A stretch of DNA of 64,000 nucleotides from Pseudooceanicola nanhaiensis DSM 18065 (GTDB taxonomy: Bacteria; Pseudomonadota; Alphaproteobacteria; Rhodobacterales; Rhodobacteraceae): positions 1,148,288 through 1,212,287 of the forward strand of contig NZ_JHZF01000011.1 in assembly GCF_000688295.1 (NCBI RefSeq). Reading direction: 5' to 3'. The position numbers were made by a program, and so were the translations under genes. The notes beneath the pieces are model-generated. The model searched no databases, was not told where the DNA came from, and was given only the letters and a program-made list of their open reading frames with translations. Below are positions 1-64,000 of the stretch, piece after piece (the first letter of the stretch is position 1; each line of letters begins with the position of its first letter).

Positions 1-2
1 CG

Positions 3-971
3 TGGAAGCACGAGAACGGCTCCCTGCCCTGCAAGATCACCTTCTTCTTCGAGGGCGAGGAAGAGAGCGGCTCCCCCTCGCTGGTGCCGTTCATGAAGGA
101 GCATGCGGACGAGCTGAAGGCCGACCTCGCGCTGATCTGCGACACCGGACTTTTCGGAGAGGGGATGCCGGGCATCATCACCATGCTGCGCGGTCTTCTG
201 GGCGAGGAGCTGACGATCACCGGCCCCGAGAAGGACCTGCATTCGGGCATGTACGGCGGGATCGCGATGAACCCGATCCGGGTGCTGTCGAAGATCATCG
301 CCTCGCTGCATGACGAGACCGGGCGCTGCACCGTGCCGGGCTTCTACGACGGCGTGCCGGACCTGCCCGAGGACATGCTGAACCAGTGGAACAACCTCGG
401 CTTCGACCCGAAGGAATTCCTCGGCGCGGTCGGCCTGTCCGAGCCCGCGGGCGAACAATCGCATACCCCGCTCGAGATGATCTGGTCGCGGCCGACCTGC
501 GAGGTGAACGGCATCTGGGGCGGCTATACCGGCAGCGGCTTCAAGACCGTCCTGCCCTCGAAGGCCAGCGCCAAGATCTCCTTCCGGCTGGTCGGCCAGC
601 AGGACCCGTTCAAGATCCGCGAAAGCTTCAGGGACTACGTCCAGTCGATGCTGCCCGCCGATTGCACCGTCGAGTTCAAGGGCCACGGCAACAGTCAGGC
701 AAGCCAGATGGAGACCGACGATCCGGCCTTCGAGGCGGCCCGCGTTGCGCTGTCGGAGGAATGGCCCCAGCCCGCGGCCTATATCGGCTGCGGCGGCTCG
801 ATCCCGATCGCAGGGTATTTCAAGACGATCCTCGGCATGGATTCGATGCTGATCGGCTTCGGCAAGGACGACGACCAAATCCATTCGCCGAACGAGAAAT
901 ACGATCTTAACTCATTTCATAAAGGAATCCGGTCCTGGGCCCGCGTGCTTGACGCTTTGACCAAGGCGTGA
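3..971 (+). CDS. M20 family metallopeptidase (dipeptidase), 5' truncated by window edge
   Basis: The reading frame is open from the left edge, so the start lies outside. It is the C-terminal two thirds of an M20/M25/M40 zinc dipeptidase or deacylase of the long (about 450-470 residue) cytosolic dipeptidase type. Visible motifs are GEEESGSPS, holding the Glu-Glu pair that acts as general base and metal ligand, then CDTG, then LHSGMYGG with the lid-domain histidine, and near the end IHSPNEKYDL with the last metal-binding histidine. The order and spacing fit the family. Substrate (dipeptide, N-acyl amino acid, other amide) cannot be told. The unknown gene starting 27 bases downstream on the same strand may be co-transcribed. 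Confidence 0.9.
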   Translation, partial: WKHENGSLPCKITFFFEGEEESGSPSLVPFMKEHADELKADLALICDTGLFGEGMPGIITMLRGLLGEELTITGPEKDLHSGMYGGIAMNPIRVLSKIIASLHDETGRCTVPGFYDGVPDLPEDMLNQWNNLGFDPKEFLGAVGLSEPAGEQSHTPLEMIWSRPTCEVNGIWGGYTGSGFKTVLPSKASAKISFRLVGQQDPFKIRESFRDYVQSMLPADCTVEFKGHGNSQASQMETDDPAFEAARVALSEEWPQPAAYIGCGGSIPIAGYFKTILGMDSMLIGFGKDDDQIHSPNEKYDLNSFHKGIRSWARVLDALTKA

Positions 972-998
972 GTCGGCGCGGCCCCGTCAGGAGGCCGC

Positions 999-1406
999 AT
1001 GGTTCTGGACATCGACGCAGAGATCCACGCCCGCATCGCCGCGATGGAGGCGGAGCCGCAGGCTTCGACCGACCCCGCTGCGGTGCGGCGCGAGATCCTC
1101 TTCATCAACGACACGGTGCACACGACGGGGGTGGCGGGGCACGATCCGCCCCGGCCGCTCGCCCAGATCGAGGTGGGCGGCATCTCCTCGCCCCACTCCA
1201 CGGTGACGCGCGGGATCATCCGCTTCCGGCGGCGCGACGACCTCTGTCCGCCCTATTTCAAGGAAGCCGACCGCACGATCCGGCTCTGGGTCGACATCGC
1301 GCATATCGACCATGTGGCGATGCAGCTCTCGCACCGGAAACGCTGGCTCTGGATCGGCATCTGGCCGGACGGGTTCACCTATAGCGACCTGCACAGCCGC
1401 CCCTGA
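999..1406 (+). CDS. hypothetical protein, 135 residues
   Basis: I do not recognise this protein. It starts with ATG 27 bases after the M20 peptidase, with AGGAGG about 8 bases upstream, so translation from here looks real. The product is soluble with no signal peptide or membrane segment. It is rich in charged residues, with a central stretch of beta-like character and a Trp-rich end (RWLWIGIWPDG). It converges with the next gene: the stop codons are almost adjacent. Function unknown; the only context is possible co-transcription with the peptidase. Confidence 0.65.
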   Translation: MVLDIDAEIHARIAAMEAEPQASTDPAAVRREILFINDTVHTTGVAGHDPPRPLAQIEVGGISSPHSTVTRGIIRFRRRDDLCPPYFKEADRTIRLWVDIAHIDHVAMQLSHRKRWLWIGIWPDGFTYSDLHSRP

Positions 1407-1408
1407 GC

Positions 1409-2110
1409 TCAGAGCGGCAGGCCCCGGATCGCGCGCGTCATGAGCTGCGGAAGCACGCCCCAGGGTCGGGCGACGGCGGGGCGTTCCAGCTCGGCGGCCG
1501 TCAGCCAGTGGCCGCAGCGCGACCGGGTGCGGATCGCCTCGGTCAGCCGGGCCGCGGCGTCGGGGTCGCTGCCCGGGCTGCCGGGCACGTCGGGCGGCGC
1601 GCTCTCGGCAAGCGCGCGGGCCATGCCGAGGATCATCAGCAGGTCGTCCTCGGTCCATTCCCCGCCCGGGGGCATGACGCGCGACAGGTCGATCAGCATG
1701 GCCCGCAGCGTCGCATCCGGCACGCGCCCGGGCCCCGCCACCATGCCGAGCGCGTCGAGCACCGCATCGAGCGGCGCGACGAAGCGCGCGCTGTCGGGCC
1801 GGATGTCCGCCGGGCTCACGTAGAGCGCGATGGCCATGAGGTCGACGGGCAGCGGCAGCGCCGCGACCGGCGCCTCCGCCACGCGCCGGAGCACCTCGGA
1901 ACGCGGCAAGGCGAGGCGCATGGTCTCCCCGTCCGTCTCGATCACCCCGAGTGCGCCGAAACCATGCGCGGCGGCCGTCAGCACCACGTCGCCGGCCAGA
2001 TCGACCTCCGGCCCCGCGGCGAAGACGAGATCGCAGAGAATCTCGGACAGTTCCGCCAGCAGGTCGCGCTGCTGCCCCTCGTCGAGCGTCAGGATGCGCG
2101 GGCGGCTCAC
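1409..2110 (-). CDS. hypothetical protein, 233 residues
   Basis: Not recognised. The frame begins with GTG that overlaps the TGA stop of the upstream glycosyltransferase in a GTGA arrangement, which implies translational coupling and a two-gene unit. The protein is acidic, soluble and mostly helical, without signal peptide, membrane segment or metal motif. Context suggests a partner of the glycosyltransferase (surface carbohydrate work), but this is inference only. Confidence 0.6.
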   Translation of the reverse strand: MSRPRILTLDEGQQRDLLAELSEILCDLVFAAGPEVDLAGDVVLTAAAHGFGALGVIETDGETMRLALPRSEVLRRVAEAPVAALPLPVDLMAIALYVSPADIRPDSARFVAPLDAVLDALGMVAGPGRVPDATLRAMLIDLSRVMPPGGEWTEDDLLMILGMARALAESAPPDVPGSPGSDPDAAARLTEAIRTRSRCGHWLTAAELERPAVARPWGVLPQLMTRAIRGLPL

Positions 2111-2985
2111 AGCGCGCCCGTGAAGCGCTCGGGCAGACGGAAGCGCCGGTCGTCGTCGGGCCGGTCGAATTCCCAGAACCCGGTGTCGCCCCGCGGCCGC
2201 CAGCTGCGCTGCATCGCCTTTCGGACGGGGCGCATGTCGAAGCCCTCTTCCAGCGGCCGGGCCGCGAAGGCGTCGAAGACCGCGCGGTCCTCGCCGCGCG
2301 CCTCGGCAAACCAGTGCCGCCCGATGGATGCGTCCTTGTGGCTGTCCACGTTCACCGCCGCCGTCACCGCGTTGCGCCGGTCCATGACCGCGCGATACGC
2401 CTCGAAATCCACGTACTTCAGGTGGAACAGGTATAGCACATCCGGCGTGAAGAGCGTGTCGGACTGCGTGTAATGCCCGCCGCGGGCGATCTTGGTGCCG
2501 GTCGAGACGATGCAGGGCTTGGAATAATGCGGCGCGATGCGGACATGGCGCCGCGGGCCGATGACGCGCGCCCCGATCGGCTCGGGCTCGTCCGGGATCA
2601 TCTGCACCACCTCCAGCCCGAGGGGCGTGTAGACCCGCCGCTGCGGCGCCCCGGCCAGCCAGTCGAGCAGGCCCATCCCCGCCGCGGGGTCGATCACCAC
2701 CAGCTCGTCCACGTCACCCACGATGACATGGCCGTAATAGGCGTTCAGCCCCATCACGAGGTTGTTCAGGAGCCGCCAGCGCTTCATGTCGAAGTTCTTG
2801 TGCGGATCGCCCGGGATGCCGACGATGTTGCAGCCCTCGGCCATCGACAGCACCTCGGGATCGCGGTCATGGGCGACGATGTAGCAGTTCTCGCGCCCCA
2901 GAAGCCCGCCGTAATGGCGCAGCCAGATCTCGAGGAAGAAGAGATCGTCGCGCAGCATGGTGACGGCGCAGGCGGTGGATTGCAT
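2107..2985 (-). CDS. glycosyltransferase family 2-like protein
   Basis: Predicted GT-A-type glycosyltransferase of 292 residues, of the short type whose N-terminus runs 'ML(R/K)DDLFFLEIWLRHY', common in roseobacters. The acidic motif DVDELVVID is in the position of the DxD metal/nucleotide-sugar site. A YSKPCIV segment and an HLKYVD segment follow in the C-terminal half. ATG at 2985 was chosen over a TTG five codons upstream. It is divergent from the sulfotransferase-like gene (86-base gap) and coupled to the unknown gene after it. The sugar donor and acceptor are unknown; it likely modifies a surface glycan. Confidence 0.75.
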   Translation of the reverse strand: MQSTACAVTMLRDDLFFLEIWLRHYGGLLGRENCYIVAHDRDPEVLSMAEGCNIVGIPGDPHKNFDMKRWRLLNNLVMGLNAYYGHVIVGDVDELVVIDPAAGMGLLDWLAGAPQRRVYTPLGLEVVQMIPDEPEPIGARVIGPRRHVRIAPHYSKPCIVSTGTKIARGGHYTQSDTLFTPDVLYLFHLKYVDFEAYRAVMDRRNAVTAAVNVDSHKDASIGRHWFAEARGEDRAVFDAFAARPLEEGFDMRPVRKAMQRSWRPRGDTGFWEFDRPDDDRRFRLPERFTGAL

Positions 2986-3071
2986 CGGATCGGCCCCCAA
3001 GGTCCCCGGCCCCGGTCCGGGCCCCGGCCGAGGATAGCGCGGTTGCGACGAAAGGAGAATCGTGGAAATCC

Positions 3072-3866
3072 ATGTGCATCCGGGCCGTTGCGCCCGCGAC
3101 GCATCGAGAGGACACCGCCCTGCTGCCCGAGGATTTCGCCCGGACCGGAAGGTTCTTCGCCCATCGGACGAACGCCCCCGTCACGCGGTTCCAGGTGATG
3201 GGGGAACGCTCCTCCGGCACCAATTTCGCCAAGCGCCTGCTCGGACGGAACACCGCCCTGTCGCCGACCGAGGCCCTGGGCTGGAAACACGGCTTTGCCC
3301 AGATGATCGCGGTGCCCTCCGACCTGGTGGTGGTCTGCATGGTGCGCGGCGCGGCCGAGTGGGTGCGCTCGATGCATGCCAAGCCCTGGCATTGCAGCGC
3401 CGCGATGCAGGCCCTGCCCCTGTCCGATTTCCTCCGCGCCGAATGGGACACGATCGTCGACCGCGACCGCTATTTCGACGAGGCCGCCCGGCTGGGCCTG
3501 CGGGGCGCGCCGCTCCAGCAGGACCGCGATCCGGTGACGGGTGCGCGCTTCGCGGACATCTTCGCCCTGCGGCGGGCGAAGCTCGCGGCGCTGACGGGCT
3601 ATGCGCGACGGGACTGCAACCTCGCCTTCCTGCGGATGGAGGACATGATCGCCCGGCCCGAAGAGACGGTGGCCGCCTTCCGTGCGGCTTTCGCCCTGCC
3701 GGAGCCGCAGGCCTTCCGGGGCATCACGCGGCGGCTCGGATCGAAGTTCCGGCCCGCCATCGACGCGCGGCCCGAAACGCCGCCGCAGCTGAGCGCGGCC
3801 GATCTGGCCCGCCTCCGGGCGCGCGTGGATCCGGCGCAGGAGGCCATGCTGGGCTATCGGTACTGA
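3072..3866 (+). CDS. sulfotransferase-like protein
   Basis: 264 residues with a PAPS-type P-loop at GERSSGTNF near residue 44, and a later segment VVVCMVRGAAEWVRSMH that matches the 3'-phosphate-binding strand (Arg and Ser) of sulfotransferases. This supports transfer of sulfate from PAPS to a carbohydrate or other acceptor. The start is uncertain: the best Shine-Dalgarno (AAGGAG at 3051-3056) is 15 bases from the ATG and better spaced for a GTG in another frame, so translation may begin later, near the VTRFQVMGERSS segment. The neighbouring glycosyltransferase supports a role in glycan decoration. A hairpin follows the stop directly. Confidence 0.65.
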   Translation: MCIRAVAPATHREDTALLPEDFARTGRFFAHRTNAPVTRFQVMGERSSGTNFAKRLLGRNTALSPTEALGWKHGFAQMIAVPSDLVVVCMVRGAAEWVRSMHAKPWHCSAAMQALPLSDFLRAEWDTIVDRDRYFDEAARLGLRGAPLQQDRDPVTGARFADIFALRRAKLAALTGYARRDCNLAFLRMEDMIARPEETVAAFRAAFALPEPQAFRGITRRLGSKFRPAIDARPETPPQLSAADLARLRARVDPAQEAMLGYRY

Positions 3867-3894
3867 AAGGGCCGCACCCCGCGGCGCGGCCCTT
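3867..3894. terminator. bidirectional stem-loop between convergent genes
   Basis: Nine-base perfect arms AAGGGCCGC (3867-3875) and GCGGCCCTT (3886-3894) around a 10-base loop, directly after the stop of the sulfotransferase-like gene and 22 bases before the end of the opposing kinase-like gene. The A and T ends give a short U-run on both strands, so it can end transcription both ways. Confidence 0.65.
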
Positions 3895-3915
3895 CCGTCA
3901 TCCGTCCCGGAGGCG

Positions 3916-5055
3916 TCATTCCGCGGCGATCGCCACCGACGCGGCCTCGGGCGCCAGCGTCACGTGCAATCGCATGCCGTCGTCGCTGTGCGAGGCATCG
4001 AACCGCGCGTTCATCGCGTGGCAGAAGGTGCCGATCAGCGACAGGCGCAGGGTCGTCGGGGTGGCCGCGCCGCTGCCCGCCGCGTCGCTGGTGCCGCTCC
4101 GGAAGCCGGTCGAATCCTGCACCAGTCGTGGCGGCAGGTCCTCGAGCTGCAGTGCCGCCCCCTCCGCGATGACGGTCACCGCCGGGGCGCCCTCGTCCGC
4201 AAGCAGCAGGCGCACCCGCCCGCCCGAGGGCGTCCGCGCAATCGCGGCTTGCAGCATCGTGCCGACAAGGTCGCGCGCGGCGTTGCGGACCGTGTTGACG
4301 GGCAGGTTCCGCGGCGCCTCCATCACCACCTCGACGGCACGCCTGTCGGCATGGAAATGTTCCTGCCCGACCGCCTTGCGCGCCAGCGGGACGAGGTCCA
4401 GCGTCTCTCGCTCGGCTTCGTATTCGCGCTGCGCCTCGGCATCCGACAGGTCGAGCACGGATTGCAGCGTCTGCATCAGGTCCTGCCCGGAATTGCCGAT
4501 GCTGGTGGCGAAATCGCGGTAGGCGGCGCCGCCGTAATCGCCGATCGACTGGGTCTTCATCAGGTCGGCAAAGCCCAGGATGACCGTCAGCGGCGTGCGG
4601 AAATCGTGTTTCATCCCGGCGAGCATGCGGAACTTCTCGCTCCGGTCCAGCTCGATCGCGTCGCGTTCGGCTTCGGCGAGGGTGAGCGAGGCATCGAGCC
4701 GGGTCACGCATTCCTGCACGCTCGCCATCAGCACCCCGGCCCCGTCGCCGTAGCGCGTCGGCAGGCGCGGCGTCTCGCGCGTGTCGAGGTAGGTCCGCGC
4801 CGCCTCGGAGGCGAGACGCACCGGCGCCAGAAGGGCCGCCATCGCGACCATGGTGGCCGCCGTCCCGACAAGCGTCGCGATCAGCATCGCGACCAGCACG
4901 TCGATCTGGTCCATCAACGGGGTCGGGTCGGCCACCAGGGCATAGGTGACCGCGCCGAACATGGGCACATGCACGCCGAGGAAGCTGACGAGAAGGATCT
5001 TCCCGGTGTAGGTGCGCGGCCAGTTCCGGCGGGCGAGGAATTCGTAGAGTCGCAT
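3916..5055 (-). CDS. membrane histidine-kinase-like protein with degenerate ATPase domain
   Basis: 379 residues. Two hydrophobic helices (about 20-42 and 50-78) are followed by a linker and a clear dimerisation/phosphoacceptor box MKHDFRTPLTVILGFADLM with His150-Asp151. The C-terminal part keeps the length of a HATPase_c domain but lacks a readable N box, the DxGxG (G1) box and the GTGLGL (G2) box; the equivalent segment reads SLIGTFCHAMNARFD. It therefore probably cannot bind ATP in the usual way and may act as a phosphotransferase, phosphatase or scaffold. ATG at 5055 was chosen because upstream sequence in the frame has no membrane-protein character. No response regulator is adjacent. Confidence 0.7.
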   Translation of the reverse strand: MRLYEFLARRNWPRTYTGKILLVSFLGVHVPMFGAVTYALVADPTPLMDQIDVLVAMLIATLVGTAATMVAMAALLAPVRLASEAARTYLDTRETPRLPTRYGDGAGVLMASVQECVTRLDASLTLAEAERDAIELDRSEKFRMLAGMKHDFRTPLTVILGFADLMKTQSIGDYGGAAYRDFATSIGNSGQDLMQTLQSVLDLSDAEAQREYEAERETLDLVPLARKAVGQEHFHADRRAVEVVMEAPRNLPVNTVRNAARDLVGTMLQAAIARTPSGGRVRLLLADEGAPAVTVIAEGAALQLEDLPPRLVQDSTGFRSGTSDAAGSGAATPTTLRLSLIGTFCHAMNARFDASHSDDGMRLHVTLAPEAASVAIAAE

Positions 5056-5258
5056 GGGGTGCCCCTGATAGATTCGGCGGAATTGCCGGCATCGGGACGG
5101 TCTGGCGGCGAAATGGGGCCGAAAGGTGTAGATCGGATGTCTGAATGTGTCAGGCGGATGACCATTTTCCGCGACGCAGCGAACGCCGGAACGGCGCGCC
5201 ACCAGAGCGTGCATCCTGCCGGATTCACGCGTCCCGATGTGGTCCAAAGGGGAGAAAG

Positions 5259-5335
5259 TGGCGCGGTTGACGGGGCTCGAACCCGCGACCCCCGGCGTGA
5301 CAGGCCGGTACTCTAACCAACTGAGCTACAACCGC
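5259..5335 (-). tRNA. tRNA-Asp(GTC), copy 1
   Basis: Complete 77-base cloverleaf including the encoded CCA end. Acceptor GCGGTTG pairs with CAACCGC, and the anticodon stem CCGGC/GCCGG holds GTC. An identical copy lies 30 bases away. Confidence 0.97.
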
Positions 5336-5365
5336 GCTTTCGTGCGGGGCTTCGGGACGGGGCAG

Positions 5366-5442
5366 TGGCGCGGTTGACGGGGCTCGAACCCGCGACCCCC
5401 GGCGTGACAGGCCGGTACTCTAACCAACTGAGCTACAACCGC
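5366..5442 (-). tRNA. tRNA-Asp(GTC), copy 2
   Basis: Second copy of the 77-base tRNA-Asp, identical through the whole gene including CCA. Being upstream on the minus strand it is transcribed first; both copies probably share one transcript. Confidence 0.97.
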
Positions 5443-5757
5443 TCGCTGCCCGTCCGGGTGCGCCCGAACGTGACGGGCGTTCTAGGGGCAAGGCAGGGGG
5501 GCGTCAAGCGACAAAAACCGGTTTCCGTTACGTGCTCAGGGCAGGCGCGCCGCGATGCGCTCCGGACCCTGCCCCGAGGGCACGCCGGAGCGCGTCCCTG
5601 CAGGCTGTTCGTGCGAGGGTGCGGTGGCGACAAGCGCCGAAAGGCAGACGATGAGGATCGCGAAACGGGACATGCAGGACGGGCCTTCTTCGTTCAGTGA
5701 CGGCCAGCCTAGGCCCATCCCTGATCCCGGGTCAGCCCCTGGCGGCCCTGTCCCGCC
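5443..5757. other. intergenic stretch between tRNA-Asp pair and uvrD
   Basis: This 315-base stretch must hold the promoter of the tRNA-Asp pair and the 3' end of uvrD. The only possible gene seen is a 45-codon frame at 5536-5673. No clear terminator with a T-run was found. Confidence 0.5.
5536..5673 (-). CDS. possible small secreted peptide, 45 residues
   Basis: Candidate only. The frame encodes MSRFAILIVCLSALVATAPS followed by a short Pro/Gly/Arg-rich tail. The N-terminus looks like a signal peptide with a possible cleavage site near ATA-PS. It lies 84 bases after the uvrD stop on the same strand. The ribosome site is weak and the tail is low complexity, so it could also be non-coding. Confidence 0.3.
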   Translation of the reverse strand: MSRFAILIVCLSALVATAPSHEQPAGTRSGVPSGQGPERIAARLP

Positions 5758-8172
5758 TCAAAACGGGACGTCGTCGGCGCTCATGATGAATTTCGCGACG
5801 ACTTTCTTCGGCCCGGCCTTCTCGAACGCGATGTCGAGCTTGTCGCCTTCGATTGCCGTGATGCAGCCATAGCCGAACTTCTGGTGGAAGACGCGCTCGC
5901 CCACCGTGTAGGCGCTGATGGCGGAGGCGTCGATCACCTGGTTCCGGACCTCCTGCGGCTGCGCCATGGGACGGTGCGTCTGCCGCTCCTGCATCCGCTT
6001 CCAGCCCGGCGAATTGTAGACATCCGCGCGGCTGGCCTTGTCGTGAAGCTGGCTCTGCATCCCCGCCGCGCCGTAGCCGCCGCCGTAGAGGCCCGGGGGC
6101 GTCAGCACCTCGACATGCTCCTCGGGCAGCTCGTCGATGAACCGCGAGGGCAGCGCGGATTGCCACTGGCCGAAGACCCGCCGGTTGCCCGCGAAGGAGA
6201 TCGTGCAGACCTCCTCGGCCCGGGTGATACCGACGTAAGCGAGGCGGCGCTCCTCCTCGAGCCCCTTCAGCCCCGATTCGTCCATCGACCGCTGCGAGGG
6301 GAAGAGCCCATCCTCCCAGCCCGGCAGGAAGACCGCGGGGAACTCGAGCCCCTTGGCGGCATGGAGGGTCATGATCGAGACCTTCTCTTCGGAATTCTCG
6401 GTCTCGTTGTCCATGATCAGGCTTACGTGTTCGAGGAACCCCTGCAGGTTCTCGAAGCTTTCCAGTGCCTTGACCAGTTCCTTCAGGTTCTCGAGCCGCC
6501 CCGGCGCCTCGGGCGTCTTGTCGTTCTGCCACATCTCCGTGTAGCCGGATTCGTCCAGGATCACCTGCGCGAGCTCCACGTGGCTCACCAGCCCCTTGGG
6601 CGGCGTCGGCCCCTCCTCGATCACCGCGTCGGCATCCTCGGCCGGCGCGACACCGTGCCAGCGGGCGACCGCGTGCCAGCGGTCGATCCCCTCGACCAGC
6701 GCGCGGAGCTGGCCCGCGCCCTTGCCCGAGATCCCGCCCTCGGCCAGCAGGATCCGCGCGCCCTCCAGCAGGGAAACGCCGTGCTGGCGCGCCGTCACCT
6801 GGATGTTCTGCTGCGCCTTGTCGCCCAGCCCCCGTTTCGGCGTGTTCACGATCCGCTCGAAGGCGAGGTCGTCCTCGGGCGAGGTCACGACGCGGAAATA
6901 GGCCATGGCATCGCGGATCTCGAGCCGTTCGTAGAAGCGCGGGCCCCCGATCACGCGGTAGGGCAGGCCGATGGTCAGGAAGCGGTCCTCGAAGGCGCGC
7001 ATCTGGTGCGAGGCGCGCACGAGGATCGCCATCGCGTCGAGCGACAGCGGCCGGATGCCCCGCGTCCCCCGTTGCAGCGCCTCGACCTCCTCGCCGACCC
7101 AGCGGGCCTCCTCGTCGCCGTCCCAATGGCCGATCAGGCGGACCTTCTCGCCCTCCTCCGCATCGGTCCAGAGCTCCTTGCCGAGCCGCCCCTCGTTGCC
7201 CCGGATCACCCCCGATGCGGCCGCGAGGATATGCGGCGTGGAGCGGTAGTTCTGTTCCAGCCGGACGACCTTGGCGCCCGGGAAATCCTTCTCGAACCGC
7301 AGGATGTTGCCCACCTCGGCCCCGCGCCAGCCATAGATCGACTGGTCATCGTCGCCCACGCAGCAGATGTTGCGGTGCCCGCCCGCAAGCAGCCGCAGCC
7401 AGAGGTACTGGGCCACGTTGGTGTCCTGGTACTCGTCCACCATGATGTAGCGGAACCAGCGCTGGTACTGGGCCAGCACATCCTCGTGCTTCTGGAAGAT
7501 CGTGACCATGTGCAGCAGCAGGTCGCCGAAATCCGTCGCGTTCAGATCGCGCAGGCGGCGCTGGTACTGGTCGTAGATCTCCGTGCCCCGGTTGTTGTAG
7601 GCCGAGGCCTCCGAGGCGGGCACCTGTTCGGGCGTCCAGGCGCGGTTCTTCCAGCCGTCGATGATTCCCGCGATCATCCGGGCGGGCCAGCGCTTTTCGT
7701 CGATGTTGTTGGCGGCGATCAGCTGTTTCAGCAGCCGGATCTGGTCGTCGGTGTCCAGGATCGTGAAATTCGACTTGAGCCCGACCAGCTCCGCATGGCG
7801 CCGGAGCAGCTTCACGCAGATCGCGTGGAAGGTGCCGAGCCACGGCATGCCCTCGGCCGCATGGCCCAGCATCCGGCCCACCCGGTTCTTCATCTCGCGC
7901 GCGGCCTTGTTGGTGAAGGTCACCGCGAGGATCTCGTTGGGCTGCGCCTTGCCGGTGTTGAGCAGATGCACGATCCGGCTGGTCAGCGCCTTGGTTTTCC
8001 CGGTGCCCGCACCCGCCAGCATGAGGACGGGCCCCTCCAGCGCCTCGACCGCCTCGCGCTGCGCGGGGTTGAGATCGTCGAGATAGGGGGCGGGCCGGGC
8101 CGCCATCGCACGGGATGACAGCGAAGCGCGCGCGGCGCCTTCGAAGGCGTCGAATTCGTCGTGACTGCTCAT
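5758..8172 (-). CDS. uvrD: ATP-dependent DNA helicase UvrD/PcrA (SF1, 3'-5')
   Basis: 804-residue superfamily 1A helicase that unwinds DNA in nucleotide excision repair, mismatch repair and removal of RecA filaments. Visible motifs in order: Q-motif LNPAQREAV (35-43), Walker A GAGTGKT (54-60), Walker B VDEYQDTN (245-252), motif III GDDDQSIYGWRGA (273-285), motif IV QNYRST (307-312), then the 2B domain, and motifs V/VI near LPGWEDGLFPSQ and RLAYVGITRA. The C-terminus ends in a Tudor-like segment with VGERVFHQKFGYG, typical of PcrA/UvrD. A GTTC-N7-GTTC box 42 bases upstream predicts SOS control. It is divergent from the FMN dehydrogenase gene. Confidence 0.97.
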   Translation of the reverse strand: MSSHDEFDAFEGAARASLSSRAMAARPAPYLDDLNPAQREAVEALEGPVLMLAGAGTGKTKALTSRIVHLLNTGKAQPNEILAVTFTNKAAREMKNRVGRMLGHAAEGMPWLGTFHAICVKLLRRHAELVGLKSNFTILDTDDQIRLLKQLIAANNIDEKRWPARMIAGIIDGWKNRAWTPEQVPASEASAYNNRGTEIYDQYQRRLRDLNATDFGDLLLHMVTIFQKHEDVLAQYQRWFRYIMVDEYQDTNVAQYLWLRLLAGGHRNICCVGDDDQSIYGWRGAEVGNILRFEKDFPGAKVVRLEQNYRSTPHILAAASGVIRGNEGRLGKELWTDAEEGEKVRLIGHWDGDEEARWVGEEVEALQRGTRGIRPLSLDAMAILVRASHQMRAFEDRFLTIGLPYRVIGGPRFYERLEIRDAMAYFRVVTSPEDDLAFERIVNTPKRGLGDKAQQNIQVTARQHGVSLLEGARILLAEGGISGKGAGQLRALVEGIDRWHAVARWHGVAPAEDADAVIEEGPTPPKGLVSHVELAQVILDESGYTEMWQNDKTPEAPGRLENLKELVKALESFENLQGFLEHVSLIMDNETENSEEKVSIMTLHAAKGLEFPAVFLPGWEDGLFPSQRSMDESGLKGLEEERRLAYVGITRAEEVCTISFAGNRRVFGQWQSALPSRFIDELPEEHVEVLTPPGLYGGGYGAAGMQSQLHDKASRADVYNSPGWKRMQERQTHRPMAQPQEVRNQVIDASAISAYTVGERVFHQKFGYGCITAIEGDKLDIAFEKAGPKKVVAKFIMSADDVPF

Positions 8173-8213
8173 GTGGCGATTGTAGCGCCGTTCAGGGCAG
8201 AGCGAAAGGGCAT

Positions 8214-8228
8214 GTTCACCAGATGTTC
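8214..8228. promoter_or_regulatory. LexA-type (SOS) box upstream of uvrD
   Basis: Exact GTTC-ACCAGAT-GTTC, matching GTTC-N7-GTTC, the known LexA recognition sequence of alphaproteobacteria. It is 42 bases before the uvrD start in the short divergent region, and about 53 bases before the divergent dehydrogenase. Confidence 0.7.
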
Positions 8229-8280
8229 ACGCAAGATGCACCTTGCCTAACGAAAGGTTAATCAGCAATGTCGCGCGACC

Positions 8281-9420
8281 ATGATGCTCGATCTCGACTA
8301 CCCGACCCTCGCCGACCTGCGCGCCCGCGCCAAGCGTCGCCTTCCCCACTTCGCCTGGGAATACCTCGACAGCGGCACCGGCGACGACCGGGCGCTGCGC
8401 CGCTCGCGCGAGGCGCTGGACGAGGTCATCCTCGCGCCGCAGGTGCTCGCCGGCCGCCCGGTCCCGGATCTCTCGACCAGCTTCCTCGGGCGGCGCTATG
8501 CGAAACCCTTCGGCGTCTCTCCCGTCGGCATGACCGGGCTCTTCTGGCCCGGCGCCGAGGTGACGCTCGCGAAGAACGCGGTGAAGGACGGCCTGCCCTT
8601 CGGCCTCTCCACCGTCGCCGCGGCCTCGGTCGAGGATCTCGCCCCGCATGTCGGCGACAACGGCTGGTTCCAGCTCTATCCTCCGGCCGTGCCCGAACAT
8701 TGCGAGGACCTGCTGAAGCGCGCGAAGGCCGCGGGCTTCCACACGCTGATCCTCACCGTCGACGTCCCCGGCCCCTCGCGGCGCGAACGCCAGCGCCGCG
8801 GCGGGCTGCGCACCCCGCCCTCGATCACGCCGCGGCTCTTCTTCCAGTCCGTCCTGCGCCCGCACTGGGCCCTTGCGGTGGCAAGGGCCGGCACCCCCAC
8901 GGTCCGGGGTCTCGCCAAGTATCATTCCGACAACGAACCCGCCCGCCACGTCGGCCTCGCGCCCCATGCCGCGCCCGACTGGGACATGCTCAAACGCCTC
9001 CGTGACCTCTGGGACGGCCCCATCGTCGCCAAGGGCGTCCTCGTCCCCGCCGAGGCCAAGGCGCTGCAGGAGGCCGGGATCGACGCGATCTGGGTCTCGA
9101 ACCACGGCGGCCGGCAGTTCGACGGCGGGCCCGGCGCGGCGACCGCCCTGCCCCTCGTGCGGGCCGCGGTCGGCCCCGATTTCCCGCTGATCTATGACGG
9201 CGCCACGGAATCGGGCCTCGACATCCTGCGCGCCATCGCGCTCGGCGCCGACATGGTGATGCTCGGCCGCGCCTGGCTCTGGGGCGTCGCCGCCTTCGGC
9301 GCCGAGGGCGCGGCGCATGTGACGCATATCCTGACCGAGGACATGACCTCCGGCATGATCCAGATGGGCGTCACCCGGCCCGCAGAGGTCCGCACCCGGC
9401 TCTGGGACAACCTCGTATAG
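8281..9420 (+). CDS. FMN-dependent alpha-hydroxyacid dehydrogenase/oxidase (L-lactate dehydrogenase-like)
   Basis: 379-residue TIM-barrel flavoprotein of the LldD/glycolate oxidase/mandelate dehydrogenase family, oxidising an L-2-hydroxyacid to the 2-oxoacid. Motifs: FAWEYLDSGTGDD near 24-36, FGVSPVGMTG (77-86), GWFQLYPP, a flavin-contacting Lys251 in AKGVLVP, and the catalytic signature SNHGGRQFDGGP with His275 and Arg278. Length fits LldD. An internal segment with many basic residues (RRERQRRGGLR) may give membrane contact. Lactate is the likeliest substrate but is not proven. A conserved structured 3' element starts 11 bases after the stop. Confidence 0.88.
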   Translation: MMLDLDYPTLADLRARAKRRLPHFAWEYLDSGTGDDRALRRSREALDEVILAPQVLAGRPVPDLSTSFLGRRYAKPFGVSPVGMTGLFWPGAEVTLAKNAVKDGLPFGLSTVAAASVEDLAPHVGDNGWFQLYPPAVPEHCEDLLKRAKAAGFHTLILTVDVPGPSRRERQRRGGLRTPPSITPRLFFQSVLRPHWALAVARAGTPTVRGLAKYHSDNEPARHVGLAPHAAPDWDMLKRLRDLWDGPIVAKGVLVPAEAKALQEAGIDAIWVSNHGGRQFDGGPGAATALPLVRAAVGPDFPLIYDGATESGLDILRAIALGADMVMLGRAWLWGVAAFGAEGAAHVTHILTEDMTSGMIQMGVTRPAEVRTRLWDNLV

Positions 9421-9431
9421 ACCCGGCCCTG

Positions 9432-9504
9432 CTTCCTCTTGCCGGAAGTATCCTCGGGGGGTGAATTGGCCGTCAGGCCAAGAGGGGGGCAGACAGCCCC
9501 CCTC
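9432..9504 (+). repeat. structured 3'-end repeat, copy 1 (terminator-like)
   Basis: Starts 11 bases after the dehydrogenase stop, in sense. Order: CTTCCTCTTG box, TATCCTCGGGGGG box, hairpin A (TTGGCC-GTCA-GGCCAA, 9466-9481) and hairpin B (GAGGGGGGC-AGACA-GCCCCCCTC, 9482-9504). Related copies are at 29947-30002 (+) and 49082-49150 (-), each directly after a stop codon in the sense direction. Confidence 0.8.
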
Positions 9505-9684
9505 GCCCGCCCGGCCCGGGGGCGCATCCCGGCTGGTCGCCGGTGCAAACTGCGACATCTTCCCCGTCTGCGAAGGTCGCTTTGCGAAACCCGATGATCG
9601 CAAACCGGCCTTGCGCCGCACCGCAGCGTCCTGTTTGCTGAGCGGAAATCGCGGCCTGCGCCGCCGCATGGGAAGGAGCCTCCG

Positions 9685-12600
9685 ATGACCGACTTCAAGA
9701 AGATCCTCATCGCCAACCGTGGCGAGATCGCGATCCGCATCATGCGGGCCGCCAACGAGATGGGGAAGAAGACGGTCGCGGTCTTCGCCGAGGAGGACAA
9801 GCTGGGCCTGCACCGTTTCAAGGCGGACGAGGCCTATCGCATCGGCGCCGGGCTCGGCCCCGTCGCGGCCTATCTCTCGATCCCCGAGATCATCCGCGTC
9901 GCCAAGATGTCCGGCGCCGACGCGATCCACCCCGGGTATGGGCTACTGTCCGAGAACCCCGAATTCGTCGAGGCCTGCGACGCCGCCGGCATCACCTTCA
10001 TCGGCCCCCGGGCCGAGACGATGCGCGCGCTCGGCGACAAGGCCTCGGCCCGCAAGGTCGCCATCGAGGCGGGCGTCCCGGTCATCCCCGCCACCGAGGT
10101 GCTGGGCGAGGACATGGACGCGATCCTGAAGGAGGCCGAGGAGATCGGCTATCCGCTGATGCTCAAGGCCTCCTGGGGCGGCGGCGGGCGCGGCATGCGT
10201 CCGATCGAGAACGCCAGGGAACTGCCCGAGAAGGTCCGCGAGGGCCGGCGCGAGGCCGAGGCCGCCTTCGGCAACGGCGAGGGCTATCTCGAGAAGATGA
10301 TCACCCGCGCGCGGCACGTCGAGGTGCAGATCCTCGGCGACCGGCATGGCGAGATCTACCACCTCTGGGAACGCGACTGCTCGGTCCAGCGCCGCAACCA
10401 GAAGGTCGTCGAACGCGCCCCCGCCCCCTACCTCAGCCAAGCGCAGCGCGAGGAGCTCTGCGAGCTCGGCCGCAGGATCTGCGCCCATGTGAACTACGAA
10501 TGCGCGGGCACCGTCGAGTTCCTGATGGATATGGAGACTGAGAACTTCTACTTCATCGAGGTGAACCCCCGCGTCCAGGTCGAGCACACCGTGACCGAGG
10601 AGGTCACCGGCATCGACATCGTGCAGGCGCAGATCCTGATCAGCGAGGGCAAGACGCTGGCCGAGGCCACCGGCAAGGCCGCGCAGTCCGAGATCCAGCT
10701 CAACGGCCACGCGCTCCAGACCCGGATCACCACCGAGGATCCGCAGAACAAGTTCATCCCCGATTACGGCCGGATCACCGCCTACCGGAGCGCCACCGGC
10801 ATGGGCATCCGCCTCGACGGCGGCACGGCCTACGCGGGGGGCGTCATCACCCGCTTCTACGACTCGCTGCTGGTGAAGGTCACGGCCCATGCCCAGACCC
10901 CCGAGAAGGCCATCGCGCGCATGGACCGGGCGCTCAGGGAATTCCGGATCCGCGGCGTCAGCACGAACATCGCCTTTGTCGAGAACCTGCTGAAACACCC
11001 GACCTTCCTGAACAACGAATACACCACGACCTTCATCGACACGACGGACGAGCTCTTCGATTTCGCGCAGCGTCGGGACCGGGGGACCAAGGTCCTCACC
11101 TACATCGCCGACATCACCGTGAACGGGCATCCCGAGGTGCAGGGCCGTCCCAGGCCGCATCCCGACCTGAAACCGCCGCGGATGCCCGAACTTCGCGAGG
11201 AGCGGCTGCATCAGGGCACGCGCAACCTGCTCGACGACAAGGGCCCGAAGGCCGTCGCCGACTGGATGAAGGCGCAGCAGGAGCTTCTGTTCACCGACAC
11301 CACGATGCGCGACGGCCACCAGTCGCTGCTGGCCACCCGGATGCGCAGCCTCGACATGATCAAGGTTGCGCCCGCCTACGCGGCGAACCTGCCGCAGCTC
11401 TTCTCGGTCGAATGCTGGGGCGGCGCGACCTTCGACGTGGCCTATCGTTTCCTGCAGGAATGCCCGTGGCAGCGCCTCCGCGACATCCGGGCGGCGATGC
11501 CGAACATCATGACCCAGATGCTGCTCCGCGCCTCGAACGGGGTGGGCTATACGAACTACCCCGACAACGTGGTGCAGAGCTTCGTCGCCCAGGCCGCGAC
11601 CTCCGGCGTCGACGTCTTCCGCGTCTTCGACAGCCTGAACTGGGTCGAGAACATGCGCGTGGCGATGGACGCGGTGCTCGAGAGCGGCAAGGTGCTCGAA
11701 GGGACGATCTGCTACACCGGCGACGCGCTGGATCCGGCGCGGGCGAAATACGACATCGCCTATTACGTGAAGATGGCGAAGGAGATGGAGGCCGCGGGCG
11801 CCCATATCCTCGGGATCAAGGACATGGCGGGCGTGATGACGGCGGCGGTGGCGGACAAGCTCTTCCCGGCGCTCAAGGACGCGGTCGAGCTGCCGATCCA
11901 CTTCCACACCCACGACACCTCCGGTGCGGCGATCTCCACGATCCTCGCCGCCGCCGCCAAGGGGGTCGATTGCGTGGACGTCGCGATGGATTCGCTCTCG
12001 GGCAACACCTCGCAGCCCACCTTCGGGTCGGTCCTGGAGGCGCTGAAGCACAATTCCCGCGCCTCCTCGATCGACATCGCCGCGGTGCGCGAGATCTCGA
12101 ACTACTGGGAGGCGGTGCGCGGGCAATACGCGGCCTTCGAGAGCGGCATGCAGGCCCCGGCCTCCGAGGTCTACCTGCACGAGATGCCGGGCGGCCAGTT
12201 CACCAACCTCAAGGCGCAGGCGCGGTCCATGGGGCTCGAGGATCGCTGGCACGAGGTCGCGCAGACCTATGCCGACGTGAACAAGATGTTCGGCGACATC
12301 GTGAAGGTGACGCCTTCCTCCAAGGTCGTGGGGGACATGGCGCTGATGATGGTCTCCCAGGGGCTGACGCGGGCGGAGGTGGAGAACCCGGACAAGGACG
12401 TCTCCTTCCCCGACTCGGTCATCGACATGATGCGCGGCAATCTCGGCCAGCCGCCGGGGGGCTTCCCCGAGGCCATCGTGAAGAAGGCGCTCAAGGGCGA
12501 GAAACCTCTCACCGACCGGCCCGGCAAGCACCTCAAGCCCGTGGACCTCGAGGCGAAGCGCAAGGAGATCAGCGAGAAGCTGGACGGGGTCGAGATCGAC

Positions 12601-13128
12601 GACGAGGATCTGAACGCCTACCTCATGTATCCCAAGGTCTTCGAGGAATATGCGCGGCGGCACGAGGTCTACGGTCCCGTCCGCTGCCTGCCGACGCGGA
12701 CCTTCTTCTACGGCATGGAGCCCGAGGAGGAGATCACCGCCGAGATCGACCCCGGCAAGACGCTGGAGATCCGCCTCCAGACCGTCGGCACGGTGCAGGA
12801 CGACGGCGAGGTGCGCGTCTTCTTCGAGCTGAACGGCCAGCCGCGGATCATCCGCGTCCCCGACCGCAAGGCGGGCGCCACGAGCGCCGCCCGGCCCAAG
12901 GCGGATCCGTCGAACCCCGCGCATGTGGCGGCGCCGATGCCGGGGGTGGTCGCCTCCGTCTCGGTCCAGGCCGGGGCCGAGGTGTCGGAGGGCGACCTGC
13001 TTCTCACCATCGAGGCGATGAAGATGGAGACCGGGCTGCACGCGGACCGCGACGGGGTGGTGAAGGCCGTCCACGTCTCGGCGGGCGGCCAGATCGACGC
13101 GAAGGACCTTCTGATCGAATACGAGTGA
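9685..13128 (+). CDS. pyc: pyruvate carboxylase
   Basis: 1147-residue single-chain pyruvate carboxylase that makes oxaloacetate from pyruvate, bicarbonate and ATP. Order: biotin carboxylase domain (1-455, with KILIANRGEIAIRI at the start and the ATP-grasp glycine loop GGGGRGM), carboxyltransferase (about 540-810, starting FTDTTMRDGHQSLLATRMR, with the metal-site HFHTHDTSG), the allosteric/tetramerisation region, and the biotinyl domain at the end with EAMKMET, biotinylated at Lys1113. Length and order match alphaproteobacterial PYC. ATG at 9685 has GGAAGGAG about 8 bases upstream. It has its own transcript by position. No frameshift seen. Confidence 0.97.
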   Translation: MTDFKKILIANRGEIAIRIMRAANEMGKKTVAVFAEEDKLGLHRFKADEAYRIGAGLGPVAAYLSIPEIIRVAKMSGADAIHPGYGLLSENPEFVEACDAAGITFIGPRAETMRALGDKASARKVAIEAGVPVIPATEVLGEDMDAILKEAEEIGYPLMLKASWGGGGRGMRPIENARELPEKVREGRREAEAAFGNGEGYLEKMITRARHVEVQILGDRHGEIYHLWERDCSVQRRNQKVVERAPAPYLSQAQREELCELGRRICAHVNYECAGTVEFLMDMETENFYFIEVNPRVQVEHTVTEEVTGIDIVQAQILISEGKTLAEATGKAAQSEIQLNGHALQTRITTEDPQNKFIPDYGRITAYRSATGMGIRLDGGTAYAGGVITRFYDSLLVKVTAHAQTPEKAIARMDRALREFRIRGVSTNIAFVENLLKHPTFLNNEYTTTFIDTTDELFDFAQRRDRGTKVLTYIADITVNGHPEVQGRPRPHPDLKPPRMPELREERLHQGTRNLLDDKGPKAVADWMKAQQELLFTDTTMRDGHQSLLATRMRSLDMIKVAPAYAANLPQLFSVECWGGATFDVAYRFLQECPWQRLRDIRAAMPNIMTQMLLRASNGVGYTNYPDNVVQSFVAQAATSGVDVFRVFDSLNWVENMRVAMDAVLESGKVLEGTICYTGDALDPARAKYDIAYYVKMAKEMEAAGAHILGIKDMAGVMTAAVADKLFPALKDAVELPIHFHTHDTSGAAISTILAAAAKGVDCVDVAMDSLSGNTSQPTFGSVLEALKHNSRASSIDIAAVREISNYWEAVRGQYAAFESGMQAPASEVYLHEMPGGQFTNLKAQARSMGLEDRWHEVAQTYADVNKMFGDIVKVTPSSKVVGDMALMMVSQGLTRAEVENPDKDVSFPDSVIDMMRGNLGQPPGGFPEAIVKKALKGEKPLTDRPGKHLKPVDLEAKRKEISEKLDGVEIDDEDLNAYLMYPKVFEEYARRHEVYGPVRCLPTRTFFYGMEPEEEITAEIDPGKTLEIRLQTVGTVQDDGEVRVFFELNGQPRIIRVPDRKAGATSAARPKADPSNPAHVAAPMPGVVASVSVQAGAEVSEGDLLLTIEAMKMETGLHADRDGVVKAVHVSAGGQIDAKDLLIEYE

Positions 13129-13233
13129 ACAGCGGGGCCCTCGCGCCCCCTGTCCGTCCCCTCTTTGCGAAGGCGGTCCGGCGCACTACTTCTCTGCGCA
13201 ATCCGCAATCGCTCAGGGGAGTCACCGGGCATC

Positions 13234-13968
13234 ATGATGGAACTTCTGCAAGACCCGGCCGTCTGGGCCTCGTTCCTGACACTCACCGTGCTCGAGATCG
13301 TGCTCGGCGTCGACAACGTCATTTTCATCTCGATCACCGCGGCACGGCTGCCGCAGGAACAGCGCCGCTCGGCCCGGATGATCGGCCTCACCCTGGCGCT
13401 TCTGGTGCGGATCGCGCTGCTCTTCTCGATCGCCTGGATCATCGGGCTCACCGCGCCGGTCTTCACCATCGCCGAGCATCCCTTCTCGTGGCGCGACATC
13501 ATCCTCTTCCTCGGCGGGCTCTTCCTGATCTGGAAGGCCGCGACCGAGATCTTCGCCGAGGTCGAGGGCGAGGCGCATGAGGAAGGCGTCGTGCAGGCCA
13601 CCTTCGCCGCCGTGATCTTCCAGATCGTCATCCTCGATGTCGTCTTCTCGCTCGACAGCGTGATCACGGCGGTCGGGATTGCAGATCATATCGAGGTCAT
13701 GGTCGCCGCGGTCATCCTCGCCATCGTCGTGATGATGATCGCCGCCGAACCGATCGCGGGCTTCGTGGAGGCGCATCCCTCCACCAAGATGCTCGCCCTC
13801 GCCTTCCTCGTGATGATCGGCATGTCGCTGGTCGCGGACGGCTTCGGCTATCACATCGAACGCGGTTTCATCTACGCGGCGATGGTCTTCGCGGGCGCGG
13901 TGGAGGGGCTGAACCTGCTGCGGGCCGCGCGGCGGCGGAAGGCCAAGACGCCGCCCGAGATGACCTGA
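13234..13968 (+). CDS. TerC family integral membrane protein
   Basis: 244 residues with about seven hydrophobic segments. The family signature TVLEIVLGVDNVIFISI (residues about 16-32) and the second repeat VILDVVFSLDSVITAVG both carry the acidic residue within the membrane that defines TerC/YkoY/Alx proteins, which are linked to manganese export and tellurite resistance. ATG at 13234 (followed by a second ATG) has AGGGGAG upstream; the longer in-frame start would add a non-hydrophobic Arg-rich leader. Substrate in this organism is not shown; manganese is the likeliest from the family. Confidence 0.85.
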   Translation: MMELLQDPAVWASFLTLTVLEIVLGVDNVIFISITAARLPQEQRRSARMIGLTLALLVRIALLFSIAWIIGLTAPVFTIAEHPFSWRDIILFLGGLFLIWKAATEIFAEVEGEAHEEGVVQATFAAVIFQIVILDVVFSLDSVITAVGIADHIEVMVAAVILAIVVMMIAAEPIAGFVEAHPSTKMLALAFLVMIGMSLVADGFGYHIERGFIYAAMVFAGAVEGLNLLRAARRRKAKTPPEMT

Positions 13969-14459
13969 CGGCGCGCGATTCCAAGGCGAATTCCCGCCCG
14001 TCCGCGGGCGGTCCGCCGCCGGGCGATCGGCGCCGTTTCAGGCGCGACGGCGAAAAACCCAATGGCGCTTGCGGCTTGGCCGCAGGCGCCCCTCCCGGGC
14101 CCCTGCCGTGCCGGTTCACAAATCCGACAGCGCTCGATTCGTCCTCTTTCCGAAATTTGCCAATGGCCGCGAAGGCTTGCCCCGCGCGCCCCGGGCAAGG
14201 CGGCGTCAAGGCCTGTCATTTCGACAGCAATGCGGCGATCCTGTTCTGCAAGGCGCAGCCGCGAGGCTCTCGGGCGTTGAAGCAAGAGGCCGGAGACGGC
14301 CGGGATACCCTTCCGGCAGTCCACGCGTTTCCCTGGCCCACCGAGGGCCTTGTCGGCACGTGCGCCGCGCCTGGGCACGACGGAGGGGACGCACCAGGGA
14401 TGCCGTCCGTCGTGCCCCGGACATCCGCGCCGCCCCGTCCGCGGGGTGACGCCCGGTCA
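13969..14459. other. gene-free stretch after terC-like gene
   Basis: About 490 bases with no convincing gene. Open frames here on both strands are of the kind any high-GC stretch gives and resemble nothing known. Several GC-rich inverted repeats are present. The stretch leads into three consecutive hairpins ending in a strong terminator at 14557, so it may contain the start of a non-coding transcript. Confidence 0.5.
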
Positions 14460-14557
14460 CGAGAACACATGGGTTCTTCGGTTCGGTTTACCCCCCAAGG
14501 GCCGGACCGGGGTCTCGCACCCGGAGACGCGAGAATCTCGCCTCCGGGTGCGTTTTT
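14460..14557 (+). ncRNA. candidate small RNA with intrinsic terminator
   Basis: Three hairpins follow each other: AGAAC/GTTCT near 14462-14477, GGTTCGG/CCGGACC (14480-14486 with 14502-14508) and a long terminator stem (14517-14551) followed by six T. No gene precedes the terminator for about 550 bases, which suggests an RNA gene of around 100 bases. No promoter could be assigned and the 5' end is a guess. Confidence 0.4.
14517..14557 (+). terminator. strong intrinsic terminator
   Basis: Ten-base perfect stem GCACCCGGAG (14517-14526) with CTCCGGGTGC (14542-14551), an inner stem GCGAG/CTCGC in the loop, then GTTTTTT. It is 550 bases after the TerC-like gene and 50 bases before tRNA-Gly. Confidence 0.85.
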
Positions 14558-14607
14558 TCACTTGCAGGGCCAAGCCAGAGAAAATAGATGATCCCTCACT
14601 CAAGGAG

Positions 14608-14682
14608 GCGGGCGTAGCTCAGGGGTAGAGCATTACCTTGCCAAGGTAAGGGTCGTGAGTTCGAATCTCATCGCCCGCTCCA
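14608..14682 (+). tRNA. tRNA-Gly(GCC), copy 1
   Basis: 75-base cloverleaf with CCA encoded. Acceptor GCGGGCG/CGCCCGC, anticodon GCC in the loop of TACCTT/AAGGTA. Confidence 0.97.
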
Positions 14683-14720
14683 TTGAGACCCTGGTTATCC
14701 AGGACACATGCAAGTGCGGC

Positions 14721-14795
14721 GCGGGCGTAGCTCAGGGGTAGAGCATTACCTTGCCAAGGTAAGGGTCGTGAGTTCGAATCTCATCGCCCGCTCCA
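14721..14795 (+). tRNA. tRNA-Gly(GCC), copy 2
   Basis: Second copy, identical over all 75 bases, 38 bases after the first; probably on the same transcript. A short T-run follows the CCA. Confidence 0.97.
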
Positions 14796-14941
14796 TTTTT
14801 CGGAATGGTCGCAAGCACTTGCATCGGGATGGCAGCCCAAGGCGCCCGTCCCGCCGTCCGCCGGGATCGCCACCTTCATCCGCTGCATACTTTGCCGCAA
14901 ATGCCTGTGGAACGTAAACTTTTTGGTATTTGGGCGTTTTT

Positions 14942-14972
14942 TTGACAAATTTGCAGGCTAGCAAGTTGTCAA
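14942..14972. promoter_or_regulatory. interrupted inverted repeat upstream of response regulator
   Basis: TTGACAAATTTGC (14942-14954) faces GCAAGTTGTCAA (14961-14972), an almost perfect inverted repeat around AGGCTA, in an AT-rich pocket 85 bases before the response regulator gene. The left arm contains TTGACA, so it may also serve as a -35 box, though no good -10 follows at normal spacing. Candidate operator. Confidence 0.45.
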
Positions 14973-15056
14973 GAGGCCCCGAATGCGGGCCGTTTTCGCT
15001 GGGCCCGAAGAAGGTTCTCCGAAGGCGCCCGCGGGATAACGAGCGACGAGTGACAC

Positions 15057-16163
15057 ATGCGACTTCTTATCGTTGATGACGAACCGAGTATCCTGGAACT
15101 TCTGGGCGTGGCCCTGAAGGCTCTCGGCACCTACAAGGTCAAGACCGCCACATCCGCGAAGCAGGCGCTCCAGATGATCGAGGGCAAGCCGCGGGAATTC
15201 GACGCCTTCCTCCTCGACATCCAGATGCCCGAGATGAACGGCATCGACCTCTGCGCCGAAATACGCCGCAACGAGCTCTACAAGAACGCCCCGATCCTGA
15301 TGCTCACCGCGATGTCGCAGATGAGCTACGTCGAGAAGGCCTTTGAGGCGGGCGCGACGGATTACGTGACCAAGCCCTTCAACTTCGAGGACCTCAAGCA
15401 GCGCCTGAACACCGCGCGCAAGCTGAAGTATTCGAAGGCGTCGGTCGGCGAGGCCGAAGACAACCCCTCGATGATGCGCTCCGTGCTCTACCACGAGAGC
15501 CAGGACTACGCCTCCGAGCTCGACTTCTCGAAGGTCGAACGCTTCATCGGCAAGGCCGAGTTCGAGAACTACGTCCGCCAGATGTCGCTGTCGAAAGCCT
15601 CGCAGACCTGCGCCTTCGCGCTGCGGGTCGGCAACGGCGCAGAGATCAACGTGCAGACCTCCTCGATGGACTTCTTCAAGACCATGATGAAGGTCGCGCA
15701 GGAGCTGGTCTACGGCACGCAATCGGCGGGCAGCCTGCTGACCTATGTCGGCAGCGGCGTCTTCGTCTGTGCCGAACATGGCAACCGCCTGACGGATACC
15801 GAGAAGCTGGAGCGCGCGATCGCCACGGCGCTCTCGACCGCGACCTTCACCGGCCCCTGCCCCGAGATCGCGGTCGGCGAGCATGCCGAGATGGAAACCT
15901 TCGACCCCGGTTCGGGTCCGAAGCTGATCGAGGACGCGATCGAGCGGGCGATGCAGCGCGACGTCTTCACGGTCGGACCGTCGACCCAGTCCAACGTGAC
16001 GCATATCTCCTCGGCCCCCGTGGCCCGGCCGCAATCGGGATACGTGCAGCGGCCCCAGCGTCCGGCGCAATCCTCGCAATCCTCGGGCTCTTCCCCCTCC
16101 AAGGCGCGTCCGGACCGGCAGGCGTACGAGAAGATGCTTCTCGACTCGCTGCGGAACGGCTGA
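15057..16163 (+). CDS. response regulator with GGDEF-like degenerate C-terminal domain
   Basis: 368 residues. Residues 1-122 form a receiver domain: acidic pair Asp7-Asp8, phosphoacceptor Asp54 in FLLDIQMPEMNG, Thr84 and Lys106 (VTKPF). The middle region (about 165-300) is not a known DNA-binding domain. Its order of strands, with FALRVGNGAEIN followed by LLTYVGSGVFVC (230-238), looks like a diguanylate cyclase fold in which the GGDEF loop has become GSGVF, so catalysis is unlikely. The last 60 residues are Pro/Ser/Gln-rich and disordered. It is 25 bases before a histidine kinase gene, most likely its partner, and near an acyl-homoserine lactone synthase. Confidence 0.8.
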   Translation: MRLLIVDDEPSILELLGVALKALGTYKVKTATSAKQALQMIEGKPREFDAFLLDIQMPEMNGIDLCAEIRRNELYKNAPILMLTAMSQMSYVEKAFEAGATDYVTKPFNFEDLKQRLNTARKLKYSKASVGEAEDNPSMMRSVLYHESQDYASELDFSKVERFIGKAEFENYVRQMSLSKASQTCAFALRVGNGAEINVQTSSMDFFKTMMKVAQELVYGTQSAGSLLTYVGSGVFVCAEHGNRLTDTEKLERAIATALSTATFTGPCPEIAVGEHAEMETFDPGSGPKLIEDAIERAMQRDVFTVGPSTQSNVTHISSAPVARPQSGYVQRPQRPAQSSQSSGSSPSKARPDRQAYEKMLLDSLRNG

Positions 16164-16188
16164 ACCATCTGAACGGGGGCCCGTACCG

Positions 16189-17637
16189 ATGAGCACCATC
16201 ACACATTCCCCGGCGATGAAGAGCCTGCGCCGCATGTTCCTGAACCCGACGCGCAAGCAGATCGTCGATTACTGCGATTCGATCGGGATCCTGATGTGGC
16301 AACGGCACGGGATCTTCTTCGCCGCCACCCTGCTCGCCGCGGTCTACATCGACGCGACCAAGGCCTTCCTGCTCTACTCCGCCGTCCTGCTGACCGACCT
16401 GCTCGACATCCGCATGGCGCGCCGCGTCTCCAAGTGGACCGGCAAGGACCAGCGGACCGCGCGCCGCATCGGCATCCAGATCCTCATCAACACGGTGCTG
16501 AGCGCCCTCGCCATCACCACCTTCGTCGTGATGATCGCGCTCGAACAGAGGCTCGGCGGGCATTTCACCCCCCTCTTCTTCCTGTTCGCCGCGGCGCTCT
16601 TCTGCGCGATGAACAACCACCAGATCCTTGGTGCGCTGATCGTTCGGCTCTCGATCTATGCCGTCGGCTTCGTCTACATCGCGCTGATCGACGTGCTGCG
16701 GTTCATGCCGCCGATCACCTCCTACATCTGGCTGCAGTTCTTCACCGTCGCCTTCGTGATGTACTTCATCCTTGACGTGAGCCGGCTCTACCTCGGCATG
16801 TACCGGGCCAACCTCGCGCATCTCGAAAAGCTCGAGGCCGAGCACGAGAAGACCAAGATCGCCTACAAGGTGAAGTCCAACTTCGTCTCCACGGTCAGCC
16901 ATGAGCTGCGCACGCCGCTGACCTCGATCAAGGGATCGCTCGACCTGATCCAGGCGGGCTCCATCGGGCCGGTGCCGGATCACCTGAAGCCGGTGCTCGA
17001 CCTCGCGGGCCGCAACTGCGAACGCCTGTCCGACCTCATCAACGACATTCTCGACGTCCAGAGCCTCGAGGCCGGCCGCTTCGTCAGCGAGCTCAAGCCG
17101 ATCGTCGCCGAGGACGTCGTCGAGGAAGCCGTGCAGGTGAACTACGGCTTCGCCGACAAGCATGGCGTCTACCTCGACTTCACCCGCCCCGAGACCACCA
17201 CCTACATCAAGGGCGACCAGCGCCGTCTGATCCAGGTGTTGACCAACCTGATCTCGAACGCGGTCAAGTTCTCGGAACAGGGGGACGCGGTCACCGTCCG
17301 TTGCGAGATCGTGGACAACAAGATCGTCGTCTTCGTCGAGGACAACGGGATCGGCATCCCCGAGAATTCGCGCGACAAGGTCTTCGGCCAGTTCCACCAG
17401 ATCGACAGCTCGGACCAGCGCGACTACGGCGGCACCGGGCTGGGGATGAACATCTCCAAGCAGATCGTCGAATTGCACAAAGGCGTCATCGACTACGTGT
17501 CCGAGCTGGGCGTGGGAACGACCTTCATGGTTGCGCTCGACATTGTCGAGAAGCCCGCCAACCAGCCGACCACGCCGGGCCCGACGGCCTGGGACGAGCG
17601 CGCGCCCAACAAGGTGCGCATCGCAGCCAATGGTTGA
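16189..17637 (+). CDS. multi-span sensor histidine kinase
   Basis: 482 residues. Hydrophobic segments between about 38 and 200 suggest six membrane helices forming a membrane-embedded sensor without a large periplasmic domain. A short coiled coil (200-228) leads into the HisKA box TVSHELRTPLTSIKGSLDL with His238. The ATPase domain is complete: N box LTNLISNAVKFSEQG, G1 VEDNGIGIP, F box and G2 GTGLGMNISKQIVELHKG. It follows the response regulator by 25 bases and ends at a strong terminator, so the two form an operon. The membrane-embedded input suits a hydrophobic signal, but the ligand is unknown. Confidence 0.9.
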   Translation: MSTITHSPAMKSLRRMFLNPTRKQIVDYCDSIGILMWQRHGIFFAATLLAAVYIDATKAFLLYSAVLLTDLLDIRMARRVSKWTGKDQRTARRIGIQILINTVLSALAITTFVVMIALEQRLGGHFTPLFFLFAAALFCAMNNHQILGALIVRLSIYAVGFVYIALIDVLRFMPPITSYIWLQFFTVAFVMYFILDVSRLYLGMYRANLAHLEKLEAEHEKTKIAYKVKSNFVSTVSHELRTPLTSIKGSLDLIQAGSIGPVPDHLKPVLDLAGRNCERLSDLINDILDVQSLEAGRFVSELKPIVAEDVVEEAVQVNYGFADKHGVYLDFTRPETTTYIKGDQRRLIQVLTNLISNAVKFSEQGDAVTVRCEIVDNKIVVFVEDNGIGIPENSRDKVFGQFHQIDSSDQRDYGGTGLGMNISKQIVELHKGVIDYVSELGVGTTFMVALDIVEKPANQPTTPGPTAWDERAPNKVRIAANG

Positions 17638-17675
17638 GTGACGCGCAAGCCGCCGCAGATTAATGAGAATTCCTC

Positions 17676-17704
17676 AGACCCCGGCCCAGGCCGGGGTCTT
17701 TGTG
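17676..17704 (+). terminator. intrinsic terminator after histidine kinase
   Basis: Perfect 11-base arms AGACCCCGGCC (17676-17686) and GGCCGGGGTCT (17689-17699) followed by TTTGTGCTT. It ends the response regulator-kinase operon before the AHL synthase gene. Confidence 0.85.
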
Positions 17705-17719
17705 CTTAATGCTGCGCCA

Positions 17720-17747
17720 AATTTCGCTCAATATGTTGCAATTTCGC
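17720..17747 (+). promoter_or_regulatory. direct repeat AATTTCGC x2 upstream of AHL synthase
   Basis: AATTTCGC occurs at 17720-17727 and 17740-17747, exactly 20 bases apart, close to two helical turns. It lies between the terminator and the synthase gene. This is the layout of a tandem activator site, but no known consensus was matched. Confidence 0.35.
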
Positions 17748-17857
17748 CCTACCCGCCCCGGGAAACTGAAATAAGGCGGAATCAAGGCAAAGTTGAGTTT
17801 GCAATGAACACACTCTTGCCCGATGGTTAACAAAAACCAACGAGGCAACGGTACACC

Positions 17858-18604
17858 ATGCACCATCACCGTGGTCTGGCGCGTCCATCTCGCGCCGAGA
17901 CGGTCTTTCCCGAGATCCTTCCGGGGGACACCGCCCCTCAGCGCGAAATACGTTTCCGCCCTTCGGCGACCGTAAATGCGGCCGACCAGATTCCCGAGCT
18001 GGAGAAGAACGGCTCGATCAAGATCACGACGATGTCGTTCCTCAACATGACGCAATACGGCGATCTCTTCGTCGAGTTCATGCGCGCCCGCCGCGAGGTC
18101 TTCATCGACCGGCTGCACTGGACCCTGCCCCAGGCCGACGGCATGGAATTCGACCAGTACGACACGCCGCAGGCCCGCTGGGTCGCCGTTCACGAATACG
18201 GCCAGGTTCTGGGCGGCATCCGCCTGATGCCGACCACCGCGCGCTGTGCGGCCTATTCCTACATGCTGCGCGATGCGCAGCTCGACCTGCTGGACAGCAT
18301 TCCGAACGACGTGCTCTTCTTCGAGGCGCCGGTCGATCCCCGCATCTGGGAGGCCACGCGTCTCTTCATCGCCGAGGGCGTCGACGCCAAGCGCCGCCCC
18401 ATCGTCCAGCGGCTCCTGCTGACCGCGATGCAGACCACCGCCGCCGAACACGGCGCCACCTCGGTGATCGGTATCGTCCCCGCCGTCTTCTCGCGCTGGC
18501 TGAAGCGCATCGGCATGAACGCGGCGCCCGTGGGACCGAAGTTCAACATCGACGGAACCTGGAGCCAGGCCGCGCTCTTCGGGCTGAAGGATCGGCTGCA
18601 GTAG
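17858..18604 (+). CDS. acyl-homoserine-lactone synthase (LuxI family)
   Basis: 248 residues. Makes N-acyl homoserine lactone from S-adenosylmethionine and an acyl donor. The invariant LuxI residues are present at family spacing: Arg78, Phe82, Trp88 (RREVFIDRLHW), Asp99, Asp102 (EFDQYD), Arg122 (GGIRLMP), Glu165 and Arg168 (WEATRLFIAEG). The conserved domain begins near residue 54, so there is an N-terminal extension of about 50 residues with an unusual MHHHRG start; a start at 18031 would give a standard-length LuxI. No LuxR-type regulator is nearby; the neighbours upstream are a two-component pair. Acyl chain length cannot be read from the sequence. Confidence 0.9.
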   Translation: MHHHRGLARPSRAETVFPEILPGDTAPQREIRFRPSATVNAADQIPELEKNGSIKITTMSFLNMTQYGDLFVEFMRARREVFIDRLHWTLPQADGMEFDQYDTPQARWVAVHEYGQVLGGIRLMPTTARCAAYSYMLRDAQLDLLDSIPNDVLFFEAPVDPRIWEATRLFIAEGVDAKRRPIVQRLLLTAMQTTAAEHGATSVIGIVPAVFSRWLKRIGMNAAPVGPKFNIDGTWSQAALFGLKDRLQ

Positions 18605-18640
18605 AGGGGTTTGCGGCGCGGGGGCGTCCCGGCTTCGGTG

Positions 18641-18660
18641 TCACCGGTCAATTCCGGTGA
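18641..18660 (+). terminator. weak stem-loop after AHL synthase
   Basis: TCACCGG (18641-18647) and CCGGTGA (18654-18660) around a 6-base loop, 37 bases after the synthase stop. There is no T-run, so it may stabilise the 3' end rather than terminate. Confidence 0.35.
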
Positions 18661-18867
18661 TCCCGGACAGCAACGTCATGCGTCGGGCAACGGCTCGCAA
18701 GCTACCGTCTCCGTAGCTCGAAACCGATATAAAGCGCAGGTCGAGAGATTGGGAACTGCGCGAAAAAGCGGAGAGACTTCGACCACTTTCGCGATGACAC
18801 AGCGACTGAATGGACCAGGCAGCGCGGCGCAGCTGGACGTTGAAATCACGTGTGGCTCGTCCGGAAG

Positions 18868-19560
18868 TTAATCTCTCAAAAAGAAATGAGTGATGACGGT
18901 GCTTGCCACGTGGGTGTACCCGTTTTCCACTATCTTTCTGAAAACATCAGTTGAAGCCACCGCAGCGATCGACCTGCCGTGAATTTCGACGGCGATGCAT
19001 CTCGGCTTGACCTTGTCAAAAGGAAATCCATTCAAGGCTGGCAGTTCGAAGCCTTCAAGGTCAATGTTCAGGAAGTCGATTTCCTTCACATCGTGCTCTT
19101 GTATGATCGTGCTCAAGCTCTTGGCTGGAATAGACCTCTTTTTGATCTTTCCTCTTCCACCATCCATGCGCAAAGCGAAGTCTTCGTCACAAGTGTTGGT
19201 GAGCGCAACATCTCCGAAAAAATAGCCTTCTATTTGTCCATCGTGTTCAGCAACCGCACAACAGATGGCGATGTCTCTCGGTCGATGCTGACGGAAGCCT
19301 TCGATTGAGGTTTCGGACATATCTACAACGATACCATCCCAACCCAAGTCATAGAGAAAGCGTGTGACTGACTCCTGTGTATGATGGTACCCACCACAGT
19401 CTATGTAGAAACCGCCCTCCGAGATGGTTTTCTTCATGTTCCGTCCCAGGAGGCGGCGCAACACGAGGTCTTCGCCCTGTTGAGCGTAGCAAATCTTCGC
19501 ATCGGCGAAGGACTGCATACGCTTCAAAAAAGCAGCATCTTTTTCAAATTCGAAGCTCAT
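18868..19560 (-). CDS. FkbM family methyltransferase
   Basis: About 230 residues of a SAM-dependent FkbM-type methyltransferase. It has the N-terminal segment AKICYAQQGEDLVLRRLL, the glycine motif GGFYIDCGGYHHTQESVTR for cofactor binding, and the family motif DFLNIDLEGFELPALNGFPF. Such enzymes methylate sugars or secondary metabolites. ATG at 19560 was chosen; the frame extends upstream but with no family similarity. The gene and its flanks are visibly richer in A and T than the rest of the window, with more Lys, Ile and Asn codons, which indicates acquisition by transfer. It is alone and sits on the 3' side of tRNA-Thr. Confidence 0.8.
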   Translation of the reverse strand: MSFEFEKDAAFLKRMQSFADAKICYAQQGEDLVLRRLLGRNMKKTISEGGFYIDCGGYHHTQESVTRFLYDLGWDGIVVDMSETSIEGFRQHRPRDIAICCAVAEHDGQIEGYFFGDVALTNTCDEDFALRMDGGRGKIKKRSIPAKSLSTIIQEHDVKEIDFLNIDLEGFELPALNGFPFDKVKPRCIAVEIHGRSIAAVASTDVFRKIVENGYTHVASTVITHFFLRD

Positions 19561-19787
19561 TATCGTTGTAATCCATTTGCACTGTCGACTTTGCTCGCAT
19601 GTACCGAGGTAGCAAGTCCTGGTGGCATTATCCCCAAGATTTGTCCAAAGTCGACAAAACAACTGACCCAAGCCCGATGTTCAGCCTGTCGCTCGGCGGA
19701 AGCCTTGGCGCAGTTCAACGGGCACAAACCCGGACTGAGTCCTGTAACGTCCAGCGAAGCGGGTGAAGAAAGTGTCCGGCCTTCCGG

Positions 19788-19863
19788 TGGTGCCCCCAGA
19801 GAGACTCGAACTCCCGACCCACTGATTACAAATCAGTTGCTCTACCAGCTGAGCTATAGGGGC
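19788..19863 (-). tRNA. tRNA-Thr(TGT)
   Basis: 76-base cloverleaf with CCA. Acceptor GCCCCTA pairs with TGGGGGC (one wobble); anticodon TGT in the loop of CTGATT/AATCAG. The AT-richer FkbM islet lies next to its 3' end. Confidence 0.96.
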
Positions 19864-19907
19864 AGCCGGGACCGTTTACGCGCTCCGGGGGCGCCGTTCA
19901 AGTCCGT

Positions 19908-21581
19908 TCATCGGTTGGCCCGGGCCAGCAGGGCGACGGCGGCGAGGCCCACGAGGATCACCAGAAGTGCGGCCGGGGCGGCGCCCGAGAGGTTCTCGAG
20001 GCTGGCCTGTTCGTGGGTCCGCGTGGCCAGCGTGTCGTAGTTGAACGGACGCAGGAGCAGGGTTGCCGGAAGCTCCTTCACGCAATCCACGAAGACCAGC
20101 AGCAGGGCCGAGGCAAGCGTGCCGCGGATGAGCGGGTAATAGACCGATCGCAACACCTGTCCGCGCCGGCGCCCCAGCGACCGCGCCGCCATCGGCAGCG
20201 AGGGCGAGACCCGGCCGAAGGCCGCATCCGCCGCGCCCTGCGCGATGGCGAAGAAGCGCACCGAATAGGCCAGGATCAGCGCGAAGGCCGATCCGGTCAG
20301 CAGCAGTCCGAAGCTGCGGCCGGTGAGGCCTTCGAGCGCATCGGCAAGGGCGTTGTCGAAACTGGCGAGCGGGATCAGGATCCCCACCCCCAGAACGGCC
20401 CCCGGCGCGGCATAGCCGATCGTGGTCAGCGGCAGCAGCATCCGCGGCAGCGCCCGCCCGCTCAGCCGCACCCCGTAGACGAGGAAGACCGCCGCCAGCA
20501 CGGTCATGAGCGCCGCGGTGCCGCCGACCGAGAGCGTGTGCCAGAACGCCCGGACCAGGCCCGGGTCGGTGAAGGCGCCCGCCTCGTCCCAGGCATGGCC
20601 CAGGATAACGCCCGCGGGCAGCACGAAGCCCATGAGCAGCGGCAGGATGCAGAGCAGCGTCGCGGTCCAGGCCTTCCAGCCGGTCAGCGCCTGCTTGACC
20701 ACGGGGCGCATCCCGCGGGCGGTGGTGTAGAATTTCGACCGCCGGCGCGAGGCCTTCTCGAGCAGGACCAGCATGACCACCAGCACCAGGATCACGCAGG
20801 CGATCTGCGCTGCGCCCGCGGCATTGTTGCTCTCGAGCCAGGTCGAGAAGATGCCCGTCGTCAGCGTCTGCACGGCGAAGTAATCGACCGTGCCGAAATC
20901 GTTCACCGTCTCCATCATCGCGACCGCCACGCCCGCGGCGATGGCTGGCCGCGCGAGCGGCAGGCCGACCCGCCGGAACCGGCCGAAGGCGCCGACGCCG
21001 AGCGACATCGCCACCTCTTCGCCGGCGCCCGCCTGTTCGCGGAACGCGGCGCGCGCCAGGAGGTAGACGTAGGGATAGAGTGCCGCCGAAAGCACCAGCA
21101 CCGCGGCGGGCAGCGAGCGGATCTCGGGGAACCAGTAATCCCGCGCCGATTGCCAGCCGAAGAGGTCGCGCAGCGCGGTCTGCACCGGCCCGGCATATTC
21201 GAGGAAATCGACCAGCGCATAGGCCCCGACATAGGCCGGGATTGCCAGCGGCAGCAGAAGCAGGTAATCGAGCAGGCGGTCCAGCGGGAAGCGGTAGCGC
21301 GCGACGATCCAGGCCGCGCCCGTCCCGATCGAGGCGGTCAGCACCCCCACCCCGGCCATCAGCCAGAGCGTGTTGCGCAGGTAACGCGGCAGCGTGGTCG
21401 AAACGAGATGCGGCCAGATGTTCTCGCCTCCCGTGAAGACGGGCGCGAGCGCGATCAGCACCACGGACAGGATCGGCGCCACGACGACGGCCGCGATCAC
21501 CACCGCGCCGACCGACCAGCCAGAGGGCCAGCCTGCGGGAAGATGCGGCCCGCGGCCGCGCTGTGTCGAGACATCCACCAT
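19908..21581 (-). CDS. ABC transporter permease, iron(III) type (FbpB-like, two fused permease units)
   Basis: 557 residues with about 12 membrane helices in two halves, each with the cytosolic EAA-type loop (first near AREQAGAGEEVAMSLG... and second near DAAFGRVSPSLPMAARSLG). The double permease arrangement is that of iron(III) and thiamine importers (FbpB/SfuB/ThiP). It would pair with a periplasmic binding protein and an ATPase, but neither gene is adjacent, so partners must be elsewhere. ATG at 21581 (MVDVSTQRGRG) was chosen because the upstream extension is low-complexity. Divergent from the next gene. Confidence 0.85.
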   Translation of the reverse strand: MVDVSTQRGRGPHLPAGWPSGWSVGAVVIAAVVVAPILSVVLIALAPVFTGGENIWPHLVSTTLPRYLRNTLWLMAGVGVLTASIGTGAAWIVARYRFPLDRLLDYLLLLPLAIPAYVGAYALVDFLEYAGPVQTALRDLFGWQSARDYWFPEIRSLPAAVLVLSAALYPYVYLLARAAFREQAGAGEEVAMSLGVGAFGRFRRVGLPLARPAIAAGVAVAMMETVNDFGTVDYFAVQTLTTGIFSTWLESNNAAGAAQIACVILVLVVMLVLLEKASRRRSKFYTTARGMRPVVKQALTGWKAWTATLLCILPLLMGFVLPAGVILGHAWDEAGAFTDPGLVRAFWHTLSVGGTAALMTVLAAVFLVYGVRLSGRALPRMLLPLTTIGYAAPGAVLGVGILIPLASFDNALADALEGLTGRSFGLLLTGSAFALILAYSVRFFAIAQGAADAAFGRVSPSLPMAARSLGRRRGQVLRSVYYPLIRGTLASALLLVFVDCVKELPATLLLRPFNYDTLATRTHEQASLENLSGAAPAALLVILVGLAAVALLARANR

Positions 21582-21672
21582 GCAGGGTGCCATGCCGCAA
21601 AGCGCTTTTACTGTCCAGCCGCTGCAGGATATAGACCCGGGGAGTTGGGGCAGAGATGAGGACAGGCGGACC

Positions 21673-22548
21673 ATGGACATCGTCCTGCACGCGGGCGCGC
21701 ATTGCACAGACGAGGACCGTCTCGTGAAATGCCTGCTGAAGAACAAGGACCTCTTCCTGCAGCGCGGCGTGGCCGTGCCCGGCCCCTCGCGCTATCGCCG
21801 CCTGCTCCGGGACGCGGTGCAGGCGCTCGGCAAGGGCGAACCGGCCGAGGGCGCGCGGGAGATCCTGCTCGACAGCATCCTCGAACATGACGGCGTTCAG
21901 CGGCTGCTGCTGTCGAACGAGAACGTCTTCGGCGTTCCGAAGATCGCGGTCAGCGACGGCGTGCTCTATCCGCAGGCGGCCCAGCGGATCGCCGACCTCG
22001 GGCGGCTCTTTCCCGGCGACCGGCTGGTGCTTGCCCTCGGGATCCGCAACCCCGCGACCTTCCTGCCCGCGCTGTTCGCGCAAAGCCCGCAGGAGGATTT
22101 CCTGACCTTCCTCGACGGCACCGATCCCGCCACCCTGCGCTGGTCCGAACTGGTGGAGCGCATCCGCGCGGCCCATCCCGATCTGCCGCTCGTGCTCTGG
22201 TGCAACGAGGACACCCCGCTCATCTGGGGCTCGGTCCTGCGCGCCGTCGCGGGGCTGGAGGAAGGCACCAAGATCGGCGGCGCCTTCGACCTCCTGTCCG
22301 AGATCATGTCGCGCGAGGGGATGCAGCGGTTCCGCGCCTACCTGAGCGATCACCCGGTGATGACGGAGCCGCAGAAACGGCGCGTCATGGGCGCCTTCCT
22401 CGACAAATACGCGCTGGAGGACGAGATCGAGGAAGAGCTCGACCTGCCCGGCTGGGACGAAGGCTATGTCGAGATGCTGACGCAGCGCTACGAGGCCGAT
22501 GTCGCCGCGATCGAGGAGCGGGGCGATGTCCATTTCATCGCCGCCTGA
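21673..22548 (+). CDS. hypothetical protein, diverged sulfotransferase-like N-terminus
   Basis: 291 residues, not firmly recognised. The N-terminus (MDIVLHAGAHCTDEDRLVKCLLKN, residues 1-24) has the shape of the 'HIGxHKTGTTxLQ...L..N' start of bacterial sulfotransferase-like proteins, but Lys and the Gly-Thr-Thr of the P-loop are replaced by Cys-Thr-Asp-Glu, so PAPS binding is doubtful. The rest is soluble and acidic with a WSELVERIR and an ALEDEIEEELDLPGW segment. It overlaps the following methyltransferase start by 23 bases, so the two are translated together. Function unknown. Confidence 0.6.
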   Translation: MDIVLHAGAHCTDEDRLVKCLLKNKDLFLQRGVAVPGPSRYRRLLRDAVQALGKGEPAEGAREILLDSILEHDGVQRLLLSNENVFGVPKIAVSDGVLYPQAAQRIADLGRLFPGDRLVLALGIRNPATFLPALFAQSPQEDFLTFLDGTDPATLRWSELVERIRAAHPDLPLVLWCNEDTPLIWGSVLRAVAGLEEGTKIGGAFDLLSEIMSREGMQRFRAYLSDHPVMTEPQKRRVMGAFLDKYALEDEIEEELDLPGWDEGYVEMLTQRYEADVAAIEERGDVHFIAA

Positions 22549-23656
22549 AACCGGCCCCCTGGGCCTTTTCCTGACCGCGCCCCCGGGGCTCGAGGAGGTG
22601 CTGCGCGCTGAGGCCGAGGGGCTGGGCTTTGCCGCCCCCCGCTCCGTGCCCGGCGGGGTCGAGACCAGCGGCGGATGGCCCGAGGTCTGGCGGGCGAACC
22701 TGATGCTGCGCGGCGCCACGCGGGTGCTGGTGCGGATCGCGGAATTCCGGGCGATGCACCTTGCCCAGCTCGACAAGCGCGCGCGGAAGGTCGACTGGGG
22801 ATCGGTGCTGAAACCGGGCACGCCGGTGAAGGTCGAGGCGACCTGCCGCAAGTCGAAGATCTATCACGACCGTGCCGCGGCGCAGCGGGTCGAAACCGCC
22901 CTGGCCGAGACGGCGGGCGCCGTGCCCGACAAGGCGGCCGCGCTGACGATCCGGGTGCGGATCGAGGACGACCTCGTCACGCTCTCCGTCGACAGCTCCG
23001 GCGAGGCACTGCACAAGCGCGGTCACAAGCAGGCGGTCGGCAAGGCCCCGATCCGCGAGACGATGGCCGCGCTCTTCCTGCGGCAATGCGGCTATGACGG
23101 GACCGAGCCGGTGATCGATCCGATGTGCGGCTCCGGCACCTTCGTGATCGAGGCGGCCGAGATCGCCATGGGCCTCCTGCCCGGCCGGTCGCGCGGCTTC
23201 GCCTTCGAGGATCTGGCGAGTTTCGACGCCGCCGCCTTTGCGGCCCTGAAGGAGGTGCCGGCAAAGGCGCCCCCCGCCCTGACCTTCCGCGGCAGTGACC
23301 GGGACCAGGGCGCGGTGGCCTCGGCCACGCAGAATGCCGAACGCGCGGGCGTTGCGGCGGTGACCGCCTTCGCCTGCCATCCGGCGGGTGCCCTGGAGCG
23401 GCCCGAGGGGCCAGCGGGCCTCGTCATGGTGAACCCGCCCTACGGCGGGCGGATCGGCAACCGGAAGCTGCTTTTCGCGCTTTACGGCGGGCTCGGGCAG
23501 GTGCTGCGCGAGCGGTTCAGCGGCTGGCGGCTCGGGATGGTGACGAACGACGGGGGGCTCGCCAAGGCCACGGGGTTCGACTTCGCGGAGGTCGGACCGC
23601 CGATTCCGCATGGCGGGCTCTCGGTGAAGCTCTACCGGACCGGGGTGATCCGGTGA
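22526..23656 (+). CDS. THUMP-domain class I RNA methyltransferase (RlmL/Trm-G10 type)
   Basis: 376 residues. An N-terminal ferredoxin-like and THUMP RNA-binding region (about 1-165, ending in VDSSGEALHKRGHK) is followed by a Rossmann methyltransferase domain with DPMCGSGTFVIEAAEIA (SAM-binding motif I) and the catalytic NPPYGGRIG motif typical of N2-guanine RNA methyltransferases. It resembles the first half of RlmL, which modifies G2445 of 23S rRNA; a tRNA target is also possible. ATG at 22526 is preceded by GAGGAG at good spacing and lies inside the end of the upstream gene. A palindromic repeat follows 24 bases after the stop. Confidence 0.85.
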   Translation: MSISSPPETGPLGLFLTAPPGLEEVLRAEAEGLGFAAPRSVPGGVETSGGWPEVWRANLMLRGATRVLVRIAEFRAMHLAQLDKRARKVDWGSVLKPGTPVKVEATCRKSKIYHDRAAAQRVETALAETAGAVPDKAAALTIRVRIEDDLVTLSVDSSGEALHKRGHKQAVGKAPIRETMAALFLRQCGYDGTEPVIDPMCGSGTFVIEAAEIAMGLLPGRSRGFAFEDLASFDAAAFAALKEVPAKAPPALTFRGSDRDQGAVASATQNAERAGVAAVTAFACHPAGALERPEGPAGLVMVNPPYGGRIGNRKLLFALYGGLGQVLRERFSGWRLGMVTNDGGLAKATGFDFAEVGPPIPHGGLSVKLYRTGVIR

Positions 23657-23680
23657 GCCTGCGCGCGTCCTGAAACGACG

Positions 23681-23714
23681 CAAGCCGGGCACAGGCCCGG
23701 CCTGCATCTGGTGC
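23681..23714 (+). repeat. palindromic 3' repeat, family 2, copy A
   Basis: CAAGCCGGGC-ACAG-GCCCGGCCTGCA and a following CTGGTGCC. Hairpin arms GCCGGGC (23684-23690) and GCCCGGC (23695-23701). It starts 24 bases after the methyltransferase stop and is in the same family as 23756-23779 (inverted) and 58584-58617. Confidence 0.7.
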
Positions 23715-23755
23715 CGTCTGTCGCCTGGACAACCGGAACGACGCCGCTCAGGCGG

Positions 23756-23779
23756 TGCAGGCCGGGCCTGAGCCCGGCC
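23756..23779 (-). repeat. palindromic 3' repeat, family 2, copy B
   Basis: On the minus strand reads GGCCGGGC-TCAG-GCCCGGCCTGCA, matching copy A nearly base for base. It lies 15 bases after the end of pdhC, in sense with it. Copies A and B thus mark the 3' ends of two convergent genes. Confidence 0.65.
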
Positions 23780-23793
23780 CCGCGCCCTTCGCT

Positions 23794-25185
23794 TCAGGCG
23801 AGCATCACCATCGGCGTCTCGAGGTTCTCGACGATCGCCTGCAGCAGCTCGGCCCCGAGCGCCCCGTCGATCACCCGGTGATCCACGCTCAGCGTCACCG
23901 ACATCACCGTGGCGACCGAGACCGCGCCGTCCGCGTCCACGACGGGCTTCTTCACGCCCGCACCCACGGCAAGGATCGCGCCGTGCGGCGGGTTGATGAC
24001 CGCGTCGAAATTGTCGATCCCGAACATCCCGAGGTTCGACACCGCGAAGCTGCCGCCCTGGTATTCATGCGGCGCGAGCTTGCGGTCGCGCGCACGGGCG
24101 GCAAGGTCCTTCATCTCGGACGAAAGTTTCGAGAGCGATTTCGACTCCGCGTCCTTCAGCACCGGCGTGAAGAGCCCGCCCTCGATGGCCACGGCGACCG
24201 CGACGTCCGAGGGCTTCAGCTCGAGCACCCTGTCGCCGGCCCAGACGGCGTTCGCCTTCGGCACGGACTGGAGCGCCAGCGCACAGGCCTTGATGATGAA
24301 GTCGTTGACCGAAAGCTTCACCCCCCGCCCTTCGAGCTGCCTGTTCAGCTCGGCGCGGAACTTCAGCAGGGCGTCGATGCGGATGTCCCGGCGCAGGTAG
24401 AAATGCGGGATCGTCTGCTTCGCCTCGGTGAGCCGCGCCGCGATCGTCTTGCGCATCCCGTCGAGCTTCACCTCGGTGAACTCCCGGTCGGCATACATCT
24501 TGAGCACCGCGTCCGAGGAGAGCCCCGCCGGCGCCATCGCCGGCTTGCCGCCCTGGGGCTGAGCCGGTGCCTCCGTCTTCGCGGGGGCCTGTGCCTTCGC
24601 CGCGCCGCTCTCGGCCGCGCCCAGCACGTCGGCCTTCACGATGCGGCCCTTGGGACCGGACCCCTCGATCGTCGTCAGATCGAGCCCCTTGTCCTTGGCG
24701 ATCCGGCGCGCGAGCGGCGAGGCGAAGATGCGCTGGCCCTCGGCATCCTTCGGCGCGGCGGGCGCCCTGGTGTCGCTCTTGCCGGCGGCGCCATCCACCG
24801 GCCCCGGCTGCGCCTCGCGCGGGACGGGCGCCTTGCCGGCCTTCTCGCCGGCGCTGTCGTCCGCCTCGGCGCCTTCGTCCTTGGCCTCGGGCTTGGCTTC
24901 GGCGTTCGGAGCCGCGGTCTCGCCGATGTCGTCGGCGCTCTCGCCCTCTTCCAGCAGCACGGCGATCGGCTGGTTCACCTTCACGCCCTCGGTGCCCTCG
25001 GCCACGAGGATCTTCCCGATGACGCCCTCGTCGACGGCCTCGAATTCCATCGTCGCCTTGTCGGTCTCGATCTCGGCCAGCAGGTCGCCGGAGGAGACGG
25101 TGTCGCCCTCCTTGACCAGCCATTTCGCCAGCGTGCCCTCCTCCATCGTGGGGGACAGCGCGGGCATCAGGATCTCGGTCGGCAT
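23794..25185 (-). CDS. pdhC: pyruvate dehydrogenase E2, dihydrolipoamide acetyltransferase
   Basis: 463 residues. One N-terminal lipoyl domain (1-80, lipoylated Lys43 in [11 protein letters not shown]), an Ala/Pro/Glu-rich linker, a peripheral subunit-binding domain near 150-185 ([17 protein letters not shown]), and a catalytic acyltransferase domain with the active site DHRVIDG, His436 and Asp440. It transfers the acetyl group from lipoyl to CoA and forms the core of the pyruvate dehydrogenase complex. Last gene of the pdhABC operon, 12 bases after pdhB. Its lipoyl domain is nearly identical to that of PdhB. Confidence 0.96.
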
Positions 25186-25197
25186 CTGTCGCTCTCC

Positions 25198-26595
25198 TTA
25201 CCTGTAGGTGACCTGGCGGGCGGCCTCGACCACCTCGTCGGTGGTGACAAGCGCCAGCTTCTCGAGGTTCGCCGCGTAGGGCATCGGCACATCCTTGCCC
25301 GTGCAGTTGATCACCGGCGCGTCGAGATAGTCGAAGGCGCGCTGCATGATCGTGGCCGAGATGTGGTTGCCGATGGCGCCCACCGGGAAGCCCTCCTCGA
25401 CCGTGACGCAGCGGTTCGTCTTCATGACCGAGGCGAGCACGGTGTCATAGTCGATGGGCCGCAGGGTGCGAAGGTCGATCACCTCGGCCTCGATCCCGTC
25501 TTCTGCAAGCCTGTCAGCGGCTTGCAGGGCATATTGCATCCCGATCCCGAAGCTCACGAGGGTCACGTCGGACCCTTCGCGCCAGATCTTCGCCTTGCCG
25601 AAGGGCACGGTGAAATCGTCCAGCACGGGGACCTCGAAGGTCCGCCCGTAAAGGATTTCGTTTTCAAGGAAAATCACCGGGTTCGGGTCTCGGATCGCGG
25701 ACTTCAGCAGGCCCTTCGCATCCGCCGCCGAATAGGGCTGCACCACTTTCAGGCCGGGGATATGCGCGTACCATGCCGCATAATCCTGGCTGTGCTGGGC
25801 CCCGACCCGCGCCGCGGCGCCGTTCGGGCCACGGAAGACGATGGGACAGCCCATCTGGCCGCCCGACATGTAGAGCGTCTTGGCCGCGGAATTGATAATC
25901 TGGTCAATGGCCTGCATGGCGAAGTTGAAGGTCATGAACTCGACGATGGGCCGCAGCCCGCCGAAGGCCGCACCGACGCCGATACCGGCAAAGCCGTGCT
26001 CGGTGATCGGCGTGTCGATCACCCGCTTGGCGCCGAATTCGTCCAGCAGGCCCTGCGTGACCTTGTAGGCGCCCTGGTACTCGGCGACCTCCTCGCCCAT
26101 GACGAAGACGTTGGGATTGTCCCGCATCTCCTCGGCCATCGCGTCGCGAAGCGCCTCGCGGACGGTCTGGGTCTTCATCTCCGTCCCTTCGGGCCAGTCC
26201 GGAGTCTGATCGGGCTTCGGCGGCGCGTCGTCTTCCTTCGCCTTGGCGGGCGCCTTTTCGGGCGCCTTCGCGGATGTCTCCTCCGCAGGCTCTTCCTTCG
26301 CCTCGTCCGGGCCGCGCGCCTCGGAGGTCTCGCCGATGTCGTCGGCGCTCTCGCCCTCTTCCAGCAGGACGGCGATCGGCTGGTTCACCTTCACGCCCTC
26401 GGTCCCTTCCGCGACGATGATCTTGCCGATCACCCCCTCGTCGACGGCCTCGAACTCCATCGTCGCCTTGTCGGTCTCGATCTCGGCCAGGATGTCACCG
26501 GAGGAGACGGTGTCGCCCTCCTTCACCAGCCATTTCGCCAGCGTCCCCTCTTCCATCGTCGGGGACAGTGCGGGCATCAGAATTTCGGTCGGCAT
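25198..26595 (-). CDS. pdhB: pyruvate dehydrogenase E1 beta subunit with N-terminal lipoyl domain
   Basis: 465 residues. The first 80 residues are a complete lipoyl domain (Lys43 in [11 protein letters not shown]), then a charged linker to about residue 125, then the normal E1-beta transketolase-like domain starting [18 protein letters not shown] and containing EGFPVGAIG near the end. E1-beta with its own lipoyl domain is known from alphaproteobacteria. With PdhA it decarboxylates pyruvate using thiamine diphosphate. ATG at 26595 matches the lipoyl start; the frame extends upstream into the end of pdhA. The gap to pdhA is 10 bases. Confidence 0.96.
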
Positions 26596-26605
26596 CTCGT
26601 CCCCC

Positions 26606-27634
26606 TCAGGCGTCTTCTTCCACCGCGGCACCCTGCGGGATGTCGTCGGCATAGATGTCGGTCCAGAGCTCGCTCGGGTCCGGCTCCGGGCTCTCCTTGG
26701 CGAATTCGGCAGAGGCGTTCACGATCTCCTTGATCTCCTTGTCGATCGCCTTGAGGTCGTCCTCGCTCGCGTGCTTGCCCGAGATCAGCAGGTCCCGGAC
26801 ATGTTCGATCGGGTCCTTCTCGTCGCGCATCTTCTGCACCTCCTCGCGGGTCCGGTACTTGGCCGGGTCCGACATGGAATGTCCGCGGTAGCGGTAGGTC
26901 TTCACCTCGAGGATATAGGGCCCCTTGCCTTCGCGGCAGTGCGCGACGGCCTTCTCGCCCGCCTCCTTCACGGCCAGCACGTCCATGCCGTCGACCAGCT
27001 CTCCGGGGATGCCGAAGGGCGCGCCGCGGGTATAGATGTCCTCGGTCGAGGTGGAGCGCTTCTGCGAGGTCCCCATGGCGTACTGGTTGTTCTCGATCAC
27101 GAAGATCACCGGCAGCTTCCAGAGCGACGCCATGTTGAACGTCTCGTAGACCTGCCCCTGGTTCGCGGCGCCGTCGCCGAAATAGGTGAAGGTCACGCGG
27201 TCGTTCTCGAGATACTTGTCGGCAAAGGCCAGGCCGGCCCCGAGCGGCACGTTGGCGCCGACGATCCCGTGGCCGCCGTAGAAATGCTTCTCGCGGCTGA
27301 ACATGTGCATCGAGCCGCCCTTGCCCTTCGAATAGCCGCCCTCGCGACCCGTGAGCTCGGCCATCACGCCGTCGGGATTCATCCCGCAGGCCAGCATGTG
27401 GCCGTGGTCGCGATAGGTGGTGATGCGCTTGTCGCCCTCCTCGGCGGCGGATTCGAGCCCCACGACAACGGCCTCCTGACCGATGTAGAGGTGGCAGAAG
27501 CCCCCGATCAGGCCCATGCCATAGAGCTGACCGGCCTTCTCCTCGAAGCGGCGGATCAGCAGCATGTCACGGTAGAATTGCTTGAGGTCATCGGCCGATA
27601 CGTTCGGCTTCTCGGCGGCTTTCCTGGCGGCCAT
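26606..27634 (-). CDS. pdhA: pyruvate dehydrogenase E1 alpha subunit
   Basis: 342 residues. E1-alpha of the pyruvate dehydrogenase complex. It begins [31 protein letters not shown], the usual start for this family. The thiamine diphosphate motif [14 protein letters not shown] (GDG...N) and the phosphorylation-loop-like region [19 protein letters not shown] are present. First gene of pdhA-pdhB-pdhC. The start has GGGAGGGG about 6 bases upstream. An inverted repeat GTTTA-N4-TAAAC lies 21 bases upstream and may be the operator or part of the promoter. Confidence 0.96.
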
Positions 27635-27654
27635 GAGCGCCCCTCCCGAAGATG

Positions 27655-27668
27655 GTTTAGCGTTAAAC
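27655..27668. promoter_or_regulatory. inverted repeat before pdhA
   Basis: GTTTAGCGTTAAAC (arms GTTTA and TAAAC around GCGT), 21-34 bases before the pdhA start, inside the only AT-rich stretch of this promoter region. It does not match the enterobacterial PdhR consensus. Candidate operator or promoter element. Confidence 0.35.
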
Positions 27669-27855
27669 TATCTCTTACAACATTCCTCCGGGCCATGCGA
27701 GGCGAAAGTGACGCCGGGTCGCGGCAGAGGGCCGGGCCCGTGCAGCACCGCGCGCCGAAAGGGCACGGCGCCGGACGGCGGACTGCCGGTGCCCCGGAGA
27801 CGTATGAGCGAGAAGGTCGAGGTGCGAACCGTGCCGCGCGGCACCCCCTGCGGGA

Positions 27856-28155
27856 TCAGCGGATGACGATCTCGTCGCTGCGGATCAGGCCGAGCACGTC
27901 GCGGGCCTGCTGGTCCAGAAGGTCGAGGTCGAGGTAATCGTCCGAGAGCCGGTTCGTCAGGTTCTCCATCCGCGCGACATCGGCATCGAGCTCGGCCAGC
28001 TGCGCCCGGAGCGCATCCACGTCGGCCGAGATCTCGGCCCGCCGAAACAACCCGTAATCCCCCTGCACCGCGGCAAAGGTGAAATACAGCCCCAGGCTGA
28101 AGGCGATGAAGAAGAAGGTGACGGCCCCGATCGCGGGACGGTTGCGGATGGTCAT
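27856..28155 (-). CDS. ftsB: septum formation initiator (FtsB/DivIC family)
   Basis: 99 residues with one membrane helix (about 9-28, AIGAVTFFFIAFSLGLYFTF) followed by a coiled coil (about 42-75, DVDALRAQLAELDADVARMENL) and a short acidic tail with LDLLDQQARDVLG, the pattern of FtsB/DivIC. FtsB links FtsL and FtsQ in the divisome and relays activation of septal peptidoglycan synthesis. ATG at 28155 was chosen since upstream residues are not family-like. It lies upstream of pdhA on the same strand, a gene order often seen in alphaproteobacteria (ftsB near eno and pdhA). Confidence 0.88.
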   Translation of the reverse strand: MTIRNRPAIGAVTFFFIAFSLGLYFTFAAVQGDYGLFRRAEISADVDALRAQLAELDADVARMENLTNRLSDDYLDLDLLDQQARDVLGLIRSDEIVIR

Positions 28156-28312
28156 TTGCTGCCTCGTTCCCCGCCTCTTTCGGGCGGTACAGGCACAATG
28201 ACACAGGCGATTCGCAATGTGAATCCCCTCCCTGCCCCGATTGGCGAAAATAAACGCATGGCACTGGCCTCCCCGCCCCGTCCCTGCCATCCTTCACCCG
28301 AGGAGGAACGCC

Positions 28313-29932
28313 ATGTCCCGATCCGCCCCCGACACGCGCCTGGCCACACACGAGGTCACGAACCAGCCCGAACCGCGCCGCAGCCGCGACGCCTGGGCCG
28401 AGGACGCAGCTCTGCGCGACGCCGCCGCCCGCGCCGGAGCGGACAGCCATGCCCTCGCCGCGGCCGGGGCCGCCTTCGGCACGGAAGAGGCCCTTGCCCT
28501 GGCCGAGGATGCCCGCCGCGACCGGCCCCGCCTCGTGACCCACGACCGCACCGGGCGGCGCCTCGACGAGGTCCGCTTCAACGACGGCTATCACGCCTGC
28601 ATGGCGCTCGGGATCGCGCACGGCTATGCCGCCGTCGCGTGGGAGGGGCAGCCGGGCGGCCACGCGACCCATGCGGCGCTCGTCTACATGCTCAGCCAGC
28701 TCGAACCCGGCACCTGCTGTCCGCTGACGATGACCTACGCGGGCCACCCCGCCCTCGCCGCCGCGCCCGACATGGCCGCGCCCTGGCAGCCGAAGCTCGC
28801 CTCCCGCAGCTACGACCCCCGCCTCCTGCCGGTGGCCGAGAAGCGCGGGGCGACGCTCGGCATGGCGATGACCGAGAAACAGGGCGGATCGGACGTGCGC
28901 GCCAATGCGACCCGCGCGCTGCGCGACGGCGATCACTACCGGCTGACCGGCCACAAGTGGTTCTGTTCCGCGCCGATGTCCGACGGTTTCCTGACGCTCG
29001 CGCAGGCGCCCGAGGGGCTGACCTGCTTCCTCGTGCCGCGCTGGCTCGAGGGCACCCGCAACGTGTTCCGGCTGCAGCGGCTGAAGGACAAGCTCGGCAA
29101 CCACGCCAATGCCTCCTCCGAGGTCGAGTTCGCCGACACCCTCGCGATCCGGCTGGGTGACGAGGGCGCGGGCGTGCGCACGATCATCGAGATGGTGCAT
29201 CACACCCGCCTCGACACGGCGCTTGCCCCCGCGGGGCTGATGCGCGCGGCCCTCTCCGAGGCGCGTTGGTGGGCCGCGGGGCGCACGGCCTTCCAGCGCC
29301 GCCTGATCGACCAGCCGCTGATGCGCGCGGTGCTCGCCGACCTCGCGCTCGACTGGGAAGGCGCTCTGGCCCTCGGCATGGCCGCCGCCCGCGCCTTCGA
29401 CGGCACGGGGCCCGCGGACCGGGCGCTGGCCCGGATCGCGGTGGCGCTGGCGAAGTTCCTCAACAACAAGCTCTGCCCGCTCGTCACCGTCGAGGCGATG
29501 GAGGTGCTGGGCGGCATGGGCTATGTCGAGGAGACGCCGATGCCCATGCTCTACCGCGAGGCACCCCTGAACGGCATCTGGGAGGGCTCGGGCAACGTGA
29601 TCTGCCTCGATATCCTGCGCACCCTGCACCGCGCGCCCGACAGCGCCGAGGCCCTGACCGCGGCCCTCATGTCCGCAACGGGCAGCGACCGCCATTACGA
29701 CGCCGCGCTGAAGGCCCATGTCACCCGCTGGCCCGGCGCCCCGGAGGAGGCCGAGGCCCGCTGGTTCGCCGAGAGCCTCGCGCGCCTGCTGGCCGCCGCC
29801 GAACTCATCCGCCACGCGCCCCCCGCGGTCGCCGACGCCTATGCCGCGACCCGTCTCACGGCGGAGCGCGGCCGCCTCACCGGCGCCATCCCCGCCGCCG
29901 ACCACACGGCGATCCTGGAGCGTATCGCCTGA
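28313..29932 (+). CDS. aidB: acyl-CoA dehydrogenase family protein, AidB-like
   Basis: 539 residues, equal to AidB length. The flavin-binding signature AMTEKQGGSDVRANATRA and the preceding RSYDPRLLPVAEKRGATLG are typical of AidB (isovaleryl-CoA dehydrogenase-like flavoprotein of the adaptive alkylation response), as is the long C-terminal helical part with LGGMGYVEETPMPMLYREAP. In E. coli AidB binds DNA and FAD; its substrate is unclear. ATG at 28313 has AGGAGG at 28301-28306. Divergent from ftsB. A structured 3' repeat starts 15 bases after the stop. Confidence 0.82.
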   Translation: MSRSAPDTRLATHEVTNQPEPRRSRDAWAEDAALRDAAARAGADSHALAAAGAAFGTEEALALAEDARRDRPRLVTHDRTGRRLDEVRFNDGYHACMALGIAHGYAAVAWEGQPGGHATHAALVYMLSQLEPGTCCPLTMTYAGHPALAAAPDMAAPWQPKLASRSYDPRLLPVAEKRGATLGMAMTEKQGGSDVRANATRALRDGDHYRLTGHKWFCSAPMSDGFLTLAQAPEGLTCFLVPRWLEGTRNVFRLQRLKDKLGNHANASSEVEFADTLAIRLGDEGAGVRTIIEMVHHTRLDTALAPAGLMRAALSEARWWAAGRTAFQRRLIDQPLMRAVLADLALDWEGALALGMAAARAFDGTGPADRALARIAVALAKFLNNKLCPLVTVEAMEVLGGMGYVEETPMPMLYREAPLNGIWEGSGNVICLDILRTLHRAPDSAEALTAALMSATGSDRHYDAALKAHVTRWPGAPEEAEARWFAESLARLLAAAELIRHAPPAVADAYAATRLTAERGRLTGAIPAADHTAILERIA

Positions 29933-29946
29933 ACCAGGTTCCCCTG

Positions 29947-30002
29947 CTTCCTCTTGCCATAAATATCCTGGGGGGAGCTCGAGGGGGGCAAAGCCCCCCT
30001 CG
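29947..30002 (+). repeat. structured 3'-end repeat, copy 2
   Basis: CTTCCTCTTG box, TATCCTGGGGGG box and hairpin B (CGAGGGGGGC-AAA-GCCCCCCTCG). The middle GGCC hairpin found in the other two copies is absent. It starts 15 bases after the aidB stop in sense. Confidence 0.8.
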
Positions 30003-30022
30003 TCAGCAAGAATAGATAGCGT

Positions 30023-30043
30023 GCGCGGGCCGCAGGCCCGCGC
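30023..30043 (-). terminator. stem-loop after aldolase gene
   Basis: Perfect nine-base arms GCGCGGGCC and GGCCCGCGC around a 3-base loop, 20 bases beyond the aldolase stop. The minus-strand continuation is AT-rich but lacks a clean T-run. Confidence 0.45.
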
Positions 30044-30063
30044 TCCGCTGGATCAGACCCGGC

Positions 30064-30954
30064 TCACCCGGCGATCGAGGCCTCGTGGATGCTGGCGATC
30101 GTGCCGGCCAGCTCGCTGTCGAACTCCGTGTCCGCCTGCTTGGCCGACAGCCCCTCGGTCAGCGCCCGGCTGAACGAGGCGATCATGCCGCGGTTCGCCG
30201 CCAGCCGGCGGTTCGCCTCTTCCCGGGCATAGCCGCCCGACAGCGCCACCACCCGCATCACCCGGGGATGGGCCACGAGATCGGCGTAGTAGTTCTCCTG
30301 CTCCGGCAGGGTCAGCTTCAGCATCACCTCCACGCCATCCTCCAGCGCGTCGAGCCGGGCCGCGATCTCCTCGCGCAGGATGGTCTCGGCCGCCTGCTTG
30401 TCGTCGATCGAGATGGTCACCTCGGGCTCGATGATCGGCACCAGCCCGTGGGCGAGGATCCGGCGGCCGATCTCGAACTGCTGCGCGACCACCGCCCGGA
30501 TCCCCGAGGGCGAGGCCCCGTTGATGACAGAGCGCATCTTGGTCCCGAAGATGCCCTTCGACACGGCCTTGCTCAGCAGCGCGTCGAGATCGGGCATGTC
30601 CTTCATCAGCTGGACGCTGTCCCGCTCGTTCTCGAGCCCCTTGTCGACCTTCAGGAACGGCACCACGCCGCGCTTTTCCCACAGGTATTCTGCGGTCGGG
30701 ATGCCGTCGATCTCACCGTCCATGGTGCGCTCGAAGAGGATCGCGCCGATCACCTTCTCGCCCGAGAAGGCCGGCGACTTGATGATCCGGGCGCGCATCT
30801 CGTGGATCAGGCCGAACATCTCCTCCTCGCCGGAATAGGCGTCCTCGCCGATCCCGTAGAGTTTCAGCGCCTTGGGCGTCGAGCCGCCGCTCTGGTCGAG
30901 CGCGGCAATGAAACCCGCGCCGCTGCGCATCTGGTCCGCCTGTTTGTCGTTCAT
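30064..30954 (-). CDS. fructose-bisphosphate aldolase class I
   Basis: 296 residues. Cleaves fructose 1,6-bisphosphate through a Schiff base; no metal motif of class II is present. Family features are GFIAALDQSGGSTPKAL near the N-terminus, GAILFERTMDGEIDG, the VPFLKVDKGLE strand and VPIIEPEVTISIDDKQAAE. The short class I form is common in Rhodobacterales. It lies 119 bases downstream of pgk on the same strand, so the two steps of the lower glycolytic/gluconeogenic route are probably expressed together; a strong stem-loop between them may tune relative levels. Confidence 0.93.
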   Translation of the reverse strand: MNDKQADQMRSGAGFIAALDQSGGSTPKALKLYGIGEDAYSGEEEMFGLIHEMRARIIKSPAFSGEKVIGAILFERTMDGEIDGIPTAEYLWEKRGVVPFLKVDKGLENERDSVQLMKDMPDLDALLSKAVSKGIFGTKMRSVINGASPSGIRAVVAQQFEIGRRILAHGLVPIIEPEVTISIDDKQAAETILREEIAARLDALEDGVEVMLKLTLPEQENYYADLVAHPRVMRVVALSGGYAREEANRRLAANRGMIASFSRALTEGLSAKQADTEFDSELAGTIASIHEASIAG

Positions 30955-30995
30955 GATCTTTTCGCCTGAAATTGCTGGGAATGGCCGGGCTCGCG

Positions 30996-31023
30996 CCCCT
31001 CGCCAAGGGTTCTAGGCGAGGGG
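30996..31023 (-). terminator. stem-loop between pgk and aldolase gene
   Basis: Perfect nine-base arms CCCCTCGCC (30996-31004) and GGCGAGGGG (31015-31023) with a 10-base loop, about 50 bases after the pgk stop. No T-run, so partial termination or mRNA stabilisation is more likely than full termination. Confidence 0.45.
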
Positions 31024-31073
31024 TCGGCCGGTTTCAATTCTGGTGGCGCTAACGCGGCCGCCCTTGCGTCGGT

Positions 31074-32258
31074 TCAGCCTTCCAGCGCGGCGACACCCGG
31101 CAGGGTCTTGCCCTCCATCCACTCGAGGAAGGCGCCCCCCGCGGTGGAGATGTAGGTGAAATCCTCGGCCGCCCCGGCGGTGTTGAGCGCCGCGACCGTG
31201 TCGCCGCCGCCCGCGACCGACACGAGGCTGCCCGATTTCGTCAACAGCGCCGCCGCCCTGGCCGCAGCCCTGGTGGCCGCGTCGAAGGGCTCGAGCTCGA
31301 AGGCGCCGAGCGGGCCGTTCCAGACCAGCGTGCCGGCCTCGGCGAAGATCTCCTCGATCCGCGCCACGCTCTCGGGGCCGGCGTCCAGGATCATCGCATC
31401 CGCGGGGCACTGGGTCGCGGGCACCGTCTCGTGCGGGGCGTTCGCCTTGAACTCGCGGGCCACGACCACGTCCGAGGGCAGCACGAGGCTGCACCCGAGG
31501 TCGAGGGCCTTGAGCCGGATCTGCACCGCCATCTCGGTCATCTCGTGTTCGCAGAGCGACTTGCCCACGTCGATCCCGCGCGCCGCGAGGAAGGTGTTCG
31601 CCATCCCGCCGCCGATGATGAGGTGATCGACCTTCTCGACAAGGTTGCCCAGCAGTTCGAGCTTGGTCGAGACCTTGGCCCCGCCCACCACCGCGACCAG
31701 CGGCCGCTTGGGCTGGCCGAGCGCCGCGTCGAGCGCCTCGAGCTCGGCCTGCATCAGCCGCCCCGCGCAGGACGGCAGGTGATGCGCCACGCCCTCGGTC
31801 GAGGCATGTGCGCGGTGCGCCGCCGAGAAGGCGTCGTTGCAATAGATGTCGGCCAGCCCCGCCAGCCGCCGGGCCAGCGCGGCGTCGTTCGTCTCCTCGC
31901 CCGGATGGAAGCGCATGTTCTCCAGCAGCAGGACCTCGGCCGCCTTCTGTTCCTCGGTGCCGCGTTCCAGCGCCTCGAGCGTCTCGACAAAGGTGACCTT
32001 GCGCCCGAGCGCCTCGCGCAGGGCCGGCAGGACGACGCGCAGCGACATCTCGGGCACGACCTTGCCCTTGGGCCGGCCGAAATGCGCCAGCAGGATCGGC
32101 TTGCCGCCGGCCGCGAGGATGTCGGTCACCGTCGGGACGATCCGCTCGATCCGGGTCGCGTCGGTGACCTTTCCGTGATCCACCGGCACGTTGATGTCGA
32201 CCCGGACGAGCACGCGCTTGTCCTTCAGATCCATGTCGTCCAGCGTCTTCCAGCCCAT
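31074..32258 (-). CDS. pgk: phosphoglycerate kinase
   Basis: 394 residues. Converts 1,3-bisphosphoglycerate and ADP to 3-phosphoglycerate and ATP. The N-terminal substrate half has [13 protein letters not shown] and the basic patch HFGRPKGK; the C-terminal nucleotide half has [13 protein letters not shown], the hinge and the [14 protein letters not shown] loop. Length is standard. ATG at 32258 with GGGAG at good spacing was chosen over an ATG six codons upstream. First gene of the pgk-aldolase pair; divergent from the cyclophilin genes. Confidence 0.97.
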
Positions 32259-32385
32259 TCGCGCTCTCCCGGCCAAGTCGGTCCGCGCGTTTCATGGCGA
32301 CTTGCGGCCGAACCGTCAACCGCAGGCGGCTTGGCAATCGGCCCGAGGTCTCTTAATTGGGATCAAAGCCTGAAAGGAATTGCAC

Positions 32386-32884
<499 letters not shown>

Positions 32885-32892
<8 letters not shown>

Positions 32893-33439
32893 ACTCATCG
32901 CCATCGCGGCGGCGGGGCTTCTCGCCCTGCCCGCCCATGCCACCGGGCTCGACATCGAGATCGCGGGCGAGGCCAACGGGACCGTGCATGTCGACCTCTT
33001 CGAGGACGTCGCGCCCGAGCATGTGAAGCAGATCACCCAGCTCGCCGCCTCCGGCGCCTATGACGGGGTCTATTTCCACCGCGTGATCGACCAGTTCATG
33101 GCCCAGACCGGCGACGTGGAATTCGCCCGCACCGAGGGCGGCGACATGCGCCGCGCCGGCATGGGCGGCTCGGATCTGCCCGACCTGAAGGCCGAGTTCT
33201 CGGACCGTCCCTTCGAACGCGGCGTGGTCGGCATGGCCCGGTCGCAGGACCCGAACAGCGCCAATTCGCAGTTCTTCATCATGTTCGGCCCCTCGCCGCA
33301 GCTCAACGGCCAGTACACGGTCGTCGGTGAAGTGACCGAGGGCATGGACGTGGTCGACCGCATCAAGCGCGGCGAAGGCCAGAACGGCGCGGTCATCGGC
33401 GAACCCGACCGCATGGTGAAAGTGACCGTGACCGAGTAA
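32885..33439 (+). CDS. periplasmic cyclophilin-type peptidyl-prolyl isomerase
   Basis: 184 residues. The first 20 (RKLIAIAAAGLLALPAHA) form a signal peptide with cleavage after AHA. The mature part is a cyclophilin with FHRVIDQFMAQTGD and NSANSQFFIMF. It starts inside the end of the cytosolic paralogue (eight-base overlap) and keeps high similarity to it, including runs of shared bases, so the pair arose by tandem duplication with gain of an export signal. It would act on outer membrane and periplasmic proteins. Confidence 0.93.
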
Positions 33440-33460
33440 CCTCAGGTTGTGGAATACCTC

Positions 33461-33489
33461 GCCCGCGGGACTGGAACGGTCCCGCGGGC
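33461..33489 (+). terminator. stem-loop after cyclophilin pair
   Basis: Perfect 11-base arms GCCCGCGGGAC (33461-33471) and GTCCCGCGGGC (33479-33489), loop of seven, followed by TTCGTATACT. Likely terminator of the cyclophilin operon. Confidence 0.65.
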
Positions 33490-33525
33490 TTCGTATACTC
33501 CCCGGATGCCAGTAGGACTACCGGG

Positions 33526-34530
33526 ATGAAATTTGCGGGTCCGCTCCGGGCTGCGCTCTGCGTGGCCCTCGCCCTGATGCCGGTCCATGCGCCGGCCCAG
33601 AACCCGTTCCACGGGAAAGCCTGGCCGAAGACCGATTTCACGGCCTTCCTCGTCGATCCGCTGGAATTCGAGCCCGGCGGCCCGAACAAGGACGGCATCC
33701 CCGCGATCGACTTCCCCCGGATGCACCCCGCGGCGGAGGAGCACAGCCTCGATCCCCGCGAACCCGTCATCTCGGTCAAGATCGAGGGCCAGCTCACGCG
33801 GGGCTACCCGCTGCGCTACCTGCTCTGGCACGAGGTGGTCAACGATACCGTCGGCCACACGGACATCGCCGTGACCTATTCCGTGCTGGTCGATTCCGCG
33901 GTGGTCTACGACCGGCGGGACGCGGAGGGAAATGCCATGGTCTTCGGGGTCTCGGGGCTTCTGCGCTTCTCGAACAGCGTGCTCTTCGACCGCGGCACCG
34001 AGAGCTGGTGGCAGCAGACCACCGGCCGCGCCATCGTCGGCAGCCATGCCGGAGAGCGGCTCACCCCCCTGCCCGCCCGCGTCGAAAGCTGGGACGTGTT
34101 CCGGCTGCACCATCCGGACGGGCTGGTGATGATGCGCCCGGAATGGGAACGCGCCTACGGCACCACCCCCTTCGTGGGCTATGACAGCGCGCCCGTCCCT
34201 GCCCGCTATGCCGGGCCACTTCCGCCGAAGGGCATCGCGCCGCTCGAACGGGTGCTCCGGGTCGGCAGTCATGCCTGGCAACTGTCGCGCCTGATGAGCG
34301 AAGGGCGGATCACCGAGGCGGGGCTGGTCCTGACCTGGACACCCGGCATGGCCTCGACCCACGACGCGGCGGACATCGCGCGGGCGCGGGACATCGGCAT
34401 GGTGCGGGTGCGCGACGCCGTCGGGCGGGACCTGCCCCATGACGTCATCTTCGCCTTCTGCTTCGCGGCCTTCTGGCCCGACGGCAGATGGATGCTCGGG
34501 GGATGCGGCGCCGCCGGGCTGCCGTGCTAG
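33526..34530 (+). CDS. exported DUF3179 domain-containing protein
   Basis: 334 residues with a signal peptide (KFAGPLRAALCVALALMPVHAPA). The mature part follows the DUF3179 pattern: DGIPAIDFPRM, EPVISVKIEGQLTRGYPLRYLLWHEVVNDTVG, DIAVTY, GVSGLLRFSNSVLFDRGTESWWQQTTGRAIVG and LPARVESWDVFRLHHPDG. Most members have a TYCPLC cysteine pair after the TY; here it is TYSVLV, so both cysteines are lost. Function of the family is not established. Transcribed alone after the cyclophilin terminator. Confidence 0.85.
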   Translation: MKFAGPLRAALCVALALMPVHAPAQNPFHGKAWPKTDFTAFLVDPLEFEPGGPNKDGIPAIDFPRMHPAAEEHSLDPREPVISVKIEGQLTRGYPLRYLLWHEVVNDTVGHTDIAVTYSVLVDSAVVYDRRDAEGNAMVFGVSGLLRFSNSVLFDRGTESWWQQTTGRAIVGSHAGERLTPLPARVESWDVFRLHHPDGLVMMRPEWERAYGTTPFVGYDSAPVPARYAGPLPPKGIAPLERVLRVGSHAWQLSRLMSEGRITEAGLVLTWTPGMASTHDAADIARARDIGMVRVRDAVGRDLPHDVIFAFCFAAFWPDGRWMLGGCGAAGLPC

Positions 34531-34537
34531 CCGCGGC

Positions 34538-34948
34538 TCACGCCGCCGCCGCGGCGGTCTCGCGGATGCGGCCGATCATCGCCCTCAGCCCGTTCGAGCG
34601 CTGCGCCGAGAGGTGATCCTGCAGGCTCAGCCGCGCCAGCTCGCCCCCCGCATCGACCTTGGGCACCTCGGCCACCGGCAGGCCGTTGTAGAGCGCGCGC
34701 AGCACCGCGATCAGCCCGCGCACGATCAGCGCGTCGCTGTCGCCGTCGAAGCGGAAGCGCCCGTCCTCGACCACCGGATGCAGCCAGACCTGGCTCGCGC
34801 AGCCCTCGACCTTCGTCGCGGGCGTCCTGAGCGCGTCGTCGAGCGGGTCCATCGCCTTGCCCATGTCGATGACGTGCCGGTAGCGGTCTTCCCAATCGTC
34901 GAGGAATTCGAAATCCGCGACGATGTCCTCGAATGCGTCCTGCGCCAT
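34538..34948 (-). CDS. sufE: SufE family sulfur acceptor protein
   Basis: 136 residues. SufE takes persulfide sulfur from the cysteine desulfurase SufS on one cysteine and passes it to the SUF scaffold for Fe-S cluster building. The acceptor Cys50 is in the conserved VEGCASQVWL, preceded by DWEDRYRHVIDMGKAM. Length is normal. ATG at 34948 was chosen at the family start (AQDAFEDIVADFEFLDDW). No other suf gene is adjacent. Divergent from the lipoprotein gene, sharing a 137-base region with a 20-base palindrome. Confidence 0.93.
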   Translation of the reverse strand: MAQDAFEDIVADFEFLDDWEDRYRHVIDMGKAMDPLDDALRTPATKVEGCASQVWLHPVVEDGRFRFDGDSDALIVRGLIAVLRALYNGLPVAEVPKVDAGGELARLSLQDHLSAQRSNGLRAMIGRIRETAAAAA

Positions 34949-35038
34949 ATCCGTCTCTCCTGCTTGGCCCTGACCTAAGCGGCACACCCGCCAAGATCCA
35001 GACCTCGCGACCCCAGCAAGCGGCTTTTCAACGCGCGG

Positions 35039-35058
35039 CCGATGGGTTAACCCATCGG
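35039..35058. promoter_or_regulatory. perfect 20-base palindrome between sufE and lipoprotein gene
   Basis: CCGATGGGTTAACCCATCGG is a perfect inverted repeat centred on TTAA, 28 bases before the lipoprotein start and 91 bases before the divergent sufE start. A dimeric regulator site is plausible; no known consensus was matched. Confidence 0.5.
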
Positions 35059-35085
35059 GACGCGACGTTGCAAAGGCCCGACCAG

Positions 35086-35571
35086 ATGCGCAAGACCATC
35101 GCCCTCATGCTGATCTCGACCCTCGTCCTCGGCGGCTGCGGCGGGGTCCGTTCCTGGTTCGGCGGCGGCCGCGAGGTCCAGACCGCGGAGCCCGGCAACC
35201 CGCTGATCCCCACCTCGAGCGGCATGATGAGCCTGAACGCGGCCCGCGCCGTCTATCGCGGCAACCCGGTCGGGCAGATCACCGCGCTGAACGTGGAGCG
35301 GATCCCCGGCGGCGCCATCATCCGGGTCGAGGCCGTGGCCGACCGGCAGGGTCCCTTCAACGTGCGCATGGTGCCCGCAACGCCGGCCGACACGCCGCAG
35401 AACGGGGTCCTCGCCTACACGCTGGCCGCGGAACTGCCGCGCCGGTCGCCCGTGGGCACGCCGGCCACCCGCCGCATCGTCGCGGCGCATTACGTGGCGG
35501 ACGACGCGCTGGCCGGCACCAGCGAGATCCGCGTCTCGGGCGCGCGCAACGCGCTCAGCTCGCGCCGCTGA
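35086..35571 (+). CDS. predicted lipoprotein, 161 residues
   Basis: The N-terminus RKTIALMLISTLVLGGC is a lipoprotein signal with lipobox LGGC; the mature protein starts at Cys18. The mature part has two moderately conserved-looking strands (VGQITALNVERIPGGAIIRVEAVADRQGPFNV) and may be an outer-membrane-anchored domain. I do not recognise the family. It converges with rnd, with only three bases between stops. Possible control by the palindrome just upstream. Confidence 0.75.
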   Translation: MRKTIALMLISTLVLGGCGGVRSWFGGGREVQTAEPGNPLIPTSSGMMSLNAARAVYRGNPVGQITALNVERIPGGAIIRVEAVADRQGPFNVRMVPATPADTPQNGVLAYTLAAELPRRSPVGTPATRRIVAAHYVADDALAGTSEIRVSGARNALSSRR

Positions 35572-35574
35572 GCC

Positions 35575-36732
35575 TCAGAGCTCGATGATCTGAACCTGGG
35601 CGCCCTTCGCGGCGAGACCGACCTTGCCGTCGCAGAGCTTCAGCGCGTCCTCGCCGAAGACCTCCCTCCGCCAGCCCTTGAGAGCCGGAAGATCGCGCAT
35701 GCCCGCGGCGATGGCGTCCAGGTCCGAGGTCGGCGCGATCAGCCGCGCGGCAACGCCCGCACCGTCGCTCTTGGCCTTCAGCAGCACGCGCAGCAGATCC
35801 GCGAGCGCCGGGTTCACCTGCATCTTCTCGCGGCTGTTGTCGACCTCGGGGTAATCCTCGGGCTTGCACGCGATGCCCGCCTCGACGGCCGCGATGATGC
35901 CGTCCGCGATCTCGCCCTTGCGGGCCTCGCGCAGCAGCAGCCGCGACCGGCCGAGGTCCTTGAGGTTCGTGGGCTTGGTCGAGGCCAGCTCGACCAGCGC
36001 GTCGTCCTTCATCACCCGGTTGCGCGGGATGTTGCGGGTCTGGGCATAGCTCTCGCGGAAGCGCGCCAGCTCGCGCAGGACGGCAAGGAACTTGCCCGAA
36101 TTGGTGCGCGTGCGGATGCGCTGCCAGGCGTCCTCGGGGCGGACGGTGTAGGTCTCGGGATTGGTGAGGATCTCCATCTCCTCGGCCACCCATTTCTCGC
36201 GCTTCTGCTTGCGGATCTGCTTGTCGAGATATTCGTAGATCTCGCGCAGGTGCGTGACGTCGGCCAGCGCGTATTTCTTCTGCGCGTCGCTCAGCGGGCG
36301 CCGGGACCAGTCGGTGAAGCGCGAGGACTTGTCGAGCTGCTCGCGCGCGATCCGCTTGACCAGCGTCTCGTAGCCCACCTGTTCGCCGAAACCGCAGACC
36401 ATCGCCGCGACCTGGGTGTCGAAGAGCGGCTCGGGGATGACCCCTGCGTCGACCTGGAAGATCTCGAGATCCTGACGCGCGGCGTGGAAGACCTTCACCA
36501 CCGAGGTATCGCGGAAGAGCGTGTAGAGCGGGTCCAGCGACAGCTCCTCGGACAGCGGATCGACAAGGACCGCATCCGCGTCGCCCTCGCCCGGAAGCGC
36601 GAGCTGCACGAGGCAGAGCTGGGAATAATAGGTCCGTTCGCGCAGGAACTCGGTATCGACGGTGACGTAATCGCAATCCGAGGCGCGGGCGCAGAATGCG
36701 GCCAGGTCCTCGGTGGTGGTGATGGTTTTCAT
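35575..36732 (-). CDS. rnd: ribonuclease D
   Basis: 385 residues. A 3'-5' exoribonuclease of the DEDD family that trims tRNA and other small RNA precursors. The first exonuclease motif YVTVDTEFLRE has Asp26 and Glu28; KVFHAARQDLEIF gives the second (Asp), and the YALADVTHLREIYEYL segment the third (Tyr and Asp). A following HRDC domain lies near 205-285. Length is typical of alphaproteobacterial RNase D. The frame is open far upstream, but ATG at 36732 matches the family start. Confidence 0.94.
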   Translation of the reverse strand: MKTITTTEDLAAFCARASDCDYVTVDTEFLRERTYYSQLCLVQLALPGEGDADAVLVDPLSEELSLDPLYTLFRDTSVVKVFHAARQDLEIFQVDAGVIPEPLFDTQVAAMVCGFGEQVGYETLVKRIAREQLDKSSRFTDWSRRPLSDAQKKYALADVTHLREIYEYLDKQIRKQKREKWVAEEMEILTNPETYTVRPEDAWQRIRTRTNSGKFLAVLRELARFRESYAQTRNIPRNRVMKDDALVELASTKPTNLKDLGRSRLLLREARKGEIADGIIAAVEAGIACKPEDYPEVDNSREKMQVNPALADLLRVLLKAKSDGAGVAARLIAPTSDLDAIAAGMRDLPALKGWRREVFGEDALKLCDGKVGLAAKGAQVQIIEL

Positions 36733-36820
36733 CTGTCCCCGTTGTTGTTGTTTTCCCGCGCGGGCGTCCGGCGGGTATAGCCGAACGCGCGCGCCATGGA
36801 AAGCGAGCCCGGCGCGGCTG

Positions 36821-37410
36821 TCAAGGCAGCAGCACCGGCGTGCGGTCCCCGGCCGCGAAGCGACGCAGCACCGCGGGGTAGAGCCGGTGCTCCTCGACGA
36901 GGACCCGGGCGGCCAGCGTCTCGGGCGTGTCGCCCGGCAGGATCGGCACCCGCGCCTGCCCGAGAAGCGGGCCGTCGTCCAGCTCGGCGGTGACCTCGTG
37001 CACGGTGCAGCCCGCCTCGGTCTCGCCCGCCTCCAGCGCGCGGGCATGGGTGTGGAGCCCGCGGTACTTGGGCAGGAGCGAGGGGTGGATGTTCAGCATC
37101 CGGCCCTGCCAGCGGCGGGTGAAGCCCTCGGTCAGGACGCGCATGAAACCGGCAAGGCAGATGATGTCGGGCTGCGCCGCGGCGAGCGGTTCGGACAGCG
37201 CCGCCTCGAAGGCCGCGCGGTCGCCCTTGAAGGGCTTGTGGCTGACAGCGGCCGTGGGCACGCCCATCTCGGCGGCGCGCCTGAGGCCCCCCGCCTCCGG
37301 GTCGTTCGACAGCACCAGCACCGGCCGCGCCGGGTGATCGCCGGTCATGCTCTCGACCAGGCGGACCATGTTCGACCCGCCGCCCGAGACCAGGATCGCC
37401 ACCCGTTGCG

Positions 37411-37414
<4 letters not shown>
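36821..37414 (-). CDS. purN: phosphoribosylglycinamide formyltransferase
   Basis: 197 residues. Third step of purine synthesis: formyl transfer from 10-formyl-THF to GAR. Motifs: [12 protein letters not shown] at the start, then the active site [18 protein letters not shown] with the catalytic Asn and His, and the Asp of [13 protein letters not shown]. Starts with GTG that shares its last two bases with the purM stop (GTGA overlap), so it is translationally coupled to purM. Confidence 0.95.
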
Positions 37415-38445
<1,031 letters not shown>

Positions 38446-38747
38446 ATCCCGCCCTCCGGTGGTCTCCGGGGTCCGATACGGCAGGACGCGCGCGGAGTCC
38501 ACGGGGGCGTTCGGGGCGGCGGGGCGATAAGGCCGGGATGGTGCGGGTTCGGGCATCCGAAGCGCCCGATCTCCGCACCGCCGCAGGCCGGGCCTGCCGC
38601 CCTGGGCGGATCGGGGGGACATCGGAACCGCGCCGCCTCCGACCCGGTGGCAGATAGGCGCGCAACGCTTCCCCGCCCCCGCCACCGCTGATGCGCGGAA
38701 CCGGTTCGCGTGCTATGCTCCGCCGGGCTCGTTCGGAGGAGGCGTGC
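38446..38747. other. intergenic region between purM and the Asp-box gene
   Basis: 302 bases of very GC-rich DNA holding the divergent promoters of purMN and the propeller gene. No RNA gene, riboswitch or clear operator was seen. A GGCCGGGCCTGCCGCCC stretch at 38587 partly resembles the family 2 repeats but lacks their second arm. Confidence 0.4.
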
Positions 38748-39896
38748 ATGGCCGAAGGCGTGAAACTGCTCGTGGGCACGACCAAGGGCCTCTTCATCGT
38801 CGAGGGCGATCCCGGCCGGGAAAGCTGGAAGGTGAAGGGCCCCCATTGCGACGGCTGGCCGATCAACCACGCGATCGGCACCGGCGACTCGCTCTGGGCG
38901 GGCGGCGGCGGCGAATGGTCGGGCGCCGGGGTCTGGCGCTCCACCGACGGCGGCGAGAGCTGGGAGCTCACCCGGCTCACCCGGGGCTCGATGGACGAAT
39001 GGGCCGCCAACGACCCGGACTTCGCCAAGATGATCGGCTGGACCGACACGCCCCTGCCCCATGGCACGGCGTTTTCGCAGATCTGGTCGCTCGCCCATGC
39101 CCATGGCCGCCTCTACGCCGGGACGAAGCCCGCGCAGCTTCTGGTCAGCACCGACGGCGGCGAGATCTGGGACAAGGTCGAGGGGCTGACCGACCATCCC
39201 TCTGCCGCCGAATGGCAGGGCGGCGGGGCGGGGCTCGTCCTGCACACGATCCTGGCCGATCCCGACGACCCGCGGAAGCTCTGGGTCGGCATCTCGGCCG
39301 CGGGCGTCTTCGCCACCGAGGACGGCGGCGCGACATGGGTGCGGCGTAACCGGCTCTCCAACGCCGATTGCGGACACCACGACCACCCGGCGGCTCCGCG
39401 CGACGGCGAGATCGGCCATTGCGTGCACAACATGAAGCGCGCGCCGGGCGACGGTGAGACCATCTATCAGCAGAACCACCACGGCGTCTGGCGCTCCTCC
39501 GACGGCGGCCGGAGCTGGGACGACATATCCGCCGGCCTGCCCTCGACCTTCGGCTTCCCGATCCATGTCCACCCGCGCGATCCCGCCACGATCTGGACCC
39601 TGCCGCTGAACGGCGACAGCCAGGGGCGCTATCCGCCCGACGCGAAGGCCGCAGTGTGGAAATCCACCGACGCGGGCACGACATGGGCGGACAAGCGCGC
39701 GGGCCTGCCGCAGGAGGCGTGCTTCTTCACGGTGCTCCGGCAGGCGATGGCCGGGGACCGGCTGGAGCCGGCCGGGGTCTATTTCGGCACGAACTCCGGC
39801 TCTGTCTTCGCCTCGCGCGACGCGGGCGAGACCTGGAGCGAGGTCGCGCGGCACCTGCCCACGGTGCTGGGCGTCGAGGTGGTGGAGAGCGCCTGA
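38748..39896 (+). CDS. Asp-box (BNR) beta-propeller protein
   Basis: 382 residues, soluble, no signal peptide. Six Asp-box repeats of the S-x-D-x-G-x-x-W type are seen: WRSTDGGESW (63-72), VSTDGGEIW, ATEDGGATW, RSSDGGRSW, KSTDAGTTW and SRDAGETW, spaced as blades of a six-bladed propeller like sialidases and photosynthesis-stability (YCF48-like) proteins. It lacks the sialidase arginine triad, so sialidase activity is not supported. ATG at 38748 has GGAGGAGG upstream. Function unknown; it may bind a ligand. Confidence 0.75.
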   Translation: MAEGVKLLVGTTKGLFIVEGDPGRESWKVKGPHCDGWPINHAIGTGDSLWAGGGGEWSGAGVWRSTDGGESWELTRLTRGSMDEWAANDPDFAKMIGWTDTPLPHGTAFSQIWSLAHAHGRLYAGTKPAQLLVSTDGGEIWDKVEGLTDHPSAAEWQGGGAGLVLHTILADPDDPRKLWVGISAAGVFATEDGGATWVRRNRLSNADCGHHDHPAAPRDGEIGHCVHNMKRAPGDGETIYQQNHHGVWRSSDGGRSWDDISAGLPSTFGFPIHVHPRDPATIWTLPLNGDSQGRYPPDAKAAVWKSTDAGTTWADKRAGLPQEACFFTVLRQAMAGDRLEPAGVYFGTNSGSVFASRDAGETWSEVARHLPTVLGVEVVESA

Positions 39897-40105
39897 TCGG
39901 GGCCGCGCCCGAAGGGATGAGACGGCCGACGCGGGGCGCGGAGCGCGTTGGAGCCGCGGAGGCGCGAACGACGGCGCGGCAGGCCTCTCCCTCCGATTGC
40001 GGTCATCATCCGGTTCGGCCGGATGATCTCCGACGCCGGGGGGCCGCGAAACATGCAAGGAGGCCGGTCACCCCTGGTGGGACGCCCCCGCCCCGCCGCC
40101 CCTCC

Positions 40106-40954
40106 CTAGGCCGGCACCAGCCGGTATCCCTGCGCCATGCGCTCGACCTTCCGGAGCCCCGGACCCCGGACATGCGGCCCGGTCACGGTGATCCCGTCGG
40201 TCGCCACCCGGTCGAATATCCGGCGGCGCGAGGCGCGCGCCATGTCGGGGTCGATGTCGAAGAGGACGCCCCAATCGGGCTCGGCCATCTGGAAGGTCTC
40301 GCAATGGATCGTGTCGCCCCAGATCAGCAGCTCCTCCCCGCCCGAGGACACATGCACCCCGGAATGACCCGGCGTGTGCCCCGGCAGCGGCACGAGGCCG
40401 ACGCCCGGGAGCACCTCGGCCTCGCCCGCGACGTCCCGGCGCCTCTCGGCATAGGGCGTGACCGCGCATTTCGAGAAGAGGAACGAGTCGAGCGCCCGCC
40501 TGCGGCCCTGCAGCCGCGCCTCGACCTCGGGGCTGGTGAAATGGTCCCACTCGCCCGCACCCGAGACGAGTTCGGCATTGGCGAAGACGGCCCGGCCCTC
40601 CGCATCGACGATCCCGCCCACGTGGTCGATGTGTAGATGCGTCATGACCAGGTGCGTGACCTCCTCGGGCGCAACCCCGGCCTCGGCGAGCGCGGCCGGA
40701 AATGCCCCGGTCGTCGGCGCATGGCCGGGCGGGCTGCCCGCATCGACCACGGCCGTGAAGCCACGGCCCCGCAGGAGGAAACCGCGGATCGGGATCAGCG
40801 ACTGCGCGCCGTCGTAGGCCACCCCGGCCTGCGCCGCCGCCGCGCGGGCGCGGTCCATGTCGTGATCCGGAAACAGGGTGTTCGGCGCGTGCTGGAAGCC
40901 GTCCTCCAGCACGGTCACCTCGATGTCTCCGATCCGGTGGCGTTCGATGGTCAT
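40106..40954 (-). CDS. MBL-fold metallo-hydrolase
   Basis: 282 residues of the metallo-beta-lactamase fold. The zinc motif THLHIDHVGG gives His106, His108, Asp110 and His111; further ligands are in LPGHTPGHSG (His) and IWGDTIH (Asp). It hydrolyses an ester, thioester or lactone of unknown identity. The layout is close to the AHL-lactonase/quinolone-type MBL group, but this type is too broad to assign. Given the AHL synthase in the same window a lactonase role is possible though unproven. Confidence 0.82.
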   Translation of the reverse strand: MTIERHRIGDIEVTVLEDGFQHAPNTLFPDHDMDRARAAAAQAGVAYDGAQSLIPIRGFLLRGRGFTAVVDAGSPPGHAPTTGAFPAALAEAGVAPEEVTHLVMTHLHIDHVGGIVDAEGRAVFANAELVSGAGEWDHFTSPEVEARLQGRRRALDSFLFSKCAVTPYAERRRDVAGEAEVLPGVGLVPLPGHTPGHSGVHVSSGGEELLIWGDTIHCETFQMAEPDWGVLFDIDPDMARASRRRIFDRVATDGITVTGPHVRGPGLRKVERMAQGYRLVPA

Positions 40955-41060
40955 GGCCTGCTCCCTGCTGATGCCGGGACACAGAACCACCCCGCGACCG
41001 CCGCGGCAAGGCGCCGAGGATTGACCGCCGCGTGGCGCGCGCCTATTGCAGCCTTGTGGC

Positions 41061-41136
41061 GGGCCTGTAGCTCAACGGTTAGAGCAGAGCGCTCATAACG
41101 CTTTGGTTGGGGGTTCGAATCCCTCCGGGCCTACCA
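41061..41136 (+). tRNA. tRNA with anticodon CAT, probably tRNA-Ile2 (lysidine type)
   Basis: 76-base cloverleaf with CCA. Anticodon CAT in loop CTCATAA. D-arm AACGGTTAGAGC and variable region GGTTG resemble the minor isoleucine tRNA whose C34 is changed to lysidine, rather than elongator or initiator Met (no C1-A72 type end or GGG/CCC anticodon stem). The acceptor begins with a G-U pair. Elongator Met remains possible. Confidence 0.8.
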
Positions 41137-41384
41137 TCGCCGCCGGGCCATCCGTCGGACCGCGCCGATTGTGCGTCCTTCCAAAGCATCATCCCCTCCG
41201 CGATCTCGGTGCCCGGGACCATCTGCGTCGTGGTCGGGAACTCCTTGCCTCTCCCGCGACGCGCGGGGCGCAGGCGCCCCGGGACTGCCGCCGAGATCAA
41301 GGCAACCGGTCCGGCCCCCGGCCCGGCTGGTCGCCTCCCCCGCCCGGCGCCGCTTCCGCGTCACGTCCCGGACCCTGCCCGCCC

Positions 41385-42680
<1,296 letters not shown>

Positions 42681-42721
42681 GGGCTAAGCCTACGCGGGCA
42701 CCCCACAGGAAGGAAGCCGCC

Positions 42722-43639
42722 ATGGACGCGCCCGACGATTTCGACCCGAAACCCGGCCAGGCCGAGCCGGTCGCCCCCGGCATCCGTCGGGTGCTCTGCA
42801 ACAACCCCTCGGCCTTCACCTACCGCGGCACGAACACCTACCTGCTGGGCGCCGGCGGCGGCGTGGCGGTGATCGACCCCGGCCCCGAGGACCGCGCGCA
42901 TCTCGAGGCGATTCTCGCCGCGCTCGGCCCCGGCGAACACGTCAGCCACATCCTCGTCACCCATGCGCACCGTGACCATTCGCCTCTCGCCGGACCGCTC
43001 GCCGCCGAGACCGGCGCGAAGGTCTGGGCCTATGGCGACGCCACCGCCGGACAGTCCGAGGTCATGCGCCGTCTCGCCGCCAGCGGCGCCATGGGCGGCG
43101 GCGAAGGAGCCGACCAGGGGTTCGTGCCCGACGAGATCGTCCCCGACGGCGGCACGATCTCGGGCGACGGCTGGTCCGTCACCGGCCTCTGGACCCCGGG
43201 CCATTTCGGCAACCACATGGCCTTCGATGCGCAGGGCGAGGTCTTCTCGGGCGATCTGGTCATGGGCTGGTCCACCTCCATCGTCTCGCCCCCGGACGGA
43301 GACCTGACGGATTTCATGGCGTCCTGCGAACGGCTCGCCGCCCGCGCGCCCGCCCGGCTCTGGCCCGGCCATGGCGCCGCCATCGAGGCGCCCGCCGACC
43401 GGATCACCTGGCTGCTCGGACACCGCCGGACCCGCGAGGCCGCCATCCTCGAGGCGCTGTCCGAAGGCCCCGCCGACGCCGCGACCCTGGCCGACCGGAT
43501 CTACACCGACATCCCGCGCGCCCTTCTGCCGGCCGCGACCCGCAACGTCCTCGCCCACCTCGTTGATCTGATGGGAAAATCCCGCGTGGCCCCGCAGACG
43601 GAGCTCTCCGCGGAGACGGTTTTCGCCATCACCGGATGA
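42722..43639 (+). CDS. MBL-fold metallo-hydrolase (LACTB2-like)
   Basis: 305 residues. The metal motif THAHRDHSPLAG has His81, His83, Asp85 and His86; further segments LWTPGHFGNHMAF and FSGDLVMGWSTSIVSPPDGDLTDFM match the LACTB2/RNase-like subgroup, with a C-terminal winged-helix-like part (TREAAILEALSEG). Human LACTB2 is an endoribonuclease; bacterial members are uncharacterised. ATG at 42722 follows AGGAAGGAA. Confidence 0.85.
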   Translation: MDAPDDFDPKPGQAEPVAPGIRRVLCNNPSAFTYRGTNTYLLGAGGGVAVIDPGPEDRAHLEAILAALGPGEHVSHILVTHAHRDHSPLAGPLAAETGAKVWAYGDATAGQSEVMRRLAASGAMGGGEGADQGFVPDEIVPDGGTISGDGWSVTGLWTPGHFGNHMAFDAQGEVFSGDLVMGWSTSIVSPPDGDLTDFMASCERLAARAPARLWPGHGAAIEAPADRITWLLGHRRTREAAILEALSEGPADAATLADRIYTDIPRALLPAATRNVLAHLVDLMGKSRVAPQTELSAETVFAITG

Positions 43640-43715
43640 CCCTGCGGAAAAACCCGAAAATCTCTCCCTTTCGCCCTTGCCGAGGATTCAGGGTGTTGCT
43701 ATACGGGCGCCCAGT

Positions 43716-43790
43716 TCCGGCGTAGCTCAGCGGTAGAGCAGTTGACTGTTAATCAATTGGTCGTAGGTTCGATCCCTACCGCCGGAGCCA
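43716..43790 (+). tRNA. tRNA-Asn(GTT)
   Basis: 75-base cloverleaf with CCA. Acceptor TCCGGCG/CGCCGGA, anticodon GTT in loop CTGTTAA. Confidence 0.97.
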
Positions 43791-43820
43791 ACACAAAGCC
43801 AACGTGTTGATACTGAATGA

Positions 43821-43846
43821 AAAGGCGACCCGTCCGGGTCGCCTTT
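43821..43846 (+). terminator. intrinsic terminator after tRNA-Asn
   Basis: Perfect arms AAAGGCGACCC (43821-43831) and GGGTCGCCTTT (43836-43846) with a four-base loop, ending in TTT; 30 bases after the tRNA CCA. Confidence 0.8.
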
Positions 43847-44023
43847 CGCGTTTCCGGCGGCCTTGCACGGTTCTGTCCCCACCCTTTCATCGCACGCGCC
43901 CTCCAGCGGTACGGCACTCACGACCCGTCGCACGCGGCCGCCCGACTGTCCTCGGCCGGAAGACGCCGGGCCGGCGGCGATCGGCGCTTCAAAGCGCCGT
44001 GCGGCTCGGTTAGTGCTGGGCCC

Positions 44024-45325
44024 ATGGCACGTCACCTTCTTCCGATCACCGCCCTGCTCCTGGGGTCCGCGCTCCTGCTGTTTGCCGGGGGGATTCACGG
44101 GCTCATCCTGCCGATCCGCGGCGCGGCCGAAGGGTTCTCGGCCAGTTCGCTCGGCCTGCTGGGCACCGGCTGGGCCGTGGGATATGTCGCGGGCTGCATC
44201 GTGGCGCCGCGCCTCGTCGGGGCTGTGGGTCATATCCGGACCTTCGGCGTCATGTGCGCCTTCGCGGCGGTGGCGATCCTGCTGCAGGCGCTGATCGTCG
44301 AGACATGGGCCTGGATCCCGATCCGCGCGGTGTCGGGATTCTGCTTCGCGGGCGCCGCGATGATCGTGGAATCCTGGCTCAGCGAAAGGGCCCAGCCCTC
44401 GACCCGGGGGACGATCTTCGGGATCTACACGATGGTGAACCTCGGCGCGGTCACGGCGGGGCAGATGTCGATCTCGCTCGGGGACGCGAACGGCGCGGTC
44501 TTCTTCGCGATCGGTGCGATCTTCTACTGCCTCGCGCTGGTGCCGACGGCGCTGTCGACCTCGGCCTCGCCGGCGCCGCTGACCTCGGTCAAGCTCGACC
44601 TGCCGGGGCTCTGGAGGAACTCGCCCGTGGCGGTGGCGGCGGTGTTCCTCGTGGGGGTCTCCAACGCCTCCTTCGGAGCGCTCGCGGCGGTCTATGCGGG
44701 ACAGGTCGGGCTGGCGCTGACGGCGATCACGCTCTTTGCCAGCATCCCGGTCCTCGCGGGGGCGCTCGCGCAGATCCCGATCGGCTATCTCAGCGACCGG
44801 ATGGACCGGCGGATCGTGCTGGTGGCCACCGCGGCGCTCGCGATGCTGGCCGATCTCGCCTTCGCCATCCTGCTGCCCGAGGGGCAGCTGGCGAACCTCG
44901 TGCTGGTCGGCCTCTTCGGGGCCGGGATCTTTGCGATGTACCCGATCATCGTGGCCCATGCGAACGACCATGCCCCGCCGGGCACCGCGATCCAGGTCTC
45001 GGGCGGGCTGCTGATGGTCTTCGGTCTGGGCTCGATCCTCGGGCCGCTGATGGCGGGCGTCGCGATGTCCGCGGTGGGGCCGCGCGGGCTCTTCCTGACG
45101 ACGGTCGCGGCGCATGTCGTGCTGATCGCCTTCACGCTCTGGCGGATGTCGCTGCGCGGGGCCGTGCCGCAGGCCGACAAGGCGGCGTTCCAGATATCGG
45201 TGCCCGCGCGGGCCACCACGCCGGAAACCGCCGCGCTCTCGGGCGGGGAGGAGGAGGCGCTGCCGCTCGAACCCGAGGCCGCGCCCGCAGACGAGGCAGA
45301 CCGCCCCGAGGCGGACCGCGCCTGA
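44024..45325 (+). CDS. MFS transporter
   Basis: 433 residues with 12 predicted membrane helices in two halves and the MFS cytosolic loop motif IGYLSDRMDRRIV between helices 8 and 9 (the R-D-R-R form of motif A) and RAVSGFCFAGAAMIVESWLSERA in the first half. The latter is typical of the YcaD/UMF-type MFS subgroup. The last 45 residues are acidic and disordered. Substrate unknown. ATG at 44024 was chosen at the hydrophobic start; the ribosome site is weak. Confidence 0.85.
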   Translation: MARHLLPITALLLGSALLLFAGGIHGLILPIRGAAEGFSASSLGLLGTGWAVGYVAGCIVAPRLVGAVGHIRTFGVMCAFAAVAILLQALIVETWAWIPIRAVSGFCFAGAAMIVESWLSERAQPSTRGTIFGIYTMVNLGAVTAGQMSISLGDANGAVFFAIGAIFYCLALVPTALSTSASPAPLTSVKLDLPGLWRNSPVAVAAVFLVGVSNASFGALAAVYAGQVGLALTAITLFASIPVLAGALAQIPIGYLSDRMDRRIVLVATAALAMLADLAFAILLPEGQLANLVLVGLFGAGIFAMYPIIVAHANDHAPPGTAIQVSGGLLMVFGLGSILGPLMAGVAMSAVGPRGLFLTTVAAHVVLIAFTLWRMSLRGAVPQADKAAFQISVPARATTPETAALSGGEEEALPLEPEAAPADEADRPEADRA

Positions 45326-45479
45326 GCCCCCCGCCCCACGCCCGGTTTCCGGGCCCCGAAAGGCGCTCCGGAACACAAGTGTGATGTCCGTCGCCGCGGG
45401 GCTGCCGCGGCGTTGACCGGTCCCGCCGCATGGGCCTAGCTCTGGTCCGGGGCAGGAACCGGCAAGGGGAGGACAGCCG

Positions 45480-46670
45480 ATGGACAGGGCCGTTGAGGGG
45501 ATGGACCGCAGTTTCGGCGCGTGGACCATGCCGGATGAATATCGCGAGATGCAGAGGCTGGTCCGGCGCTTCGTGCAGGGCGACGTGCGCGCGGTCGAGG
45601 ACACCCTGCCCCATGACGCGACCTCCTGCCCCGCCGACAAGCTGGCGCCCCTGCAGGAGAAGGCCAAGGCCATGGGGCTCTGGTGCGTGCGCACCCCCGA
45701 GGCCTATGGCGGCGCCGGGCTGAACCTCCTGGGACAGGCGGTCTGGGCGGAAGAGGCCAAGCAGGTCCGCATGGGGCTCTACAATGCCGCCATGGGGGCC
45801 TTCGGGATCGATCCGCCGAACGTGATCTGGGAAGGCAACCGCCGGCAGATCGAGGCCTACGGGCTGCCGGGCGTCGAGAAGGGCACGAAATGCTTCGTCG
45901 CGATCTCGGAACCCTCGGGCGGCGCCGATCCGGGCCGGTCGATCCAGCTCAGGGCCGAGAAGGTCGGCGGAAAATACGTGCTGAACGGCTCCAAGATGTG
46001 GATCACGGGGGCGGCCAAGGCCGACTGGGGCATCGTCTATGCCCGGACGGGCGGGCGCGGGCGGTCGGGGATCTCCTCCTTCATCGTGGACCGCGACACG
46101 CCGGGCCTGTCGATCCGGGAGATCCCGGTGATCCGCGCCTATTCGCCCTACGAGCTCCATTTCGACAACGTGGAGGTGCCGGCCGAGAACCTGCTGGGCG
46201 CGGAAGGCCAGGGTTTCCAGCTGGCCGAGAAATGGCTGGTGGACAACCGGATCCAGTATTCCGCGGGCACGCTCGGCGTGGCGCAGGCGGCGCTCGACAT
46301 CGCCGTCAAATGGGCGAACGAGCGCGAGACCTTCGGCTCCAAGCTCGCCGACAAGCAGGCGGTGCAATGGATGCTCGCCGACAGCGAGATGGAGCTGCGC
46401 GCGGCCCGGCTGGTGGTCTACGATGCCGCCTGGCGCGGCGACCGGGGCGAGGATTTCAAGCTAGAGGCCTCGATCGCCAAGGTGACGGCGACCGAGACGG
46501 CGGGGCGGATCGTCGATCGCTGCATGCAGATCCTCGGCGGGCTCGGCGTCTCGAAGGAACTGCCGCTGGAACGCTGGTATCGCGAACTGCGCATCCACCG
46601 GATCGGCGAGGGTCCGTCCGAGGTGCACCGCATGGTCGTCGCCCGCAACGTGCTGAACGGGAGGCGCTGA
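45480..46670 (+). CDS. acyl-CoA dehydrogenase
   Basis: 396 residues. FAD-dependent dehydrogenation of an acyl-CoA thioester. Conserved segments: CFVAISEPSGGADPGRSIQLRAE (FAD), GSKMWITGAAKADWGIVYART, QGFQLAEKWLVDNRIQYSAG and, at the end, GGLGVSKELPLERWYRELRIHRIGEGPSEVHRMVVARNVL. First gene of a four-gene set; its stop overlaps the next start (ATGA). The likely substrate is unknown; a side-chain or aromatic-derived acyl-CoA is suggested by the thiolase-like/DUF35 genes beside it. Confidence 0.92.
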   Translation: MDRAVEGMDRSFGAWTMPDEYREMQRLVRRFVQGDVRAVEDTLPHDATSCPADKLAPLQEKAKAMGLWCVRTPEAYGGAGLNLLGQAVWAEEAKQVRMGLYNAAMGAFGIDPPNVIWEGNRRQIEAYGLPGVEKGTKCFVAISEPSGGADPGRSIQLRAEKVGGKYVLNGSKMWITGAAKADWGIVYARTGGRGRSGISSFIVDRDTPGLSIREIPVIRAYSPYELHFDNVEVPAENLLGAEGQGFQLAEKWLVDNRIQYSAGTLGVAQAALDIAVKWANERETFGSKLADKQAVQWMLADSEMELRAARLVVYDAAWRGDRGEDFKLEASIAKVTATETAGRIVDRCMQILGGLGVSKELPLERWYRELRIHRIGEGPSEVHRMVVARNVLNGRR

Positions 46671-47446
46671 TGTCGATCGATTTCGACCTGTCGCCCGAGG
46701 GCATCGCGACCGTCACGATCAACCGGCCCGAAGCGATGAACTCGCTCGACGCCGACCATTACAAGGCGCTGTCGGACGCCTGGATCGAGGTGCGCGACAA
46801 TCGCGACGTCCGGGTGGCCATCGTCACCGGCGCGGGCGACAAGAGCTTCTGCGCCGGCGCCGACCTGAAATCCGTGGTGACCGTCCAGCCCGACTGGGCC
46901 GACAACTGGCTGACCCAGCGGGACCAGCTTCTCAACCGGGGGCTCGAGGTCTGGAAACCCGTCATCGCGGCGGTGAACGGCTATTGCCTCGGCGGCGGGG
47001 TGACGCTGCTCTACGGCACCGACCTCCGCGTCGCGGCCGAGGGCGCGAGCTTCGGGTTGTCCGAGGTGAAGCGCGGGATCATCGCGGCCAACGGCGGAAC
47101 GCAGCGGACGCTGAAGCAGCTGCCCTATTGCCTCGGGATGGAGTTCCTGCTGACCGGCGACCGGATCGACGCCGAGACGGCGCTGAGCTGGGGGCTGATC
47201 AACAAGGTGGTCCCCCGGGCAGAGCTGATGGATGCGGCGATGGACTACGCCGCCCGGATCGCCGCCAACGCCCCCCTCGCCGTGCAGGCGGCCAAGGAGC
47301 TGGCGGTCCGCTCGCTCGACATGGACCTCGTGACGGGTCTGCGGATGGAAGCCATGGTCTCGCGCACGCTGCGGGAGACGGAGGATGCGAAGGAGGGGCC
47401 GCGGGCCTTCCGCGAAAAGCGGACGCCGGAGTTCAAGGGGCGATGA
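46670..47446 (+). CDS. enoyl-CoA hydratase/isomerase (crotonase) 1
   Basis: 258 residues. The ATG overlaps the stop of the acyl-CoA dehydrogenase, showing coupling. Oxyanion-hole segments SFCAGADLKS and NGYCLGGGVTLL are present, and a Glu in GLSEVKRG sits at the first catalytic glutamate position of crotonases, followed by ANGGTQRTL. Would hydrate the 2-enoyl-CoA formed by the dehydrogenase. Confidence 0.9.
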   Translation: MSIDFDLSPEGIATVTINRPEAMNSLDADHYKALSDAWIEVRDNRDVRVAIVTGAGDKSFCAGADLKSVVTVQPDWADNWLTQRDQLLNRGLEVWKPVIAAVNGYCLGGGVTLLYGTDLRVAAEGASFGLSEVKRGIIAANGGTQRTLKQLPYCLGMEFLLTGDRIDAETALSWGLINKVVPRAELMDAAMDYAARIAANAPLAVQAAKELAVRSLDMDLVTGLRMEAMVSRTLRETEDAKEGPRAFREKRTPEFKGR

Positions 47447-47489
47447 GCGGCGCGCGTGTCGGGCACCGCCCCCTGTGTGAGGCGGCGCG

Positions 47490-48620
47490 ATGACGCTTTC
47501 GGGCAAATGCGTGATCGCCGGGATCGGCGCGACGGCCTTCGGCAAGCACCCGGGAAGGTCCTCCGTCTCGCTCAACGTGGAGGCGATCCGCGCGGCCCTT
47601 GCCGACGCGGGCGTCGAGAAGGGCCAGGTGGACGCGCTCTTCGTGAAGCCGCCGACCTCGGACTTCCAGATGCTCTACACGGTCAAGGTGGCCTCGGCGC
47701 TTGGCATCCGGACCAGGATGGGCGGCGCCTGGGACCAGGGGGGCGCGGCCAATGCGACGCTGATCTCGATCGCCTGCATGGCCATCGAGGCCGGGCAGAT
47801 CGACGTGGCCGTCGTGAGCTTCGCCGACACCCCGCGCACCGGCAATGCCGCCGTCTACGCGCGCCCGCGGGGCGATGACAGCCTCTACGGCTGGTTCGGC
47901 ACCCTGCCCGGCTACGCGATGATCATGCAGCGCCACATGGGCGTGCACGGCACCCCCCGGGAGGCCTTCGGCGAGATCGCGGTCGCCGCGCGCAGGCACG
48001 GAGCGGCCAATCCGAAGGCGCAGGTGCGCAATCCGCTGTCGATGGCGGATTACATGGCCGCCGACCCGCTCGTCGCGCCGTTGACGCGGGACGATTGCAC
48101 GCTGATCTCGGACGGCGGCGGCGCGGTGGTCGTGATGAGCGCGCGCAGGGCGGCGGAGCTGGGCGTGGCGGCGCCCGTGCCGATCCTCGGCTGGGGCTAC
48201 GGGCAGACCTATGAGGAGGTGACCTACCGCGCGGACCTGACGACGACGATGGCGACGGTCTCGGGCGCGACGGCGCTCGGGATGGCGGGGCTGACGCCAG
48301 AGCGGGTGGAGTGCGTCCAGCTCTACGACTGCTTCACCATCGCCGCGCTGATGACGCTGGAGGATTACGGCTTCTGCAGGAAGGGCCAGGCCGCGGATTT
48401 CGTGAAGGACGGCGCCCTGCAGCTGGACGGCGCGCTGCCCTTCAACACGTCGGGCGGGCTTCTGTCGGAAACCGGGATGCCGGGGATGCAGCTGATCCAC
48501 GAAGGCGTGCGGCAGATGCGGGGGACCTCGGTGAACCAGGTCAGGGGGGCGCGGAACGTGGTGATCTCGAACCAGGGGGGCGTGATGCAGACCCATTCGA
48601 CGCTGGTGCTGGGCCAATGA
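47490..48620 (+). CDS. thiolase-fold protein lacking thiolase catalytic residues (SCP2/Ltp-like)
   Basis: 376 residues of the SCP2-type thiolase superfamily. The expected nucleophilic Cys site is replaced by GGAAN (84-88); the SCP-x motif HDCF is YDCF (Tyr279-Phe282); the GHP histidine is Met330 in TGMPG. The protein is therefore not a normal thiolase. In steroid-degrading bacteria such proteins (Ltp2 type) act as retro-aldolases together with a DUF35 protein; the gene that overlaps its stop here encodes exactly such a DUF35 partner. The role is inferred as C-C bond cleavage of a hydroxyacyl-CoA. Confidence 0.85.
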   Translation: MTLSGKCVIAGIGATAFGKHPGRSSVSLNVEAIRAALADAGVEKGQVDALFVKPPTSDFQMLYTVKVASALGIRTRMGGAWDQGGAANATLISIACMAIEAGQIDVAVVSFADTPRTGNAAVYARPRGDDSLYGWFGTLPGYAMIMQRHMGVHGTPREAFGEIAVAARRHGAANPKAQVRNPLSMADYMAADPLVAPLTRDDCTLISDGGGAVVVMSARRAAELGVAAPVPILGWGYGQTYEEVTYRADLTTTMATVSGATALGMAGLTPERVECVQLYDCFTIAALMTLEDYGFCRKGQAADFVKDGALQLDGALPFNTSGGLLSETGMPGMQLIHEGVRQMRGTSVNQVRGARNVVISNQGGVMQTHSTLVLGQ

Positions 48621-49015
48621 GCGGCGTGGGACCGGATCGCAGCGGGCCGGCGGGGGCGTACTGGGCCGCGCTCGACGAAGGTGCGCTGCGGTTCCAGCGC
48701 TGCCGCGCCTGCGGGGCGGCACAGCTGCCCGCGCGGGAAGAGTGCACGACATGCCTGTCGCCGGAGCTCGGGTGGGAAACCGCGCGGGGCGGCGCCAGGC
48801 TGATCTCGTGGGTGGTCTATCACCGCCCCTATCACGAGGCCTTCGCCGACCGCGTGCCCTACAACGTGGCGGTCGTGGAGCTGCAGGAAGGCCCGCGGCT
48901 GATCTCGAACATCCTCGCGCCGAACGAAAGCCTCAGGATCGAGATGCCCCTGCGGCTGGAGCTGGGCGAAAGTTTCGGGCAGACCGTGCCGCTGTTCCGA
49001 CCGGTCGCCGGCTGA
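48617..49015 (+). CDS. DUF35/OB-fold zinc-ribbon protein, partner of the thiolase-like protein
   Basis: 132 residues. A zinc ribbon CRACGAAQLPAREECTTC (two Cys-x2-Cys pairs) followed by an OB fold with VVYHRPYHEAFADRVPYNVAVVEL. DUF35 proteins form complexes with thiolase-like and MaoC-like enzymes and bind CoA substrates. The ATG overlaps the thiolase stop in an ATGA arrangement. Confidence 0.9.
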   Translation: MSGVGPDRSGPAGAYWAALDEGALRFQRCRACGAAQLPAREECTTCLSPELGWETARGGARLISWVVYHRPYHEAFADRVPYNVAVVELQEGPRLISNILAPNESLRIEMPLRLELGESFGQTVPLFRPVAG

Positions 49016-49081
49016 GGACCCGCGGGGGGCGGCGCGCGGCGCGCGATGCGCCCCGTGCGGAGGTGCTCCGTGGTGCGGGCA

Positions 49082-49150
49082 GAGGGGGGCTGTCTGCCCC
49101 CCGCTGGCCTGACGGCCAGCTCCCCCCGAGGATACATGGACCAGAGGAAG
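49082..49150 (-). repeat. structured 3'-end repeat, copy 3
   Basis: On the minus strand: CTTCCTCT box, TATCCTCGGGGGG box, hairpin A (CTGGCC-GTCA-GGCCAG) and hairpin B (GGGGGGC-AGACA-GCCCCCC). It starts seven bases after the stop of the crotonase at 49158 in sense. Hairpin A keeps its pairing where the outer T-A of copy 1 is changed to C-G. Confidence 0.8.
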
Positions 49151-49157
49151 GTGGGGC

Positions 49158-49961
49158 TCAGGCGCCCGTGAAGCGGGGTTTGCGCTTTTCCATGAAGGCG
49201 TGGCGGCCTTCGGCGTAATCGGCGCTGTTCATCGCATCGGTCGAGAGCTGGCGCAGGCGGTCGAGGTCACGGTCGGCCTCGTTCCGGGCCAGTTCGCGGA
49301 GCGCCTGCTTGGAGCCCTGGATCGAGAGCGGCGCGTTCTCGGCGATGGCGCGGGCATGGGTCAGGACGGTGGCGTCGAGCGCGTCGATCTCGGTCACCTC
49401 CTCGATGAGCCCCATCCGGAGCGCCTCGGCCGCCTTGTAGCGGAAGCCGGTGAAGAGGATCTTCTTCGCGTTGCCGGGCCCCACGAGGTCGGAGAGCGCG
49501 CGGATCCCGTCGAACGGGTAGACGATGGAGAGCCGCGCGGCGGGAATGCCGAATTCGGCATCCGCGGCGGCGATGCGGAAATCGGCCGCCATCGCCACGG
49601 CAAGTCCGCCGCCGATGCAATAGCCGCGGATCTTGGCGATCAGCGGCTTGTCGAGGGTGGCGAGGAGATGGCGGGCATGGCCCGCGATGCGGTTGTACTC
49701 CGCCGAAGCCTCGGCATTGCCGCGATGCGTCTCGAACTGGGAGATGTCGGCGCCCGAGACGAAGGCCCGCTCGCCCGCGCCCTGCATCACCACCACCCGC
49801 ACCTCGGGATCGGCGGCGAAGAGCTCCAGCACCTCGCCCATGGCCTGCCACATCTCGAGGCTCATGGCATTGCGCTTCTCGGGCTGGTTGAAGGTCAGCC
49901 AGCCGATGCCCTCGCCCTTCCCGGCGATGATCTTCGGCGTGCTGGTCTCGAGCGTCTGCAT
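49158..49961 (-). CDS. enoyl-CoA hydratase/isomerase family protein (crotonase) 2
   Basis: 267 residues of the crotonase fold. Oxyanion-hole parts FVSGADISQ and RGYCIGGGLAVAMAADFRIA are present. At the first catalytic glutamate site the sequence reads FGIPAARLSIVYPFDG, with Ala where hydratases have Glu, so simple hydratase activity is doubtful; isomerase, lyase or a shifted acid/base is possible. 14 bases downstream of the CoA transferase gene in the same operon. Confidence 0.85.
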   Translation of the reverse strand: MQTLETSTPKIIAGKGEGIGWLTFNQPEKRNAMSLEMWQAMGEVLELFAADPEVRVVVMQGAGERAFVSGADISQFETHRGNAEASAEYNRIAGHARHLLATLDKPLIAKIRGYCIGGGLAVAMAADFRIAAADAEFGIPAARLSIVYPFDGIRALSDLVGPGNAKKILFTGFRYKAAEALRMGLIEEVTEIDALDATVLTHARAIAENAPLSIQGSKQALRELARNEADRDLDRLRQLSTDAMNSADYAEGRHAFMEKRKPRFTGA

Positions 49962-49975
49962 GGTCTGTCCCCCTG

Positions 49976-51184
49976 TCAGATGACGTTGCGGTCGCGGAGG
50001 TCCGCGATCTCGGCCGGGTCGAGGCCGAGGCCGCGCAGGACCTCTTCGGTGTGTTCGCCCGCGTCCGGCGCGGCGCAGCGGATGTCCCGCGTCGTCCCCG
50101 TCATCTGCAGGGGCGAGGCGACGATGGTGATCTCGCCCAGCTCGGCATGGCGGACGGGGGCGGCGAGCCCGAGATGGCGCACCTGCGGATCGGCGAAGGT
50201 CTGGTCGATGGAATTGATCGGGCCGCAGGGCACGCCCGCCTCCATCAGCACCGCGACCCAATGGGCGGAGGGGCGCGTCGCGGTGACCTCGCCGATAAGC
50301 GCGTTCAGCGCGGCGCGGTTCCGCGAGCGGGCGGCGCCGTCGGCAAAGCGCGGGTCCTCGACCAGATGGCCGAGCCCCGCGGCGGCCGCGAAGCGCGTCC
50401 AGAGGCGCTGGCCGGAGGCGGCGATATTGACGTGGCCGTCCGCCGTCGGGAAGACGCCCGTGGGGATCCCTGTGGGATGGTCATTGCCCGCCTGCTCCGG
50501 CACCTCGCCCGTCATGGTCCAGCGGGCGCCCTGGAAATCTAGCATCGCCACCATCGCCTCGAGCAGCGAGGTCCGGACCCAGCGGCCCTGTCCCGTCGCC
50601 TCCCGGTCGAGCAGCGCCATCGAGATGCCCATGGCAAGGTATCCCCCGGCGCAGAGATCGGCGATCGGGATCCCGACACGGACCGGGCCCTGCCCCGGCA
50701 GCCCGGTGATCGACATCAGCCCGCCCATGCCCTGCGCGATCTGGTCGACGCCGGCGCGTTCGGCATAGGGGCCATCCTGCCCGAAGCCCGAGATCGAGCC
50801 GTAGACGATGCGCGGGTTCACCGCGCGCACCGCCTCGTAATCGATGCCGAGCCGGGTCTTCACGGTCGAGCGCATGTTCTCGACGATCACGTCGGCCCCG
50901 GCCGCGAGCTTCATGAAGAGCGCATGGCCCTCGGGCGTCTTCAGGTTCAGCGTAATCGCGCGCTTGTTGCGGTGGAGGTTCTGGAAATCCGGCCCGTGGC
51001 GCGAGCCGCCGACCGGGTCGGAGGCGCCGGCGCCGGCGGGCGGCTCGATGCGGATCACGTCCGCCCCCCAGTCGGCGAGATGGCGCACGGCGGTCGGACC
51101 CGCCCGGGCCAGCGTGAGATCGAGCACCCGGATGCGCGACAGCGGCTTGTCCGCGCGCCCCTCCGTATCGGTCCAGGATGTCAT
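49976..51184 (-). CDS. CaiB/BaiF family (class III) CoA-transferase
   Basis: 402 residues. Moves CoA between acyl groups through an enzyme-bound anhydride on a conserved aspartate, here in VGIPIADLCAGGYLAMGI. N-terminal nucleotide segment RVLDLTLARAGPTAVRHLADWGADVIRIEPP, and HRNKRAITLNLKTPEG are typical. Upstream of crotonase 2 with a 14-base gap, downstream of the binding-protein gene. Together they suggest uptake and CoA activation of an organic acid; identity unknown. Confidence 0.92.
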   Translation of the reverse strand: MTSWTDTEGRADKPLSRIRVLDLTLARAGPTAVRHLADWGADVIRIEPPAGAGASDPVGGSRHGPDFQNLHRNKRAITLNLKTPEGHALFMKLAAGADVIVENMRSTVKTRLGIDYEAVRAVNPRIVYGSISGFGQDGPYAERAGVDQIAQGMGGLMSITGLPGQGPVRVGIPIADLCAGGYLAMGISMALLDREATGQGRWVRTSLLEAMVAMLDFQGARWTMTGEVPEQAGNDHPTGIPTGVFPTADGHVNIAASGQRLWTRFAAAAGLGHLVEDPRFADGAARSRNRAALNALIGEVTATRPSAHWVAVLMEAGVPCGPINSIDQTFADPQVRHLGLAAPVRHAELGEITIVASPLQMTGTTRDIRCAAPDAGEHTEEVLRGLGLDPAEIADLRDRNVI

Positions 51185-51320
51185 GGCGCTCTCCTTCTGA
51201 TCCGTCCTTGCACCATGCACCGGCCGGCGCGCGCGGGCGAGACCTGTCCGCGGCGCGGCACGTGGGCGGCGGACGAAAAACCGCCGCGGATCGCGCCGCG
51301 GCGGTGTCTTCAGGGCCGGA

Positions 51321-52859
51321 TCACTCGTCGATCCAGGCCCGTGTCACGTCGACGATGCCGCCGTAGGGCTTCGGCACGCCCTTCAGGCGCTGCGTGGTGA
51401 AGGCCCAGTAGCGGCCGCCGCCCATGTAGAGGATAGAGGCGTCCCGGTTGATCATCTCGGCCACCTGGCATTGCAGATCGAGGCTCTCTTCCCGGCTTTC
51501 GGCCACCACCATCTTCTTGGCGACCTCGTCGAGCTCGGGCAGGTCAAAGCCGGTCAGGTTGTAGTTCGAATCCGATGTGGTCGATGCGGCGAGCGTCGGC
51601 CCCATGTCCACGTCATCCGGGAAGCGCCAGCCCGACATCGTGTAATCGAGCGAGAGCACGTTGCGCACCAGAGAGGTCTGGTCGACCGGGATCAGATTTA
51701 CCTTGATGTCGATCGCCTTCATCAGCTGCTGCATCAGCTCGCCCAGCTCGCGCCCCCGCGGGGTCGAGGTGTTGATGAAGTCGAACTCGATCGGCTTGCC
51801 ATAGGCCGCGACGTATTCCCGGGCCTTGTCCTGATCGAAGGCGCGATACCCCGCCTCGCCGCAATCCTTCTGGTTGCCCAGCGGATGGGTGACCGAGGGG
51901 CGCGTGTCGCGGAAGCTGATCTTGACCAGCGCGTCCTGGTTCCAGCCGTGGGCCACCGCGGCGCGGACGTTCGGATCGTCGAAGGGCGCGCGACGCCGGT
52001 TCAGAAGGATCGTCGCGGCGCCCGCGCCGTCGGCATGCATCGACACGATATCGGGGTCGTTCTGCGCCTCGACGATGGTCGGGCCGCGGTCGGTCCAGAT
52101 CGCATCGACCTCGCCCGATTGGAGCGAGGCATAGCGCGTCTGGGTGTCGGGCAGGATCCGGAAGACGATCTTGTCGAGGTTGATGTCGTCCGCGTTCCAG
52201 TAATCCGGGTTGCGCTCGACCACGATCCGGTCACCCGAGGACCATTCGACGAACCTGAACGGCCCGGTCCCCACGGGATTGCGGTTCTGGGTGCCGGCCT
52301 CGACCGCCTCGGGCGACGGGATCGGCCCCGACATGCCCAGATCGGCCAGCGTCGGCAGGAAGGCGGTCCAGGGATGGGCCAGGCGGAACTCGACCGTCAG
52401 CGGATCGACCGCGACCACCTCTTCGATGGTGGTGAGGGACGACCGGCCGGCGAACTTGTTCTCCGGGTCGATCATGCGGTTGTAATGGGCCGCCACGTCC
52501 CCGGCATCGAAGTCGGAGCCGTCGTGGAACTTGACGCCCTCGCGCAGCTTGACCGTCCAGGTCAGGTGATCCTCGCTCTCGCTCCATTCGGTGGCGAGCA
52601 GCGGCAGCGGCTCGTTGGTCTCGTGGTTCCAGCCGAGCAGCGGCTCTTCCATCGTGATCGCCACGGTCGAGCCGGTCTGGCCGAAGATACGTCCCTCGAG
52701 CGGTTCGAACCCGTTCGGCTCGGTCTCGAGCGCGACGGTGATGGTGCCGCCCTGCGTCTTCTCCTCCTGCGCCAGGACAGGCGCGGCGATGCTGAACACC
52801 GTCACGGCCGAGGCGGCAACCCCGGCAAGCAGTCGCGTCGCAAATCGTGCTTGTGTCAT
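51321..52859 (-). CDS. ABC transporter substrate-binding protein, family 5 (peptide/opine/nickel type)
   Basis: 512 residues with a signal peptide of about 30 (ending APVLAQ). SBP_bac_5 features: GGTITVALETEPNGFEPLEG, ITMEEPLLGWN, LREGVKFHDGSDFDAGDV and NPVGTGPFRFVEWSSGDRIVVERNPDYW. No permease or ATPase genes are adjacent, so partners must lie elsewhere, or it serves another system. 136 bases upstream of the CoA-transferase gene on the same strand, possibly the same transcript; it may deliver the substrate for that set. Confidence 0.9.
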   Translation of the reverse strand: MTQARFATRLLAGVAASAVTVFSIAAPVLAQEEKTQGGTITVALETEPNGFEPLEGRIFGQTGSTVAITMEEPLLGWNHETNEPLPLLATEWSESEDHLTWTVKLREGVKFHDGSDFDAGDVAAHYNRMIDPENKFAGRSSLTTIEEVVAVDPLTVEFRLAHPWTAFLPTLADLGMSGPIPSPEAVEAGTQNRNPVGTGPFRFVEWSSGDRIVVERNPDYWNADDINLDKIVFRILPDTQTRYASLQSGEVDAIWTDRGPTIVEAQNDPDIVSMHADGAGAATILLNRRRAPFDDPNVRAAVAHGWNQDALVKISFRDTRPSVTHPLGNQKDCGEAGYRAFDQDKAREYVAAYGKPIEFDFINTSTPRGRELGELMQQLMKAIDIKVNLIPVDQTSLVRNVLSLDYTMSGWRFPDDVDMGPTLAASTTSDSNYNLTGFDLPELDEVAKKMVVAESREESLDLQCQVAEMINRDASILYMGGGRYWAFTTQRLKGVPKPYGGIVDVTRAWIDE

Positions 52860-53223
52860 GTCGATCCTCCCTGATCGGCCGCCCCAGGGGCGGTCACCTC
52901 ATTGATATGCCGGTTCCGGATTCTGTGAAGACCGATTCTTCAAATCGTCACATCTATGCATTTTGACGGTGGATAGGTTGGCATACCCGGGTTTTGAATG
53001 ACGCCCGATCCCGCATTTACCCGCGGGCGGCCGGCAAGAGACAGCCGATATCAGTCGGATTGACCGCCACGGGCTGAAACATTGCGGTTTCGGCATTATT
53101 GTAGGGGGATCGGACGTGACGATGCGGCCAGTCGCGGGGCCGCCGCATCCCGTGCTTCCGTGAATGGAAGATGTAGGTTGTTCCTATGTTTACTGGTGTC
53201 CAAGCGCCCCGGAAGCCGACCCC
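52860..53223. other. intergenic region between binding-protein and response regulator genes
   Basis: 364 bases, with a distinctly AT-rich part at 52900-53000 close to the binding-protein start (probably its promoter) and another at 53085-53105 that may serve the response regulator. Short open frames here have no family features. No terminator or known operator was identified. Confidence 0.4.
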
Positions 53224-53655
53224 ATGCCAAGAATACTGATTCTCGAAGACGATCCGGACTTCGCCGAGATCCTCAGCCTCGACCTCGAGGATGCGGGGTA
53301 TGACGTCGTCGTCGAGGAAACCGGAGACGCGGCGCTCAAACGGCTCTCGTCCGAGTCCTTCGACCTGCTGATCACCGACATCCACATCTGGAAGGAAGGC
53401 CGCCCGACCGGCGACGGCGGCCTGCTGCTGACCGGACGGCTCAGGAACTTCCCCGCGCTCCAGTCGGGTGGCCGGCTGGTCGGTCTGCCGATCATCGCGA
53501 TCTCGGGCGCGGTCGGGCGGCCGGGGCAGTCGAACATCCTGAACGCGGCGAAGTCCGTCGGGGCGGATGCGGTGCTGGCGAAGCCTTTCGAGGCCGACGA
53601 GATGCGGGCGCTCGTGGCCAGGCTGATCGACGAACGCGAGCTCGCGCGCCGGTAG
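53224..53655 (+). CDS. single-domain response regulator
   Basis: 143 residues, receiver domain only. Acidic pair Asp9-Asp10 in LILEDDPDF, phosphoacceptor Asp52 in LLITDIHIW, Ser in IIAISGA and Lys in VLAKPFEADEM. After Asp52 there is an insertion (IHIWKEGRPTGDGG) where most receivers have 'xMPxMDG', giving a longer active-site loop. No output domain, so it acts by protein contact or phosphorelay. It is tail-to-tail with a hybrid kinase (18 bases), its likely partner. Confidence 0.88.
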   Translation: MPRILILEDDPDFAEILSLDLEDAGYDVVVEETGDAALKRLSSESFDLLITDIHIWKEGRPTGDGGLLLTGRLRNFPALQSGGRLVGLPIIAISGAVGRPGQSNILNAAKSVGADAVLAKPFEADEMRALVARLIDERELARR

Positions 53656-53673
53656 CGGGGCGCTCTCCGGTCC

Positions 53674-55836
53674 TCAGCCCTTCAGAGCGGTGCGGATCGC
53701 GGCGGCCAGCTCCTCGGGCATGCAGGGCTTCTGCAGGACCGGGTATTCGATCCCCTGGGTTTCCGATGCCATGCGCTCCGCATACCCCGACATCAGCACG
53801 ACCCGCGCATCCCGGCGGACGCGGCGCAGCCGGCGTGCGAGGGTGAGGCCGTCGATCTCGCCCGGCATGATCATGTCGCTGAGCAGCAGATCGAACTCCA
53901 GCCCGCCCCTGATCCGGCTGAGCGCCTCGGTCCCGCTGGTCGCCGTCTCGACCACATAGCCGAGGTCGGTGAGCATCTCGGACATGATGGACAAGAGGTC
54001 GGGCTCATCCTCGACCAGCAGCACCGTCTCGCCCTCGCCGCGGACCACTTCGGGCCGGCTCACCGGCCCCTCGCGGCGGTTCTCGGGCGTGCCCCGCGGC
54101 AGCGTCAGGCGGACCGTGGTGCCATGCCCCTCATCGGAATAGATCTGCATCTCGCCGTTCGACTGGCGCGCGAAGCCGTAGACCATGGCGAGCCCCAGCC
54201 CGGTGCCCTGGCCCTGGTCCTTGGTCGAGAAGAACGGATCCGTCGCGCGGCGCCGGACCTCGGCCGACATGCCGGGGCCGTCGTCGATCACCGAAAGCTC
54301 CACGTAGCGGTAATCCTCGGCGCTGACCGGCCGCCCCTCGGCGGCTTCCGCCCGCTGCCGGCGGCGCAGGTCGGAACTGGTCGAGGTGACCGCACGGGCG
54401 CTCACCCGGATCTCGCTGCCCTGCCCCGCGCCGAGGATCGCGTCGCGGCTGTTCAGCACGAGGTTCAGGAGCGCGTTCTCGAGCTGTGACTGGTCGCAAT
54501 GGACATAGAGCGCCGGATCCGGCGGCTCCACGTGCATGGCGATGCTGGCCTCGATCGCCGGGCGGGCCAGCGCCTCGAACTCGCGAAGGACCTCGGCCAC
54601 CGTGCGCGACCGGGCGGTGCCGGGCTGGCGCTTGGCGAAGCTGAGCAGCCGGCCCGTGAGGGTGCGCCCGCGATCGACCGAGGCGATCGCCTGCTTCAGG
54701 AGCCGTTGGCTGCGCTCGCTCTGCTCCTCGTTCAGGGCGAGGTTCACGGCATAGAGGATCGTGGCCAGCAGGTTGTTGAAATCATGCGCGATCCCGCCCG
54801 AGAGCTGGCCGAGCGCGTCGAGGCGGCTGTTGCGCTCGATATGCTGGCGGTGCCGCTCCTGCTGCGTGACGTCGTCGAGCACCGCCACCGCGGCGATGTC
54901 GCCGCCGCTGCGCAGCGGGCCGCCGGTGATGCGGACGTAATGCTCCTCTCCTCCGGGGAGCGACAGAAGGTAGGTCTCGCCCTTGATCCCGTCGCCCGCC
55001 GCGAGCCGGCCGAAGGGTCCGTGCGCCGTGGCCGGCTGGTTGTCTTCCGGAGCGCGCAGCGTGGCCTGTTCGGGCCAGTCGAAGGGCGGTGTGGCGGTCT
55101 CGGCGCCCAGCATCGCCCGGCCCTGCCGATTGATCATCGCCACGCGCCCCGCGGCGTCGAAGCCGATCACCCCGCCCGAGAGCGCGCCGAAGACCGCGCT
55201 CAGCCGCTCCTCCTGTGCGAGGGACAGGCGATGTTCGCGCAGCAGCATGAAGGCGAACCACCCCGCCAGGGCGACCATGGACAGCATCCCGGCAACGGCC
55301 TGGACCAGATAGAGGTCGCGCAGCCGATCCAGCCGTGCCTTGAGTGTCCGCCGCGCCTGCCGGAGTGTCGTCTCGATCTCGGCCGCGGCCGCGCTGTCGC
55401 TCAGACGCACCGCGTCGTCGATCTCGAGGATGGGCCGGCCTTCGGCATGCGCCGTCTCGACCACGGCGGCGCGGGCGCCGTAGCCGCGCACCGTCTCGAG
55501 CAGGCCGTCGAGCCGCTCGTCGAGCCCGATCTCGGCCGCCAGCCGGTCGAGCTCTGCGATCAGCTCCTCCGCGCGCCGGGCATGGGCCTCGGCCTGTGCG
55601 CAATATTCCGGCTCGTCCGGACGCAGCACGCAGTTCTTGAAATCGTGGATCAGGCCGACGAATCCGATGTTGGCCAGCAGGTCCTGCGAGGTCGTCTCGA
55701 ACCGCAGGCCCGTCTCGCGCAGATCGCGCGCCTCGTCGAGGAGACGCAGGTAGGACCACGCGAACACGCCCAGCACCGCCGCCGCGGCCACCGGGCCGAG
55801 TATCAGCATCCTGCGGAAACGACGGCCTGTCATCAT
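53674..55836 (-). CDS. hybrid sensor histidine kinase with C-terminal receiver
   Basis: 720 residues. Membrane helix 1 (about 10-30), a helical extracytoplasmic sensor (31-175), membrane helix 2 (178-199), a PAS-like segment (205-325), HisKA with His351 in SGGIAHDFNNLLATIL, a complete HATPase domain (VIDDGPGMS, GQGTGLGLAMVYGF) and a receiver domain with Asp654 in LLSDMIMPGEIDG. HDFNN-type kinases of this family relay phosphate to separate proteins; the facing single-domain regulator is a fitting partner. ATG at 55836; another ATG follows at once. Signal unknown. Confidence 0.9.
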   Translation of the reverse strand: MMTGRRFRRMLILGPVAAAAVLGVFAWSYLRLLDEARDLRETGLRFETTSQDLLANIGFVGLIHDFKNCVLRPDEPEYCAQAEAHARRAEELIAELDRLAAEIGLDERLDGLLETVRGYGARAAVVETAHAEGRPILEIDDAVRLSDSAAAAEIETTLRQARRTLKARLDRLRDLYLVQAVAGMLSMVALAGWFAFMLLREHRLSLAQEERLSAVFGALSGGVIGFDAAGRVAMINRQGRAMLGAETATPPFDWPEQATLRAPEDNQPATAHGPFGRLAAGDGIKGETYLLSLPGGEEHYVRITGGPLRSGGDIAAVAVLDDVTQQERHRQHIERNSRLDALGQLSGGIAHDFNNLLATILYAVNLALNEEQSERSQRLLKQAIASVDRGRTLTGRLLSFAKRQPGTARSRTVAEVLREFEALARPAIEASIAMHVEPPDPALYVHCDQSQLENALLNLVLNSRDAILGAGQGSEIRVSARAVTSTSSDLRRRQRAEAAEGRPVSAEDYRYVELSVIDDGPGMSAEVRRRATDPFFSTKDQGQGTGLGLAMVYGFARQSNGEMQIYSDEGHGTTVRLTLPRGTPENRREGPVSRPEVVRGEGETVLLVEDEPDLLSIMSEMLTDLGYVVETATSGTEALSRIRGGLEFDLLLSDMIMPGEIDGLTLARRLRRVRRDARVVLMSGYAERMASETQGIEYPVLQKPCMPEELAAAIRTALKG

Positions 55837-55980
55837 CGGTTCTTCATCCCCTGCGGGCATTCTTCGCGAAACTTCCCCCACCTGTCCACGTCTGCCTGCG
55901 CGGCGTGACCCTTGGGAATACATTCGCTTCGGAAGATTAAGGGACGGTTCAGCCCGGACGGCCTTCCGCCCCGCGGTGCC

Positions 55981-56595
55981 TCAGCTCGTGGTGCAGCTCA
56001 CCTCGGCACCATCCGGATCGGCCTCGCGGTAGGTCGCCTCGTCCCCGTGCAGCCAGATCGACCGGCCGAAGCTGCCCTCGTAGAGCGACCCGGACCCGCT
56101 GGGCGCGAGGGTGCCCACATCCACGGTGTCGCCCCGCTCGATGCGGACGCTGGGCAGGGGCGTGTCATAGAAATAGGTGGTGACCTCGTTGGCCGGATCG
56201 CCGTCGCAGGTCCATGTGGCGACGCTGGAGGGCTCCATCAGCTGGTAGGTCGCGACCAGCTCGGCCTCGCGCCGCCGGTAGCTCTCCACGATGCAGGCCC
56301 GCTTGTCGTCGGCCATCCAGCAATCGTCCCGCCCGCCGATCCAGCCGCACTGCGTCGCGCGCAGTTCGGCCTCGGCCGCCTCCGCCCCGGCGTCGAGACC
56401 CCTTGCCGCCGAGACCGCCGCCTCGAAGGTCGCGCCGAGCGCGCGGTCGAGCGCCGAAAGCTCCGCGTCGTTGCAGATTATGGTTTCGGCTTCGTGCTCA
56501 GCCCTGGCGCAGTCGAAGGTCGGGCCTTCCTGCGCGGCCGCGCCGCTGCCGGCGGCCATCATCAGGAGGGCGAGCGAGAGGGGGATCCGGGTCAT
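55981..56595 (-). CDS. exported LprI-like plus MliC-like domain protein
   Basis: 204 residues with a signal peptide (MTRIPLSLALLMMAAGSGAAA). Residues about 28-115 have the Cys-rich LprI (DUF1311) pattern FDCARAEHEAETIICNDAELSALDRAL with later CGW and DDCW cysteines. The C-terminal part WTCDGDPANEVTTYFYDTPLPSVRIERG... has the look of MliC-type lysozyme inhibitors, whose usual form is short and single-domain. A fusion of two lysozyme-linked domains suggests envelope defence against lysozyme. The MliC part is less certain. Confidence 0.7.
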   Translation of the reverse strand: MTRIPLSLALLMMAAGSGAAAQEGPTFDCARAEHEAETIICNDAELSALDRALGATFEAAVSAARGLDAGAEAAEAELRATQCGWIGGRDDCWMADDKRACIVESYRRREAELVATYQLMEPSSVATWTCDGDPANEVTTYFYDTPLPSVRIERGDTVDVGTLAPSGSGSLYEGSFGRSIWLHGDEATYREADPDGAEVSCTTS

Positions 56596-56688
56596 GGCGA
56601 TACCTCGCGGGATACGTGGCGGCACGGGACGCGCGCCGCTGTCACCGTTGAGCATACACGATACCCGCAGCCACAACCTAGAGTTTAT

Positions 56689-57453
56689 CTAGGCGGCGAG
56701 AAACCTGAACCGCGTGCCGCAGATCAGCGCGCCCTCCGGATGCCCGAGCCCCGCGGCCTCTGCCCGCAGGCGCGCGGCCGCCGGGTCCGGCAGCCGCAGG
56801 TCGAGCCCGCCCAGCCCGGGCCCGCGCCCGTCGCTGTCGGCCACGAAGCGCAGCGTGGCATTGGCGAGCGCCACGGTCGGCGCGGCCTCCGGGCCCTCCG
56901 CCCGCGTGCCCAGCACCCGCGCCCAGTGCGCGGCCAGCGCCGCCGGATCGTCGCCCTGGATCTCGACCGCCGTGATCGCGCCGGGGGCGGAGCCCGCCGC
57001 CTGCCACTCCAGCCCGCCGGCGGGCATCCAGTTTCCGGCGACCTCGCCCTGCGTATCCCAGTCGACCTCGAGGAAGGTGGCCCGCATGTCGCCGGGATGG
57101 AACTGGCAGACGTTCCATGTGCCGCGGTCCGAGAAATAGGCCTCCCGCACCCCCGCCGCGCGGGCATTGGCGCGGACCGCGTCCTGCGCGTCCCGGTCGC
57201 CTGCCTGGCAGATCACCATGTAGCCGCCATCGCCGCCCCGCCGGTCGAGGTAGCGTTCGGCGGCGGTGCCCGCGCGCGTCGGGGCCACGACCTCGAGGAA
57301 CTGGGAGCCGAGGGTCAGGAGCGTGTTCTCGAGCCCGAACTTGCCGACGGCCGGATCGACATGGGCCACCGGCAGGCCCAGCACGTCCCGCAGGGCCGAG
57401 ACCGCCGGCGCGAGCGCGCCGGCGACAAGGCAGACCTGGCGGAGGTGGATCAC
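56689..57453 (-). CDS. VOC (glyoxalase/bleomycin resistance) family protein
   Basis: 254 residues with paired beta-alpha-beta-beta-beta units of the vicinal oxygen chelate fold (VIHLRQVCLVAGALAPAV... LLTLGSQFLEVVAPTR at the start, and RATFLEVDWDTQG). GTG at 57453 was chosen: it lies one base after the end of the crotonase stop codon. No catalytic metal triad can be read clearly. It is in the same operon as crotonase 3. Function unknown. Confidence 0.7.
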   Translation of the reverse strand: MIHLRQVCLVAGALAPAVSALRDVLGLPVAHVDPAVGKFGLENTLLTLGSQFLEVVAPTRAGTAAERYLDRRGGDGGYMVICQAGDRDAQDAVRANARAAGVREAYFSDRGTWNVCQFHPGDMRATFLEVDWDTQGEVAGNWMPAGGLEWQAAGSAPGAITAVEIQGDDPAALAAHWARVLGTRAEGPEAAPTVALANATLRFVADSDGRGPGLGGLDLRLPDPAAARLRAEAAGLGHPEGALICGTRFRFLAA

Positions 57454-57454
57454 C

Positions 57455-58231
57455 TCAGCGGTTCTTCCATTGCGGCGCGCGTTTCTCGACAAAGGCGTTC
57501 ACGCCCTCGCGGAAATCCTCGGTGTCGCGCAGCTCGGACATCACGTCGCGCGAATATTTCAGCGAGGCCGCGAGGTCCTCCATCTCGTCCATCTTGTTCA
57601 GCACGCGCTTGGTGGCCTTGACGGACGAGGGCGAGACGCTGGCGATCTCCTGCGCCTTGGCCATCGCCGCGTCCATCAGCGCGCCCGGCGCATGGACCGC
57701 GTTGACGAAGCCGAGCGCCCGCCCCTCTTCGGCGCCGACGCTGCGCCCGGTGAGCATCATCTCGACCGCGGGCTTGCGTCCGATCTGGCGGCTCAGCCGT
57801 TGCACGCCGCCCGCGGCGGCAAACAGGCCGACCTTGACCTCGGGCAGCGCGAACTTGGCCGTCTCCGAGGCGAGGATCACGTCGCAGGCCAGCGCGGTCT
57901 CGAACCCGCCGCCCATGGCGAAGCCGTTCACCGCCGCGACCAGCGGCTTTTCCAGATCGTAGCGCATCGACAGCCCGGCGAAACCCGAGGGCGGCGGCGT
58001 GCCCTTGCCGCCCTGCGCCGTGTACTTGAGGTCGTTGCCCGCGCTGAACGCCTTGTCGCCCGCGCCGGTCAGCACCGCCACCCAGAGGTCGTCATCGGCC
58101 GCGAACTCGTCCCAGACCTGCGCCAGCTCGTTATGGGCGGGGGCATGCAGGGCGTTGTAGACCTCGGGCCGGTTGATCGTGACGATCAGGATCGGACCCT
58201 CGCGATCCACCTTGCAGAATTCATGGGCCAT
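57455..58231 (-). CDS. enoyl-CoA hydratase/isomerase (crotonase) 3
   Basis: 258 residues. Crotonase with AFSAGNDLKYT and NGFAMGGGFETALACDVIL oxyanion-hole parts and a Glu in FALPEVKVGLFAAAGGVQRL at the first catalytic site. A second Glu of hydratases is not obvious. It is likely a hydratase or isomerase in fatty or aromatic acyl-CoA breakdown. ATG at 58231 was chosen; upstream frame is low complexity. Next gene (VOC) follows by one base. Confidence 0.88.
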   Translation of the reverse strand: MAHEFCKVDREGPILIVTINRPEVYNALHAPAHNELAQVWDEFAADDDLWVAVLTGAGDKAFSAGNDLKYTAQGGKGTPPPSGFAGLSMRYDLEKPLVAAVNGFAMGGGFETALACDVILASETAKFALPEVKVGLFAAAGGVQRLSRQIGRKPAVEMMLTGRSVGAEEGRALGFVNAVHAPGALMDAAMAKAQEIASVSPSSVKATKRVLNKMDEMEDLAASLKYSRDVMSELRDTEDFREGVNAFVEKRAPQWKNR

Positions 58232-58467
58232 GTCCGGTTCTCCTCCACGTGCTGGCTTTGCGCAGCGGAGGGTAAGAGGCGCCGAAAGGCGAGGCAAGCG
58301 AGCGCCTTGCCACATATCTGCCGAGGCGGGAGCGGCGCGATCTGAGGCATTCGGGGAACGGTCGAAGGCCGATGGCCGGGAATGGCGGAGCACCGCGCCG
58401 GCGCGCCCCATTCGCGCCACATTTCATTGCTGCCCTCGGGGGACGAGCAGAGCAACGAGGCAGGACA

Positions 58468-58557
58468 ATGCCCAAGCCAGAGCAGACGAAACCGAAACCC
58501 GGCGCCAAGCCGAGGCCCCCGGGGCCCGTCCGGTTCAACGACTGGGCCGCTATCTGA
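58468..58557 (+). CDS. small ORF, 29 residues, Pro/Lys-rich
   Basis: Encodes MPKPEQTKPKPGAKPRPP then GPVRFNDWAAI. ATG at 58468 follows GAGG at seven bases, a good Shine-Dalgarno. A family 2 palindromic repeat (3'-end type) begins 26 bases after the stop. The tail ending RFNDWAAI is reminiscent of the RYGDWE end of DUF1674/SdhAF4 proteins, but it stops early and this may be chance. The product would be cytosolic and disordered. Confidence 0.5.
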   Translation: MPKPEQTKPKPGAKPRPPGPVRFNDWAAI

Positions 58558-58583
58558 GAAGCGCGTTCCGGGTGCGGCTGAGG

Positions 58584-58617
58584 CAAGCCGGGCTTAAGCC
58601 CGGCCTACACCTGTGCC
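58584..58617 (+). repeat. palindromic 3' repeat, family 2, copy C
   Basis: CAAGCCGGGC-TTAA-GCCCGGCCTACACCTGTGCC. Matches copy A (23681-23714) with a changed loop. It starts 26 bases after the small ORF stop. Confidence 0.7.
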
Positions 58618-58870
58618 ACCTGCGGAGCGCCGGGGACCGGGGGACCTCCCATTCCAACCGCGGTATGGTGCGTACTTGCACGCACCATCGCCCTTGTCAC
58701 CACGCGCAAGACGGACAAGCGCCGGCCCGTGGGATGGCGCTTCCCTCCCTCCGTGCCTCGCGCCTTATGCCAGCCGTGGTAGCTCCCATGTCGACACAAG
58801 GCGCCAACGTCACCTAAGCGGCGCCCTTCGGGCTCGTTCCGGACTCGGAAAACGGCACTGCCCAAAACAG

Positions 58871-58898
58871 AAAAGGCCGCCCACTCGCGCGGATGGCC
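58871..58898 (-). terminator. terminator after ndk
   Basis: On the minus strand GGCC-AT-CCGC-GCGA-GTGG-GC-GGCC folds with a small internal loop and is followed by TTTTCTGTTTT; 25 bases after the ndk stop. Confidence 0.5.
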
Positions 58899-58923
58899 CT
58901 GTATTTCTGAAGGCGCGAAAAAG

Positions 58924-59346
58924 TCAGCCGACCAGTTCGAGACCCGAGAAGAAATACGCGATCTCCTGCGCGGCGGTCTCGGGCGCGTCCGAGCCGTGGA
59001 CCGAGTTCTCGCCGACGCTCTCGGCGAATTCGGCGCGGATGGTGCCCGCGGCCGCGTCGGCCGGGTTGGTCGCGCCCATCACTTCGCGGTTCTTCGCGAT
59101 GGCGCCTTCGCCTTCCAGCACCTGCACCACGACCGGCTCGGAGGCCATGAACTCGCAGAGCTCGCCGTAGAACGGACGATCCTTGTGGACCTCGTAGAAC
59201 TTGCCGGCCTGCTCCATGGTCAGCTTGATCCGCTTCTGCGCGATGATGCGGAGACCCGCTTCCTCGAACTTGGCGTTGATCTTGCCGGTCAGGTTGCGGC
59301 GGGTGGCGTCGGGCTTGATGATGGAAAGCGTGCGTTCGGTGGCCAT
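58924..59346 (-). CDS. ndk: nucleoside diphosphate kinase
   Basis: 140 residues, family length. Phosphate exchange between nucleoside tri- and diphosphates by a phospho-histidine. The sequence [20 protein letters not shown] at the start, and [20 protein letters not shown] with the active-site His in VHGSD, are clear. ATG at 59346; the open frame upstream shows no family features. Transcribed alone with its own terminator. Confidence 0.97.
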
Positions 59347-59651
59347 GTCGGTCCTCTTTCGTGCATGAGCATGAGACGGGGCGCCCGCGGACGCCCCCGA
59401 AAAATCCGCCGCTCGCCTAGCATGGGTTCCCGGGCTTGAAAAGGCGTATCCTCCCCGGCGCGCGAAATGGCGGAGACCCCCGGCCCGCACGGGCCCTGCC
59501 GCGCGCCGGAGACTCCGGCACAAGTAGCTAGAATGACTTCGGAAAACAGCTTTTATTGACGCGCAAATCAATAAAGGACTATGGTCCCGGCAACGAAACG
59601 ACGCGGCCCCGCCTCGCGGGCGACGGCCGGCACAGCGCGCGCGGGGAGCCG
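59347..59651. other. divergent region between ndk and choline-sulfatase gene
   Basis: 305 bases. The part near ndk is its 5' leader. The betC side becomes AT-rich at 59545-59580 and carries a perfect inverted repeat (59552-59575). No RNA gene seen. Confidence 0.5.
59552..59575. promoter_or_regulatory. inverted repeat before choline-sulfatase gene
   Basis: TTTATTGA (59552-59559) and TCAATAAA (59568-59575) are perfect complements around CGCGCAAA, about 77 bases before the betC start and in the AT-rich part of the region. The layout fits a dimeric regulator, such as a TetR/BetI-type repressor; identity not proven. Confidence 0.5.
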
Positions 59652-61172
59652 ATGGCCAAGCCGAACATTCTCATCCTGATGGTGGACCAGCTCAACGGGA
59701 CGCTCTTCCCGGACGGCCCGGCGGAGTGGCTGCATGCCCCGAACCTCAAGCGCCTCGCCGCGCGTTCGGTCCGGTTCGAAAACTGCTACACCGCCTCGCC
59801 CCTCTGTGCGCCCGGGCGCGCCTCCTTCATGTCGGGCCAGCTTCCCTCCGTCACCGGCGTCTACGACAACGCGGCCGAATTCCCCTCGGACCTGCCGACC
59901 TATGCCCATCACCTGCGCCGGGCGGGCTACCAGACCGCGCTCTCGGGCAAGATGCATTTCGTCGGCCCCGACCAGCTTCACGGGTTCGAGGAGCGGCTGA
60001 CCACCGACATCTACCCGGCCGATTTCGGCTGGACCCCCGATTACCGCAAGCCGGGCGAGCGGATCGACTGGTGGTATCACAACATGGGCTCGGTCACGGG
60101 CGCGGGCGTGGCCGAGATCTCCAACCAGATGGAATACGACGACGAGGTGGCCTTCGAGGCGACCCGCAAGCTCTACGACCTCGCCCGCGGCCATGACGAC
60201 CGGCCGTGGTGCCTGACGGTCAGCTTCACCCACCCCCACGACCCCTACGTGGCGCGGAAGAAATACTGGGACCTCTACGAGGATTGCGCGCACCTGCTGC
60301 CCGAGGTCCCGGCGATCCCCTACGAGGAGCAGGACCCCCATTCCCGTCGGATCTTCGACGCCAACGACTGGCGCAGCTTCGACATCACCGAAGAGGACAT
60401 CCGCCGCTCCCGCCGCGCCTATTTCGCCAACATCTCCTATCTCGACGACAAGATCGGAGAGATCCTCGACGTGCTGGAGCGGACCCGGCAGGAGGCGGTG
60501 ATCCTCTTCGTCTCGGATCATGGCGACATGCTGGGAGAGCGCGGGCTCTGGTTCAAGATGAACTTCTTCGAGGGTTCCGCGCGGGTGCCGATGATGCTCT
60601 GCGCGGAGGGGATCGCGCCCCGGCACGAGACGACGCCGGTCTCGAACATCGACGTCTGCCCCACCCTCTGCGACCTCGCCGGCATCTCGATGGAGGAGGT
60701 CATGCCCTGGACCGCGGGGATGAGCCTCGTGCCGCTCGCCAGGGGCGAGGTCCGGGAGGAGCCGGTGGCGATGGAATACGCGGCCGAGGCGTCCTTTGCC
60801 CCGCTCGTCGCGCTCCGGTCGGGGCGCTACAAGTACACCCGCTGCGCGCTCGACCCCGAGCAGCTCTTCGACCTTCAGGCAGATCCGCACGAGCTGACCA
60901 ACCTCGCCGGCGACCCGGACCATGCCGAGGCGCTCGAGGCCCTCCGCGCCGAGGCCGACAGACGCTGGGATCTGGACCGCTTCGATGCCGAGGTGCGGCA
61001 GAGCCAGGCCCGCCGATGGGTCGTCTACGAGGCGCTCCGGAACGGGGCCTACTATCCGTGGGACCACCAGCCGCTGAAGAACGCGAGCGAGCGGTTCATG
61101 CGCAACCACATGGACCTGAACAACGTGGAAGAGGGCCAGCGCTTCCCGCGCGGGGAACAGCCGGCCCCCTGA
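59652..61172 (+). CDS. betC: choline-sulfatase
   Basis: 506 residues. Type I sulfatase; the first part [22 protein letters not shown] (metal Asp) and the formylglycine signature CAPGRASF with Cys52 are the expected features. [41 protein letters not shown] is the choline-sulfatase pattern, and the C-terminal region with [22 protein letters not shown] matches. It hydrolyses choline-O-sulfate to choline and sulfate, giving osmoprotectant precursor, carbon or sulfur. It needs a formylglycine-generating system for activation. No betI, betA or betB is beside it; the neighbouring transporter is UgpABC-like. Confidence 0.9.
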
Positions 61173-61191
61173 TCCGGCCCCCTGATCCGGT

Positions 61192-62232
61192 TCAGTCGAT
61201 CCGGCGGCCGTCCGCGCCGAAGACATGCAGCGCGGAGGGATCGACCGTCAGCGCGATCTCGTCGCTCAGCGCCTGCTCCGCCGGGAAGGCGGCGATCAGG
61301 CGCTGGCCCTCGACCTCGAAATGCCCCAGACGCTGCGCGCCCAGCTCCTCCACATAGGCGAGCCGCGCCGGGATCGCGGTCTCTCCGAGCCCGGCCAGGC
61401 GCATGTCCTCGGCCCGCATCCCGACCTTCACCTTGCCGGGCGCGACGCCGACCGGCAGGCTTGCGCCGCCGACCCGCAGCGTGCCGCCCGCGACCTCGCC
61501 GTCGAGCATGTTCATCGCCGGCGAGCCGATGAACTCCGCCACGAAGGTCGAGACCGGGCGCCGGTAGACCTCGAGCGGCGCGCCGATCTGTTCCACCTCG
61601 CCGTCGCGCAGGACGACGAGCCGGTCGGCCAGGGTCATCGCCTCGAGCTGGTCGTGCGTGACGTAGACCGAGGTCGTCCCGAGCCGTTTCTGCAGCGCCC
61701 GGATCTCGCCCCGCATCGACACGCGCAGCTTTGCATCGAGGTTCGAGAGCGGCTCGTCGAAGAGGAACGCCGCCGGCTCCCGCACGATGGCGCGGCCCAT
61801 GGCGACCCGCTGGCGCTGCCCGCCCGAGAGCGCGCGGGGCTTGCGGTCGAGGTAGGCGCCGATCTCGAGGATCCGCGCCGCCTCGTCCACCCGGCGGGCG
61901 ATCTCGGCCTTCGGCGTGCCCCGGTTCTTCAGCCCGTAGGAGAGGTTCTGCCGCACCGACATGTGCGGGTAGAGTGCGTAGTTCTGGAACACCATGGCGA
62001 TGTCGCGCTCGGCCGGCTCCAGCCGGTTCACGACCCGCTCGCCGATGCGCACTTCACCTTCCGTGATCTCCTCCAGCCCCGCGATCATCCGCAGGAGCGT
62101 CGACTTCCCGCAGCCCGAGGGCCCGACCAGCACGACGAATTCGCCGTCGCGGATGTCGATGTCGATCCCCCGGACGGCCGACACGCCCCCGGTATAGGTC
62201 TTGCCGAGGTTCTCGATCGTGATGGCGGCCAT
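61192..62232 (-). CDS. ugpC: ABC transporter ATP-binding protein, UgpC/MalK type
   Basis: 346 residues. Walker [11 protein letters not shown]-loop, signature [15 protein letters not shown], Walker [12 protein letters not shown] and switch His in VTHDQLEAM are intact. The C-terminal TOBE-like regulatory domain (after about 235) is as in MalK/UgpC. It drives import through UgpA and UgpE. The start is directly next to the ugpE stop. Tail-to-tail with betC, with 19 bases between. Confidence 0.9.
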
Positions 62233-63081
62233 CTATTTCTCCGTTTCCACGAGACCCTTCACGAAGAGCCTCTGCATGAAGATCACGACGAGCACGGGCG
62301 GCAGCATCGCCAGCACCGCGGTCGCCATGATGAAGTTCCAAAGGGGTTCACTGTCCACCACGTCGGCCATCCGCTTGATGCCCGCCACGATGGTGTAGAA
62401 ATCCGCGTCGGTGGTGACGAGGATCGGCCAGAGATACTGGTTCCAGCCGTAGATGAAGAGGATGACGAAGAGCGCCGCGATATTGGTCCGCGAGAGCGGC
62501 AGCAGGATGTCGCGGAAGAACTTCATCGGGCCCGCGCCGTCGATCCGCGCGGCCTCCATCAGCTCGTCCGGGATGGTGAGGAACACCTGCCGGAAGAGGA
62601 AGGTCGCGGTGGCCGAGGCGATCAGCGGGATCGAAAGCCCCGCGTAGCTGTTCAGCAGGCCGAGGTCCGCGACCACCTTGAAGGTCGGCACGATGCGGAC
62701 CTCGACCGGCAGCATCAGGGTGATGAAGATCATCCAGAAGGCCGTCATCCGGAACGGGAAGCGGAAATAGACGATGGCGAAGGCCGAGAGGATCGAGATC
62801 ACGATCTTCCCGATGGCGATCGACAGCGCCATGATGAGGCTGTTCGTCAGCATCAGGGTCAGCGGCACGGTCATCTGCGCGCGCACCCCGCCCGAGAGCA
62901 CCTCGGTATAGGTGTTCACCATGTTGTCGCCCGGCAGGAGCGGCATCATGCCGGACATGAACTCCACCGGGTGATGGGTCGAGGCGATGAAGGCGATGTA
63001 GACCGGGAAGGCCACGACCACGACGCCGAGGATCAGGGTGATGTGGGCCAGGATGTCCAGCCAGCGTTGGTTTTCGACCAT
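62233..63081 (-). CDS. ugpE: ABC transporter permease, UgpE type
   Basis: 282 residues, six membrane helices, with the EAA loop LMEAARIDGAGPMKFFRDILLPLSR for contact with the ATPase. SFL-like start and FIASTHHPVEFMSGMMPLLPGDNMVNTYTEVL resemble UgpE, the inner-membrane partner in import of glycerol-3-phosphate and its diesters. Nine bases between its start and the ugpA stop. In this group of carbohydrate transporters the exact substrate is not given by the permease alone. Confidence 0.88.
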   Translation of the reverse strand: MVENQRWLDILAHITLILGVVVVAFPVYIAFIASTHHPVEFMSGMMPLLPGDNMVNTYTEVLSGGVRAQMTVPLTLMLTNSLIMALSIAIGKIVISILSAFAIVYFRFPFRMTAFWMIFITLMLPVEVRIVPTFKVVADLGLLNSYAGLSIPLIASATATFLFRQVFLTIPDELMEAARIDGAGPMKFFRDILLPLSRTNIAALFVILFIYGWNQYLWPILVTTDADFYTIVAGIKRMADVVDSEPLWNFIMATAVLAMLPPVLVVIFMQRLFVKGLVETEK

Positions 63082-63090
63082 GGTCCTGCC

Positions 63091-63975
63091 TCAGTAGGTC
63101 ACGCGCCGCTCGACGAAGCGGAACTGCACGACGGTCAGGGAAATCACGATGGCCATCAGCACCACCGATTGCGCGGCCGAGGATCCGAGGTCGAGGCCGA
63201 CGAAGCCGTCCATGTAGACCTTGTAGACCAGCGTGTTCGTGGCCTGCGCGGGTCCGCCCTCGGTGGTGGCGTCGATCACCGGGAAGGTGTCGAAGAGCGT
63301 GTAGACCACGTTCACGACCAGCAGGAAGAAGGTGGTGGGCGACAGGAGCGGCAGGGTGATGGTGAAGAAGCGTTTCACCGGCCCTGCCCCGTCGATGGCC
63401 GCGGCCTCGCGCAGGCTGGCCGGGATGGACTGGAGGCCCGCCACGAAGAACAGGAAGTTGTAGGAGACCTGCTTCCAGGCCGCCGCGACGATCACCAGCA
63501 GCATCGCGTCGCCCTTGTCGAGCAGGTGGTTCCACGAGATGCCGACCGAGGCCAGCACGTAGGGCATGATCCCGATGGTCGGGTTGAAGATGAACCACCA
63601 CAGGATGCCCGCGACCGCCGGGGCCACGGCATAGGGCCAGACCAGCAGCGTCGTGTACCAGCGCGAGGCGCGGATCAGCCGGTCCACCGCCACCGCCAGC
63701 AGCAGCGACAGGATCATCGCCAGCGCCGCGGTCGAGACCGCGAAGACCAGCGTCACCTGCATCGCGTTCAGGTAGTCGGGGCTGTGGAACAGCCGGGTGT
63801 AGTTGGCAAGCCCCACGAAGCTGGTCTTGAGCCCGAAGGCGTCCTCGCGCAGGAAGCTCTGCCAGACCGCCTGGCCGGCGGGCCAGAGGAAGAAGATGAT
63901 CGTGATGGCAAGCTGGGGGGCAAGCAGCAGGTAGGGCAGCCCGCGGCTTCGGAAGATCGTGCGTTTCGTCTGCAT
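63091..63975 (-). CDS. ugpA: ABC transporter permease, UgpA type
   Basis: 294 residues with six membrane helices and an EAA loop [27 protein letters not shown]. The start [41 protein letters not shown] and [22 protein letters not shown] match UgpA. The substrate-binding ugpB gene would normally precede it and must lie beyond the window edge. Co-transcribed with ugpE and ugpC. Confidence 0.88.
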
Positions 63976-64000
63976 TCTGTCGTCCTGACGGAAGCGGCCC

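Follow-up and report, generated by a model that had tools for sequence, protein, structure and literature searches.

A gene-end repeat family of Rhodobacteraceae with the comparative signature of a putative strand-specific triple-helix pseudoknot

In this study, we found that a family of short repeats, three copies of which lie in the window (the whole 64,000-nucleotide stretch of DNA analysed here), is likely to represent a selected, strand-specific triple-helix pseudoknot placed at gene ends, a reading supported by comparison of natural variants. Each element consists, in order, of a pyrimidine-rich box, the core AAATATCC (or AAATACTC), one to three bases designated X, a first run of G (G-run 1), a turn or spacer hairpin, a second run of G (G-run 2), an apical loop and a run of C. 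Two couplings carry the argument, the complementarity of X to the apical loop and the mirror relation between the two G-runs. An earlier inspection of the DNA (the sequence-only reading) had proposed a structured repeat family under selection near gene ends, with covariation, for which the genome and family counts speak; taken as a whole it was partly supported, and it missed the main feature, namely the pseudoknot made with the loop and the mirror coupling of the two G-runs.

The positions given earlier for the three copies were borne out by the window sequence, two copies being on the + strand and one on the - strand (Table 1). By our own gene calls they begin 11, 14 and 7 bases past the stop codon (copies 1, 2 and 3, respectively), within the range of 7-15 bases that had been claimed. 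All three share CTTCCTCT, TATCCT(C/G)GGGGGG and the terminal GGGGGG/CCCCCC hairpin, as described before, and the reported covariation is also real: a T-A pair in the middle hairpin of copy 1 is C-G in copy 3, while copy 2 is devoid of that hairpin. A search of the window alone for TATCCNNGGGGG with one mismatch gave 3 occurrences against 4.87 expected, which is not above chance, so the proof of a repeat rests on the genome-wide count. By eye, a further hairpin repeat, whose arms read GTGCGC or GCGC and which often ends near TGGATCAG, is present 3' of the element at window positions 30009-30060; the same repeat follows elements L001, L006, L010, L019, L031, L039, L045 and L061, mostly of the T type.

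Table 1. Repeat copies, their proposed parts and the preceding genes in the window
Feature	Positions	Strand	Description	Basis
Copy 1, whole element	9432..9504	+	X=TC, loop CAGACAG, middle hairpin present	
Copy 1, pyrimidine-rich box	9432..9443	+	CTTCCTCTTGCC	family profile positions -17..-6
Copy 1, core	9446..9453	+	AAGTATCC; family consensus AAATATCC	
Copy 1, X	9454..9455	+	TC; proposed partner loop GA at 9492-9493	family covariation
Copy 1, G-run 1	9456..9461	+	proposed third strand	mirror coupling and length match
Copy 1, middle (spacer) hairpin	9466..9481	+	TTGGCC-GTCA-GGCCAA	
Copy 1, terminal hairpin	9484..9502	+	G-run 2 9484-9489, loop CAGACAG 9490-9496, C-run 9497-9502	
Copy 2, whole element	29947..30002	+	X=T, loop CAAAG, without middle hairpin	
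Copy 2, X	29969..29969	+	T; proposed partner loop A 29991	
Copy 2, G-run 1	29970..29975	+		
Copy 2, terminal hairpin	29983..29999	+	GGGGGG-CAAAG-CCCCCC	
Copy 3, whole element	49082..49150	-	X=TC, loop CAGACAG, middle hairpin present	
Copy 3, X	49128..49129	-	TC (GA on + strand)	
Copy 3, G-run 1	49122..49127	-		
Copy 3, middle hairpin	49103..49120	-	GCTGGCC-GTCA-GGCCAGC	
Copy 3, terminal hairpin	49084..49102	-	GGGGGG-CAGACAG-CCCCCC	
Gene before copy 1	8281..9420	+	FMN-dependent dehydrogenase (lactate-dehydrogenase-like)	Pfam PF01070, E 6.4e-116
Gene before copy 2	28313..29932	+	AidB-like acyl-CoA dehydrogenase	Pfam PF18158 and PF00441
Gene before copy 3	49158..49961	-	enoyl-CoA hydratase/isomerase	Pfam PF00378

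The looser pattern TATCCYNGGGGG occurs at 67 places in the 4.66 Mb genome of the organism (20 contigs), as opposed to none for the reversed pattern, and each of the 67 was inspected; a paired-box pattern finds 11 copies there. Counting by eye in 864 kb sampled blind to repeats (the window and forty 20-kb stretches) gave 22 elements, which extrapolates to about 119 per genome; five of the 22 bear the second core AAATACTC, and the X:loop pairing is kept in all of them by eye, in a scan that detects just those copies having the hairpin and G-run 1. The last hairpin was unparsed in 4 of the 62 distinct copies of this genome. A profile of 355 family elements, from a set enriched for rare-X and A-bearing types through targeted searches, opens with a pyrimidine-rich box of 12 nt, in which G is frequent at three positions; then come two free bases, AAA (95, 87 and 86%) and TATCC. 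A hairpin between CUUCCUC of the 5' box and GGGGGG, suggested by RNAalifold, was rejected as not conserved: many relatives carry other 5' boxes, and these could pair with G solely via G-U wobble. With Rfam covariance models, the elements stayed unmatched both in the window, at the gathering threshold, and in 11 loci searched with E values up to 5.

The supposition that similar elements are frequent in roseobacter relatives proved well founded, as AAATATCCYSGGGGG was present in 44 of the 80 sampled Rhodobacteraceae genomes, that of the organism itself included. A stricter two-box pattern was absent from 140 genomes of other alphaproteobacterial families, and from one other member of Rhodobacteraceae that was drawn. 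Among the matches listed from named genomes (80 of at least 119 matching stretches), the titles are all Rhodobacteraceae, Rhodobacterales, Paracoccaceae or their genera (Ruegeria, Paracoccus, Cereibacter, Gemmobacter, Thioclava, Roseovarius and others), except for one 'Proteobacteria' and one 'Alphaproteobacteria' bin. Two features of the surroundings were noted by eye. Other hairpins (CGACGGGC..GCCCGGCGCAA or CCGGGCTCGATGCCCGG) directly follow elements L017, L070, L020, L036, L038, L066 and L073, as if these were composite, and sequences like GGAAAGCAGG or GGGATATTTTC..CCAAAG stand just upstream of L026, L039, L048, L057 and L083 as head-to-head remnants resembling the reverse complement of the 5' part of the element.

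The first coupling is already visible within a single genome, where the dinucleotide after TATCC tracks the loop type in 58 of 58 parsed copies (TC 30, TG 8, CG 20) and the 5' box varies independently of either. To offset these dominant types, rare X were searched for in 394 genomes of the family, 99 of which had a match; the 60 places fetched, together with earlier loci, made 90 distinct elements that were read. Rare X face correspondingly rare loops: AC is found with CAGTCAG, AT with CAATCAG, CC with CAGGCAG or CGGGCAG, and GC with CCGCCAG or CGGCAAG, and of the elements with CT one faces CGAGCAG and four others have short loops that do not fit. For two-base X with a canonical loop of at least 6 (81 elements, counted after 25 without a canonical long loop had been dropped, 13 of these having a short loop outside the rule), the X1:L4 pair is A-T in 10 of 12, C-G in 12 of 12, G-C in 9 of 13 and T-A in 44 of 44 cases, and both X:loop pairs are Watson-Crick in 74. 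The 75 X1:L4 pairs observed compare with at most 46 in shuffles; when TC types are left out, 32 of 38 compare with 21. Single-base X behaves in the same way (T-A 11/11, C-G 42/44), and the three-base X of L277, TGC, lies opposite GCA. Exceptions amount to 7 of 81 two-base and 2 of 55 single-base elements, besides one T/CAGACAG and one AA/CAGCG.

For a covariation test, those 15 of the 33 short-spacer elements were used that agree in geometry, with runs of 6-6-6 and a spacer of 3 nt. The covariation score, like the proportion of paired cells, lay above all 500 shuffles and above each slid control, and two of the five measures did not go beyond shuffles (20 and 102 of 500). Comparison shows X to vary as a pairing partner of the apical loop, an arrangement that would constitute a pseudoknot.

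The second coupling concerns the bases that interrupt the G-runs. If G-run 1 has an initial A and follows a single base, a mirrored A:T stem pair is found next to the loop end in 20 of 27 elements, and where it starts with GA, the stem A is one place in, in 8 of 12 hairpins. Those mirrored A's are carried by 0 and 1, respectively, of the 264 stems that accompany an all-G run 1, 263 of which are all-G themselves (Fisher 2e-25 for A and 6e-12 for GA). Elements without the hairpin were left out of this count (2 in the A class, 8 in the GA class, 6 in the all-G class and 1 in the class with A after YC), and 7 of the 8 such matches of the GA class resemble chance matches in coding sequence. AAATATCC(C/T)GAGGGG was also seen by eye within apparently one conserved coding sequence of several genera (L195, L197, L200, L209, L225, L228), and these occurrences are a source of hairpin-less matches. 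An A that comes after YC is mirrored in no more than 2 of 35 elements, which means that it must lie outside the triplex. A TC-A subtype (L198, L202, L207, L208, L242, L244), with loops CAGAATG or CGCGAGCG, was observed to keep GA opposite TC and to leave the A unmirrored; the triplex probably does not include this extra A. Elements L232 and L233 display both couplings at once, having T followed by GAGGGGG, with GGGGGAG-CAAAG or CAACG-CTCCCCC.

In addition, the length of G-run 1 equals that of the stem in 221 of 272 elements, compared with a mean of 126 and a maximum of 154 in shuffles. Mirror symmetry differs from both direct and inverted repetition, and it is the arrangement that an antiparallel purine third strand needs. 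In class I triplexes a reverse-Hoogsteen purine run, a purine run and a pyrimidine run follow each other on one strand, as stated in the text of PMC4666352. The elements have the purine, purine, pyrimidine order on one strand, and their putative third strand mirrors the purine strand, the elements with A after YC excepted. Loop pairing, mirror coupling and length match, all derived from the comparison of variants, together make up the signature expected of an intrastrand purine triple helix of class I that a pseudoknot locks in place.

The genomic distribution of the elements was determined for 278 of them. In the genome of the organism, 36 are convergent, 22 antisense in tandem pairs, 15 sense in tandem pairs, 1 divergent and 1 inside a predicted gene; the corresponding numbers for other genomes are 64, 48, 41, 6 and 6, with 38 unclassed. 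Tandem gene pairs (126 of the 278 elements) contain 56 sense and 70 antisense copies, so the statement that the repeats are always in sense holds for the three copies of the window and fails for the family, and the sense-orientation bias on which the sequence-only reading had staked itself is absent. Divergent regions account for 7 of the 233 classed intergenic copies and convergent ones for 100, whereas the 52 junctions of the window itself are 31 tandem, 11 convergent and 10 divergent. In the partial subset formed by L100-L390 and the window there were 30 sense, 41 antisense, 58 convergent, 7 divergent and 36 unclassed copies; earlier partial counts of 41 sense and 48 antisense, from slightly overlapping sets, are superseded by the 278-element recount. 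Genes were called with a home-made codon model with position-specific start, and Pfam matches were obtained for 8 of 8 proteins of the window and for 19 of 20 encoded next to antisense copies, gene strands being confirmed in this way in 10 of 18 antisense cases of the organism's genome. Real antisense cases include L027, between yicC and rpsB, and L040, beside lon. As judged by this comparison of gene calls, the copies stay at gene ends, seldom lie in divergent regions and show no preference for the sense strand.

At the junction occupied by copy 1, reading of orthologous regions revealed an element in G000, in G004 (with a different middle hairpin) and in G008 (X=C), and, by eye, a variant with another core in G014. 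No element was found in the stretch read in G002, G005, G006, G007, G010, G018, G019 and G020; the eight orthologues of the copy 1 gene that go without the element are at least 59% identical, and six keep the following gene in the same direction. One relative lacking the element there, L250, has an ordinary hairpin and then TTT (by eye). The flanks of the elements (in the window and L271-L390) are peculiar in that the element strand is C-rich nearby, the pooled GC skew over the nearest 250 bases being -0.083 on the upstream and -0.068 on the downstream side, with 92 of 114 flanks negative at -750..-250. This skew is seen in all main gene-orientation classes (sense, antisense and convergent), and it decays to roughly zero past 2.5-4 kb in the upstream and 1.6 kb in the downstream direction. 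Orientation with respect to the replicating strand, hinted at by 3-kb flanks, was rejected, because the regional skew agrees in no more than 31 of 51 cases; this count and the fading within 2-4 kb indicate that the flank skew is local and not linked to the replichore.

Which strand folds can be deduced from the middle hairpins, whose sequence varies with pairing kept. In 132 hairpins, 864 of 889 pairs are Watson-Crick, and the remainder comprises 20 G.T, 1 A.C and 4 others; 12 of the 20 G.T pairs occur in one recurrent arm pair (AGTC..GGC) and are therefore not independent. Copies antisense to both neighbours contribute 6 G.T and no A.C, and a second set of middle hairpins gave 3 G.T, no A.C and 5 others. 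Since G.T prevails over A.C also in antisense copies, the comparison shows that the same strand is the folding one, whatever the direction of the genes. GNA triloops, which form unusually stable mini-hairpins in DNA and may occur in RNA as well, cap 22 of 54 middle hairpins in the organism's genome (21 of 54 at 6 bp or more) and 97 of 237 over all genomes. In other hairpins of the same genome, GNA loops are found in none of the 41 that have a T-tail and in 4 of 300 further intergenic ones; UNCG loops were seen in none of the middle hairpins examined. Purine-motif triplexes are stated to be unable to form in RNA, according to the text of PMC4666352. The lack of orientation bias, the GNA triloops and this reported exclusion make us lean to single-stranded DNA, and we favour folded DNA over an RNA terminator as the working material. 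The classical terminator reading, put forward earlier as one option, is not supported: a T-run after the last hairpin is absent on average (T at most 25% at +2..+20 in 355 elements), although single copies such as L004 and L219 do have one, and with the sense bias missing too, a simple intrinsic terminator was rejected.

On these grounds we propose, at a level of confidence at which belief and doubt are balanced, that the element is a class I purine-motif intrastrand triplex in single-stranded DNA, with a pseudoknot clamp, acting as a block or boundary at gene ends. G-run 2 and the C-run would form the hairpin, and G-run 1, connected to it by a short turn or the spacer hairpin, would run antiparallel along it as the third strand, in G*G-C and occasionally A*A-T triads. 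By pairing with bases of the apical loop, the 1-3 bases in front of G-run 1 would make a pseudoknot that locks the fold. Such a fold may arise whenever transcription or replication exposes the strand, and it would operate with either gene orientation, as a structural block or as a protein-recognised site between transcription units. The G-runs could also form quadruplexes.

Alternatively, the transcript might fold likewise and end or protect mRNAs, or, in antisense copies, antisense or convergent transcripts. We consider such an RNA 3'-end element unlikely, while giving it serious weight. The closeness to stop codons would equally suit RNA, the scarcity of copies in divergent regions relative to convergent ones agrees with it, the hairpin with TTT of L250 occupies the equivalent place at the copy 1 junction, and the conserved single-stranded boxes resemble a binding site. 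Rho prefers C-rich RNA, and the C-richness upstream on the element strand resembles Rho-loading RNA. The missing average T-run, the 70 of 126 tandem copies antisense to both neighbours, the absence of GNA loops from T-tailed hairpins of the same genome and the reported exclusion of purine-motif triplexes from RNA (PMC4666352, text) nevertheless argue in the other direction. Mobility as single-stranded DNA, in which an enzyme would recognise the folded strand and move the repeat as at REP or IS200/IS605 ends, seems improbable to us. It would account for the patchy presence at the copy 1 junction within one genus, for both orientations and for the identity of L017 and L070 over about 85-90 bases; yet the Y1 transposase domain PF01797 was found in 0 of 22 genomes of the genus (E up to 0.001; the control matched in 5 of 14), and the divergence of middle hairpins with pairing kept, together with 22 of 22 unselected copies being intact, suggests selection in place. 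Identity with REP/RAYT was rejected on the same absence of a Y1 (HUH) transposase.

Two further explanations were considered. Descent of subfamilies could by itself link the variants of X, loop and G-run with no direct contact between them, and the dominance of a few X/loop combinations (TC/CAGACAG, C/CTGG, T/CAAAG) speaks for it. We find this very improbable, because all four types of Watson-Crick pair have come up, in different genera, because neither the 5' box nor the spacer arms between X and loop follow the subtype, and because single changes arrive with the matching partner (TT/CAAACAG, AT/CAATCAG). A double-stranded site for a protein reading both G-runs would explain the strong conservation of the boxes, but it predicts neither mirror-image runs nor complementarity of X to the loop, and its probability appears to us smaller still.

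Several known systems resemble the proposed triplex in part. SAM-II riboswitch and telomerase RNA are H-type pseudoknots in which a loop strand lies along the groove of the second stem, in U.A-U and C+.G-C triples; the present element would share their topology and the loop strand running along the second stem's groove, and would differ in its G.G-C and A.A-T(U) triples, proposed to be antiparallel. REP/BIME sequences, which are associated with RAYT transposases, are intergenic hairpin repeats that occur in either orientation and fold as single strands. Our elements are like them in these three respects and unlike REP/RAYT in that no Y1 transposase was found in the genus and that a pseudoknot and mirror runs are present. 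With intrinsic terminators they have in common a G+C hairpin near stop codons, whereas the average T-run and the sense bias are missing and a third strand is added; neither a U-run after the hairpin nor a sense position to the preceding gene was the rule.

The closest relatives are the BoxC/PIT/TM-ECO repeats (Holder et al. 2015, PMC4666352), which, as described there, are likewise short, G/C-rich, intergenic and present in many copies, with purine-motif mirror symmetry in one strand and no bias of strand orientation. TM-ECO, however, belongs to class II (C-run, G-run, G-run, with 9-nt stems and loops of 3-6 nt; PMC4666352, text), while the present family is of the class I order (G-run, G-run, C-run), mostly with runs of 5-6 nt. 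The present family is further distinguished by the X:loop clamp, the pyrimidine-rich box, AAATATCC and, often, the spacer hairpin, and the text of PMC4666352 places TM-ECO more often upstream than downstream of ORFs, in contrast to the gene-end location seen here. The elements do not match the consensus CCCTCNCCC-loop-GGGNGAGGG-NNN-GGGNGAGGG, from which they differ in order and sequence. The ITxF search settings (stem 6-15 nt, loops 1-6 nt) do not fit them either, as many stems have 5 nt and most spacers exceed 6 nt; judged by the settings alone, short-spacer copies with 6-nt stems would satisfy them. According to the same text (PMC4666352), a stable triplex was not seen by in vivo footprinting of the E. 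coli repeats, and for BoxC/PIT/TM-ECO no regulatory function was found and a link to genome instability was reported. Covariation, compensation, a pseudoknot and six names of Rhodobacterales are not mentioned in the main text of PMC4666352. Among the titles listed from the open-licence literature we found no earlier description of this repeat family, and no paper on an intrastrand triplex in Rhodobacter.

The kind of element is known already, as an intrastrand triplex repeat, from whose known examples this family departs in its class, clamp, boxes and location and in the comparative evidence for the third strand. In the literature searched, no earlier case was found of compensatory mirror changes in a third strand together with four-way covariation of a clamp. 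Potential triplex repeats of bacteria have been catalogued, their function and formation in cells being unproven according to the text of PMC4666352. We tentatively suggest, from the pattern of natural variants, that a natural triple-helix pseudoknot may have been found with comparative evidence for selection of the triplex itself, distributed over dozens of genera of one family as a general gene-end device. Natural variation amounts here to a double-mutant experiment many times repeated, and the clamp suggests a way for as few as 5-6 triads to stay folded. Were RNA to adopt the fold, the result would be an RNA triplex of the purine motif, held impossible in the literature. Intact copies number from tens to about a hundred per genome, which makes the cellular role of triplexes directly testable, including whether DNA or RNA folds. 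In the biology of these bacteria, the fold may block or mark the passage between transcription units once its strand is exposed.
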